Below, one piece after another: positions 1 to 64,000 of a stretch of DNA of 64,000 nt. This stretch comes from Armillaria gallica (Eukaryota > Basidiomycota > Agaricomycetes > Agaricales > Physalacriaceae): positions 5,425,001-5,489,000 of the forward strand of contig JBANDB010000007.1 in the NCBI GenBank assembly GCA_037576215.1, written 5' to 3'. Below the pieces are notes generated by a model. That model did not search any database and had not been told where the DNA came from. It was given only the letters and a program-made list of their open reading frames with translations. Within the stretch, counting starts at the first letter, position 1; each line of letters starts with the position of its first letter. The position numbers and the translations under genes are program-made.

Positions 1-760
1 GGGGGTAGGTATCTTGGTTTACTACGTGAAATTGATTATTACAAACGGTCTTTTAGTAATTTAATTCCTTTGTCAGCCGATAATTCTTCGTCCGAACTGG
101 TGCAACACTCTTGGCAGAGCACTGCTTGGGCCTCCTTTTAGTATCCTCAAAGGGCTAAGTGATGTCGATGTCATTCGCCCTAGCAGCAGAGTAGCTCGCT
201 GACTTGTACTCAATGGCTGCTTAATCCTCGATCACTGATCACACCTCATATTCGGCTTTTGGTTCTGCTCTGAAGGTGACAGCGTCATATTCTAGACTTG
301 GTAACCAAGGAATGCTTCGGATTTCGAGCCCACTCACTATTCCCATTGGCCAAAGTCTGTTTCTAGTCCATGCCTGGGGTTTTTTTGATTACCCCCGCGC
401 ATGATATCTTTTCTCTGGATCTCCAGGGACTACGCATCATAGATTATCGATGCACAGTTATCTAAATTAGTCCCAGCCTGTGTACAAGCACATCCCACTG
501 AAAGTTGAATTCTCTACTGCAGACGGATGTTTTGCACAAGTGAGCTCGCTCTTTGGCCCTATTGTCATGCATGCCCGTAAGGTACAGTGCAACAATGAAG
601 TCCTTATGTTTTAATTCTGTTGCTTCTGTTTCTATCATAGAGCTCTCAACCTTGGTGACCTTGCTTCCTCACATGCCATTTGCACTGTTAGTCCGCTCTC
701 TGTGCTTCTGCTTTGCTAACATGTAAGGTATGTGAATTTTGCAAAATTACACCCTTAGAC
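1..760. repeat. Dispersed repeat A, left copy
   Basis: This stretch is homologous, in direct orientation, to three separated blocks at about 42826-42914, 44283-44675 and 46321-46620. Shared landmarks are the block around GTAGCTCGCTGACTTGTACT (about 190-210), the block ending TATCTAAATTAGTC near 455-470, and the block beginning TACAAGCACATCCCACTG near 483. The left copy is uninterrupted across the two points where the right copy carries insertions, so it serves as the empty-site reference. On the minus strand parts read as protein-like but are full of stops. I do not recognise a family; it may be an old DNA transposon or a duplicated gene. Confidence 0.75.
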
Positions 761-949
761 ATGCTGCGGGCATGACACCGGCTGTGCTGTTCCATCTCAT
801 ACTTATTTAGATATCAGAGACCAGGTACCCCATGTCCATCCAGCTCAGACAGGTACCTGCAGGAGGCTAAGTAGAGAGTAATCAAGCCTTGCCCAACACC
901 GCTTCAAGATCTTATTGTAGAGGGACCAATTTCTGTCACCTGGCCATAC

Positions 950-1282
950 TCAAAGAACCATACACAGAGACACACTGTCTGGTTCAATAGCAAACTTGCC
1001 CAGGATATCACAGAACCTGATGCCACCACTCGTATTCCTGAAGTTGGCACCATATACATTCATCAGAACACTGTTGATGGCACATTGCAGATTTGGGCAT
1101 ATCAGTGGGATGGAAGCTGGGTGGTTGTTCCTAGTGATAATAGGCACTATAAGCATCCCAACCCACAATACCATGATAGATATTTCCAGCTCTCAAAGGA
1201 TATGAAGCCTAGCTGGGTTACCAATGGCACAAAAGTCAAGTATGAGCAGCAGGAAGAGAAATTGGGTAGATCCTGTACCTGA
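950..1282 (+). pseudogene. Unidentified coding remnant
   Basis: An open frame of about 110 codons runs to a stop at 1280-1282. Its translation has a protein-like composition (for example IYIHQNTVDGTLQIWAYQWD) but no convincing start codon, so it is probably one exon or a fragment of a broken gene. No domain is recognised. The overlapping minus-strand frame looks like a shadow. Confidence 0.3.
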
Positions 1283-1388
1283 GAATTTTTGGCTACCTAT
1301 GTTGATATATAGAGTATTGTGTCATTTCACTGTTTTAATTACCACACAATGACCAAAGTTGTTTACAAGAAATCACAAGTACTGATAA

Positions 1389-3298
1389 CTATAATTCAAG
1401 ATGATCAGCAGGTGGCAGCACATAATTCCTATTTCCCTCTCCTTCTATCACTATCTCCTCAAGAGATGTGTCCTCCTCCAGATCTACTACATGAGAAGTT
1501 CCTTCATACACAATGGGGTCTATCCAATTGGTCTTCCTCATGTCGACAACGGTCACAGTCCTTGTTACTGGCAAAAGTTCAGGTGGCTGGAAAAATGAGA
1601 TGATAGTCATGAGTGCAGCAGTTTCCACATGGGTAATGTGGACGACAGTCACCAACAGCTTTTTGAACACATGAATGATACATCAGCTCAAGCCAGTGAA
1701 ATAAGAAATGCACCAGTACCACAGCATTGGCAAATAATACAAGCAAGCTCTGATCCATGACAGCACATACCAGCCACTAGTGGCCCACAGACCTGTGAAT
1801 ATGATGCAGACTACTATTTTCATGGTTCATTGTAGCTGTGGGAAGGTTAGTCGAGTGAACCAGTCATTGAATCTAAAGGACTGACTCTGATGTTCCACCA
1901 TTTTCTGAATCGGCCTCGCCTTGCACTAGGCAGCACCCCGATCCATATCTTGACACAGCAATTGTCTCCCTTTTCTGCATCTCTGGTCACAAGGTACTTC
2001 AACCCATCAAGTTCAGTATATGCCTAAAAGCTTATCAATCATTTCTTTGGAAATTCTGGACCAACGCGAGCATGCACGATAGCCTGTATCAGATCATTTA
2101 CTAAGAAGTTTCAGTAAAGAGGAAGATATGGATGCTGTGGACATACTGTGTGCATGATTCAGAGTGCAATGCATCTTTCTGCTCTCTAGGCTCACTATTG
2201 ATGCAGCTCCATTACTCCCTCCTACAAGAACATCTTGATCATCATTAATCAGACAGATGGGTAAGATGATGTTCTCGACAATGACTTCTGCAATTCTACC
2301 TGTGCGCTGCTTGTTAGCGGCCAGGGAATAGGTGTCAATTCCATTGTAAAGGTTTGTTGCAACCATCAGTAAGCCATCAGAGAAAACAGCAGACCGTCCT
2401 CTAAGTTTATTTATTAGCATATAAATGTGATAAATGCTGCCCTAGAAACATACATGCACCTCTCTGGGGCAATAGACCAGATTACATTGCCTGAATCAAG
2501 AGAATAGCATCTAGTTCAACCAATCAACCAAAATGATATGGCAGTCGCCAGGCACACTTGGTTGATGCCAACACTCACATGACAGCATGATCCAAAAATG
2601 TCACAATGACCCTATTGTTTTGGTGAGGGACATGTATGCCAGTGGGATAGGGATTGGGCTTTTGAAAATTAGCAGGGACAAAGAAAGGCGGTTGTTTGAG
2701 GTCAAACATAGTATGCCAATCATCTACAGAAAAAGCAATCAGTGAAAGAGCATTTATTGTGCTTGTAATGATACTGCGCACTGGAGGTGATTTGCTTCAA
2801 TATGCTCACAGTTGATCTATGCCTGACAATCATATGGCCAGCATTGAAAACCATGCATCAAACAGGTGCAGACATTGTGGCAAGCCAATTATGTTTGCAT
2901 TCCAAGTTCTTTTAGATGCTTCAGATTGGATATAGGCAATGCAAATAGCCACTCACCCTGTTCAAGATGTAACCTGCCTGCTTGTGAGGATCATTGTAGC
3001 AAAAGAGTTTCCCCCTTCTGGTCCCTGCATATATGGCCATGGTCTTCATGGTATCCTTCACAGATTCCCTTGTGGCTTCTGAATCAGAGGTCCAGAAGAG
3101 ACAATCTATGGTGGGAGATTCTGCATCGTACTCATAGCGAGATATTTTGCTTCCTTTCTTTGTGCTGAAGATGACAACAGTGCTGTCTTCACAACCTGTT
3201 GCTAGGAATTTTCCATTTTTTGTAAATGAAACCATGTTCACTGAATTGTTGTGCTTTCCTTCGATGGTCTTGTGGAGTTCATAGCATATTTTTGACAT
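1389..3298 (-). pseudogene. WD40-repeat-like protein gene, spliced and probably degenerate
   Basis: Reading leftward, the first exon (3298 to about 2957) begins with ATG and contains WD40-style strands: SVNMVSFTKNGKFLATGCED, then VVIFSTKKGSKISRY. It ends at a good donor (GTGAGT on the minus strand near 2955). A second block (about 2785-2571) ends at another GTGAGT donor. A third block (about 2455-2146) holds propeller-like segments such as DDQDVLVGGSNGAASIVSL. A final acidic exon (1670-1389) ends in a stop and follows a hydrophobic stretch that may be a membrane segment. WD40 propellers generally act as protein-interaction scaffolds. Only a few blades can be seen and the joins near 1.9-2.1 kb meet stops, so I call it probably broken. 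Family assignment is by pattern only. Confidence 0.45.
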
Positions 3299-4050
3299 GG
3301 CAAAGAGAGAAGAGCAGAATCCAGGAAAGGCTTGGCCTTTATATACTATACCTCATGCATTCCACATGCCAACGTGCCACTAATCTCCAAGGCTCCTGAT
3401 ATGATTGCGCAGATATGACTTAGTTTTGGATTCAAATTCCTGATTGACTGGTGTTTAGAGGATCCCACAGTACCTCTAATGCATACAGGCAGGCCATAGG
3501 CATGATACCTCATCAGAGTCGCAGCCCTTTGTACTGGGATAATGTGACAGACATCAAATCGCCCAAAGACTGTCGAATCTGCCAGATGATTTCACACTAT
3601 ACAGAAGCTAGGGCTCATTGAAGCATGATAAAAGCATGATAAATAAGTATGGAGGGTAGAGTGCAACCGGCACTCATTTCAACATGACACATAGATGCTG
3701 GACTTTGCCCAATGGATTGAATCACATGATCAGTGACCTAATCTACCATGACATTGGTGGTATATTTCTGTCCTTCGTCGCACTCTATGGTATCCCTATC
3801 ATCGTGTTAGGACTCTACAGTATGGCAAAATGTCACCCATGAAATGGCTTGATAAATTGCAGCTCACAGAATCCCGTGACATAGACATTGCAATGGACAC
3901 CGCTTCAAGTTTGTATTTCCCTTCCTTTGTCCGATTACTAGTTTGGATAGGCTAGTGTTTCCTGCTGAGCCACACACCTATGTAAGTTAAAGTAGGCTCT
4001 GCTGAAGTGACCATTCTCCCCATTCTAACTACGTCCATTTTCAATTAAAT
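3299..4050. other. Intergenic, nothing recognised
   Basis: There is no convincing ORF, repeat or structural element in this 750-bp stretch between the WD40-like remnant and the KDZ transposase region. Confidence 0.5.
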
Positions 4051-6822
4051 CATGCCACTGAGTGTAAACGTGAAGCATGCTAAAGCTGAGGCGAACTCCC
4101 AGAAGTCTGGAGCTCCAGGTGAGAGATGCTTTCTTTTCTGGAACGTTTCTCAACTGACACTTTTGATGACATAGAAAGCGATGGCTGTGCCCCAAGTCAC
4201 CACAATATGGTACAGAAAGTAATGTGAAGCACCCTTGGGTGTTGGCTTACAATCTCATTTGTTCGCAACATGAAGCTTTGAGCTGTGGCAAAGAAACATG
4301 AAGCGGAGGCAAGGAAGTATGAAGAGGAGGCAATCAAGGCCAGCCTAATAAGGTCAATTCCATTCCACTCTTCTCTTTATTCATATGCATGACTTCCAGG
4401 AGCTTCAACACCAAATACACTTGTACAAGGCTGCAAAAGCTGAAGTCGATAACTACCGCCATTTAGCAGACACCGAAATTAAATCCAACCTAGTGAGCAG
4501 CTTACTTGAGTTCCATTTCAGTCCCTAAAAAGTCCCCATTCTAGGATACAGCAAGGCTTCAGATACATATGCAAGAATGTGGCATTGGGAAGGACTTGAT
4601 GATGAGAGAGATTTCTCTGTGCCTGGACAAAGAGCAGCACCTCATTCAGGTAAGTAATTATAATCCACCTCCGCTTAGATTTATGTAAATTTCCACCAAC
4701 TTAGGAGAACAGAAAAATCAAAGAAAATAGGAGATTCAAAGAGAACATTTCTGAGATAGACCAGCACTTGGTGAACATTCTGCAGATGGAAGAGCATCTA
4801 ACAAATGTTGCACAAATGGCGGCAACCTTCCAAGATGATCACTCACACATGCAATTTCTGAGGGAGCACGTCCTGCCATTGACAAACTGCACTATATGTT
4901 CTCAGACCCTCAAGATACCAGTGCTGTACTATCTTCGACAAGACTGGGGTGTTCATAGCACTGTGCTGCCATGGTTTTGTTCTACTGGCTGCCAATATGA
5001 TGCACAGTGGAGAATTGTGTGCATCACCTCTTCATCATCCGCCGTCTCTCGCTGATAGATTTGCAGAGCTAAATATCTGCTGGTGATCGTTGAGCAACTT
5101 TTGAAGACTTTAGGCGCTGACCTAGGAGGAGGATATGATGTGGGATGCAAGTTTGGTACCACATTGAGCCATTCACCTTTGGGCCCATTGGCCTCAGAAT
5201 GTCAGTATAAGTCGCTGGTCAGTGGATTCCATGGCCATGGCCATTGTCGCCTTTGCCAAACCATGCACCTTACCACCTATGTTGAAGGTGTTGGTTGTGA
5301 AGACCTTGAAGGCTGCAAGTGGTTTTTTGCCAAGATGAATGGATTGGCATGCGGGACTCGGTATGCCAGTGCCATCCATCAAGTGCAACACATTACCTTA
5401 TATTTCAAGATGTTGGATGAGTGTGATATATATGAATCTCTGAGTAAGTTTCTCATTGTATTGTTTGGAAACAGATCTTGATGCATCCTAGGCCTATTCC
5501 TCTGCAATAACTATTGACAGGCTCTCAATATACTCCAAGACCAACAAGCTCTCTGCCATACCATGGACCAGCTGGGAATTGAATCTGAGGGCGTCTTTCT
5601 CCAGTGGTTGCATGAAGAGCACGACCATTTGATTATGCTGCAAGCTGAACCAAAGGAGGAGACAGTGCAGATGGAATACTATGAGAAGCTCATAGCTTTG
5701 TATCTGGCTGAGTAAGTTTATGACTTAATTGAAAAACATCCTAGCTTACCATAAACTACAGAGCCAAGCTGGAGGCAGCTCACAAAGTATGGATCATTGA
5801 TACACTTGAGAGCCTTGCAGAGTCCATCCATGACCAAACCCAGTTGATAGAGAATGCATGCTGCAAAGCACAGGAAAAGCATAACTGTGTGTTGGATGAG
5901 GTCCATATACTGGAATCAAAACTCCAGATTGCAAACCGCTGGATGCCTGGGTGCCCTGACTGGGAGACAATAGGTGATATGGTCCAGAAGAGGAGGTATC
6001 ATCAGTCTGTAGATGCTCTTGAGGGCCTGGTGGTAGCACAGCTCTTTGAACTGATGAAAATGAACATGTCCAAGATAGGTATGAAGCCATGTAATGTTTG
6101 CATCTAGGCATTGACCTTAGCTAGGTTATAAGCAGCGCAAGCATATCGCAAAGGCACTACAAGCTTGCTCACACATGGTGAAGGCTGCAATCAATAACTA
6201 CAATCTAGCAGCTGCTGCCCTTCATGCCTGTCCACCCATCCTGGAATTGTCTTGGGAAGAGGTTGTCCACTACACCTTTCTCTCGGACTTTGATTTTCTG
6301 CATGAGTCTCAAGAAGACATTCGGCAGAAGCCCTGGGCCAAGCCAGCTGGTCGACTTGCTATGGACAGATACTTCAAGATACAATGAGCAAAGGAAGAGA
6401 TCCAACATCTCAACGTCGAAATTCACCATCTTGTCACCTACATTTGTAATAAGGATCAGTACCTCCACCAAAAGGTTGAAGAATGAGGAACTACCAATGC
6501 CTCCATAGCTTTCCAGATAGAGAAGCATCACCGCTCTCATGCTTGATTCAATGACCGGCACCTTCAGCGGCTAGTAAAGCTCTCAACAGAGTTAGGTTTT
6601 ACAAGATGCATCTCTCCTGAAGTGCATTTTGGCTCACCGCATCTCGCTGAGAAGCCCAAACATGCTGATATGGGCCAAGATAAGACTGTAAACATTGGTA
6701 TTGGCAATAGCAATGGCTGGAAGGATGTGGGTGGCGATGATGATCATGGTCTAGATGAAGATGAGAATGATGAGGAGCTAGCTGAGCAGTTCATGGCCAT
6801 GGCGCAAATATTAAATGATTAA
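4050..6822 (+). pseudogene. KDZ (Kyakuja-Dileera-Zisupton) family transposase, degenerate
   Basis: The core exon (5083 to about 5441) carries the signature of KDZ DNA transposases: GGYDVGCKFGTTL, then SPLGPLA, then SGFHGHGHCRLCQ, then a YVEGVGCEDLEGC block and RYASAIHQVQHITLYF. It ends at a GTAAGT donor. The reading continues at 5521 (after an ACAG acceptor) with a helical exon to about 5711 (GTAAGT donor), resumes near 5761, and goes on through 6080 and 6130-6387. Stops interrupt the frame at 6385-6387 and near 6484. The acidic tail (6622-6822) ends in a proper stop. The segment 4050-5050 has coiled-coil-like exons (KHEAEARKYEEEAIKASL) that may be its N-terminal part, but stops prevent a clear model. 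KDZ transposases mobilise large cut-and-paste elements; no terminal repeats were found here. The element is judged dead. Confidence 0.75.
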
Positions 6823-7934
6823 GCACAGAATCTCATGTACATTATACTTTTATTTATTATGCATTTTTCTGTCATTTTAGGGTGAGAATTAAGGTATATA
6901 ATCAAGCTCGTCATGCAGGACAATGAGCAGATGGCCTGGCACAATGAATTTGATGGGCCGATGTAATTGGGCAGAAAACAGTGAGCATGTGTTCAGAGAA
7001 TGATGTCTGTGTGGTCAGTTATGTCATACATACCTCTGCCGCTGATGCTGTGGATAATAGCCATGGCTAGGAGGAATATTCATAAATTCAAAGTACAGTG
7101 TATTTAGGTGCTCTTGGCCAACAGTGTAAAGTACTAAATTTCATTCTAACTAGAACCAGTATACCAGTCCATCTGCCTATTCTAATTTGTGACAGGTGAT
7201 GGGATAATCAGGTGCTCTAGTTTGGGATACCTGGCATCACCCATCGCCTTCAGCGCCATGTAGGTGACACAATTCTGTTGCAGCAAGAAGTGTTGGTTGA
7301 CACAAAACAAGTTGAGCTGAATCTATATATTAAGACAGGTAGCGAAGATGACATAATAAGGCGGACTTTCAATTTCCGGCCATTGCCAGACCATGGCTTA
7401 TTCTGGCTGAGTTTCAAATTTGCTTCACTGCCACTTCTTCCGCAGTGCTGAGCAACAAGTTTCAATTTTGCTGCCCTTACCAAGCATCTATCCTCCCTGC
7501 ACCATATCATTGGCATAGATAGTAGTAATTTCTCACTGCTGAGCTTCAACTTACACCACTGTATCTAATGCTGTAGCTACAGAGTGATGTTGAGCAAAGT
7601 TTCACTACTCTCTGCATGCACTTCTCATTGGCATGGTCAGCAATGAGTTTCTATTTTTCCATGCTACTGCCTTTACCACCCTCTACTCTCCTAATAGCAC
7701 ATCACTATAGACTATAGCTACAAATTAAGTATCCAGCAATGAGTCAATGTTTCAACATTGAATGATGTTACAATACAAAAACAATAAGTCTTAAATATCA
7801 AGTAAGCAAGTAGAATTGGGGACCAGGAGATCATTTGAGTATAGGTAACACAGATACATGCAAATTTTTTATGCAATACAAGTGTTCTTCCATGTAAGGG
7901 CTTTGCACAGTGCTGTATATGCTGCTACTATATG
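6823..7934. repeat. Intergenic with diverged local repeat units
   Basis: No gene is visible. Units related to TTTCAATTTTGCTGCC...CTACCAAGC...CTCTACTCTCC...GCACATCA occur near 7457-7520, 7648-7710 and again near 8876-8935, so an unrecognised short repeat has been copied locally. The remainder shows nothing interpretable. Confidence 0.5.
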
Positions 7935-8292
7935 TAGGGATGTGCACTGTACCCATAGTATGGTGGTTCTGTATGGTGTATATGGATATGGATCCATACC
8001 ATGGCTGACTTTGATAACTTAAAATATGGCTGTATTCATGCAGTTTGAATATGGTCTTTATGAGAGGGACAGAAGACTATCTTACACCATAGAGGTCAGT
8101 ACCTATAACCTAAAAAAAGCACATCACACTCACCCTTTGGTACCAGATATCTATTGTCACCAGCAAAGTGTCTATATACAGACCACAGTATGGATATGAC
8201 ATCAACTGTACCATACCATGGCCAATAAATTTCATGTAGTCTATAGTCATATTGCTATGGTCATATCTGTAACAGTACAGTGCACATCCCTA
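7935..8292. mobile_element. MITE copy 1, TIR AGGGATGTGCAC
   Basis: A 358-bp segment begins TAGGGATGTGCACTGTAC and ends GTACAGTGCACATCCCTA, so its termini are inverted repeats flanked by TA at both ends. TA is the target duplication of Tc1/mariner-type elements. There is no ORF, so this is a non-autonomous miniature element. The interior is rich in TATGG/CCATA motifs and is partly self-complementary. Confidence 0.85.
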
Positions 8293-8315
8293 ACTACTAT
8301 ATGGTATATGGCTGT

Positions 8316-8670
8316 TAGGGATGTGCACCATATCTGTATCATGATGGATATGTATGGTGAATACAGATACAGGTCTGTACTATGAGCACTTTTGACAACC
8401 CAAAATATGGCCATATTCATATGGTTAAAGTACAGTTGTTGAGGGAATAGTGGGGGACTGTTCACTGTCATTGAGGTCAGTAATCATGATCTCAATGAAG
8501 CAAATTACACTTACATTTTAATGACAGTCATTTGCTGTCACTGTGAAACTATCTGTATATAGACAACAGTATGGACACAGTACAGATATGACATCAACTG
8601 TATCATACAGTGGCCAATAAATTTTATATGGTCTATAGTCATATCTGTAATGGTACAATGCACATCCCTA
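8316..8670. mobile_element. MITE copy 2, same family as copy 1
   Basis: A 355-bp relative of the neighbouring MITE begins TAGGGATGTGCACCATA and ends ACAATGCACATCCCTA, again with TA at each end. It lies in the same orientation 23 bp after copy 1 and shares its interior landmarks (for example TCTGTATATAGAC near 8551 versus TCTATATACAGAC near 8170). One base in the right TIR (AATGCAC for AGTGCAC) has changed. Confidence 0.85.
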
Positions 8671-10195
8671 AACATAAGTAATGACTAAAACATGGAAGTG
8701 AACTAATAGTCATAATGTCCAAGGAGGGGATTGTTGCAATGACAAGCAAGAAGATGGGATGACAGCATGTGAGGTGCTCCAGAAGGCTTTGACTTTAACA
8801 ATTTAGCTATGACATGCTTACCCAGTTACCATGTCATAAATGGCCACAGCCACACCACAGTGCAGGCCAGGTAAGTTTCAATTTTGCTGCCTCTACCAAG
8901 CCTCTACTCTCCCCACAGCACATCATTGATGTGACTGGCTCCTAACTGAGCTTCAGATGAGACTACTTATCCATGCTATAGCAACAATGCAAGTATCAAG
9001 CAATGGACAATGATTAAGCAATAAGTTGAATGTCAATGGATGTAAGTCTTATAGAAATTATCAGAGTTCAAATGATGACCATAGCAGCCCACCATGTCAG
9101 ATATCTGAGTTAGAGATATAAGAACCAGAATATATATATATATCTCTTGCCAGTAGTGACAGTTTAGAGCTATTGATGATGATTACCCAAATCATGGGAG
9201 TCCCTACTCATCCATTACATGGCTTACAGAAGTATCAGAACAGTGCTTTATAGCACTTATAAAAAGCAATTTTCTCCATTGCAGTAGCTCTAAACAAATA
9301 ACAGAGATTCAATAACATATCTTAGTAAAAAGCTGGGTTTGGGGTGGGCCCCAACAAGCCGAAGTCCCATGTCGCAGTCAGGTTGCCAAGACCCAAGGTA
9401 CAAGGGTCTGGCAATCGTGACGAAGACATGGGGCATAGGCTTGTACTACTGAATACAAGACTGGTACACTCCGGTTATATGCATAGCCAGTATGTGTGTA
9501 TATTTGTTCTTACTATACATAGTAGTAGGACCTCAGACACATTGATTTGCTATATTAATACATATATAGAACGAATATCAATTGTGACTAAGATGCATAA
9601 AATAGAGGACATCTGTTTTCAACATTTGTTATATAAGCCATTGGTAAGCAAAAATTGTCTCCACATCTCTTCTGTGACATTGTCACAGTGAAATATTTTG
9701 ACTGCAGAAATAGACTCTTTGGATGTTTGGGTCCATTTCCCCGAAGACCAATTGAAAAAATATCCATTTTTGAGTGAGCAGAAGTCAAAATACATTTTTT
9801 ATACAAAACTGCTTCTTTTTGTATTTAAAGTCCACTAGCATTATCAAAAAGAAATCTGCCTTTTTCCAACCCAAAGATTTGTTCAGTCACATGACTCATA
9901 TGGACTGGTCTACTCTCACCTGCCCTACTGTATGCCTCCCACCTGCTGTCCCACTTGCAAACTCACTACATGCTCTTAAGAGCCCAGTTTTGAAGATTTA
10001 AGACTTTCAGAAGTGAAATTTTACTTTAGAAATACAAAGGTGCCCTATAGAACTGTAATTAATTAATTATTTTTTTTTCAAAAGCTGATTTTGTCCACAC
10101 ATGACCTGCTTACATGAGGTGTCAGAACCAGATGCCCTCTATCTTAGTCATATATAAAAATCATTTGGCAATTAGACTTGCATAAAATATGTTTT
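8671..10195. other. Intergenic; one long imperfect hairpin
   Basis: No gene is recognised. A TA dinucleotide run lies near 9130-9145. An imperfect hairpin lies at 9366-9432: the arm CCCATGTCGCAGTCA...GCCAAGACCC pairs with GGGTCTGGCA...GACATGGG. The remainder is AT-rich with no clear coding signal. Confidence 0.5.
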
Positions 10196-11548
10196 AAATT
10201 CAATTACAGATCAAGTTGATAAAAATATGATTTAAGATTGTCAGATAATGAAAGATATAATGTGATAGGTCTACAATAAATAGCAATTAAAGCAAATAAA
10301 CTGAACTGTGATGTATCTCTAAATTTTATTGAATTAGTAAATAAAATTGTGACTGTAATTGTAGTCACAAGTCATTCAGCTGGATGGCTCTTTGTCACAT
10401 CATGTGACCTGTCACTTATCGAGCTGGATAACTGCTTAGTTATATATAGTCATCGAGCTGGGCATATGTACAATGTCTTCAACTCTAATCTAAGCAATTG
10501 ACCATTCCTTTTACTATGATTATAAGCAACACAATCAATTCTCTTCTATGTTGTACCTTTACACCCAACACCCTAGCCCCTTTACAAATATTACTATTAT
10601 AATAGTGATTTCTATTACATAGAGAGCCTATAATAATAGGCCTATTGTTATAGAGCAATATTGCATTGTTAGCGATACTAGCAATATTTCATATTGGGTT
10701 GTGATATAGGTAGGGGGTCTAGGTGAGGCTATTTTTAGGGTGGGGTGATGAGGAAAGGATCTATTATTAACATTAATTGTGTATTTTTGCTATTTTTAGA
10801 GACTAGGGCCAGATTTAAAATGCTAGATCAATGTTTCTCAAAAATCTAGCTTATTCCTTATTGGAAAGAGCTAAAATTAAATTCTAGGCCTCTTATAATA
10901 ATCTATAATTAGCTGGTATAGTGACTCCATTAATATTTGGGTCACTATATCAGCTAATTTCTCAATAGATTGGGCTAATATTAAAAAGAGGATCCTGCCC
11001 TATACTTTTCTTTATGCCTGTAAGGTTATTTCATTGAAATGTGGCCAAAAATGAATGGATGTGCCGAAATTGGTTGGATGTAGTGGCAGTGCAGAATGCC
11101 ATCAATAATATCAGTCCATTTTTGAACTGAATAGGGGTTTAGGCTTATTAGAGCATCCTCTGGGTGTTTGGTGGGTTAGGGGATAGTACTATTATATACC
11201 CAAATATAAATAACATAAAAGCGAACTATCTAGTGAAGTATGGGGGGCCTTGGAGAGTGGTTAAAAGGGCTAAAATAGTGAAAAATAGCGAAAATAAGCA
11301 GGAAATTCACATTTTAGGGGTACTATGTGCATCAGATTGCTTCAGGAACTTCACCATTTAATTTCTACACTATGAAAACCTTAGAATACATTTTCATTAG
11401 TTATATATGAGTACCAGAACACTGTAAAAAATAGGGAATTGAGGGGTAAATATGTATTATTTTGTTTTCTAGGCATCAGATTGCTCTGGGAGTATTACCA
11501 TTGAATTTCTTGACCTTGAAAACCCCTAAATGACTCTAGGTTGCATTT

Positions 11549-11553
11549 GTTGG
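11549..11553. repeat. Target-site duplication GTTGG, left side of copia element 1
   Basis: GTTGG precedes the 5' LTR and recurs at 26239-26243 after the 3' LTR. The undisturbed right palindrome arm (near 27236-27241, reverse strand) shows the pre-insertion sequence with a single GTTGG. Confidence 0.95.
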
Positions 11554-11843
11554 TGTTGACCTGCATGGGTCTTGTTGATCATTGCGGTGTTTGGCTATGG
11601 CATCTTATGTACCGTTTATTCCGGACTTTGGCTCCTTCCCTCCTTAGTCGTCTCTCTCATCTTCTTGACAATTAAGGAGGTAAGCGCTCTTGTATATCTT
11701 GCTTATCTACATACTCACATACTGTACTTACAGTCCTGACTTGTGTCCTCTGTCAATAGGTCAATACAGTCGTCTCTCTCATCTTCTTAACAATTAAGGA
11801 GTCCTGACTTGTGTCCTCTCTCGATAGGTGCAACCGATCTACA
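11554..11843 (+). repeat. Copia 1 5' LTR (290 bp) with intron and spliced-copy duplication
   Basis: The LTR has TG...CA ends. A putative 54-nt intron lies at 11680-11733 (GTAAGC...TACTTACAG). A 68-bp tandem duplication follows at 11760-11827: it starts with filler GTCAATA and then repeats the region from AGTCGTCTCTC to GATAG, but lacks exactly the 54-nt intron (AAGGAG joined to TCCTGAC at 11801/11802). The 3' LTR lacks this duplication and is 68 bp shorter. Confidence 0.92.
11680..11733 (+). other. Putative 54-nt intron in the copia 1 LTR
   Basis: It has a GTAAGC donor, a pyrimidine-rich interior with candidate branch sequence ACTCAC, and a TTACAG acceptor. The adjacent tandem copy, in which this piece is precisely missing, supports real splicing. 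The counterpart in the 3' LTR is 26143-26196. Confidence 0.8.
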
Positions 11844-11863
11844 GGTTATGGGTTTAACTTGAC
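11844..11863 (+). promoter_or_regulatory. Candidate primer-binding site of copia 1
   Basis: GGTTATGGGTTTAACTTGAC begins directly after the 5' LTR. The second copia element has a near-identical sequence in the same place (50735 on). GGTTATG is complementary to CAUAACC of an initiator-Met anticodon loop, which fits the half-tRNA priming known for some copia elements. The following bases match less well. Confidence 0.5.
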
Positions 11864-12151
11864 TGCCCTTTCGTACATTCGGACCCGTCAAGACCCTTCG
11901 ACAACTCATTACTGTCCAAACAACTCTTGTCTTCAACCTTTTTTTTTCTTTCTGCACGAACCACTGCCACATCATGAAATCATCTCGTCCATCACAAACA
12001 CAGGCTGTCCACCTGTCCAGATGGCTGTCCACCATCACCATGCAACAATACAATCAACTTTGCCCTCACTCGCTGGTATCCCCTAGACACATCGACGCGT
12101 ACATACATCATTTGTCACCGATCAACGACATAATACTTCTGCAGAACTGAA

Positions 12152-15100
12152 ATGGCCAATCAGCCTTGGATCTTCCGTTATCTGGTCAACAGTCTAAACA
12201 ACATCATTGGCACGTCTGATGGATCTATCCAATCCCAAAGCAATGCTACCACCCAAGTACATTCTCAGGCTTCGTCTAACGTTCCAATTAGCACCCAGTC
12301 TGCTCCGCATGTCAATCCAAATGCATATCCTTCAAACTTTCCTTCTTATATTTTTACCCTACCATTTCCGACGCATACATGAACCCTTATCCCCATCAAA
12401 CAAACCTAACAACGCAAATTCCACCACTGCATTATATACCATCTTACCAAATACAACTGCAACATTACATACAGTTTCTGAACGCTATTCCTTTTCCTTC
12501 CCTACAATCTACTGAATATAGACCAAACGGTGCAGATGGCAATCTACCTACAAACCCTCCAAACCCAAATCCTGCTCCTCCACCATTACCTCCATGTCCT
12601 CCCCCTCCTCCCATCCCTCCTCGTCCTCCTCCCCCCCCACCAGCACCACCTCGTCCATTACCTATTCCCCCTCTGACTGCTCCTCCCACTTACACTACGA
12701 TTTCAAATCCCCATCTGCCTTACATACAGCCCGCCGCACCGTACCCACCACAAAATAACAATTACCTACATATACCGCAACAAATACTGCAACCTTACGT
12801 ATATTTACCTACACACAATACCTCTGAACCTTCTTTTCCTACTACTACACATATACCAGAACTTAAAGGCCGAGCAGACTGGGGTGCTTGGAACCTAGGC
12901 GTCCTGAACATACTAACATCCCGACAGCTCAATACCCATATATGCGACCCTCCTTCTCCTTTGGTACCCCACGATCCATTCAATACCCTGTCCTATCCAC
13001 CTGTCCCAAACAAATACTCGCCTCCCCAACACTACCAAGAATGGGTTAATTGGCACAAGAAGGACGCAGTTGTGTATGGAGTACTTACGGCATGTCTTTC
13101 AAGATCTATCATTGGGATGCTTCCGCTCCAGAATGACCCTGTCACCGGAGCCAGATGCACTGCACAAGAAGCCTACCAGTCACTACGTTACCGTTATGGG
13201 GGTGGGAACATACAATACGCGCTGCTCGAACACAAAAAACTCGCTGTGACCAATTGCACTTCTATCGCTACCATACCGAATTTCATCCAGACCTGGCTAA
13301 ATCTTGCACAAACCTTGAAAGAAACAGCTGGCTATCCTCTCTCCTATGCCACACTGAGTGTTGACTTCGTGAACATGTTACCGGGCCAATACTCTGAACA
13401 CAAAAACAAAATTGCACATGAAATTAAATATCCTGCCAATTTCACTGAACAATCTTTCCATGAACTTGTTGATGAAGTACTAGACCAAGCCAACGGTATC
13501 CTCCTGAACCGTGAACTCTCCCAACTATATACAATGACCCAGCCAGATGCATCGTCTAAAGCTCCTCGTCCCCAATGTGGGAATCCCAAATGCTCCTACC
13601 CCATAGGTCACATGACCACAACCTGCTGGCACAAGGGTGGGGGTGATCCTGGTGGGAAAGAGAAATATGAGGAGAGATGCAAAGCAAAACAGATGCCCAG
13701 GGCAAACTACGCATCCAGTGAGGTACCGGGGGAAGAACCACTGGGAGAAATACCACATGACGAACCTAACAAGTCAAATACCTGTACCGAACCTGCTGAA
13801 ACCAATGAAGACATATTTTACTCGTATATCCCTGGCTCATATGAATGCATACAACCGATGACAAATGCTTTACTCGACCTACGTGAATCAAATCCAAAGA
13901 CATTTTTCTCTGCCATGCAATCCTACAACTCATTGCTTGATTCCGGTTGTACTCACCATATCATCAAAGATGGAACATACTTTCATTTGTACGATACTTC
14001 CCAAGCCATCCCAGTCACCACAGCAAACTGTGGTACACTCCCCACAAAAGCTATAGGTGAAGTCCAATTCTCCATGAACGTCAATGGTCGGACAGCCACT
14101 GTCATTTTACGAGATTGCCTTCATGCTCCTGACTCTCCGATAAACCTCATATCTGTTGGTGCTCTGACAGAGAACAGGATGTATATCGGGTTTGGAAAGA
14201 ACAAGACAACATGCTACTTTCCAAAATACCATAAAACCCTCAGCGGCCTCTCATTTCAAGCTGAAGTCATTGGCTGCCCTTCCTTCCTCAACTGTACCTA
14301 CATTCCCCTGAATGATGACATCCAGAACGCCTCTGCACACACCATACTACCATTCCAAAAACCAGAACTCGATGCATACCTTTGGCACTGCCAGGCTGGA
14401 CACCCGAGTCAGGAAACAACCAAACATATCGTTACTGGTAAAGCGAGAGTAAAAGGTGTAACCTGGAATGGCAAGGCTCCCCACGAGTATTGCCCATCAT
14501 GCATCATTGGAAAATGCCAACAAGCACTGTTCAACCATAACGCAAACCGTACCTCTACCCCACTGGAACTCCTCCACATGGATACATGCAGACCCATGCC
14601 CATCAAAATGCCACAAAAACAAGAGTACTTCTTCGCCATCTTGGAGGACTGCACATCATATAACAATGCAGATTTGATGGTGAAGAAAAATGAAGCAGCT
14701 TGCTCATTTAAAGACACTCAGGCCAAATGGGAGAACCAGACAGATGAAAAGGTCAAAAAGATACGGTGCAACAGTGCAAAGGAACTCACGAAAGGCAAAC
14801 TTGGTAAACACTTCAAAGAGTCCAGCATAGAGGTTCAGGAGACAGCTCCCTATGCTCACCAGCAAAATGGGAAGGCGGAACGCTTTATCCATACCATTGA
14901 GGATGACATCCAAACACTTCTTGCAGACTCCGGCCTTCCTATGTCTTTCTGGGGGGATGCCATTCTTACTGCTGCCTACACAAGGAGGAGGCTACCCACA
15001 TCAACTCTTCCTAACGGTAAAACACCTCATGAGGCTATGCACAACGAAATCCCAGACTTGTCACACCTGCAAAGATGGGGGTGCCAATGCTTTGTTACCA

Positions 15101-17131
15101 TCCCACCCGAACTCCGTACTAAAGCTGGCCCTAGACGATTTGAAGCGATCTTTGTTGGATATGAAGAAGGTCATATTGGATGGCGAGTAAGAGACCTTGT
15201 GGGGAAATACCATTTCTCACAAGATGTCGAATTCAATGAGAATACTCCCGGGCGACTGAGCTTGAAACGATCCCAAAAATCAAATAACCCAGACCTCTCT
15301 GACCCTGCCATCACTTCCACCCACCCGAAAAGAAACATCAAACCCACCAAAAAAATGGCAAACATCACCCCTGGTACAAAACAAGGTTACATACTCCCTC
15401 GTCTCCAATCTTCTGAAGCCTCCTCAACTTTCGCGGCTTTTTTCCGTGCAGAAACCATGATAGACTCCCCCGAACCCAAACTTGACTCCACTATCACCGC
15501 CTACCCCCATTCTATGCTCTCCTACTCGACACCCCAAACCAACAAACAGCTCTGGGATACCTCTAAACCCCCAATGACCTATAAAGAGGCCATGGCTCGA
15601 CCAGACAGTGATCTATGGCAAGTAGCTATAGATAAAGAGCACAAGAACCTTGTGGATCAACAGGTGATTGAGGAATCCTTCCTTCCCCCGGGTAAGAAAG
15701 CCATCGGCGCTAGGTGGACCTTCACAAAGAAGACCTTCCCTGAGATCATTGAAAAGGCTAGACTCGTTGCCCAGGGATTTGCACAGCGACCTGATGACTA
15801 TGGCGATACCTACATGCCTGTGGCTAAAATTGTCAGCGTTCACATCGTTTTTGCCCTAGCAGCTAAAGATGATTTGGAGCTCTTCACTTTTGACGTCAAA
15901 GCAGCCTTTCTCAATGCTCCTCTCTCACAGGAAGTCTATATCTGCCAAATACCCGGTTTCCCACTCTCTGACCTGAAAAAAGTCCTTTGTTTGCATAAGG
16001 CCCTTTATGGCCTTAAACAATCATCTCATGAATGGTATAAAACTCTTTGCAGCACTATGGATTCTGTCAGACTAGAAAGTTGCATCGTAGACCCAGCGGT
16101 TTTCTACAGCCGATGGAGCTCCCCCCCTGATCCTTCCATCCCTATGCCTGCGGACGGCTCAGACCTTTTCATAATCATCCCCGTACATGTCGACGACGGC
16201 CTCTCTGCAACTAACTCCAAATCATTGTACCTCTGGATCATCGTGCAGCTCAATAAAATCTTCAAAATCAACGACCTTGGTCCCACGGAGGTCTTCCTTG
16301 GCATCAGGATAGATCGTGATCGCCCTAACAGGAAATTATAGCTGTCACAGAAAGAGTACATTACAGACCTACTGCACACATACAACATGGACGACATCAA
16401 TCCGACCACTGTCCCTTTATATAAAAAACTACAGTCATATGAAGCTGGCGACCACACCCTCCAAGAAGTCGATGATAAGGACCTCACTCTTTACTTCCAA
16501 CGTCTCAACGGTCAACTTCTCTACCCTGCTGTTTGCACATGGCCCGATCTTTCCTTCACCACCGCTGCCCTCGGCCAATATAATGCCAACCCCACCTGAG
16601 CTGTTGCTTCCGCTGCTAAAGGTGTACTGCGCTACCTCACTGGTACCCGCAACTACTCCCTACTTTATGGGGGTGACTGTGCGAAGGACGCTGTCAAGGG
16701 ACTAGGCATTTCTTTCACTGACATGGCATTCACAGATGCTGATTGGGGAACTGATGACACAGACCACAGGAGCTTCTTCGGCTTTGCGATCTACCTCTAT
16801 GGTGGACTAGTCTCTTGGTCTAGTGCCAAACAAAAGTCTACGGCCCTATCATCAACTGAATCAGAATATATGGCACTCACACACCTAATGAAGGAATTGC
16901 TCTGGATTATTTTATTCACTAATTCCCTTTCCCTCCCGATGCCATCCCCTTTCCCCATGTTATCTGATAATGACAGCTCCCTAACCATCGCAAACTCACA
17001 ATCTAATTCTCCACGCCTCAAACATATTGACATTTGATACCATTTTATCCGTGAACAACTCAAGGCAAACACCTTCTCTACGCACTGGATACCCACAAGA
17101 TCCATGACTGCCGATGTCTTGACAAAGCCGC
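12152..17131 (+). pseudogene. Copia 1 Gag-Pol polyprotein, stops at three positions
   Basis: The main open frame (12379-16341, 1320 codons) holds a proline-rich region (residues about 60-105), a copia Gag region, a zinc-knuckle-like CGNPKC...GHMTTTC (about 400-420), protease motif LLDSGC (Asp521), the gag-pre-integrase HCQAGH...CPSC, integrase, and reverse transcriptase with FDVKAAFLNAPL and HVDDG (1270-1274). The same frame continues past stops at 16339-16341, 16597-16599 and 17035-17037 through RNase H (FTDADWG, STESEYMA). It reaches LTKPL at the nested insertion and finishes at 25938-25997. The integrase position expected to be Asp in the RSDN motif reads Asn798 (RCNSAKE), while Asp735 and Glu834 are present. 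A short frame (12152-12382) overlaps the start by ATGA and may be the displaced N-terminus of Gag. Confidence 0.93.
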
Positions 17132-19000
17132 TGAAGAGACTCTGTGCGTGCAGGCTAGAAATGCAACAGTGTCGAAGACACTGATCACACTCACACCCAA
17201 CACTACACACACAAACCCTCAAGTTCTTGGGGGGGATATTATGCGATAGAAGCAGATTGAAGCAAAACAACTAAACTCTCAGAATATACAATACACGCGT
17301 ATAGCAATAGCGCGCGTCACGTATCTAGATCTCTCTAAGTCCAAAGGCTTTTATAACAAGAGGGGCGACCAATGTCGCCGGGCCTCAAGGCAAGGTGTAC
17401 TACAATACACGATACGTCGCCACACACCCACAAAACCCTCAATAAGTCGCGCGCGTCACACACAGGTAACCACAACAACCTAAACACACTCTAAACACGA
17501 CTCAAAGCTTGCGCTCTAAGCAGAAACCCTTCACAAAACGTCCACTCAAGCCACAGGATTTGAACCTACGCACTCAAGCTTCCAAAACCAATCGTAGACC
17601 CACAGGGTTTGAACCTATGCCGATCCAGAGACACAATAACCAACTAAACCCCGTCCAACAAGCCAAAGGGTTTGAACCTCTGCCGCTTGCGGAAATGAGA
17701 ACCCTCAAGCGCGCACTAATCAAACCACAGGGTTTGAACCTGTGCCGCCTGTAGCGCGCGCTGCGTTAGAAGAAGGCCTCTGTACGAACACTAATCAGAC
17801 CAAAGGGTTTTAACCTCAGCTGCCTGTAGTATCTCGCACACAAGAAACGCCGTCCGACAAGCCAAAGGGTTTGAACCTCTGCCACTTGCGGAATGGTATA
17901 CCCAACTAAGCGCGTGCTAATCAGACCAAAGGGTTTTAACCTCTGCCGCCTGTAACACCGCGCGTCACAAGAAACCCTCAAAACTCAAGAGCGCGTCCGC
18001 AATGACACAATATCTCTTATTCTCAGGGTAGAGCGCAGTCAACCAGTCACTCAAACCATACACGAGTCCCCGCTAGGCAAGTCCCCTGCTAAGCAAGTCC
18101 CCCGCTAAGCTTTCTACGCCTCGCGCGCAACTCAATTCACTCGGTATGATATCAATTCTAGGTTTATTCTCTCGCTCGAAGTTACAAACTAATCCTGCTG
18201 CTAGGGCGTCAAGCTGGAGGCTTGCACGCGACTACAACGGGGGTCCGAAACTTGTACACTACAAGTACACTGCGCTATTTATCTATTTTACATCCTACAA
18301 ATTTGTACCACCAAATATAGTATTATTTAAGCTGCGGGGTACTTTCGCCTGCGTCCCGCGCATGTTGCAATTATCACGCCATAGCTTGGCGCTGACTCAG
18401 GAGTCTGGCCCGGGGCCAGGTCCTGTCTCTGAGTGTCACGGCATCGGTTACCAAGGCTATGACACGCGGGTTGACATCAGTTGCCATATCCCCGGAGTTA
18501 TAGCCTACCCCGCAACTCTTATTTCGCTTCCTAGTATTCTCACAGGGAATTCCATTGTAGTGAGGGCAATGTGCTTCTTGTCTAGGCCTCGCGCATTTTG
18601 GCTGAAGCCCGGAACTTCGGATTTACTTGAGTTCTGACATCTCAAGGTCTAGAACTCTAAGCTCTGGGCCTGCCATGCCTTTCGCGTCATAGATCACTGC
18701 TACGCGAAGTCTTAATTACCCCGCAAGCGTGTCCCGCGCTATTCTTAGCGCACGTATGCTTTGCCTTGTCAGAGCACTCAGTGTCAAGCACTGGGACTTC
18801 ATACCTAGTACGGCCTTTCTAGTACCATTCTCAGGTTAAGCCATGCGCTCCACCCAGCTTTACTCTGGTAATATCATTACTGGCATTATAAACACTGCGC
18901 TCTGTTGCTTTCATCATTGCCTTCATGTCTGGGCATTATTGCCTGTACTCATTTGTACAATTCGCAAATTTACACGCGTGAATGCTTTTCAAGCGTGTCA
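17132..19000 (-). repeat. 3' LTR of the gag-only element (1869 bp)
   Basis: It contains seven tandem T-arm-like units at about 17557, 17605, 17668, 17730, 17805, 17867 and 17931, each 48-75 bp apart. A pair of 15-bp-scale direct repeats (CCCCGCTAGGCAAGTC / CCCTGCTAAGCAAGTC) lies near 18065-18100. There are no coding signals. It differs from the 5' LTR by a 2-bp indel in the GCGCGC run near 17755 and a few substitutions. Confidence 0.92.
17557..17941 (-). repeat. Tandem array of seven tRNA T-arm-like stem-loops
   Basis: Read on the minus strand, units contain GGTTCAAACCC or close variants (GGTTCAAATCC, GGTTAAAACCC), matching the RNA polymerase III B-box consensus GGTTCRANYCC. Flanking bases pair into a 6-bp stem around the 7-base loop TTCAAAC: CACAGG/CCTGTG in some units and CAGAGG/CCTTTG (one G-T pair) in others. 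No A box or full cloverleaf accompanies them, so these are not tRNA genes. The array is duplicated in the other LTR (about 24494-24878) and in the solo LTR (33982-34315). Confidence 0.85.
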
Positions 19001-19013
19001 TATCCCCCTCACT
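19001..19013 (-). promoter_or_regulatory. Polypurine tract of the gag-only element
   Basis: In the minus sense GTGAGGGGGATA directly precedes the left LTR (TGACACGC), as expected for the plus-strand primer next to a 3' LTR. Confidence 0.75.
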
Positions 19014-19838
19014 AAGATCTGGACCTTCCACGGTCCTTCTCGTGTACTTCAATGGGTTTATGTGGGCCCAAGCTACCGCGGCAATGTCTAATTTTGTCAA
19101 GGAAACTCATGAGTTATCTCACAACACTTTCGCTCTCACACTTGTCTGAACTTCGTCCGGACATGCCAGCCTTTTACATCAAGCTTGCACTTAAATTTTC
19201 CAAGTTGCTGTCTCTGCCTTTCTTTTTCTCATCAACACTCGCTGCACTATTCCTGTGTTTCATGCAGGCGCGCTCGGTTTCCTATCTCTTAACTCTCTCG
19301 TTATCTCTGCACCGCGCTATGGATGACAGTAGCCTCGTTTACTCGCATCAAATAAAGCTTTAAGACTTCTGCAGCAACTTCCTTGGTGCCTGCGCATATA
19401 CTGTGAAGTATTTTGAGTCTAGGATCCTCTACTAGGTGCAAGCAGAGGAAATACATCTTGCACTCGAGAAGGCACACCCGTATTTGGTATGCGTGCATGC
19501 CCTGTGAAGGCTGCTCACTTCTAAGCTTCTCTGCTCCGACCAAGACGCAGGTCATTGTTCTCATACCCCTGCATATCCCTGTTCTGGTGAGTTATCCTTT
19601 AAACTTCTTACTCTTGTTTTCTAATCCCTCATAGGCTGCACCACTTACGCATAAACGTCAGCATGAGCAGGAAGCTTCAAACACGGTGCGCGCGACGTCC
19701 TCATGATATCTCCAGTTGGTTGACAATTATTTCCTAGACCCCCGCAGTCGAGATCTCTGTAAAGCCCTAACCTACTAGGTGCATATGCCTTGCCATACTG
19801 CGCGCTTTCTCTTTTTCATTGCATCTCTCTTTCTGCAG

Positions 19839-21853
19839 GCATACCAATAGTTCCGAGGCGAAGCCCGTTAAGGCCTCTGCACTGTCGACTACCCCGCCTA
19901 ATTATACTCTCAAAAACAAGGCCCCCGCTTCTTCGAACCTTAAAGGTGTTGTCAAGAAGCATGCCCTGTGTGGTAAGCCCCGCATCTCACGTACTGGTAT
20001 TGTCCTTCATTAATTTCTCCATTATTTTCAATAGCAGACTTGTCTTCTGCCAGCGAGGCTGAGCCTACCTCTGATGAAGAGGATGCTGCTGTTCGTATCA
20101 CAGCCATTGGTCTTAACAGGCAAGAGATGGAGCGCAATGAAATCGAAGTCCTACCAGTCAAGAAGCCTCGTCTTACATTGACTGGCAGAGCTGACCTGCC
20201 ACCACCTCGTGCATATCATCTGCTGACTGGAGCGACTCTTACAAGAGCTTTATACGTTCCTCTTTCAGTACTTCTTCACCGTGGGCCTCTTCTTCCTCCT
20301 GTTGTATCTTCTCCCAAACGAGTGCATCCTTTGCGCAGTAAGAAATCTCCCCTGCGTTCCAGCAAAGGTCATCGCAAGGCCAAAAGCTCTCCTGTTCCTT
20401 CCGAGGTTCTTTCCTATGCTACTACTCTCTCTTTCATCCCCGCGTTACACGTGGGAGTGCATCGGTTGCCCTCCCAGTGTTACATGCTGGTTATCTCTGC
20501 TTTACTCCTTGTCTGCGCGCTGTTGTCTACTCTTTTCCATTCCTCCACGCTGTCATGGATGACGACTCCGACCAGGTCCTTACACATGCACATCATGTCA
20601 ATCTCGATGACATTTGTAGCAACTTGCGTGGTGCTTGGATCTATATCGCGGCTTACTTTGAGTCGGGGGTTCTGCCTCGTGCCTCAGTTGCGGAGTTGAT
20701 TCAGGCCATGTCAAAGACCCATGCCTGCCTTGCGCGCTATCTTTCTATTTCTTTCTGATCCTGTATCTCATCCCTGCTTGTAGGATGCACATATGGATAC
20801 GCTCGTCCCCTTCAAGCTTGTTGACTCGTTCTATGGTCTCGCTCTGCGCAGTCAAATCTATCGCGTCACTCGCTGGATCCCTGCCGCGCAGCATGTGAAG
20901 GCTTGGAGAGTCTGGGAACTAACAAACTTCGAACACCTATGGAACACGGTGAGTCCCCCGCTACTAGTATCTGGTTTCTAGTTCTTTAACTCGCGTGTAG
21001 CATGATTTCCGCGAGACTCTGTGTATCCCGGGTGATCCAGGATACGTTCCCGGTGACGATTCCAGTGTCAAGGAGTCTTATCTCTGTCCTTTCTGTCTCT
21101 CAGTCGTGCCTCCACCTATCAAGCCAGCTGCCGCGCCATCTTCTTCAAAATCTGGGGATGTATCCGTGCCCTCGACTTCGAGGTATTCATGCCTTCTCTT
21201 GTATTTCTTCGCGTGCTTATTTTCCCCGCAAGCTCCCAAGGAGCCTTGTAAGTTCCGCGCTCCTCTGCATGGATTCCTGGGACTCACATTTGGTCCCTAG
21301 CATTTGCTTCTCCCACCAAGAAGCAGGTTTCCGTGGTGTTACCACCCAAAAATGCTAACCCCATGAGTTTCCTCTCGTTTTGACCGATTTCTCTCACTGA
21401 GGATGGGCTCTAGTCTCCTCCCGTGACATGCAAACGTCAGTGTGCCCCGGAACCAATCAAGACAGTGAGTCTCTCTTCCTTGCTTCCTTCCGTGTCTCAA
21501 CACTGGCCTAGCCTACGGTTCTCAAAGTTGAAAAGGTACCTCCCGTTAAGTGAGTCTCCCCTTCTTCCGCGTATCTCATTACCTTCCTTGGCTGACAATT
21601 CTCTAGGCCTGCGGCTCCCAGGCGAGCTGTTCAGATGCGCGCTACAGCTAAGACGAAGGTTCCTGCACCAACCAATCCTGCCCCCGCTGTCAGGAAGCTT
21701 ATCCTCGTGGGTAAGCTCTTTTACTCTCTTTTATTTCTCTACAGTTTCCTAGAGCCCTATTTACTGCGCTCTATAGTGCATTTTCTTGTGTCCATAGATT
21801 TTGAACACCTAAACCATGGCGCGTCTCCTGGCACGTATCTTTTCTCACATTGA
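19839..21853 (+). CDS. Intron-containing cargo gene, antisense to the gag-only element; function unknown
   Basis: A series of plausible exons is joined by fungal-type introns. Clear ones are 19973-20034 (GTAAGC...CAATAG), 20949-21000 (GTGAGT...GTGTAG) and 21711-21797 (GTAAGC...CCATAG). Exon translations are protein-like: LNRQEMERNEIEVLPVKKPR with a basic KKPR patch, a block containing AAYFESGVLPRASVAELIQ, then YRVTRWIPAAQHVKAWRVWE, which reads in phase across the 52-nt intron into HDFRETLCIPGDPGYVPGDD. The C-terminal part is Pro/Ala/Lys-rich and ends near 21853. Start and several joins (about 20.2-20.55 kb and 21.2-21.5 kb) are uncertain. No known domain is recognised. Lying antisense to the element's RNA would protect its introns from removal during retrotransposition. 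Confidence 0.5.
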
Positions 21854-22814
21854 TGTCACCATGTAGTGACGTATACTAATGGTTCAATCATGCTCTGGAT
21901 TTGGTTTTCCTCCTTTGCGCGGTAGCTCCTCCTTTTGCACGGTTCCTTTCTGTTGTACAGAAATCGCAAAATTTATTGTACCTTTATCGGTAGTATAGAA
22001 ATGGTAATACCTTCGGTATACCACTATATCCCCCACACTAAGAAAACTTGACTGTCCTCAGTCATAAAACCAAATATTCTCGAACTCTGTTCTGTTCCTC
22101 GTTTTGCTCTAGGAATTTTCTCAATCGCATTGACTACTTGCAGTCATGGCAAGAGTTGCTTGCCTCTGTGATCTCGTGTTCGCATTAAGTGCAAGTCCCA
22201 GGGCATTTAAATTTGCCTAGTCTTTGCGCTCCTTGCTTCGATTTTCTGATCATCGCCTTCCTCATGATGGCGGTTGAAGCAGAGGTCTCCCAGGCATCTA
22301 ATTCTCTCGTTTTTATCAGGATAAGGTCGCGCGCTACTGCAGTGAGTGAGCCCCGCAATGAATCACATAGAGTGGGATATCAGTCTCGCTCTACTGATAT
22401 CCCCCCCACTAAGAGCTCTTGTTCCTCGGTGGACCCTTTGCACTCTGCTCATTGCTGCCTTATCACTCTTCTCTTCATAGGTTCCCATCACTTAATTGTT
22501 TCTAGTGAAGAGCACGAAACCTGTATTATTTCACTGGACCTTCCTGCTTATTGGCATTAGTTCCACATGAAACCGTAAGAGATATTGTCTCTAGCTCCGA
22601 TTTTGCATTGCGCGCAGTAGGTATGGTCTTTGGATGAGGTCCCTCCATACCCACTTTATATTACTCTCTCTTGGTGCGCGCATGTCCTGCAAATTCATCA
22701 GATGAGTTCTCCATTGCTTTACTCTTATCGCACGATGTTTCTTGTGGTTTCTGGCATCTGCGAGGGTTGATGGTGAACGAGACATTGTGATTCCCATCCT
22801 CGTTTATCATGCGA
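21854..22814. other. Interior of gag-only element between cargo gene and gag, no ORF recognised
   Basis: This stretch lies 3' of both convergent units and shows no convincing coding frame; short frames are shadows. The sequence CAGTCTCGCTCTACTGATATC near 22380 is preceded by a similar GTGGGATAT motif. No protease or reverse transcriptase motifs were found on the minus strand downstream of gag. Confidence 0.5.
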
Positions 22815-23777
22815 CTAGAAGAAACCCTGTTCTCGCTCCTCATCTGTAGGCATGCGCTCTAGAGGATCATCTGGAGGTGGATCTTCACTATGAGTTATAA
22901 ACTCCATATCATCAGCCTCCTGCCATAATCCTGTCATATGCACCTGGCGCTCTTGCTCTAACTCATTTTGCAGTAGCGCACATATATCTTTTTGGTACTC
23001 GCTCATGGCCTTTTCTAAGCTGGCTAGTCTCTTCTCGCACATGGCGGTTTGCTGTTCCATGAAGTCCATCATGATAGCCATGAGGCCTCCCATATCTTCC
23101 TGCTTAACCGCTCTGTCTTCTGCTGCGGGGGAGTTATGCGCGGCAGCCAGAATACCTCTCACTTCATCTCGATTTCTGTCCATAGACGAAAACACTCCTT
23201 GCAGCACAGTCAAGCCAGCCTCTGTAACCTCTTCCAGTGTATACGGATCTGCATGCTCCCTTTCGGTTAAGCCCTTCGGCAGTGGTAGGCGCTCTAATTG
23301 TAGCTTGATAGCTGCGTACAATTCATCTGACATGGGTGTCAAAAAGGTATCAACCAGTTCTCTGTTCGACAGTACTTTGCTTAGCGCAGACGCAAGTACT
23401 TGAAACTCCCTTTTGAACTCCATGAACTGACTCTTGTCAGATACCCACGCTATCTTGTAGCGGTGGACTAATCTCTTCAATTCTTGAACAGTGTCACGGT
23501 CGCTATCGCGCGCACCATCATAGCACTCTATTACTTCCAACTTGAACTCTTCGTACTTGCCACCAGCGGCATATTTGGGAAGGACCTTCCACTGTCGCTC
23601 TGTCTTAATATCGGTATATGACAGCATGGCTTTCTTCTTGTCCTCCTCATCAGTCACTGCACATTTGGCAAAGAGATCTTCAAGTCTAGCAAAGAAGCGC
23701 TCGAGCTCCTCAGGATGCGAGGAACTCTCAAATTGTGGGGCGGCCTTTTCATTTGGGCCAGGCATAGATGATACCAT
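22815..23777 (-). CDS. Ty3/gypsy-type Gag protein (320 aa)
   Basis: One uninterrupted 320-codon frame starts with ATG about 290 bp inside the 5' LTR in the element's sense. The layout matches the basidiomycete gypsy Gag pattern: a short N-terminus (SSHPEELERFFARLEDLFAK), a segment with YTDIKTERQWKVLPKYAAGG and YEEFKLEVIECYDGA, a block containing DTVQELKRLVHRYK, and a long helical capsid-like region to about residue 200. It ends in coiled-coil and acidic sequence. Gag forms the virus-like particle in which reverse transcription occurs. There is no zinc knuckle and no pol follows, so pol must be supplied by another element. The intact frame fits recent activity. Confidence 0.8.
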   Translation of the reverse strand: MVSSMPGPNEKAAPQFESSSHPEELERFFARLEDLFAKCAVTDEEDKKKAMLSYTDIKTERQWKVLPKYAAGGKYEEFKLEVIECYDGARDSDRDTVQELKRLVHRYKIAWVSDKSQFMEFKREFQVLASALSKVLSNRELVDTFLTPMSDELYAAIKLQLERLPLPKGLTEREHADPYTLEEVTEAGLTVLQGVFSSMDRNRDEVRGILAAAHNSPAAEDRAVKQEDMGGLMAIMMDFMEQQTAMCEKRLASLEKAMSEYQKDICALLQNELEQERQVHMTGLWQEADDMEFITHSEDPPPDDPLERMPTDEEREQGFF

Positions 23778-24052
23778 CTTTTCAATTCTTTCAGATGTGC
23801 GGGATCGTTAAATCCAGCGGTTGGTTTGTTATAGGCTGCGAGTTCGAGTTTTAAACGCTTCCTGGCTAGCAGATATTGCGCCTGTCAAGGAATTCACAAC
23901 CCTTTTCACTAGTAGTACTCAATAATGAAGAGCGACTAGCAGATTTGCTTTTAGAGAAGGAGATTGTCAATAGCTATGAGCGCGTTACTCTGCGCGCGTA
24001 GGTAATTCGTTTGAATCTAGTTGTTGTTTCAGAGTTGAAACTGCTTTCCCCC

Positions 24053-24070
24053 CTCGCGGTGGGCTCCAAA
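24053..24070 (-). promoter_or_regulatory. Candidate primer-binding site of the gag-only element
   Basis: In minus sense, TT then TGGAGCCCACCGCGAGG follows the 5' LTR end (TCTTCA). TGG at the start is expected from pairing with a tRNA 3'-CCA end. The tRNA species is not identified. Confidence 0.5.
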
Positions 24071-25937
24071 TGAAGAGACTCTGTGCGTGCAGGCTAGAAA
24101 TGCAACAGTGTCGAAGACACTGATCACACTCACACCCAACACTACACACACAAACCCTCAAGTTCTTGGGGGGGATATTATGCGATAGAAGCAGATTGAA
24201 GCAAAACAACTAAACTCTCAGAATATACAATACACGCGTATAGCAATAGCGCGCGTCACGTATCTAGATCTCTCTAAGTCCAAAGGCTTTTATAACAAGA
24301 GGGGCGACCAATGTCGCCGGGCCTCAAGGCAAGGTGTACTACAATACACGATACGTCGCCACACACCCACAAAACCCTCAATAAGTCGCGCGCGTCACAC
24401 ACAGGTAACCACAACAACCTAAACACACTCTAAACACGACTCAAAGCTTGCGCTCTAAGCAGAAACCCTTCACAAAACGTCCACTCAAGCCACAGGATTT
24501 GAACCTACACACTCAAGCTTCCAAAACCAATCGTAGACCCACAGGGTTTGAACCTATGCCGATCCAGAGACACAATAACCAACTAAACCCCGTCCAACAA
24601 GCCAAAGGGTTTGAACCTCTGCCGCTTGCGGAAATGAGAACCCTCAAGCGCGCACTAATCAAACCACAGGGTTTGAACCTGTGCCGCCTGTAGCGCCGCG
24701 CGTTAGAAGAAGGCCTCTGTACGAACACTAATCAGACCAAAGGGTTTTAACCTCAGCTGCCTGTAGTATCTCGCACACAAGAAACGCCGTCCGACAAGCC
24801 AAAGGGTTTGAACCTCTGCCACTTGCGGAATGGTATACCCAACTAAGCGCGTGCTAATCAGACCAAAGGGTTTTAACCTCTGCCGCCTGTAACACCGCGC
24901 GTCACAAGAAACCCTCAAAACTCAAGAGCGCGTCCGCAATGACACAATATCTCTTATTCTCAGGGTAGAGCGCAGTCAACCAGTCACTCAAACCATACAC
25001 GAGTCCCCGCTAGGCAAGTCCCCTGCTAAGCAAGTCCCCCGCTAAGCTTTCTACGCCTCGCGCGCAACTCAATTCACTCGGTATGATATCAATTCTAGGT
25101 TTATTCTCTCGCTCGAAGTTACAAACTAATCCTGCTGCTAGGGCGTCAAGCTGGAGGCTTGCACGCGACTACAACGGGGGTCCGAAACTTGTACACTACA
25201 AGTACACTGCGCTATTTATCTATTTTACATCCTACAAATTTGTACCACCAAATATAGTATTATTTAAGCTGCGGGGTACTTTCGCCTGCGTCCCGCGCAT
25301 GTTGCAATTATCACGCCATAGCTTGGCGCTGACTCAGGAGTCTGGCCCGGGGCCAGGTCCTGTCTCTGAGTGTCACGGCATCGGTTACCAAGGCTATGAC
25401 ACGCGGGTTGACATCAGTTGCCATATCCCCGGAGTTATAGCCTACCCCGCAACTCTTATTTCGCTTCCTAGTATTCTCACAGGGAATTCCATTGTAGTGA
25501 GGGCAATGTGCTTCTTGTCTAGGCCTCGCGCATTTTGGCTGAAGCCCGGAACTTCGGATTTACTTGAGTTCTGACATCTCAAGGTCTAGAACTCTAAGCT
25601 CTGGGCCTGCCATGCCTTTCGCGTCATAGATCACTGCTACGCGAAGTCTTAATTACCCCGCAAGCGTGTCCCGCACTATTCTTAGCGCACGTATGCTTTG
25701 CCTTGTCAGAGCACTCAGTGTCAAGCACTGGGACTTCATACCTAGTACGGCCTTTCTAGTACCATTCTCAGGTTAAGCCATGCGCTCCACCCAGCTTTAC
25801 TCTGGTAATATCATTACTGGCATTATAAACACTGCGCTCTGTTGCTTTCATCATTGCCTTCGTGTCTGGGCATTATTGCCTGTACTCATTTGTACAATTC
25901 GCAAATTTACACGCGTGAATGCTTTTCAAGCGTGTCA
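24071..25937 (-). repeat. 5' LTR of the gag-only element (1867 bp)
   Basis: It is nearly identical to 17132-19000. Seen differences include a C/T change near 24508, a 2-bp indel with changes near 24692, G/A near 25674 and A/G near 25861. It carries the same seven-unit T-arm-like array (about 24494-24878). In minus sense it drives transcription toward gag. Confidence 0.92.
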
Positions 25938-26016
25938 CCGCTCTCATCTGTTCTTCACAAGGCACACGTTAAAGGACTAGGGCTTGTTCCTCATTGACAC
26001 CTCAATGATGGGGGTG

Positions 26017-26238
26017 TGTTAACCTGCATGGGTCTTGTTGATCATTGTGGTGTTTGGCTATGGCATCTTACGTACCATTTATTCTGGACTTTGGCTCCTT
26101 CCCTCCTTAGTCATCTCTCTCATCTTTTTGATGATTAAGGAGGTAAGCGCTCTTGTATATCTTGCTTATCTACATACTCACATACCATACTTACAGTCCT
26201 GACTTGTGTCCTCTGTCGATAGGTGCAACCGGTCTACA
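26017..26238 (+). repeat. Copia 1 3' LTR (222 bp)
   Basis: It starts TGTTAACC and ends TCTACA, and matches the 5' LTR minus the 68-bp duplication. The putative intron is at 26143-26196. The purine-rich tract AATGATGGGGGTG precedes it, and GTTGG follows at 26239-26243. Confidence 0.93.
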
Positions 26239-28590
26239 GTTGGGTCTCAGTATCAATCATAATAATAATATAACAGTTTAGAAGGGGCACATATGAATAC
26301 TCATGTTTCTGAGTCTCAGAAATTTTTGGAGTTGAGTCCAATGAATTCCCTAACCTTAAAGACCCCCACAACACTCCAGGAACACATTGCAAACCTTTGA
26401 GATCCATGGTAAAAATAGTGATAGTGAAAATCCCCAAAATGCCATTTAGCTCACATTTCTGAGTGTTGGAGAAGGTAATTCTGATATAGAATACAATATA
26501 TATATAGTATAATAGTGTGTACAAAAGACTGGGATGATCTGAAATGTATTGGCAGAGATATAAGATGATTTTTCTGAAAATATGGAGAAGCATCACTCTG
26601 ATTTTGATGTTCTGGTCATCCTAAGGCCTAGGAACTATCAGATTCGGATTCCTAGACTCAAAAAACCCTAGAATCACCAATCATCCATGGGGTTTATGTG
26701 TCAAAACTCTGAAGTAATGAGTATGCACTCAGTTATGCACAAAGATATCCTCTGTGCATAGATATTGTATTATTAAAAATTACCCCTAGGGATGATTGAT
26801 GATTCTAGGGGTTTTTGGGTTTAGGAATCTGAATCCAATAGTCCCTAGGCCTTAGGATGACCAGAACATCAAAATCAGGGTGATGCTTCTCCATATTTTC
26901 AGAAAAATCATCTTATATCTCTGCCAATACATTTCGGATCATCCCAGTCTTTTGTACACACTATTATACTATATATATATTGTATTCTATATCAGAATTA
27001 CCTTCTCCAACACTCAGAAATGTGAGCTAAATGGCATTTTGGGGATTTTCACTATCACTATTTTTACCATGGATCTCAAAGGTTTGCAATGTGTTCCTGG
27101 AGTGCTGTGGGGGTCTTTAAGGTCAGGGAATTCATTGGACTCAACTCCAAAAATTTCTGAGACTCAGAAACATGAGTATTCATATGTGCCCTTTCTAAAC
27201 TGTTATATCATTATTATTATTGATACTGAGACCCAACAAATGCAACCTAGAGTCATTTAGGGGTTTTCAAGGTCAAGAAATTCAATGGTAATACTCCCAG
27301 AGCAATCTGATGCCTAGAAAACAAAATAATACATATTTACCCCTCAATTCCCTATTTTTTACAGTGTTCTGGTACTCATATATAACTAATGAAAATGTAT
27401 TCTAAGGTTTTCATAGTGTAGAAATTAAATGGTGAAGTTCCTGAAGCAATCTGATGCACATAGTACCCCTAAAATGTGAATTTCCTGCTTATTTTCGCTA
27501 TTTTTCACTATTTTAGCCCTTTTAACCACTCTCCAAGGCCCCCCATACTTCACTAGATAGTTCGCTTTTATGTTATTTATATTTGGGTATATAATAGTAC
27601 TATCCCCTAACCCACCAAACACCCAGAGGATGCTCTAATAAGCCTAAACCCCTATTCAGTTCAAAAATGGACTGATATTATTGATGGCATTCTGCACTGC
27701 CACTACATCCAACCAATTTCGGCACATCCATTCATTTTTGGCCACATTTCAATGAAATAACCTTACAGGCATAAAGAAAAGTATAGGGCAGGATCCTCTT
27801 TTTAATATTAGCCCAATCTATTGAGAAATTAGCTGATATAGTGACCCAAATATTAATGGAGTCACTATACCAGCTAATTATAGATTATTATAAGAGGCCT
27901 AGAATTTAATTTTAGCTCTTTCCAATAAGGAATAAGCTAGATTTTTGAGAAACATTGATCTAGCATTTTAAATCTGGCCCTAGTCTCTAAAAATAGCAAA
28001 AATACACAATTAATGTTAATAATAGATCCTTTCCTCATCACCCCACCCTAAAAATAGCCTCACCTAGACCCCCTACCTATATCACAACCCAATATGAAAT
28101 ATTGCTAGTATCGCTAACAATGCAATATTGCTCTATAACAATAGGCCTATTATTATAGGCTCTCTATGTAATAGAAATCACTATTATAATAGTAATATTT
28201 GTAAAGGGGCTAGGGTGTTGGGTGTAAAGGTACAACATAGAAGAGAATTGATTGTGTTGCTTATAATCATAGTAAAAGGAATGGTCAATTGCTTAGATTA
28301 GAGTTGAAGACATTGTACATATGCCCAGCTCGATGACTATATATAACTAAGCAGTTATCCAGCTCGATAAGTGACAGGTCACATGATGTGACAAAGAGCC
28401 ATCCAGCTGAATGACTTGTGACTACAATTACAGTCACAATTTTATTTACTAATTCAATAAAATTTAGAGATACATCACAGTTCAGTTTATTTGCTTTAAT
28501 TGCTATTTATTGTAGACCTATCACATTATATCTTTCATTATCTGACAATCTTAAATCATATTTTTATCAACTTGATCTGTAATTGAATTT

Positions 28591-29019
28591 TGGGTGACCT
28601 TTATTGTGGGTACCAGCAACTCCCTACTAAATTCAGGCTGCGAGCATTACCAAAAATGGACTGGAATACCTGAACTTCATGGATGCACCTACTGTGGGTT
28701 GAAGGAGCAAGATTCAGCAGTACTTTTGCGAAAACAACTTACTCTGAATATAATTTTGCATGTTTTCTTTGTGACAGATTTTTAAATTTACATCATTTTA
28801 ATTGATTTCTGCAAAACTTCTCATACTTGCACACTGTATTTTTCACTCTTGTCTCACAGAAAACATATATTCTAGTTGGAAAGGCATCCCCACGAATTTC
28901 TAGAGAGGCTTACTCAGCTCATGGTCCAGAACCAGGATTTGCTGGTACCCATTTATTGCTTCCATACATGGAGCTACAGTACTAAAAAGGTTTTTCTAAA
29001 ATAGTTGTATTTATTATAT
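28591..29019. other. Flank of the palindrome, nothing recognised
   Basis: AT-rich sequence with one short frame (28594-28785) that has no recognisable features. Confidence 0.4.
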
Positions 29020-29978
29020 TTATAAAGAATTCATATCTATATTTGACAATACAGCAGTATCCAGGGTATTAAGGCACAGATGCATTTGAAATAGAGTGTA
29101 CCAGTCTTGTATTCGGTAGAATACATATGAGAAACAGTTATGAACTGTCCTACCTTGGTAACCTTTCTGACTGGAGGCATGGAAATCAGGCAGACACAGA
29201 TAAGCCACTGCATACCCATTTGCATGTGGAAAGTGCTGCCCCAGCCACTGCAATAGAACTGTACAGTTGATTACATAAAGCTTTTGAGCTGCTCTCACAC
29301 TAGCCTCAAATACTGGGCCAAAGATAGCCATCGAGGATTGGTTTAGCAATGCATGTGTAATATTGAAGGAACAGGGGCTACTAGGGTACCAGGGTCATCA
29401 TCATAAGTCTCCAGCATGTTGGAAGGCCTAGAGATAAAATTTCAGTTAGATGTAATCAGGTCACAATGGATGCTTCCTTCTCAGTATAACACATGACATG
29501 CAGAACCAGCAGTGGGTATGCAGAAGGCAAACACATAGGAGGACTGTATGTTGCAGGCCAGAGGGTGTTGGACATTGAATATATCGCCTATGAAGGATGT
29601 ATGATGGAGAAGTGTTGATATCTGCTCTGAACAACCATTGCAAAAGTCACTATAGCACCCAGTAATTCTCAAGACCATCGTATACCTTGATTTTGCAGGA
29701 CTATCTAGATGAGTGAATATCTTATCAGTACAGTGGTGCAGAGACAAGACAATGGAGTCAAGATGTCTACCAATCTTGCCCTTCAGTTGGATTAAGAAAT
29801 GATCACTGGAGAAACGATAAGAGAGCCTACACGAGTTTTGGTCAGATAAATGGATCGAAGGCAACGACTTTGACTTTACAGTGAATGGCCTGGCACTCCA
29901 ACTCTTTAACCTGTGAGGTGAATGATCATGCAAAGCAACAAGTCCGAGAACCCAGCAATGGGTTCCAGTCATCCACAA
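29020..29978 (-). pseudogene. Unidentified spliced coding remnant
   Basis: Two minus-strand frames (29978-29481 and 29349-29020) have protein-like composition and lie close enough to be exons of one gene. The upstream frame contains CYSDFCNGCSEQISTLLHH; the downstream one contains LLQWLGQHFPHANGYAVAYL. Neither shows a domain I recognise, and stops separate them without a clean intron. The downstream frame overlaps a second minus frame, suggesting a frameshift. Confidence 0.3.
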
Positions 29979-30450
29979 AGTATCTCAATGCCAAATAATC
30001 AAATCTACAAGTGTGTGCTGGAAGGAGGAATGGGGGGAAATGATTGAAAACATCACAGCAATATTTTGGTCAGATGAATAACCAATCCTTCCCAATTAGG
30101 CCAGGCTGCTCTTGGCATCAACCACATGGGTCATTCAAAAAAACATGTCATGGAAGATTCTAGGCTTGCCACCAATTGTGACAAAAGCAACCATAGTTAT
30201 GCCAAGTAGGTGACTTTGTGATATTCAGATCTCAGGTACTAACTGACCTTTTTGCTCAGAAATCAGGAGGCTATCTGCATGCGACAAAAAGACACCTACA
30301 AAAAATCCAGATGAGACAAGTGTGTTTTTCTTGAATTGTTTCAATAGAATCTTGACCTTAAATTTTCTTTCAGACATCTGCACCGGATCCAGGGTAGCAA
30401 TGCATTGGAGTTACAAAAAGCAACAAGGTAAATTTTCTATTTTACTTCAA
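29979..30450. other. Nothing recognised
   Basis: No ORF or repeat is evident between two remnants. Confidence 0.4.
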
Positions 30451-31173
30451 AGTGCATTATTTGATCACTGTTCATAGCTCCCACTCCCAGTCGATGCCGA
30501 GCGAGGTGGAGAATAAAAGTGACCTGATAATTGAACTCAGTGTTTGCACTAAGCAAATCGAAGTCGACTTTGGCACCTTCATTGACGACGACCCTGTCAT
30601 CTATGCCAAGTTGTTGATGCATCAATACTTCTGCGACAGGGTCATTCAGGGATGCATGAAGGTCTTTACCGATCCACTAAGTCAGCTTTATGAATGGCAC
30701 ACCTCTTATAAAAATGTCTTGGATGCAGTCCTACAACTGGATGGCTGCTCACCTTAGAGGGTGGCAATGCAGAAGGTAGAACAGCCACTTTGGGACACCA
30801 TCAGATATCTGGAAAATATCTGGTGCTCAGCTATTGAAGGACCAAAGGAGTTGCATGACACATACAATCAGAAGTGTTTGACATGGCAACATGCTCTGTA
30901 GGTCATGTATAATGTTATTCAGTAGCTAGCTGAATCTTAGCTGAGTACCTCAATATTAAGTTTTCTTGTGGTTGTTCAATTTAAAAAAATAGATTTAAAC
31001 ATTTACATTGGGCAGGATATTTAAGCTAAGAGATCGGCAAAGACAATATCACTACACTATGACTACTGCTGACTTCCCATTAATTGCTCATACTAACCTG
31101 CAAACACAAATATAACTGACAGGAAGTTCATCAGATGTGTGACACAGAAGAGAAGCAGATTAGTCATACCAGA

Positions 31174-31608
31174 TCAAGGTAGGAACACGACACCTCCTCC
31201 TGCAATGCCTGCATCCAGGCACAGGCAGCCGACATACATGGATGGCACCTTGCAGTACACCACACCACTGACACCAATAATGAGGGCTGCAGTAGCCTCC
31301 CTAGATGAGCAGGTCAGTAAGGAAATTTTTGAGAAAAGAAACTGAACTTGCCAGCCTGCATAAATTCTGATGTCTAAACCCTGGGCCATGAGGTAATATG
31401 GACCCTGCTCACAGGTGTGGGGGACATAGTAGTCAAACCTGTCAGGGACTATAATGGCATTGTCTAGGAGAGGTCCAAATAGAATGAGCCCTGTAGGCAT
31501 GGGCTGCACTACAGGAGCGGCGAGGGGAACAACCACTGGGGCTGGCATAGGCATGGGGGTCAGCATGTGAACCAGCAGTGGGTGGGGGTCAGGGATGAGC
31601 GATGGCAT
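31174..31608 (-). pseudogene. Possible RNase H1 N-terminal (viroplasmin-like) domain fragment
   Basis: The minus strand encodes a Pro/Met/Val-rich stretch, then GPYYLMAQGLDIRIYAGW. After a possible intron (acceptor CATCTAG near 31303) it continues ATAALIIGVSGVVYCKVPS. That order (YYxxxxGxxxxIYxxW...GxSGxxYKxF) is the pattern of the small RNA/DNA-hybrid-binding domain at the N-terminus of RNase H1 and related fungal proteins. It lies opposite the plus-strand remnant, so one of the two readings may be a shadow. Confidence 0.4.
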
Positions 31609-32954
31609 GCCCAGGGGGATTTCAGAACAAGCTTCTCATGACCTCTGCCATACCTCAAAGTCTGCTGGCGTAATGGAACTGGGGAGCGGTGCTACCATAG
31701 GCTGAGAAGCTGGTGAAGGCTGGATACGGGAGACAATCCACACCATCCTCTCATGCTGGACAGGGGTGAGTTGCAGTGCACTGAAAATTACTGCGAGGAC
31801 TGAAAGGAATGTTAGTGATCAATAAAAATTATATAGCTGTAAGAGTGATTTACCTGCATTGTCAGCGCCACCATTGTTCATGTGCTTTGGGGAGTTTTGG
31901 TCAGTCATGTCGATGATTAGACAACAAGAAAAGGTAGAGAAGGATTTGTGGCTCTTGTACCAGGCATCTGAAGCTTATTTTGCAACTGTACAGGTGCATT
32001 CAGCCACAAAAAGGGAAAGATGTCCTAATAATCAGTTAAGACATAAAACACTGAACGAAAACTCACCACAACAGAGGGTTAAAGCTTGAAGTTCCAACTA
32101 TTATCCTTTAGTGGATCATTGTAGGCATCCAATGTTCAAAATGTCAATGGCAGCAATCACAGATGAGGGAGAAGTCAAGAGGTTAGTTTTTTATCATGGT
32201 CCAAAGATGGAAATAACATAATGTGATGTTTTTGATTTTAGGAATGATGTGACAAAGACCCTTTATGGTGAAACCGACATGGTTCTTACAATTGTGTTAC
32301 CTCCCTTCCCAAAAGGATGGGTGAAAGGCTCGCGTCTGCCCTTCTTCAAATCCTTCCAAATCCCTTTCGCATATCATTGTTCCCAAGGTGTAACACCCAC
32401 CAAAGAATTTGTCGACACCATCACCAACCAATATGTTTGTATCTATGGGTGGGACCTTCCTGTGGACAAAGAGCCTACTAGCTTGCCAGTGCCTCCTTAT
32501 TTGGAAGTGCTGATGCTGGATCAGAAGGCTGTGAAGGCAGCCAAAATTCTTTGATTCACAATGGTACACTTATTCGTTTAGAATTGATGAGCCTGTTCTG
32601 ACATTATGTTTTAGAGCATCTACAACTGGCTCAACTATCGATGGAAGCACCCTAAATCTGGCCCTGCTCCCTTGCTTGTGAACCAACGTAATCTCAAATC
32701 AGCTGACCCTTTCCACCTCCTTCTCTGCAATGTCACCAGTGTCGATATTGGACATTCTTGAGCACTGACTGCAGCAGAGTGATGGTCCAAGGATCATTAT
32801 GGGACCATCAAGGAAGATGTGGATGAGCAACTTGAGGGAGAAGGAAGGGCTCATATTGGAGCAGCTGCTACTTACATAAGAAAGCAGTTTGCTGCCCTGC
32901 CTCCTGAGGAATAGAAAAAGTACAAGGTCTTGGCGAAGGAGGAAGGAAATACGG

Positions 32955-34739
32955 TGACATGCTTGAAAAGCGTTCACATGTGTAATTTTGCAAAGTGTAT
33001 CAATACATACATTTTATAAAAGCTAGATACCAAGGGAATGAGATATATCTTAGAGCACAATGTTCTCAGTGCAGGCAATGCAATACCTTGAGTGATGTTC
33101 AGTGGAGCACATGGCTTAACTGTAGAGTGATACCATAAGGGTCATGCTAAGTCTAAAGCCCCAGCACTTGACACTGAATATGCTGACAATGCACAGAAGA
33201 TGCATGCTAAGAATAGAACCAGCAAAGCTCAGGAGGTAATTGATACTTCACACAACCTTGATCTATGATGCACAAGGCACTGTCATGCTGGGAGCTAGCA
33301 CTCTAGACCTCAGAATGTGTATAATTGAAGTAAGACCAATGTCTCTGACTTCAGCCGATGCGCATGAGGCCTAGACTAGAAACTAGTGGTCCTAGAAGAC
33401 CATGGAAATCACTAAAAGATATTATTACTATAAAGATGAGTTGCACCCTAGGCTACAACTCCAAGGAGATACTAGGCGATGTCAGTATGTGTGGATAGTG
33501 TGGCTAACTGATGTTGCACAGCTGAGAGGCTAGAATCTGGCCTCGAGCTGGAGCTCTGAGTAAATGCCAAGCAATGGCATGATTATGGCGACATGCGTGA
33601 CACTCAGGAAAGGAAGTTCTGCAAGCCAAGAGTTACTATTTAAGGTTGTATTAATTGGTAGAATGCAGTGTATATAAATACTGTAGTATAGTAATAGTGT
33701 ACAAGTTTCGGACCCCCCTTGTTGGAGCGCGAAAGCCCTCAGCTTAGCGCTCTAGCTTCGGGATTAGTTTGTAGCTTCGAGTGAGAGAATAAACCTTTAT
33801 TGATAACAATTGAGTGACTTGAGTTGCGCATGAGACATAGAAAGCTAGTGCGGGACTTGTGTACTGTTTGAGTGATTGGTTGACTTGCGCTCTACCCTGA
33901 GAATAAGAGATATTATGTTATTGCAGATGCACTCTTGAGTTTTGAGAGTTTCTTGTGATGCATGGTGCTACAGGCAGCAGAGGTTCAAACCCTTTGGTCT
34001 GATTAGCATGCACTTAGTTGGGTATACTATTCCGCAAGTGGCAGAGGTTCAAACCCTTTGGCTTGTTGGACAGCATTTCTTGTGTGCAAGATACCACAGG
34101 CAGCAGAGGTTCAAACCCTTTGGTCTGGTTAGTGTTTATACAGGGGTCTTCTTTAACATGTGGTGCTACAGGTGGCACAGGTTCAAACCCTGTGGTCTGA
34201 TTAGTGTGCGCTTGAGGGTTCTCATTTCTGCAAGCAGCAGAGGTTCAAACCCTTTGGCTTGTCGGATGGGGTTTATTTGGTTATTGTTTCTCTGGATTGG
34301 CACAGGTTCAAATCCTGTGGCTTGAGTGGACGTGTTTTGAAGAGTTTCTATTTAGAGCACAAGCTTTGACTTGTGTTTAGGGTGTGTTTAAGTTCTTTGT
34401 GGTCACCTGTGTGTGTCACACAAGGCTTATTGAGGGTTTTGTTAGTGTGTGGCGTCAAGTTGTGTATTGTAGTACACCTTGCCTTGAGGCCTGGTGACAT
34501 CTGTCACCTCTCTTGTTATAAAAGCCTTTGGACTTAGAGAGATCTAGATACCCTACGAGCACTATCGCTATACGTGTGTATCGTATATTCTGAGAGTTTA
34601 GTTGTATTGCTTCAATCTGCTTCTATCACATAATATCCCCCAAGAACTTTGAGGGTTTGTGTGTGTAGTGTTGGGTGTGGGTGTGATCAGTGTCTTCGAC
34701 TCTGTTGCATTTCTAGCCTGCATACACAGAGTCTCTTCA
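32955..34739 (+). repeat. Solo LTR of the gag-only element family, CpG-depleted
   Basis: It starts TGACATGCTTGAAAAGC and ends AGAGTCTCTTCA, the same termini as the LTRs at 17132 and 24071 but in plus orientation and 1785 bp long. It carries six T-arm-like units (about 33982, 34046, 34108, 34180, 34242, 34305). Many CpG sites of the young LTRs are TpG or CpA here (ACGCGTG becomes ACATGTG at the start). Flanks ACGG and ACAG may be a decayed 4-bp target duplication. It splits the coding remnant described for this region. Confidence 0.88.
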
Positions 34740-36599
34740 ACAGCACATGAGGCAAGGCATCATGCAATAGAGAATGCAGGGGAGTTGTTAACCCCCACCA
34801 AAGCTCAAAAGTAAGTGTTCAATCGTTTAAGCTCACAGTGACTAACCTTCGGGGACTCATTAAGATTGTTGGATCGCTTGGCAGCAACCATGGGACCATT
34901 TCTCAAGAAAATGGCTTCTATGCTCAGCTTGCATGCAGCCTTATACATTGCAGGCCTGGAACCTTGTAAAGGAGGTCAGATCAACATGTTATCATATGTT
35001 TGTTCATTATGAAGTCAGATTCTATGTATTAAAGATGTTTCCTAGTTTGCATGCAGGTTTTGACAAGTCACCTATTCCTCTAGAATACCCAGATTCAGCA
35101 CCCGCCAGTTACAAAAAGAGTCTAAGGCTGTTTGAACAATGGGTGGAGACTTGCTATAGTACATACTCACATATTCTCTGGAATGATTGATGCTAATGCC
35201 CATGATTTAGGCGAAGAAGAAAAGTATGCAAGGTCCCTCCCACCAGATGAATTGACCAGAGATACTGAAGCCTGGAAGCCGTTTGATAGCACCGATGGCA
35301 TGGAGGTTGATAGCCCGAGCTCCAAACAAGGCCATGACAAAGTCAATGAGGTCAAAGATGGTGATGAAGTGGAGGAGGAGCAACCTAAAAAGAAGATGAA
35401 AAAGACCATGAAAAAGAAGAGTGCGAAGATCGATTCAGCGGAAAAGAAAACAGCTGGTGGGAAGAAGGGTGAAAAGAAGAAAGAGGGTGCAAAGGATGCT
35501 GAGGGTGCTGAAGATCAAGGTCCCAACAAAGCCCAAGCTCATCCACCATGCCTGTGCCCAAGGCCTCTGCATGATATGGGTAATCATTCTGGAAGGGTGC
35601 CTTTTGTGCTGATGAACATTGATCTGGCATTACTGCTTAACTCAGGCATTCTCAACAGTTCTGATATGGTTCATCGTGCACCTGAGGATGGCCCCATGGA
35701 CCATCAAAGCATCAATGGGTCCTACGGAAGCATCACCCTCATTATGGGCCCTAACGACAACCCCAATCCCTTCGCAGTCTCCAACAAGCATCCTGATGCC
35801 ATGCTATTTCGCTCTTCTCCAGTAAAAGAGATTGGTACTTCTCCTACCTACTGTGATCACTGTTCAGTTTCTCCATTCAACAATGATATTGAATCTCTGC
35901 CATCTCTGTGTCCTGACAAAGGAGAAATACCACCACCCCATGATTCAGTTGCCCCAGAGGAAGACCTGCAGCCAGATGCATTGTTACTGCAGAGTGAATC
36001 TTGGGAACTGTGGTACACACAGATATGCAAGACATTTGATTCCCTAGAGCTGCTGGGCCAATGGAGTATGGTCACAATGTATCTGACCTTGCTGGAGGGT
36101 CAGAACTCGTTTGAGAAGGGCACCACAAAGAACAGCCTGACCACAGAAGGCCAGCCAAAGTGGCTGTCACATTGGATTTGATGTGGTTGCAAGGCCATTC
36201 CCTATAAGGTTATGCCAGATCTGATGAGCATAGGTGAGGAGTGATAGACATTTTAGAAGGGTCTGCAGCTGGTGTGGCACAACATCAGTGGAGTAAAGGG
36301 ACCATTGAGTGCAAGTCACCATGGGGATATTGTTAGCAAAAAGGAGTGGAGAGAATTGAGTAAACCTGGAGTGAATGGCATCGTCACTGCCATGGCAGGC
36401 CTCACATTTTGGGGTGTTGTTGCCATAGGAGAAACATAGTGCCAGAAGGATATGTGGGATAACGCTGTTGAGGAGACTAAATGAGTCCTTCAAGGGATGG
36501 CATCTCCACAGTAGTATAGCCAGATTTTTGTATGCCATTGCATATTATAGAATCATAACATGCTGCTGATTCTGAGTTGAGAACATAAAATAAGATTTT

Positions 36600-36692
36600 G
36601 TACATAATGAGAAACATTAAGTTGAACATGATGACAGAGATTTCAGACATAATGAGGAACATTAAGATGAACATGATGACAAATACATGACA
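36600..36692. repeat. Short tandem repeat, two units of about 48 bp
   Basis: ACATAATGAGAAACATTAAG...GAACATGATGACA is repeated as ACATAATGAGGAACATTAAG...GAACATGATGACA. It produces a spurious repetitive minus-strand frame. Confidence 0.8.
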
Positions 36693-36839
36693 AAGGAAGC
36701 CTGATGACATGTTCCTAAGCAGGGGCAAAGAATTAGGACAGATTGGTGCAAATTAATGTGTATTTCATGGTGAAAAGGTAAAAATAGTACTAATGCAGTA
36801 CCAAAAAAACTTTCCACCTACCCTACATCCAAGCCCAAT

Positions 36840-37879
36840 ATAAGCCTGACAGCAGCTGAAATCATCATGGTGGCTATGCTACCAATGAGCTCTGAAATGG
36901 CATCAGCCCATTTGCTGATCAGCTTCACAAATGTATCAAATCCTACAGCATGGCCTGGGATGTCAGTATAAAGTCCATTTGCATGATCGTCAAAAATCTC
37001 TCTCTAAGGACCTACAACTATGGTCCAACAGTGGTGAAGACTTTATGGGTCCCAAGATCAATGTCACACTGCCGATTTGGCATGGCGACATCCATGAAAC
37101 AGAATGCAAGACCAACAACTCCCTGAAGTATCAGGATGGTGTGGCTAAGACAGATGGTGAAGGGATGGAGCATCTTTGGCCTGATTTCAATGCATTGTCA
37201 ATGCAGACCAAAGAGATGCATCCTGAGGTTCAGCACAACACTCTGGAGGATAAGGCAGATTGCCATAACCACCAGAAGAACATTGGCCTGGGTCATCTGT
37301 TGGGCTGACACCTGAAGCTTGCTTTTGAGGAACAGGATATCCAGGACAAGGCTTTCAATGACATTGACTCAAGCTTGAAGGCCAATTTGTGAGCAGATTG
37401 GATGGGGCTAGTGAATGAATGGAGGATGGACCATTCTAAGCCAAACCTATATGTACCAAGGGAGAAGAAGAAAGGTACGCAGATACTTTCACATGATTTC
37501 ATACTGAGATGATTTCATAGTGTCTATCACAGAGGCTAAAGTATGACTAAAGCTGCATCAGAACGAGCTGGAGGACCTGGCAAATGGCTCACAACCTGTG
37601 AAGGGCAAGAGCATGACAGCTTTTTTGACAATGGGCCTTGAGCTCAAAGACACCCAGTGAGTAGCATCACTGTCTCTTTGTTGCATGGTGATTGACTTGC
37701 TATGTAGACGTTGTATCACTTCCCAGTTGCGAGAGTCTGCACTCACATTAAACAGGGAAAGTAATATTCATGAATGTTGTCTCACCTTTTTCAAGAAGTT
37801 TAAGATATTCCTTGGTCTGCAGAGGTTATATAAGCCTGGTGTCGTCACCTTGATTAAGGAAGCAGAGCATAAACATTGA
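36840..37879 (+). pseudogene. KDZ transposase fragment, C-terminal half, degenerate
   Basis: The frame from about 36931 reads GCQYKVHLHDRQKSL, then LPIWHGDIHETEC, then the KDZ block GVAKTDGEGMEHLWPDFNAL with HNTLEDKADCHNHQKNIGLG. Stops fall at 37306-37308 and near 37390. Reading continues to a GTACGC donor near 37474, resumes near 37560 with ELEDLANGSQP...FLTMGLELKDTQ (donor GTGAGT at 37658), then an exon ending at 37877-37879. The subfamily resembles CxC2-bearing KDZ transposases and differs from the copy at 4-7 kb. The N-terminal half is missing. Confidence 0.65.
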
Positions 37880-40138
37880 CAAGGCTGGTGATAGGCACCT
37901 GTGAAACTAAGCATGGCCTAGCATGAAACACACTAAACTTATACTCAATCCCACTAAACACACACACACACACACAATCTCCTTAAGTGTGGAGGAGAGC
38001 AAGGAATTTAATTCCAATTGCATGCCAATAGTATCTCAATATGTCTAACTTGTGGCAAATGAAACAGTCTTGAGACAGAAAACCAAATAGCAAATACCAG
38101 TCATAATGCACAGCCACTGGCCTGCCTACATCTAGTACTTTTGCCTTCCAAAAATAGCTTGGGAAATTTTTTTGAATTTTATCTCTCCAAATGACTTGTT
38201 TTTTATCTTTTGACAGGGTCCCTATGCTCTCGCAATATACCAAAAAAGTCAGTCTTAAATTGGACTAGTCATCAGACATATGCTGTCCCTTACTTCATGG
38301 CTCATTGTCATCCACACAACCACCTCTCAATTTGATCGCACTGGAACAGTTGGACTGCCGACTGCACCCTTCCACTCATTGTTTAGGCTCACAAAAATAG
38401 ACAACACACAAAAAATAATATATTTTTAGATTCCAGCTTGACCCCACCAATCTGCTGCCTATAGCAGGTGGATGCAAGTCAAGCAGTCTGGATGTAGTTA
38501 CTCATAGGAACATACTATTCCCAATTTGGTAGCTCAGAAATGTTTGATATGAGTATTTTCACAGTTGTTTAATGTTCTATTTGGATAATACATATATTTA
38601 CTTTCTTCTGTTATTGCTGTGTGTCATAGTGATTTAATCCAGCTTGAAAACGAGATAAATATAATTTTTCAATCATTTCCAGAGTTTGCCGGATGCACTC
38701 AAAAGAACAGAGAGATGCAAAATTTCCATGATTCAAATGCTACAAAAGCTTGCTGGAGCTCATAATGTATGTAAATACTTGTATTTTACTTAAAAACATG
38801 CTCAAGCTATATTTGTGAGCATTGAAAGCAACTTAACATGTAGAAAACAGCAAATAATATTGGTGGTTGGACATGAGTCTGACATTTTCACACTTTCTAA
38901 TACAATGTGGATTCAAAATGGACTATGTTGCAAATGAGAATGTGCTTTATAACAATATATAGATAGTAAATACATACAGGTATGCCCATTCTAGATGAAA
39001 TAATAAATATGAGCACCCAATGCAAGAATTAATCATAAATGATGCACACTTCTAACAACTTACCAATACAGAAAACAATAAAGTTGGTAATGATAAATGT
39101 ATTCACAGATCGCCGTGGATCAAACACTTCTACAAGGTAGTGTAGTGTATATTCTCACATCTTTGGTCAAAATTCTATTGATTTCAGTGCCCTATCAGTG
39201 TACAGTCATCAATCGGCCAGTGAGACACCCAAATAGGGATTGCCATCAGAAATAAATACCATGGGTATAGGCAGAGATTGGGCTGTGCCAAAATATGTAG
39301 TATGTACCAATAGTTCATATTGAATACAATTTATACCTTATCGGGGGAGAGAAACACAATATCGCCCTAGATCAATAGAAAATATGTGGTTACAGTGATT
39401 TCAACCCAGTGAGACACATCACATCATGCTGATATACCATATCCAGAATGCCATAAGTATCTAATCAGTCCCATCAGATCACTCTCTGTAATTATTTTTA
39501 TTGGATTTGACATGTTTTTAGTGTATGATTTAGCATGGACAACCATTTGAAGATTATGGTGAGTCTTTTCCAAAAAGAAATGAGGAAAACATGAGATATT
39601 GAGCATGATGTGTTGAGATAAGATTGTTGACCCGATTTAGCAATGCTATGATGTGACATGATGGGACTGCCTCCAACATCTACTACTGTGATTTTACCTC
39701 CTACCGACCACAGATCCCAGGCAAAATAATTCAGTAATGATTCAAACATATATAAGATTATATATTACAACTCTAGCAGCAGTGGCACTAATTCCAGGCA
39801 CATAGCAGGTCAAAACATATTCATTTTCACCCTTTTTGCTCTAATATTGTTTATGGTTAATGCATAAAAGATTTGTGCATGCCCAGAAATCTACAGAATG
39901 TACTCTGCATAAAATTAAACAGTTTAGATAAAAGTCTGAAGCCATATCACCCAGCCTGAGTGATTCAGTTCTCCTGTCTCACTGGCTGGTTGATGACTGT
40001 ATATAGAATTTTTATTGTACCAAATGACCCAAAATGCAAGATAAGTAGCATAGAAATCGTTATATCATTGATTTTGAGGTTTTGTATATAATTAAAACTA
40101 CAAACACTTATTCTATGTATATCTAATATACTATTCCG
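37880..40138. other. Long AT-rich intergenic stretch, nothing recognised
   Basis: It contains a CA-dinucleotide run (about 37957-37976) and otherwise only short frames without protein-like composition. A minor stretch near 38690-38770 could be an exon of the KDZ fragment, but this is unsupported. Confidence 0.45.
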
Positions 40139-41601
40139 ATGGTATATGGGGCCTCAGAGTGCCAGAGTGAAAGAAAGGATGCATCTCGAGCATCCATTCT
40201 GCTTTCTCAATCACCCCAGACTATGAGGCCACACAGTGATCAAGTGGCTGTGTGCCTTCTTTTTCTTCTTTCCACCATCATCTCATTGTCTCCCTATGCC
40301 TCCACTGTACTCAAAACAACTTCAATACACTTCAAAATGGTACATTTCATTTAGATTACTATTACTTACTTTATTTTAGGTCTTTTTTGTACATCCAGCA
40401 GCTCCAAGAGCCCCAGATTGCGCATATCTTCCTCCCACCACCCATGTAAGCACTCAGTGAAGGCAGTACTGCTGTTTCTCCATCTACCATGACTGCAACA
40501 ACACTAGAAGGTCCCATGCTGATGCCTCCCCACACAGACCACTGCCACAACCACGAATTTGACCCTCATCCCCATCCCGACTGACCTACCACTCTCCACA
40601 TGGACATCAGTGCCAATTGCCACCACACATGACATCTGCATGCTACAAGGGTGTATAGTACACCCAGGGATCCGATATCATCTACCATCTCAGCGCGGGA
40701 GGAGGTAACAAAGGCGCAACTAGCCACAATGATGATAACCAACAAGATGACCTTGATGACGATGACAGGGACTGGGGTGGTTGTACTCTGATGTAGAGCC
40801 AAGAGAATATCTGGGAGAGGAATACTTAGAAATGAGGCTGTGGAGGGATAACATTGAAGGGCCAGAGACATCGACGAGGTGGGCGGGATGAAGATCGGGA
40901 CACCGATGATGCACAACGATTGCGACAGTCACACCCTTTTGTTCATTGATAGATGAGCTCAGGGTGCAACCCATGTGCCTGGAATCATGGCCATATGACT
41001 ATTTGCCCACTCACTGTTGCCTGTGCTGCTGAACACCAACATTGGCATCCCCTGCACCATGGAGCCCCCCCAGCAACCTGAGATGCATGTATCCCCCATT
41101 CTTTGAGTGGGGGAACATGACTCCAATCTGCGCCAGGACCCCCAACCTCCCCATTCATCATGCATCGCCAGGCTCCCTCTCCAATATCCTCCCACATAGC
41201 TCAGCTACCAAGACCATGGCCTCTCCACCCCCCTTTTTGACCTTGGGGATCCAGTGGTGAGGTCTGTTTCCCCCTCTGACCCCATCATTATTATCGATGA
41301 GGTTTCAGCACCTTCCCACCTCATTTTTCCCTGCCCACCAGTGCACTGTGATCCCCTCTGACCCAGTGACCCCATTTATCTATATGGAGGCTGCTGTTCC
41401 TACTGACAACACCTCACATTGTGCTTGCCACCACCTCACTTGCACCTCATGTGCACTGCCTGGTTTATATTTTTTAAAATTTGTATTTATTCAAAGTTAC
41501 ATCAACACAAGAAATCAATTGTTTCTGGTAATGAAGGACTCTTAGTTCAGCAGTTGCAGTCTTCCATTTGCTTTGACTTTCATGTGTTCAATTCTCAATG
41601 A
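40139..41601. other. Coding-like but unassigned fragments
   Basis: Several overlapping short frames on both strands have Pro/Ser/Asp-rich composition. In plus sense near 40700-40790 there is a Gln/Asn/Asp-rich stretch (DDLDDDDRDWGGCT). No continuous gene model or recognisable domain emerges. It may be a decayed low-complexity protein gene. Confidence 0.3.
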
Positions 41602-42825
41602 TGTTTAATTTTTGGAGTACTATAGGCATCTTGTTTTAAATTGCCATCGAAAAAAGATTATTCAAATTCATTCTGACCAATCTGGCCAGTGTAACTATCT
41701 TTTGGTTGAGGTCAGTTTGGAAATAGACTCTCAATTATATTTTTAGCTCATATAATTTTTTAGCCATCCCAGTGATGAGTGGGAGGGCAGGAAATTGAGC
41801 TCAGTGCCAGCCAGGCATTGGACTGAGCATTTGGGCTGTGGCATACAAAGGCAGCATTTCATCAAATGCACAGGTTTCTCAGAATTCAACCAGTTTAGAA
41901 CATGAGAATAATATCCTGTTTTTGCCAATTTTTTGTGTGAAGATGCTAGATATGGGTATCAGTAAATGCCTTTCAGTGTTGTCTGAATACTGAAATAGAC
42001 CAAAGTGTGGCTGTGTCTTATGACAACAAAATGCCAAATGGCTTGCTGTCTTATTACAGTGGTTTGGCATTCAACTGACAACATTGGGTGTATAATGAAG
42101 CATGTAGCAGCGTATAATTTCCAAGCTGTTCTCAAATTCTCTATTTCCTCAAAGCTTTTTACAAAAGAGCATGGTGAACCACACAACCCTCAAAGCAAAG
42201 TATATTTCAATAGCCAGAACACATAGATATGCAGATCTGCAGAATGACCAAGTTTGGTCAGTGAGCTTGCTAAGTACGACTCACTGCTAGATCTAATCTG
42301 CACACGATGCTGCCTTTCTCTTAGTTGCTAAACCTGACTCCCAAACTCATCATGATTAGAGGCCCTTGGCACTCCCAATCAAGTCACAAATACTCTCAAA
42401 AACTGTCCCTGCAAGTCCTCACACACAGTGTGCTCGCCCTAACAATGGTGCCATGAGATCCAACTGCACACACCTGTCACACTCCATGTAACTGCTAGAA
42501 CAGCCCAAGCTGGCTGATTCCCTTGCAAACTACTCAAGACCTACACAGAGGCCAGCACACACAATTTCTCTCTTACACTGAACTAGAAAAGGAACAGAGC
42601 TTTCTCTCAGATGATATCCAGTAAACTCTCAAGCTGGGTGCAGTGTCACTGCTTCCAAATCTCTTTCTTATCTCAAGTAAACCAAAGTTTTTATTCAAAA
42701 TGTTTCTCTCATTCTATTTCTCTGTGAGCTCGCTAAACTTGTGTTATAGCCAAGACTCGAAGTTACTAACTCTTATGTGTTGCAACAAGTCCAGATCCAA
42801 ACTGAGACTGTATTACTATATGTGG
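41602..42825. other. Intergenic, nothing recognised
   Basis: Short frames at 41743-42226 have no recognisable features. No repeat boundaries were identified. Confidence 0.4.
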
Positions 42826-42914
42826 AGGGTAGGTAGCTTGCTTTACTATGTGAATTTATTATTACAAACAGTTCTTTAATAAGTTAAATTCTTTGTTGGC
42901 CAATAATCCTTCAT

Positions 42915-44282
42915 TAATACACCATCTATGTGTTCACACCTAGATTTTGTGATTTTATATAAATGCTATTGCATATCTACCTTACATTAGTGATACAAAG
43001 AGGACTATAGCTGAGGCTTCAAGCTGATAGTTAGACTAGTATGCAGCTAGTAGAGCCAGGACTTAGATGCAATACCACTAGTGGATCAAATCTATCTGCC
43101 GGCCATACTAGTGACTTGAATGCTAGCAGGGCTAGATAAATATAGCCACTAGTGGACAAGTAACGTGACTAGTGCACCCAACAAGAGGCAGAGGACACAA
43201 ATCTTGTGAAGTTCAGTCACTAGCAGACCGATCTGGGCACAAATGCCTAAGTCAGGTTAACTAGTCATACAGCAATCTTGAAACAGGACTTAGAAATGAA
43301 TTAGCAACAGATTAATCTTGCAGCAGATCCAACTAGTGCGATACAGATCTATTACGATCGGGACTAGTATAGCTGGGCTGTGTCTTCGATCACAATTGAC
43401 AGCTGTTACAGGCACATTTGCTGCCTAGTCATTTATCCTTGACACTAGTAGAGCATTGCTGAACCAAGGATACAGAATACAACCACTAGCGGAGCTCCTA
43501 GGCTCACTAGTCAGCAAGTGACCATTTCTAGACCGACTATTGCATGATTATTCACCATTATTCGTGACTAGCCAAGAAATCCTTATCAATGATACCCCTA
43601 TAGTCAGTTATTTATATCTCAATTGTACCTTGATTGTCAGTATATAAGTAGTAGAACAGGCACACATGTGGCTCAGGTGAGCCATCCCTGCAAATTGTGA
43701 CCCACTAGTCAGTATCTAGTGCCCCAATGAAAGGCTTTTGTGCTTAACCTCAACGAAGCGGCTACTAGTTGCTAAGTTACCCATAGCATTGAGTGAATTG
43801 AAGTGTCTTAGAGCAATCTTTCATGTCCTGCAAAGGCCAAGAGTGTTTCGAAGTTAGTTCAAGCAAGTTCTCAAAGTTGAAAGTATTATTCTTAGGCCAA
43901 GAGTGCCACTAGTCAGCCCAGAGAGCAACTAGTCAAGTGTTTATCACTTGTAGGAAACAGTATAGGGCCAAGAGAGCCACTAGTTCAAAGCAGTCCCAGT
44001 CAGAGCAAGCACAGTAGCTCAAACCAAGTCACTATTCACCCAATCATGTCTTACCAACCCTGCTAGTACGAGTAGTAAGCTTGTATAGCTCATTAGTGAT
44101 GAATAAAAAGTCTTTAAACAACTTTCCTTGATTATTGAAGTCTGCAGAGTGCTTCTATTGTACTCGAAATGCCCAAATTCAATACATTGGTGATAAGTGT
44201 AAAGTTAGTGTTAGGTTTAATGTTGTTAGTGTTCATTGCCCTTCACTAGTCCTTTTTCCACTCACCATTACTGAGCACATCA
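42915..44282 (+). mobile_element. Probable solo LTR (1368 bp), rich in ACTAGT
   Basis: This insertion in repeat A is bounded by TCAT on both sides (42911-42914 and 44283-44286). It has a TATA-like TATATAAGTAG near 43640 and AATAAAAAG near 44101 that could be a polyadenylation signal, in the order expected of a U3-R-U5 unit. It ends in CA but begins TA rather than TG. No coding sequence is present. About sixteen ACTAGT hexamers are scattered through it. Confidence 0.55.
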
Positions 44283-44675
44283 TCATCCAAACTGGTATCA
44301 CACTCTCAGCAGTGTGCCACTTGGTCCTCCTTTTAGTATTCTCAAAGAGCTAAGCAATGTCGATGTTGCTTGCCCTAGCAGCAGAGTAGCTCGCTGACTT
44401 GTACTCAATAGCTGCTTAATCCTCGATCACTGATCATGCTTCATATTTGGCTTTCAGGTCTGCTCCAAAGGTCACAGCATCATATTCTAGACTCAGTAAC
44501 CAAGGAATGCTTCAGATTTTGAGCCTGCTCACTATTCCCATCGGCCAAAGTCTGTTTCTAGGCCATGCCCAGAGTTCTTTTGATTACCCCCATGTGTGAT
44601 ATTGTTTCTCCAGATCTCCAGGGACCACGTGTCATAGATTACAAATGCGTAGCTATCTAAATTAGTCTCAGCCTG

Positions 44676-46320
44676 CATTGATGAGCCTAGACTTCCATAG
44701 CAACAGCAACACCAACTCAGAATGAGATTGGGTAATTAACATAGTGGCATGGCAATCAAGGCAATCATGTGTGCAAGTGGGTTCGGGGCACCTCTGTGCA
44801 GTAAATTAATTCCTCTATATGCAAGTATACACTGCAACTTTAAGTCTGCAAAGTAGTACTGCTTGGTAGTCAAGTACTAGATGCTATGGCTTTAAGCCAG
44901 TAAGGATCTCTCGAAATGAGAGGGAATGGAAGCAGGTATGATGTGAATACCACAAATCTGTATGAGAAAATGCGAAACAAGACTAGAAAACATTGCTAGA
45001 CAGTAATCTGAGTGAGGTGAACAATGGAAGATAGACTAAACTGTTGGCAATAGTCTATGAGTGAATGAGGCAATGAGAAAATGGAGTGGAGACTGCGTGT
45101 GGAAAGAGAAAACGTGGAACTACAAAAACTGGCGATGATACTGGTCCTATATGGTGCGATAGTGCTGTGTTGATGTTGAAACTGGTCTTGTACTGAAATG
45201 ATCCTATCCTATGTCAAAACTAACCTTCAAGTCTACTCAAGGGACTGATACTATATGAAAACTGACTGAACTGATCCTAAGTCTGCTCTGAGACTACCCA
45301 AGTGGGCGATGATAATGATGGCAAACGAGAAACTGTAAAAACTCCAATGGTGTGAAAGTAAAATGATGACAGCCTATAAAAGATAATGGGGGTGAGGTAT
45401 GGCATGGCGATCATGTATTGGCACAATATGAGCATGCACCAATAGTGTTAAGAGTGAAGAGCGAGCAGCAAAGGACTCTTCACAGTTAAAAACCATGGAA
45501 TAACTTGGGTGAGTTCAAGAGTCAACATGCAATCAAGAATATGCTGGTGTAAATGGTATATTGCTGTAGAACGGTGAATAAACATGGTTTACTGGTGAAA
45601 GACTAGAGGGTGACAATAATTGACATAGACTGTGGTCAACTAGAGATGAACTAACTTGTAACTATGTTTTCTAGCTAGTTTTTATACTACAAGTACGAAT
45701 TTATAAATAGAGTCAATATGCAAGCTTTAGTAAGGCTGTAAGGCCTTGGCTTCATAAAAATCATAGGGAACATATGGTCCTGTGTCTTCTAAAGTAACAG
45801 CAACTTGTTGATGTTGCTGTGTATAGACACGAATCGTATGGGGTTATTGAGCGAGGAGTGGATCATTAGGTGCTGTTTAACTGCGGATTACTGAGCAATA
45901 GTCATTGTACTGAAGAATATGCATGGGGCAACATTTTCTTGAGGCCTTGGCAAAGTAACAGCCTTAGTAAACAAGGTCTGTAGTTGCCATAGCTGTAATT
46001 GTTGTAGCTGGGAGGGTACTCGCATCAATCACATCATTTTCATTAAGTGATCAATGAGCGCATCAACTGGGTGCTTCTGAGTGATGTATCAATTCCATAT
46101 TGGGATGATTGTTGATCAAAGGTGCCTTGCTGTGATAAAGTACAGCAATTATGATGCATGGCAGGATGGGATAGATAACAAAGCATGTGAGGAGTGGTTG
46201 CCATAGGATGAAAGTGGTATCAGTGTGTGTGCAATCTTTGGTTTACTGTTGAAGGGATGGTAGCATTAATTAGTAGGGAAAATCCATGAATTCTGAGTGT
46301 ACAGAGCCTGGAGGCTCATC
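44676..46320. mobile_element. Non-autonomous insertion with short terminal inverted repeats
   Basis: The left end contains TGATGAGCCT (44679-44688) and the right end contains AGGCTCATCA (46312-46321), giving 10-bp inverted repeats. The interior is AT-rich without ORFs. The exact ends and any target duplication (perhaps TG) are uncertain. It is a MITE-like or deleted DNA transposon, defined by comparison with repeat A at 1-760. Confidence 0.5.
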
Positions 46321-46620
46321 AGTGTACAAGTGCATCCCACTGAAAGTTGAATTTTCTATTGCAAATGGATGGTTGAGTGAGCGAGCGAGCTCTTTGGCCT
46401 TATTGCCATGCATGCCCGTAAGGTACAGTGCAGCGACAAAGTCCTTATGTTTTAATTCTGTTGCTTCTTTTTCTATCATAGCGCTTTTCAACCTTGGTGA
46501 CCTTGCTTCCTCGCATGCCACTTGCACTGTCAGTCTGCTTTCTATGCTTCTGCTTTGCTAATGTGTAAGGTATGTAAATTCGCAAAATTACACCCTTAGA
46601 CATGCTGTGGGCATGACACC

Positions 46621-47550
46621 GTAACCTCAATATCCTTGTTAACCATCAACATCTGCAAGTGCTTCATGACTTCATACTGAGGTGTGGCTATACATTCTGC
46701 TCTCCTTGTGGTCGGTCATATGAACATGAGACATCCTATTTCACTTGGTGCTTTGACAATGGCATTCTTCTTCTGCTCCACACAAAGTATCCTGGTACTA
46801 TCATCACATTGATCTATAAACACCGGAACAATGGCCATACCATTCTTCTCACATCAATAGCCTTCAATCTGCTGCAAGCACTCCTGACTATTGGTTTCAG
46901 TTTGTGTTTTTTGTCTACTGTCATATGAAATCTCATGATACAGTGAACAGGTTGTATGCTCAATGTGATAACTTATGCTCATGCCATCTCTCTTTATCCT
47001 CGAGTGACATTCATCGACCATATAACATATGTCACTACTGCCTGTAACAAAACTCGTTGCTCATTACAGTGTAAATATGTTGCTCAAGGCTGGTCGATAC
47101 TCATGTATGAGAAAGAAATGCAGAGAATAGAATTTAACAGGATTCGCAGAGTTGGTGATCAGTTTTCCTGGGTTTTACCACTATGACATTGCTCGCTGCC
47201 TCCCAGACCTCCAAAATCTGACCCCATCTTTATGCACATATGGAAGTTGGCTATGCCATCAGACACGAACAATGTGTTCTCATTTATAATTATCAAGCCT
47301 CTCTCATTTGAAAGCAACTTCTGTTTCTGTGGTAAAAAGAAGACCATAATGAACAAATATTGAAGTGCATCCCATCTCAACAGTTGTGCCTTCCTTTGCC
47401 GTGAACGTTTGAAACACAAATCTGACCAGATTGTCAGTGCAAAACTGATTGAAATGGGCACAGCTATTGTCCCCTCTAGCCATTGGAACACAATCATGTC
47501 CACAAAGGATTATATCATTGCTGAGAATTCAGAAGATACATCCATCATAA
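46621..47550 (+). pseudogene. Unidentified coding remnant
   Basis: A frame at 46659-46928 (CGYTFCSPCGRSYEHETSYF, then a hydrophobic tail) and a second at 46956-47186 continue past stops at 47184-47186 and near 47358 to about 47550 (RRVGDQFSWVLPL...). The composition is protein-like and the stops show decay. I do not recognise the family. Confidence 0.35.
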
Positions 47551-48701
47551 CTACATGATCTGCTGAAATTGTTGTAAAACTAATCTCATAGCATTGTCTG
47601 TTCGCATCTGTGAATTAATTAGCTTGGTCCTGTTTATCTCCTTTATCAGACATCTGACCTACAGAGTGAAATAATGCAATGTCTATTATGACACCAATCT
47701 CTGAGCCTCCATACCAATTGACAATGAATCTCTGATGGTGTCTCTTCTTCTAAACATTTGGAGTTTTGAAATCCTCCCTATTGCAATATACTGACCCCTC
47801 AATAGCCTGCTAGTGAACACTGGATTTCTGGACAGTACAACAGGCTGCATTGCTGATAGAAGTTGATTTCTTCACTGAACAATTGAAGGTTCTGATTCAC
47901 TATCCTTTCCTGCCTTAAAGCTACTAATTCTGTAGAACAATAGGCATGTATGTCTGCTGGATCACCTTGGTAGGCCTTGAAAGCAATGCCTTCCACAGTG
48001 AACAATGGATAGAAACAGTAGATATGACTGCTTGAAATAGCATTCATCTGCAAAGCTGTTTGGGCAGTGAGTAATGGTCAAAAGGGAGTCTCTACTCTCA
48101 ATTAAGACAATTTTGGACTATCAATTGTTAGATGTGATTCTAATAGGTAGACAGTAGATCAATTCACCTGGTGCATATCTTTGTATACATACAATGACCT
48201 TGTTGATGTCATCTGGTGCCATTGGTACCGAGGATGTGTATAATCACCCTCAATGTGATGGCCTTGAAACCCATGAGATTCCAAAAACTGACACCAGGAC
48301 TGAACATGTCTCTGTGGAATAAGGATGTTTAGATTCTTAGGAGTCCATGATAGATGAGGAATCAACACCGCCAGTGTACATGACCCGGCAATGAAACTAT
48401 CAGTTTTATCCAATAGAGCAAAAAACTCCAGCAGAAGTTTCTCTGAAAGAAACAGTGCCAAGACACACCACATTCAAGAATGAATAATACCCTGTCCTAT
48501 TTGATGGAATGTCCTGTCAATATGACACCATCCGACAAGTGAAATAATATCACAATGGTTGAGTATTTCGAGTAGGAGCTCCTCTGCTTTGTAACACAAC
48601 ATTGCAGTGGATGATATGTTATTGTGAGAGCGTTGTGAGGCAGGGTCTGCCAATATAATGGTCTTGGAGTCACTGTAGTGAACTCTTTTTATATCTGACA
48701 C
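47540..48701 (-). pseudogene. F-box-like Agaricomycete family gene, degenerate
   Basis: Reading leftward: 48701-48474 ends with an F-box-like helix pair (AEELLLEILNHCDIISLVGW); 48473-48159 gives FFALLDKTDSFIAGSCTLAV and PKNLNILIPQRHVQSWCQFL; 48053-47799 gives SSHIYCFYPLFTVEGIAFK. This order (F-box, then an FxxxLxxTxSxIAGS...LNI.xP block, then a THxxCxYPxxT block) is a pattern I recall from a large uncharacterised Agaricomycete family, perhaps related to nucleotidyltransferase folds. Stops around 48056-48160 and the missing middle show that it is broken. Confidence 0.5.
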
Positions 48702-50240
48702 AGATATTACTCATAAGTGAGTCGGTGCTGGTCCTATACTATAACACTGGTAATTGATTTGTGCTTACTTGATTCATGCTTGAATACCATTGGCCATATT
48801 CCTATCCACTACAGACATGATCATGGAGAGCAAGAAATGGAAGCCATGGGATGTATGTGCACCATTGAGAAGTGTTACTATTCTGCTCATCAAATTGTAG
48901 AGTGTCACAATTTGAGACTTGTTCTATGGGTCTCAGTGTACCCAAACAGTGATTGTCCCTGTCCTCTTCCTCGAAAGTATTGTTGATTTTAAGCCTAGGT
49001 CGCTCAACAACTTAGCTACTATGCATTGGGTTCATGCAGGTTATCATTGTGGCCTGATTTTCAATTCTATGCTTGATTATCAAACCATCATCATTAACGA
49101 TGAAGATGATAAGATTGCCTTGATGGTGGATGCATTGACATTTTTCTTTATAGCAGGAAAAGTGAGGCATGCATGGCATTGAAACAAGCTTCTGTATAAA
49201 CTATATCTGGAAAGAACAGCACAGGGTGATGTCCTGATCATCAAACATAATGTCTGCTGAAACAGACTGGATAACATATCATCCACCAATGTACCTCTGG
49301 TGGAAAATATTCTTTGCCAGTGAGCATGGATTTGCTCACATAAATTGCAGTCCTCACCAGTGAATAGGTTAATAAAAGATGGATGTTTACATTGACCATC
49401 AAGTGTGGCTCATTAACCTGGCCCATTATGAGTCAGTCCATCAAACTTGAAGGTTTTAAGGAGATTCGTTTTGTTCACACCTTTCATAGAGAAGTAAACC
49501 TATCATGGGTGTGATGAATTTATTATGTGAGATAAAAGAAAATTTGTTTGATCATATATGGATTGAGGCCAGTCACCCATAGGTCTAGATAAGGTCACTC
49601 GAGGTCCACAGTGAGCATGTACATTGATTAGAGGGGCCAAACGTGTGATGTAAGCTTTGTCAGATGATCCTTTCATATGGCTGTGTACAGCAGCAGCGTC
49701 GCAGATCTTCCATTTGAAGCCAACTGCCATGTCCTCCAACAACTGTGTCCCTGACACATCTAACCAAGATGGTTGCTACAGTCTAATTGATACAGCACTG
49801 AACAAAGTTTGCCAATATTCTTCAGTAAAGAAAACACGCTCATTCTTCATAGGCAACAGAAAGTGAAACGGTACACCTTTGGAATCAGGTATATCCTATA
49901 TCACTTCCAACCCAACCCTGTCATGACAAATACCTAGTTTTACCATGTAATTTACGATCTGTCAAAGAGGCCTTCTATAGGTGATGATCCTATCCTCTGG
50001 CTTACCGAGTTGCATGATATCATTTCCCTTATGAGTGACACTGAACTACCTGCAGTCATTTATGAACTGGGGGATAGTCATTGGTGTCAGTTAGTGTTTC
50101 TCAATGTTCATAAAACTGCCAGCCACAGTCTAGTGAAAACCAAAGTGGCAAAGATTGATATTACCAACTGGAACCTGATTCCACAAGAGGCAGATATACC
50201 TATATGTCATTTCATTTTCTCTCATAAGAGATCATGACTG
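48702..50240 (+). pseudogene. Unassigned coding remnants
   Basis: Plus-strand frames 48919-49182 (DDKIALMVDALTFFFIAGKV), 49657-49866 and 50010-50237 (PAVIYELGDSHWCQLVFLN) are protein-like and may be parts of one decayed gene. Minus-strand frames in the same area are alternatives. No family is recognised. Confidence 0.3.
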
Positions 50241-50474
50241 AGGCATAGGCAGTGCAAAACCTGTTTCAAAAAATGGCCCTGTCATTACACGAATTCGTCT
50301 GATTGCTGTAAATGTTGAGAATGTCATATCCAAGCGAAGAAATGCATCCTCTCCCCAGACTTTCTGATGATTTCAAGAAAGTAGAAGCATGAATCAGAGC
50401 ACACTGTCAATTGTGGCCCTATACTTGCTCAGCCATCACCATTGGTTGCTCCCAGAACACTACATATCAAACCC

Positions 50475-50734
50475 TGTTGGGAGGTGTACTGCTGTACTGG
50501 ACTGATTTGGATGTCATGGACGCATTCCACATGGGTGTCTTTGTTTATGCTTATGTGATGTTGCGATACATATATATATGCATTCCCTTCTTTCCTTTCT
50601 CCTCAGTCACTCTCATCACCAGTCTGAGATCCTGAGGAGGTATGTTTTCTCTATTACTGTTATTCTACCACCTTTTACTTACTGTACCATTAGCTCATGC
50701 TGTTGTGTCATTGGTACAGGTACCTAGTCTAATA
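50475..50734 (+). repeat. Copia 2 5' LTR (260 bp)
   Basis: The TATA run (ATATATATATG, near 50568-50580) lies about 30 bp ahead of CTCAGTCACTC. The stem-loop CTCCTCAG...CTGAGGAG is at 50599-50639. The putative 54-nt intron is 50640-50693 (GTATGT...CCATTAG). This LTR lacks the 68-bp duplication present in the 3' LTR. Confidence 0.93.
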
Positions 50735-50994
50735 GGTTATGGGTTTACTTTGACGATGCCTTGCCAAAACACAACTCAGACGACAATGACTCGCCTTTTT
50801 TTCCTCTCCTGTTTATCTTGCATTTACATCTGTGGTACCACTTTAGGTATACACCTTGTCACTCTGAAGACCATTCCCGAGCTCACAGCTGCTGCAGACG
50901 ACTTTCCTGTATCCTGCCTTTCATTCTCAATGCATATATCTCTATTCTTATGCATATAATCATGTATTAGACACCACCTAATGGGATTCGTCCT

Positions 50995-53900
50995 TTGGTG
51001 GCTCCTGATGTCTTCTGGCAACCCCATCATCCATTTCCTCTGCCAATTCCATCTTATCCTCCACATTCTTCGCAACCCCCGTTACCTCTGTTTGTGCTGC
51101 ATGGATGTCCAGGACCTTTTTATAATAATTCTTTTGATTCTTCTTCTCATTTTACTCCATCTGGCTCATTTCCATCTTGCCCTACATTTCCAGTAGATAC
51201 CCAACCTCAACATCATCAGCATCCTGCAGTTCCTTCTTTTTCTTTGAACCATTCTACTTCTATCCCAACGATGACGTCCATCATGCAGCTAACAGGACAT
51301 GCAACCTGGATACACTGGCTCACTGAGGTCAAGTCTGCAGCTGACATTCTCGGCGTACTTCCACATATTATTGAGGATTCCCCTGACTTTGTTATAGCAG
51401 ATCCTTTGTGAAGGGCTTCCTATCCTCCTGTGGTTGATCAATGGTCTTCCCAGCAGGATTGGGAAGTACATCTAGCATGGCGGCAACATGATGCTGTCAT
51501 GATGCACCTCTTGACTTATAGGCTTTCTGATGAGGTCTCATCTGTCATTCCAATAATTGATGATCTTTGTAGTACCAGCACCCTTTTTACCACAAGGGAC
51601 ATGCTCGCCTGCCTATGGCATCATTTTGGTCTTGGGGACTACATACAGGCAAATGTGGCAATGGAATCTCTTCACTCCTTCATGACAGACATGCAGAATA
51701 TTCAATGGTATACCCAGTGTAGGCACATGACCATCCTTGCTCTACATGTGGAGAACTACCCCATTGTTTACATTGAGGCTGTTTTGACATTTATGCATAA
51801 CCTGCCTGAGGAGGATCAAGGCTGGTTCATGGCTCTCTGCTAAGAAGTCACTCGTGATTGTGGCATATATCCTACCAACATAGGCTACAAGTATCTCCTG
51901 TCAATTGTATCGAGGGTCACCGATCTCGATACCCAATGGTCTCTCAAAACTGTCAAAGCAGACTTATTGTCTTAAGTGTGACATCTGTGGCCAACAGAGT
52001 CATTCCACTAAACAACATGATCCTTCTAAACAATGCCCTACAGATCTTCTTCTTCCACAAAATCCTCTTCCCAATCCAACCAACGTCCATCTACGCGTCT
52101 CCCCAATTGTTCTTCATCTCACAGAGCAAACCTTGCCAACTCCCATGCCACTGTGTCCTCTGACTGTGATGGATCTTCGGTAGATGTGGATGTCTACACC
52201 AATGTTGTGGAGTTACCTGATTCTCAATGTACTGTCAATACCCTTAATGAAGATGAGTTTTTCATTTGCTCGAGTGCAATTGTCATAAGTCCCTTGGTTG
52301 ACTCTTCTACACTCTATTTTGATGCATTGGCTGAAGGTGCTCTTATTGCTTTGCCGCAGATCATGAAGACCCTCCTTGATTCTGGTTGTACCACACACAT
52401 TTTCAAGGAGAAGAGATTTTTCTTGTCTTATCAGGAGGACGAAGCTGTTGATGTGAAGACTGTGAACTGTGGTGTCCTCAGCACCAGAGCTCATGGTGAG
52501 ATCCGCATGTGTGTTTGTTGTACCAATGGCAAGCATGTCGTGGTTTGTCTTCTTGATTGCCTCCATGCACCCGATGTTCCTATGAACCTGATTTCTGTCA
52601 GTGCGCTTACTGAATGGAGAATGTTCCTCATGTTTGGGAACAATTGGACATCCATCAATTTTCCAAAGGATCATCCTTCTCTTGCTGGTGTTCAATTTTT
52701 GGCTAATGTCCTTAGTTGCCTATCATTTCTTGACTGTGAAATCCTTGAGCCACCTTCAGTTGCCAATGCAGACTCTTGCTCTGTCACTATGCCTGAACTG
52801 TTCCGACGGACTAAACCCTCTCGTCACACATGGCATTGCTGTTTCAGGCATCCCGGCCAAGATCTGACTTCTGAAGTCCTCAGTGGTGATGCTGTAAATG
52901 GTATCATTGTCCATGGCCCAAAGACGAAACTTGTTTGCCCTTCTTGTCTGGTAGGCAAACATGCACAAAAACCATACGAGCATAATGGTCATTGTGCTGA
53001 GTTTGTGAATGAGCTGGTACACATTGATACATGCAGTCCATTCCCTACGGCTTCTCCTCAGGGTGCTCGCTACTTCTTTGCCATGCTCAAAGATAAAACC
53101 ACCGCCGCTGCTGTTCACATGATGAAAAGAAAGAACGAGGCATTCAAACATTTCAAATCAACCATCACTAAATGGGAGCATATCTCTGGTCGGACTGTCA
53201 TGTTCATGCAATCTGACCATGCTCCAGAGTTTGTGGATAGTGACATGGGAGAGTACCTCCGAAAGAAGGGCATCCGGCATCAAGCTTGTGTGCCATATGC
53301 GCATCAGCAGAACAGTAAAATTGAAAGGTTTATCTGGACAATAGAGGATTGTGCCTTAACAATGCTGGTGCATTCTGGACTGCCCGCTTCTTTCCTTGCT
53401 GATGCCATTCTCACTACTGCTTACCTCTACATGAGGCTTCCTAACTCTTCTATTCCAAAAGATACTACTCTCTATGAGCAACTTCACTCCAAGAAACTGG
53501 ATCTATCCCACCTATGCATATGGGGGTGTTGTTGTTTGGTCAACATCCCCCACAAAAAATGTGTCAAGGATGGATTGAAAATGTTCAAAGGTATTTTTGT
53601 CAGATACAAAGAAGATCATATTGGCTGGTGGGTACAAGATCTTAAAGGGAAGTATCACTTCTCAAGAGACGTCGAATTCGATGAGGACACTCCAGGTAAA
53701 CTCAGTTCCAAGCACAGGATGATGAATCCTCCTTCCAACATCCCCTCTGATGATTCACTTCCTATTGATTCCCCCTCCCCTCCTTCTCCCAAACCTAAGC
53801 ATACCACTAAACCTACTGAAAAAGGTTCCTTGTGGCAACAGCAACTTCTCGAGACAAAGGAACAAGCTTCTCAATGACATTGTACCCCTGCTACAAGAGC

Positions 53901-55707
53901 TGCTCTGGATGCGGCTGCACTTGTTGTTGCTCACTCTGTGGTGCCACCAGATGAGTATTTTTCTTTGGATGCTTTGGACTCTTGCATGTTAACTTCTCAT
54001 CCCACTGTTTTCCTTACTCATGCCCTGCCTTATTGTTCTATGGCACCATGTGTGTGGGATTTGTCTAAGCCACCTGTCATGTATCAGGAAGCGGTTGTGT
54101 GCACAGATCATGACAAGTGGCTTGTGGTGATGGATACCGAAAAGGCTGCCATGGATGATAAAGGTGTTTTTGATCCCACTCCTGTTCAAAGCCTGCCTCC
54201 TGGCAAGAAGGCTATTGGTCTTCACTGGGTATTTGTCTGGAAAGACACTGCTGAGGGTAAAGTTGCAAAGGATCAGATTGTAGCTCAGGGTCATTTGCAA
54301 TGCCCCAATGACTATGGTAACACATACGCACCAGTTGCGAAGATGACCAGCATTCAGATTCTTCTTGCATATGCTGCTTGTGAGGATCTGGAGCTCTTCA
54401 TGTTCGATGTGTGCACTGCGTTTCTCAATGCACCACTCCATGAGGAAGTCTACTCAAAACAAATTCCGGGCTATCCCCTCAAAAATCTGGCCAACTCTCA
54501 ACATCTCTGCAAGGCTATATATGGTCTTAAACAGTCTCCTCATGAATGGTTCAAGGAATTTTCTTCTGTCCTGTGGTCCTTCGGCCTCACCTCCTGTCCT
54601 GTTGATGAAGCTGTATTCACCAGACATTGGTCTTCATCCCAACCTCATCCTATCATCCTTATGCCCACTGATGGCTCTGACATTTACATTATCATTCCTA
54701 TCCATGTTGATGATGGCCTTTGCACCACTAATTCCACATCTCTCTACTCTTGGCTGATTGTGGAACTCAACAAACGATTCTTGATCAAGGATATGGGAGC
54801 TGCTTCCGTGTTCTTGGGTATCAGGATCAAGTGTGATCATGTGGCTAGAAAACTTTGGTTCTCACAGAAGCATTTCGTGTTAGACCTTCTCACAACTCAC
54901 AACATGCTCCAGTGCACAAAGTCTTCTGTTCCACTTCATGCAAAGCTTGATAAGCTCATGCCGGTTGCTGAAAACACACTTCCGGATGTTGCTGATTCTG
55001 ACATCCAGACCCTTTATCAAAGTCTAATGGGCTTCTACATCTACCTCACCATCACTACACATCCTGATCTTGCCTTCACTGTGATGGCTCTGAGCCAGTT
55101 CAATGCTTCCCCAAATCAAGCACTGCTTAGTGCTGCCAAGGGAGTTTTGCATTACCTAAACGCCATGGTGGATGGGGCGCTCAAATATGGGGGTGGTTAC
55201 CAGCAGGAGAAAGTTGGTCCTGACACTGTTGTTCACTCCAATCTGGCTCTTGTTGATGCTGATTGGGCATCTGATAAGCGTGACAGAAAGAGTGTATCTG
55301 GTTATGCAGTGTTCCTTGATGGTGGCCTTGTGGCTTGGTCTGCTGCCAAACAGAAATTGGTGTCACTGTCATCGACAGAGTCAGAGTACATGGGTTTGAC
55401 TCATGTCCTGAAGGAGCTGCTTTGGATGAGAATGTTTCTTCATCTTCAAGAACTTCCTATTCCTTGCCCGTTCCCTATCAGTTCTGATAACCAGGCCTCT
55501 TGGGAGATCGCTTCTTCTTACAGCAGTACCAACAGAATGAAGCATATTGACATATGTTACCATTTCATTCGTGAACACCTGCATACTGACAATTTCATTA
55601 CACACTGGGTCCCTACCCTTGACATGACAGCCAATATCCTCACCAAGTCGCTCACTACTCCTCTTCATATGAAGCATTGTCTTTTTCTCGGTCTTGTTGT
55701 GAGATAG
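50995..55707 (+). pseudogene. Copia 2 Gag-Pol polyprotein, stops and frameshift
   Basis: Nearly all coding sequence lies in one frame: Gag at 50995-51843 (stop 51409-51411, stop 51841-51843), a shift to the next frame at about 51905-52033 around the zinc-knuckle remnant (CDICGQQSH), then Pol from 52033. The protease motif LLDSGC is at 52372-52389. Gag-pre-integrase HTWHCCFRHPG...CPSC follows. The integrase triad positions appear kept (HIDTC, QSDHAPEF, KIERF). A stop at 53875-53877 separates these from reverse transcriptase (FDVCTAFLNAPL, HVDDG near 54703-54717) and RNase H (VDADWASD, STESEYMG). The final stop is at 55705-55707. Confidence 0.93.
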
Positions 55708-55726
55708 AGACATCCGAATGGGGGTG

Positions 55727-56054
55727 TGTTGGGAGGTGTACTGCTTTACTGGACTGATTCAGATGTCATGGACATGTTCCGCATGGGTGTCTTTGTTTAT
55801 GCTTACATGATGTTGCAATACATATATATATGCATTCCCTTCTTTCCTTTCTCCTCAGTCGTTCTCATCACCAGTCTGAGATCCTGAGGATGTATGTTTT
55901 CTCTATTACTGTTATTCTACCGCCTTTTACTTACTGTACCATTAGCTCATGCTTTCGTGTCATTGGTACAGGTAATTCAGTCATTCTCATCACCAGTCTG
56001 AGATCCTGAGGAGCTCATGCTTTTGTGTCATTGATACAGGTACCTAGTCTAATA
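55727..56054 (+). repeat. Copia 2 3' LTR (328 bp) with intron and spliced-copy duplication
   Basis: The putative intron is 55892-55945. A 68-bp tandem copy (55972-56039) starts with filler GTAATT and then repeats CAGTC...CCTGAGGAG joined directly to CTCATGC (56013/56014), with the 54-nt intron absent. This mirrors the 5' LTR of copia 1. Confidence 0.92.
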
Positions 56055-56398
56055 AACCCAAAAGCAGGTCATCTTCCCCTGTTCTCTGGAATATATCCGA
56101 TGAACAGAGCATGTCCCCCATGACATCACGCATTTCTCCAGATGACTGCTTAATTCAGCATGACGACAGTGACATTGAAGAGGTCTGTACAATAGAACAT
56201 GTCATGCAATCTCTCAGAAGCATCAAAGACCAACACAGTGATGAGAGATGCTTGGCCTTGTACCGAATATGGAAGCACAGACTGCTCCTAGGTCACAATA
56301 AAAAAAATTACAGACCTGGTGGAATTGTTGAACAAATTTTGTATAAAATTGGCATCTGCAATGGAGCAATTTGGGACAATATAAGTTCGCAAGAATAG

Positions 56399-56650
56399 CG
56401 CTGACTGATATCTGATATGTTTATAATGGGTGACGATTCCACGGGTCTTTCCGTTAGTGACTGAACCTACTTAAGTTGTGCCAAAGCAAATGAATACTCG
56501 TAGGTGGTTATTAGCAACAAGACATGCAGTACATCGCTATTACCTAAATTATCGAAAGTAGCAGGCTTTGCCCCGGAGTGGGCCCTACACGAGTTATCGT
56601 GAGATTGGGGGGTTCCTCTATGGACCCCCGCCCCGGGTATCAGGCTAATT
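56399..56650. other. Intergenic, nothing recognised
   Basis: No gene or repeat was recognised. CpG content begins to rise toward the gene block. Confidence 0.4.
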
Positions 56651-56937
56651 TGATGCGTGCCGTGCATTCTTAGTCATATGATTTTCACATGATGTCACGG
56701 ACACTTAAATAACGGTTTTCCTTTCTTTCCCTCCTTGTTGAGGCTGTGCTCATTCAGCTACTTACGGTTACTATATTTACTTATTCTGTACCTTATTCCG
56801 ACTATCTATCTGACCATATTCTACCCGATTATCAACGCGCTTGCTGCCTGACTGACACTCCTCAGTCGCTTATCCATTCCCGAGCCCTGAGGAGATGGCT
56901 AATATTCGTGTCTATGGTACAGGTACCTGGTCTAACA
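56651..56937 (+). repeat. Solo LTR of a copia 2 relative
   Basis: It shares GATGTCACGGAC (copia 2 GATGTCATGGAC) at the expected offset, TTCCTTTCTTTCC, the stem-loop CTCCTCAG...CTGAGGAG, and the end TGGTACAGGTACCTGGTCTAACA. AATT(T) occurs at both ends (56647-56651 and 56937-56941), a candidate target duplication. After CTGAGGAG no intron is present and the sequence resembles the spliced form. Confidence 0.7.
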
Positions 56938-57693
56938 ATTTCCTTGCTACATTCTATGCCATTCGGTGAGAGTTCCCTGGCGAGCGAAGTTGCCCCCTGC
57001 AGCACCTGGGAATGATATTTATTCAATCGGGGCGATCGTAAGTACACTTGGTACTTGTTCTGAGGCATGATTGCGATCTTTTCGCCCCCGTACTACACCT
57101 CTTTAGTGGAAGAGTTCTCTGTTGTCACCATAAGCCAGTAATGAATGGTACAGAATATCCAAGTCGGTTGACTCAAACAAACTCATCCCGCAACTTGATA
57201 GTAATAGTCTTCAAGTTCAAAGAGTATGCTGCCAGGTACTGTTATGCGCTCAAACTAGCCAAAGGAATACGTCTAGCTCTCCAAGTACTGGGTATGTCAA
57301 ACAGATCTGCCGACCGCTACCACTGAAGGTCCCCAAGCATTTGATGCATAATGACCTCGGTATAATAAGTGTCCGAAGCGCTTGGAAAACACTCTATTGC
57401 CGGTTGACTTAGCGATTAGAAAGATACCAAGATATTGTAAGTAGGAAGGAGGATACTAAAAACACACAAAACCTGTATGAGGTGACATGGACTATCGAAG
57501 CCTTATGAAACAACCACCCTTCACTCGTCACAGATCGTCAAGATGTCATGGAAGAGGGCGGCCAAAGGAAGAAAGTGGAAAGTAAGTTGGAATATCGAAA
57601 CGATTATTCTCTGTCGTCCCATCCATAACCATCTAGTCATGAACGAGAAGTACAGTTCCCTCTTTACATACCTGCACATGCGGGGCAAATCAA
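56938..57693. other. Intergenic between solo LTR and AA9 gene
   Basis: No convincing gene. A purine-rich stretch near 57440-57590 and short frames show no recognisable features. Confidence 0.4.
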
Positions 57694-59431
57694 TTAATCG
57701 CCACGCCTAGGAAGAGTAGAGGACATACGCGACTTCTGTGCGCGAGTAGTATTGACCCTCGGAGCACGCTTTGAGGCAGAATGGCGGCGCTTCAAATTGT
57801 CACCTAGTAGGTATATGCCCGTAAGGACGTCAGCTATGATTGATATTCTAAAACTCACGTTTGTTAAGAATTCGAGCTCTCGAGAAAGACCTGCGGCGTT
57901 GGTATTTTGCATTCGCAAGGCAGGAATCCTTAGTCGAACCACAGGCATCCCAGTCAGGGTTAGGTTGAGAGACCGCAATGCACGAGTTGTATGCTGTTGA
58001 AATGGTTCAGATCGATGACAGGTTCACGATAACGATGGTGCTTACTGTTCATGCACTGGTTCGCATCATTAGTTCCGGTCGAGGTTGACTGCGCGGCAGA
58101 GGTGCTTTGGGTGCTGGTGGCAGTTACTTGAGCTACGGTTGAAGATGGGATGGAGGTCGTAGAAGCAATTGCTGACGAGGACGACGCCGATGTCGCGACA
58201 GCAGCGTGCGAGGACACGGACGTACTAGCCGACGAAGACGCGGGGACGCTGGTGAAGCTCACTGTGTGGTAAGGGGTTAATCGATATGCACATCAGTTTG
58301 GGACAATATACTAACATGAGACGCTCCCAGCAGCGGAGGTAGTACCAGAGACAGCGGTGGAAGTAGAGCCAGATGCGGTGGTTGAAGAGGCACCGGAAGC
58401 AGCTGTAGAGGAAGCACCAGAGGCAGCCGTAGACGAGGCAGCCCCTGATCCACCGGTCCAAAGGGCAGGTCCGGGGATGGTGTAGCTATATGGTGAATAT
58501 TAGAATCGCTTCATTAACGAGATGCACAAGACCGACTTGTCAAAAGTGGTGTACATGTTGAACGTGATACCGGGGTCAGTTCCAGCGTAAGCTCCTGGGA
58601 AGGACACCAAGTACGACGAGTCGGGGAAGGCGGAACCAGATCCAGTAACTTCAATCTGGCTACAACCGGGGTAGAATTGAGCGCCTGGATAGGTACCAGC
58701 AGAGTGAAGGGCAATACTGTGGACGGGACGATCAGCGGCACGGTTTGATTCAGAAACCAATGATACGAACATTTCATGACGGACGAGGTATTGCCCAGCT
58801 TGGAGACCGGAAGGGATGGTCCAATACCAAACGTTGTTCTGTTCGGTGACCATAATGTCGGTGGCGGCCCACTTTCCATCCTCGTAACCAGCTTCGTCCA
58901 CTTTGAACCACACGGCACTATAAAATAGCAAATTGAGATAACTGCTCCAGTTTCTATAGTACTAGAGACAACTCACTCGGTACCCGGTTCCCATGAAGTA
59001 ATATTGCTACCGTCAGGAACTTGAGCCAAGTACGTTATAACAGGCCCCTATAGATCACTCATTAGACTACGCTCAGTTACCGGAGTAGAATGATGTTAGC
59101 TTACTGCATGCGACGTAGGCCAGGTGGTCCAATGCATCTCGACATTGGAGCCAGCTTCGGCTGTAGCGTAAAGAGCAGCAGGTGCTGTTCCACCGGTATT
59201 GCAACGTATGTCCTCGCTGGTGACGTCCTCAATGGGACCGTTACCGGGAATGACACGCTCAATCCGATCCGGGACAGGGTTCATGTACGGGTCGTTGTAC
59301 GGGAGGTAACCAGTATAGTTTGTTCCACCATAAACAAAAGTCTCCACGTATCCGTGAGCGCGGACACTGGTCAGGAGCGATAGCGCAACGACAAGCGCGG
59401 CGTTGGAACGAAGGAAACCCAGATAAGGCAT
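57694..59431 (-). CDS. AA9 lytic polysaccharide monooxygenase with Ser/Thr-rich linker, secreted
   Basis: The enzyme is a copper-dependent oxidase that cleaves cellulose or related glucans outside the cell. My model has eight exons: 59105-59431, 58977-59047, 58771-58917, 58537-58716, 58316-58485, 58046-58261, 57859-57993 and 57694-57803, encoding about 451 aa. The signal peptide is residues 1-25, cut after VRA so that His26 becomes the N-terminal copper-binding His1 (HGYVETF). The second histidine is His108 in SHAGPV, the axial Tyr197 lies in AQFYPGC, and RHEIIALHSAG is the typical core. FDNYTIPGPAL ends the catalytic domain. A Ser/Thr/Ala-rich linker leads to a four-Cys tail (NQCMNTYNSCIA...CGSTKDSCLA) instead of CBM1. 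Introns are 51-58 nt apart from one weak GTCGGT donor. If the last intron (GTGAGT...ACTAG) is retained, the protein stops at 57848 instead. Confidence 0.9.
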
Positions 59432-59557
59432 TTTTGAATGAGCGCGTAGGAGAGGGAGCGTAACGAGAACGACTGTCGGTCAAAAGAAGGAGAGAGAGGA
59501 GGGAAAAGAAATGTGCGGAAGGAAACAGGTTTGTGTCTCTCGTAGCAGCACTAGAGC

Positions 59558-59565
59558 TTATATAG
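59558..59565 (-). promoter_or_regulatory. TATA box of the AA9 gene
   Basis: TATATAAG on the minus strand lies about 127 bp upstream of the AA9 start codon, a usual distance for an inducible fungal secreted-enzyme promoter. Confidence 0.6.
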
Positions 59566-60569
59566 GCCAACTCTTCCGTTATTTTTCACCAACAACAGAC
59601 GGCCGAGCCACGGTGACATCAATTGGGAGCCAAGACGTGGATTCTCCGGAAAATTCTTCACATTGGCACCGAAGACCCTATATTGTTGAGTGATTTGTGC
59701 GCTATGCGAGTCCAAAATGGGGTGTGCCTGGGTACGCTCCCGTCGCGGTTGCCAAGTACTTCTCGCTAGACAGATATTTCGTTAATATGATATGAGGAGC
59801 CAATTAAGCCCTATTATACCTAGATAATAATGACCATCACCAGGCCATAGCAAACTTGCACTACTGCGGAGGAGCTTGCAGCTGTGTCGTCAAGTCGAAG
59901 GGGTCCGACACTGAGCGGAGTGTGGTCAATTGGAAAGATTTTGTTCATATTCATCGTGATCCGCATGACTCATTCTACTTGGTGTCTATGTTCCTGGAAA
60001 TATGAACAATTACTATGACAACTATTGTGGGTCGAGGCTTACGGGGCCCGCCTGATTGAGACGGAGCGAGCTGTGGCATATTGTGCTCAGCGTTTGAGGA
60101 TCATCTCTGGGAAAACAACTAGGGATTACGATAATTCAATAGTACACGGAACTTCAAATCCTTCTGCGCAGTGCAAAGAATGAGCGGTAAGCTGGCTTTC
60201 CTGGACCTGTTTGATCATGAACGTACCAGAGCGTCCTCTACATTTCATGAGGTTGAACCCTAGCTTGAAACGGTCTCGTACTTGGTCAGTGGTGTCGTCG
60301 AAGGCTTACGACACCTTTTTTTTTTGGTTGAGACGGAATGGGTTGTAAGAGGGTTAACTCTGGGAAAACAGCTAGGGATTGACACAATCCAATGGGACAC
60401 GGGATACTGCGTCGGATAGTCTCTCATTCTGCGCCGGCATATGACGTCTCTAGGGAAAAGACTTGGAGTGGTGTATGCCGGGGCTATGTCAATTTCTCGC
60501 AGAGGTTTCATGGAAGCTATTTCCAGCAAACATTAGGCTGGTTTTCAAAATCGTTCAAGATCATAACCC
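59566..60569. other. AA9 upstream region with a decayed local duplication
   Basis: No gene is evident. Two related segments (about 60057-60180 and 60332-60440) share TGAGACGGA and CTCTGGGAAAACA(A/G)CTAGGGATT, followed by a similar ACACGG. They may be an old tandem duplication of regulatory sequence. Confidence 0.5.
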
Positions 60570-61407
60570 TTACCCGAGCTTCATTTCTACTTCACTGAAT
60601 ACCTCTATACGCTTCGTGATTACAAATCCTAGCTTTTCAAACAGTCGTATACTAGGTAGATTAGTGTCACCAATTCGAGCAACGAGAGAGGATGGCGGAA
60701 CAGGTAGAGGCGAAGGCTTCGGAAAGACTGTCGGTACCGAAGACCCTTCTGTTAAGAATTTATTTGCCGTTGCGTACTGAAGCATCAATTGGAGCGCTTC
60801 TAGGGCGAGTCCGCCGCGTCGGTAATCCGGTTCTGCGGGATACTCTTAGCGGGAAAACGCGATATCGGAAATACGTAATCACCAGCAATCATGATCTCCA
60901 CTTCAGCGGTGAACTCATCTTCGTCTTCAGGTGCCCCATTCAAGAACATGTTAACATCTCCTGCCATGGGAAGGGAAAGAATCCTAGGATCCGAGAGCAT
61001 TAGATTCTTTTCTTCATCAAGGAGGGGATCTGGAGGTTGGCCCTGTCATTAGGTCGGATGTATCCACCAGACTGGCCAGGAGGGTACCTCTCTCGTGTCT
61101 AGCCAGAATTATAAAGGTCAGCTTGTCGTCGTCTTCCCGCCATTTTCCTGAAGAACGGATGAGATACAGGCACATGATCAGACGTATTGCGCTTACGCTG
61201 CATGTCGAACTCTTCTTCCAGCGTAAGTCTTTCGCTCGCCGTGAGGGACCGCAGTTCATCGTTCTCCATCCATGAATGGTATTTCTGGGGCGCAAGTTCA
61301 GCAATGAGAAAAAGCATGATAGGCATACTAACAGCAACATGGCCTTCATTGTAAGGAACAAGAACGACTTTTCTACCTATTAGGACGGTGCTTTCGTTTG
61401 CCTTCAT
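60570..61407 (-). CDS. NAT9: NAT9-like GNAT-family N-acetyltransferase
   Basis: Five exons (61333-61407, 61197-61284, 61088-61147, 60883-61029, 60570-60832) total 633 nt and encode 210 aa, normal for NAT9. The start reads MKANESTVLIGRKVVLVPY, then GHVAKYHSWM (across intron 1), SLTASERLTLEEEFDMQRKW, and AGDVNMFLNG. After intron 4 comes the acetyl-CoA-binding loop YRRGGLALEAL. The C-terminal ARIGDTNLPSIRLFEKLGFV is the GNAT motif B region. Members transfer acetyl groups from acetyl-CoA; the substrate of fungal NAT9 orthologues is not established, and animal NAT9 has been linked to microtubules. All introns are GT...AG and the joins keep phase. It shares a 201-bp upstream region with NAP1. Confidence 0.88.
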
Positions 61408-61608
61408 CGTTGGTGGTGGTCATGCACCAGGAGACGTCGGCAATCACCGGCCGCTGATGCCGCGTGGCTATTTTCGAAACTCCGACGCAGGGAAAAGTTT
61501 ACCAATTCTACCGCCGGGTTTTCATCTTTTCCTTCCCCTCATTTTTCTCTTTCATTTACCTTTTGATTTTGCCGATTCACCGTCGTTCGCCTCCTGCGTG
61601 CCCGAAAA
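61408..61608. promoter_or_regulatory. Bidirectional promoter between NAT9 and NAP1
   Basis: The two start codons face away from each other 201 bp apart. The region is pyrimidine-rich on the plus strand next to NAP1 (about 61505-61575, TTTTCC/CTTT runs), as is common upstream of fungal housekeeping genes. No TATA box is obvious. Confidence 0.7.
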
Positions 61609-63099
61609 ATGTCGTCCAGTTTGCCCATCGGTCCTGGCTCCAACATAACCGCGCCAACACCGCAGAACACCCCTTTGCAACACGCCCCATTATCATCTGG
61701 ATTATCGCGGCCCACCGTGCCAGATATTACTGAGGATAAGGAGGAGGAGGACGAGGAGGATACCGATGGCAACCCACTCCACAACGCGATGCTGGGGATG
61801 GTTCAAGGCAGGCTCGCTGACCTCGTCGGCCGAAGCTCGGGTTACATTGAGCGGCTCCCCGTCGAGGTCAAGCGCAGCGTTGAGGCCTTGAAGGGCGTGC
61901 AAATCAAGCAGAATGAACTGCAGAACAAGTTCAAGCGCGAATGCCTTGAACTTGAAAAAAAGGTACTGTCGCTTTCTCTTTCTTGGACGAGCAACTGCTC
62001 ACCTTTTCTCGCTAGTACCTTGAGCTGTCCAAGCCTTTGTACGAGCGTAGAATCGCTATCATCAAAGGCGATATAGCTCCCACGGAGGAAGAGATAGAGG
62101 CTGGAGAGAAGCAATCTGCTAAGGACGACGAGGAGTACACCCCTCTACCAAAGGACGCTACTGCTCCATGTGCCATCCCCGAATTCTGGCTGACCGCTCT
62201 GCAAAATCATATCGGCCTTCAGGATCTCATTACCGAACGCGATGCAGGCGCCTTGAAGCATCTTGTTGATATTCGTCTTTCCTACCTCGACAATCTTTCT
62301 CAGCTTGATGCCAAACCCGGTTTCAAGATCACGTTCGCCTTCTCTCCCAACGAATTCTTTGAAAACGAGACTCTTGAGAAAACGTACTACTATCAGGCAG
62401 AGGTTGGCTACTTTGGTGATTTTGCCTACGATCGCGCCGTCGGCACCGAAATCAAGTGGAAGGAAGATAAGGATCTCACGAAGGAGTTCGAGATAAAGAA
62501 GCAGCGCAATAAAAGTGTGTATCTATGCGTTCCTCATTATCTTTCATTACTCACGCTTTCTTATCTTTCACAGACACGAACCGAACTCGTGTCGTTCGCA
62601 AAGCGCGGCCCACAGAATCGTTTTTCAATTTCTTTTCCCCACCGACGCCACCCAGTGAGGATGCTATTGCAAGCGGCGACATAGACGAAGAAGAACTAGA
62701 AGAACTTGAAGAAAAAGTCGAAATGGACTATCAGATCGGCGAGGATCTTAAGGAGAAGGTCAGTATCAGATTGATAACCGGGCCTGCATTCATTGACTGT
62801 TTTGCTGTAGATTATTCCCCGCGCCATTGACTACTTCACCGGCAAGGCTCTCGAGTACGACCTCATGGAGGAAGATGATGACGAGTTCGACGACCTGGAT
62901 GATGACGATGACGAAGAACACTTTGATGACGATGTATGAACCACCGTTGCCACCCCTGCATGTGAAATCTGACCTTGTTTCATAGGATTCAGATTCAGAT
63001 GCGGACGTGCCAACCAGTGCGGTCAAACGCCGTGGTGGCAAAGGCCGTGGCGCTGCCGCGGCTGCAAACGTCAATCCCGAGGAATGCAAGCAGCAGTAG
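61609..63099 (+). CDS. NAP1: Nucleosome assembly protein 1 (histone H2A-H2B chaperone)
   Basis: Five exons (61609-61962, 62016-62514, 62574-62758, 62811-62933, 62986-63099) total 1275 nt and encode 424 aa, a normal NAP1 length. An acidic N-terminal segment precedes the long dimerisation helix (about residues 90-135, ending ELEKKYLELSKPLYERR across intron 1). The NAP fold follows: PEFWLTALQNH, then KPGFKITFAFSPNEFFENE, then EIKWKEDKDLTKEFE. A basic patch (KKQRNKNTNRTRVVRK) spans intron 2. SFFNFFSPPTPP and IPRAIDYFTGKALEYD close the domain, then a highly acidic tail. The last four residues are CKQQ, the C-terminal CaaX-like ending also found on plant and animal NAP1 proteins. It shuttles histones for chromatin assembly in nucleus and cytoplasm. 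The gene is intact. Confidence 0.95.
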
Positions 63100-64000
63100 T
63101 TTATTGTGTTGCTCCTCAGCTCTCGCTTTACATCTCTTCAATCTCAGTCGGTCAGGCGGATGTTATCAAATCGTCCCATTCTTGTTGTTTTAACTGCTCA
63201 AATCATCATGACGTACGAATACTACCTACATTACATCTTCAACCTCTGTAAATTGTTCTTCTCTGACCTTTGTTAGAGGAAAATTACCGAATGTTTACTA
63301 ACGAATTGTATCTTCGTCCACACCATTACGAGACACTTGTGTTCGTTATGCTCGGCTCGGTATCAGGGTCTTCGCCGTATCAGAGGAATTACACCGTGAA
63401 AAGTCCATGTACATTAGACCCGTGAAGATAGTAGGGCATCGGCGCTTAAAACTGTCCCTGGCAAATTTACTGATTGATCCTTCTTTTTCATCACATATAC
63501 CGAGCGGAGTGACTTGAAAGGTGTTCTAGTCGTATCGGTATTTTCGAGTCGACGATATAGCCGTTGGTTTATCAAGAACAACCAAGGAAGGAACGAGAAG
63601 GACGGGAAAGATAAAAATGATGTGGAGATCTCCCAGGCTGTCAGATATGGGTCCTAGAAACACCCTGATAAGCGATAGGTTCGGAAAATGTTCAAACAGC
63701 ACGAATGTTGAGGAATACCTAGACAATTGAGTGGAAGTATTTCAAAAGTGGTGGAATACGATGGTATGGCGACGCTGATTTACCGACGCAACAAAGTGGG
63801 TTGCTGGGTATCAGGGAAGCAAGACATGCGCTGTGCTTGAAGAGCTCCCGACGTTCAAAGGGACTGGAATCCCACATACGCCGCTGGGAGCGTGACAACT
63901 GCTGCTTCCAAGTGAGATCAAGGCCAGTGTCAAGAGCAAGCATCTGAGATCTTGAGTGGTTCTGCTGCGTCCTCAAAGCACGGTGCTTAGGAACTCAACG
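63100..64000. other. Right edge of window, no confident gene
   Basis: After the NAP1 3' end there are minus-strand frames at 63976-63719 and 63726-63526. The first is moderately protein-like and could be an exon of a gene continuing beyond the window. No domain is recognised. Confidence 0.3.

Follow-up and report, generated by a model that had tools for sequence, protein, structure and literature searches.

How can a spliceosomal intron persist inside the long terminal repeat (LTR) of an element that replicates through RNA? The question is raised by a Copia element, Copia 1, in a 64,000-nt stretch of Armillaria gallica contig JBANDB010000007.1 (hereafter the window), whose 5' LTR holds two versions of the same segment in tandem, one interrupted by 54 nt with GT and AG borders and the other with the flanks directly joined. 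Copying of RNA back into DNA normally eliminates introns, and their retention inside LTR repeats is therefore unexpected; further, the R part of the LTR must match at both ends of the RNA. We consider it likely that a large group of Copia elements in this genome has a spliceosomal intron in the R part of the LTR, which is carried through reverse transcription via a pre-spliced copy. The intron seems to be kept because the repeat also holds a spliced copy where new DNA can land.

Two Copia elements in the window

We denote LTRs with the intron and a pre-spliced copy as T, those with the intron alone as I, and intronless ones as S. The first copy is parsed into e1, intron 1 and e2, and the second into e1' and e2'. 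In window coordinates, the features are:

11554-11843, + strand: Copia 1 5' LTR, T form, with the target site duplication (TSD) just before it and the primer binding site (PBS) at 11844
11640-11645, + strand: predicted hairpin 5' arm CTCCTT, running on into e1; 5' of the putative transcription start
11646-11679, + strand: e1, the first exon copy; putative transcription start site (TSS) at 11646, from the second copy beginning at the same base
11680-11733, + strand: intron 1, 54 nt, GTAAGC..CTCAC..TTACAG; GT-AG borders and branch-like CTNAY with its A 16 nt before the end
11734-11759, + strand: e2, first copy
11760-11827, + strand: 68-bp GT..AG unit made of filler, e1' and e2'; probable second intron and landing site
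11760-11767, + strand: filler GTCAATAC, 8 nt; common to L002, L004 and L005 as GTCAATA(N)
11768-11801, + strand: e1', the second e1 copy, identical to e1 at 33 of 34 positions
11802-11827, + strand: e2', abutting e1' without an intron; exon join at 11801/11802
11828-11843, + strand: remainder of U5 of the Copia 1 5' LTR
11844-11863, + strand: PBS GGTTATGGGTTTAACTTGAC, with the same start after both 5' LTRs of the window
12292-16341, + strand: Copia 1 open frame of 1349 codons, its stop falling within the RVT_2 domain
26017-26238, + strand: Copia 1 3' LTR, I form, without the unit; TSD GTTGG adjoins its 3' side
50475-50734, + strand: Copia 2 5' LTR, I form; TSD AACCC
55727-56054, + strand: Copia 2 3' LTR, T form; the tandem arrangement spans 55857-56039
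55892-55945, + strand: intron 1 of the Copia 2 3' LTR, 54 nt
55972-56039, + strand: 68-bp GT..AG unit of the Copia 2 3' LTR, with e1' and e2'

The bounds of the Copia 1 5' LTR follow from the TSD GTTGG at 11549-11553, which recurs past the 3' LTR. Our coordinates agree with the first-pass annotation of this DNA, which had described a first copy with a 54-nt GTAAGC...TTACAG segment and a 68-bp second copy joined at 11801/11802; the filler that it placed before the second copy is also present, its length being 8 nt (GTCAATAC, 11760-11767) rather than the 7 nt (GTCAATA) given there. The two LTRs of Copia 1, T at the 5' end and I at the 3' end, are 94% identical to each other. A search with the 28-nt spliced junction, allowing up to 3 mismatches, returned a single match in the window and none in 100 shuffles, and a chance origin of the tandem copy was set aside on this count. 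Assembly error was likewise set aside, the arrangement being present on many contigs and in many families. An insertion at 17241-26016, which contains six copies of a 49-nt repeat (17583-17957, spacing 62-75) with the common core GGGTTT(G/T)AACCT, appears to split Copia 1 close to its 3' LTR.

The two window elements are Copia (Pseudoviridae-type) LTR retrotransposons, with the Pol domains and 5-bp TSDs of that class: SH3_retrovirus, Pol_BBD and RVT_2 exceed the Pfam cut-offs in both, with Copia 2 split over two frames, and matches below the cut-offs were obtained to gag_pre-integrs in both and to rve in Copia 2. Their PBS GGTTATGGG is presumably of the half-tRNA(iMet) type. Copia 1 and Copia 2 share 60% identity in the reverse transcriptase part. 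At a greater distance, the reverse transcriptase lying between the LTRs of family F4 is 37% identical to that of Copia 1. The best named protein match is from Armillaria ostoyae (70% over the reverse transcriptase part), with others from further mushrooms and from metagenomes; a scan of IMG/VR returned no relatives outside this genome. Many contigs bearing the protein relatives are about 5.5-6 kb long, carry a single long Copia frame and may be whole elements. Also in the window, at about 56857-56937, lies a fragment resembling an intronless F2-type LTR (CTCCTCAG...CTGAGGAG, followed by an end with GGTACAGGTACC).

Spread of the arrangement within the genome

Genome searches with the two window LTRs yielded 13 and 16 places, and a reverse transcriptase search 121, around a choice of which, together with PBS and LTR searches, LTR regions were taken. 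The tabulation of LTR forms that the first-pass annotation had called for could thus be run on this genome: the 67 Copia LTRs parsed, which come from 38 elements or solo LTRs, comprise 31 T, 29 I and 7 S forms. An intron lies within the LTR in 15 of the 16 Copia family labels with readable LTRs from this one genome; the exception is family C, known from two members, whose LTRs are plain and contain neither intron nor tandem. Twelve of the 15 labels include the T form (F1-F4, A, B, D, E, Fx, H, K and J), and F5, F6 and F7 have the I form only; the labels are partly related to each other, with E, Fx and K sharing similar LTR starts. The tally leaves out the truncated L013, the partial L107, the no-intron family (L099, L100, L116, L119), repeats under other loci (L030-L050, L052, L054-L056, L072-L087, L091), the partial L095 and L101 (replaced by L115 and L117), and L051, L053, L060 and L061, i.e., 4 of the 12 5' regions of one set, in which no LTR was recognised.

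The form differs between the ends of the same insertion in 10 of 29 pairs, and T/T pairs account for another 10. Within the Copia 1 clade, 9 of 20 pairs are I/I, and two elements, Copia 1 among them, are 5' T and 3' I. A rule under which each 3' LTR is T was dropped, as all three expected cases (F5, F6, F7) failed by being I in both LTRs. In a flank test of 31 rows, 5-bp TSDs were matched automatically in 23, comprising 21 element pairs (one of them from the no-intron family) and 2 solo LTRs, with one row scored as 6 bp and the A2 pair lying outside the test. Four further rows were matched by eye from the flanks, F4 and H match at 4 of 5 bases, and no matching duplication was found in these flanks for the F3 elements on C15 and C12; the LTRs of the former are therefore paired by position only.

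Signatures of splicing in the LTR

Intron 1 is 51-57 nt long, starts with GT and ends with AG in all 21 subfamilies parsed. Each of these also has a branch-point-like CTNAY in the last 35 nt of the intron, located 11-17 nt before its end, against 9.4 subfamilies expected from shuffles. The motif test was run without families A and J, which have a shorter, type II layout with a single 54-nt intron whose last part is e1'. In the seven S LTRs, from F1, F2, F4, A and J, e1 is joined straight to e2, and two of these are solo LTRs with target duplications. Such an exact join is the footprint expected from splicing followed by reverse transcription. Hence, the comparison of LTRs supports the presence of a spliceosomal-type intron, and the earlier proposal that LTR RNA was spliced and then copied back gains weight from the GT/AG ends and branch-like motifs of the 21 subfamilies and the intronless LTRs of five families. 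In the F4 5' LTR (L092), GTACGACAC at the beginning of the filler and GTGTCGTAC close to the end of the intron make up a perfect inverted repeat, which encloses the acceptor and e2 and could hide the acceptor in the 3' LTR.

The 68-bp unit as a probable second intron

The filler starts with GT in all ten type I T families, and e2' ends with AG. The unit looks like a second intron because this GT persists even where the following U5 has none: the U5 after e2' starts with AT in F4 and H and with CG in D, though the fillers there start with GT. Thus, the 68-bp unit is probably an intron itself, as the first-pass annotation had entertained, with a donor that looks weak in F1 (GTCAAT). The leader predicted upon removal of intron 1 and the unit, e1-e2-U5, equals the LTR read from e1' onward, and taking out the single intron of the type II layout also yields an e1-e2-U5 leader. 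The correspondence between the copies is close: e1 and e1' show 0-2 differences in 29 of the 31 T LTRs, and 6 and 4 differences in the remaining pair of LTRs. Within three F1 subfamilies, the closest counterpart of each e1 is its own e1', at 0-2 differences as opposed to 3-5.

The fillers bear on how the tandem arose. One explanation holds that each T LTR is made anew by spliced strong-stop cDNA jumping end to end to the RNA 3' end, with no annealing. It would accommodate the base before e1', which varies among otherwise near-identical insertions of family F3 (see below), and the A/T-rich fillers have short A runs that could be tail remnants. However, the remaining filler bases do not vary within families or across diverged subfamilies: GTCAATA is common to three diverged F1 subfamilies, GTAAAATA to five F3 insertions, and GTAATT is a further case. 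The invariant GT start of the filler in the ten type I T families and the presence of the T form in both LTRs in 10 of 29 pairs also speak against it, and we regard it as improbable. Given the shared fillers and the T form in 12 of 15 labels, inheritance via annealing to a pre-spliced copy fits better than repeated jumps, and the first-pass suggestion that a fresh jump made the Copia 1 LTR is not sustained, though such a jump may have founded the arrangement originally.

Possible marks of strand transfer in a young family

Family F3 has five insertions, with LTRs that are 99-100% identical save for one rearranged copy. Their 5' LTRs comprise four I forms and one T form, the latter being the one rearranged in U3, and the five 3' LTRs are T without exception. 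Over the first 213 bases, variation is confined to three columns, all at CpG (a count from 9 of the 10 LTRs, leaving out the rearranged C12 5' LTR). The differences between young copies in F3 (L062-L070) and between L092 and L093 are mostly C-to-T or G-to-A at CpG, resembling methylated-CpG decay. With the rearranged LTR set aside, the sole variable base of F3 outside CpG directly precedes e1': it is T, T, T, G and A in the five 3' LTRs, and the base preceding e1 is invariant in all ten LTRs. If transcription starts at e1, strong-stop cDNA would have its 3' end at this position, which supports the earlier suggestion that the start of the second copy corresponds to the end of such cDNA.

A further mark comes from variants of the first-copy e1 that are common to both LTRs and absent from e1', which we found in the C13 element of F3, in F4 and in H. 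These fit a derivation of the first copies from the RNA 3' end and of e1' from the RNA 5' end; all three are at often-mutating CpG sites, and therefore parallel change is possible in single cases. The L067 3' LTR of F3 has a 1.3-kb insert (C14:1984755-1986045) with the inverted ends CATCAGCAAT / ATTGCTGATG at the e1'-e2' join, a location that may be chance.

These patterns also bear on a second explanation, in which the T form goes back to an ancient tandem duplication that plays no role in reverse transcription, and the other forms arise through recombination between direct repeats. Deletion between e2 and e2' would give I and that between e1 and e1' would give S, exactly the forms observed, and the two 5' T / 3' I elements are compatible with such loss, one of them (Copia 1) having LTRs that are only 94% identical. 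On the other hand, e1 and e1' are near-identical while the families diverge, the base before e1' varies, and in F3 the unit is missing from 4 of 5 5' LTRs and from none of the 5 3' LTRs, which random loss after insertion does not predict. As a general account this seems to us unlikely, to the same degree as recurrent end-to-end jumps, though recombination of this kind may explain some I forms, and post-insertion loss of the unit is a possibility for the two 5' T / 3' I elements. Least credible by far is that the 54-nt segment is no intron and that the copies differ by ordinary insertion or microhomology deletion: the segment and the preceding exon both end with AG, giving 2 nt of microhomology, but the same GT..AG loss is seen repeatedly, both in five families with intronless LTRs and in the second copies of ten families, and the intron ends and branch-like motifs are found in 21 of 21 subfamilies.

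A predicted hairpin at the donor

Directly 5' of e1, the U3 sequence is complementary to the 3' end of e1, and in 22 of 23 LTRs the longest helix stops exactly at the donor. In folds that include 25 nt of U3, the last six exon bases pair with the segment from U3 to TSS+5 at a probability of at least 0.99 in 22 of 23 LTRs (0.67 in A, which has no ungapped helix at the donor in this test); folded from the TSS on, without U3, the same six bases show values of 0.00-0.48. For the Copia 1 row (F1a), the values are 1.00 with the 25 nt of U3 and 0.00 without. When the context is lengthened to 40 nt of U3 plus 40 nt of intron, donor positions -3 to +6 become more paired in 12 of 23 LTRs and less paired in 11; the narrower 25-nt fold was designed after this mixed result and is therefore not an independent confirmation of the hairpin.

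The controls give a graded picture. Considered alone, the stem surpasses shuffled U3 at P < 0.05 in 7 of 23 LTRs in the longer-context test and in 10 of 23 in the 25-nt test. By fold energy, A, D, E and J lie below all 200 U3 shuffles, and the nine other labels are matched by 5-23 of 200; Fisher's combination gives 2e-9 for the 13 labels and 2e-7 with the Copia 1 clade entered as one value (that of F3). Compared with the U3 of the 12 other labels, the own U3 has the lowest energy in 5 of 13 labels, and a U3 from a foreign lineage is equal or better in 8 of 13, several of them sharing the arm motif. U3-only pairing is just 0.50 in 4 of 13 labels (F4, B, E and H), shuffles of the pyrimidine-rich U3 also pair well in the Copia 1 clade (mean 0.71-0.92), and second copies retain pairing of at least 0.45 via an inner stem in 6 of 13. 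Hence, the inverted repeat at the donor is well supported in four lineages, and an effect of the hairpin on splicing is a prediction from folding. As the 5' arm of the hairpin lies upstream of the putative TSS, only the copy at the RNA 3' end could have the exon side of its donor covered in this way.

A proposed self-restoring intron

The architecture and its spread, the exact loss of the intron, the near-identity of e1 and e1' and the variation of the junction base are read from sequence, and the hairpin comes from folding alone, with mixed controls. From these we infer splicing of the RNA, where it starts and ends, the succession of strand transfers and a possible role in blocking premature polyadenylation in the 5' LTR, which would combine into the following cycle. 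First, the RNA would start at the AG of e1, leaving the donor free at the RNA 5' end, and intron 1, along with the GT..AG unit in the case of T-type 5' LTRs, would be spliced out to give the leader e1-e2-U5. Second, in the 3' LTR part of the RNA, the U3 hairpin would cover the exon side of the donor, and this copy would stay unspliced. Third, we take the RNA 3' end to lie in e1' or beyond it; we identified no polyadenylation site for these LTRs. Fourth, strong-stop cDNA of e1-e2-U5 would anneal to the matching e1' (and e2'), and its extension through the filler, e2, the intron and U3 would restore both the intron and the unit. Fifth, landing of the cDNA on e1 would instead produce the S form, and landing of an incomplete strong-stop cDNA on e2 the I form.

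Textbook plus-strand transfer does not yield the F3 pattern of 5' I and 3' T. An additional step would be needed as the 5' LTR is made, for example skipping from one e2 repeat to the other or changing template to a spare strong-stop cDNA. The I/I pairs (F5, F6, F7; 9 of 20 in the Copia 1 clade) indicate that elements have also moved without a pre-spliced copy in either final LTR, and the self-restoring cycle leaves them unexplained.

On this evidence, the tandem layout is a conserved architecture rather than a single accident, and a self-restoring intron is its best-supported explanation. With slightly less assurance than for the pre-spliced route as such, we think it probable that this widespread Copia group combines a spliced R at the RNA 5' end with a pre-spliced DNA landing copy in the 3' LTR, so that a structure-gated intron is removed from the 5' end of the genomic RNA and rebuilt with each insertion, and new LTR pairs are not necessarily identical.

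Relationship to known systems

In the first-strand transfer of retroviruses and Ty1/copia elements, strong-stop cDNA anneals to the repeat at the RNA 3' end (R-R). In contrast to this textbook scheme, the 5' repeat would here be spliced, and its 3' partner would be a pre-spliced DNA copy downstream of the unspliced one.

The closest parallel that we can draw is with the foamy viruses, which are retroviruses and for which we know of neither a complete intron with donor and acceptor within the LTR nor a pre-spliced second copy. In foamy viruses, U1 binds the major splice donor, which lies in R, near the start of the RNA, whereas at the RNA 3' end another structure, seen with U3 bases -13 to -1 included, limits donor access; this also decides the place of polyadenylation (PMC3694450). 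The present elements likewise have a donor in R, and the masking that folding predicts for them, with mixed controls, would resemble the foamy virus one. Unlike the foamy viruses, the present elements are Copia elements, with a full LTR intron and a pre-spliced copy.

BARE of barley is likewise a Copia element; its spliced RNA reportedly takes part in the cycle, and neither an LTR intron nor a second copy of R is known to us from it. The RNAs of BARE fall into distinct pools (PMC3735527). As in the S forms, spliced retrotransposon RNA is copied into the genome in the human L1 SpIREs (PMC5860796). Unlike L1, which has no LTR, the elements described here keep the spliced copy beside the intron. 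A literature search over titles and abstract openings, covering few subscription journals, gave among the matches listed no published description of an LTR intron with a pre-spliced R copy.

If the proposed cycle is correct, these Copia elements would represent a standing solution by which reverse-transcribing elements keep introns, with a spliced leader. It would also suggest the coupling of a splice donor with RNA structure as a way to read through the 5' LTR but not the 3' LTR. Further, the paired LTRs of an element could no longer be assumed to be identical at insertion, and structural differences between them from the start would affect both the dating of insertions and LTR-finding software.
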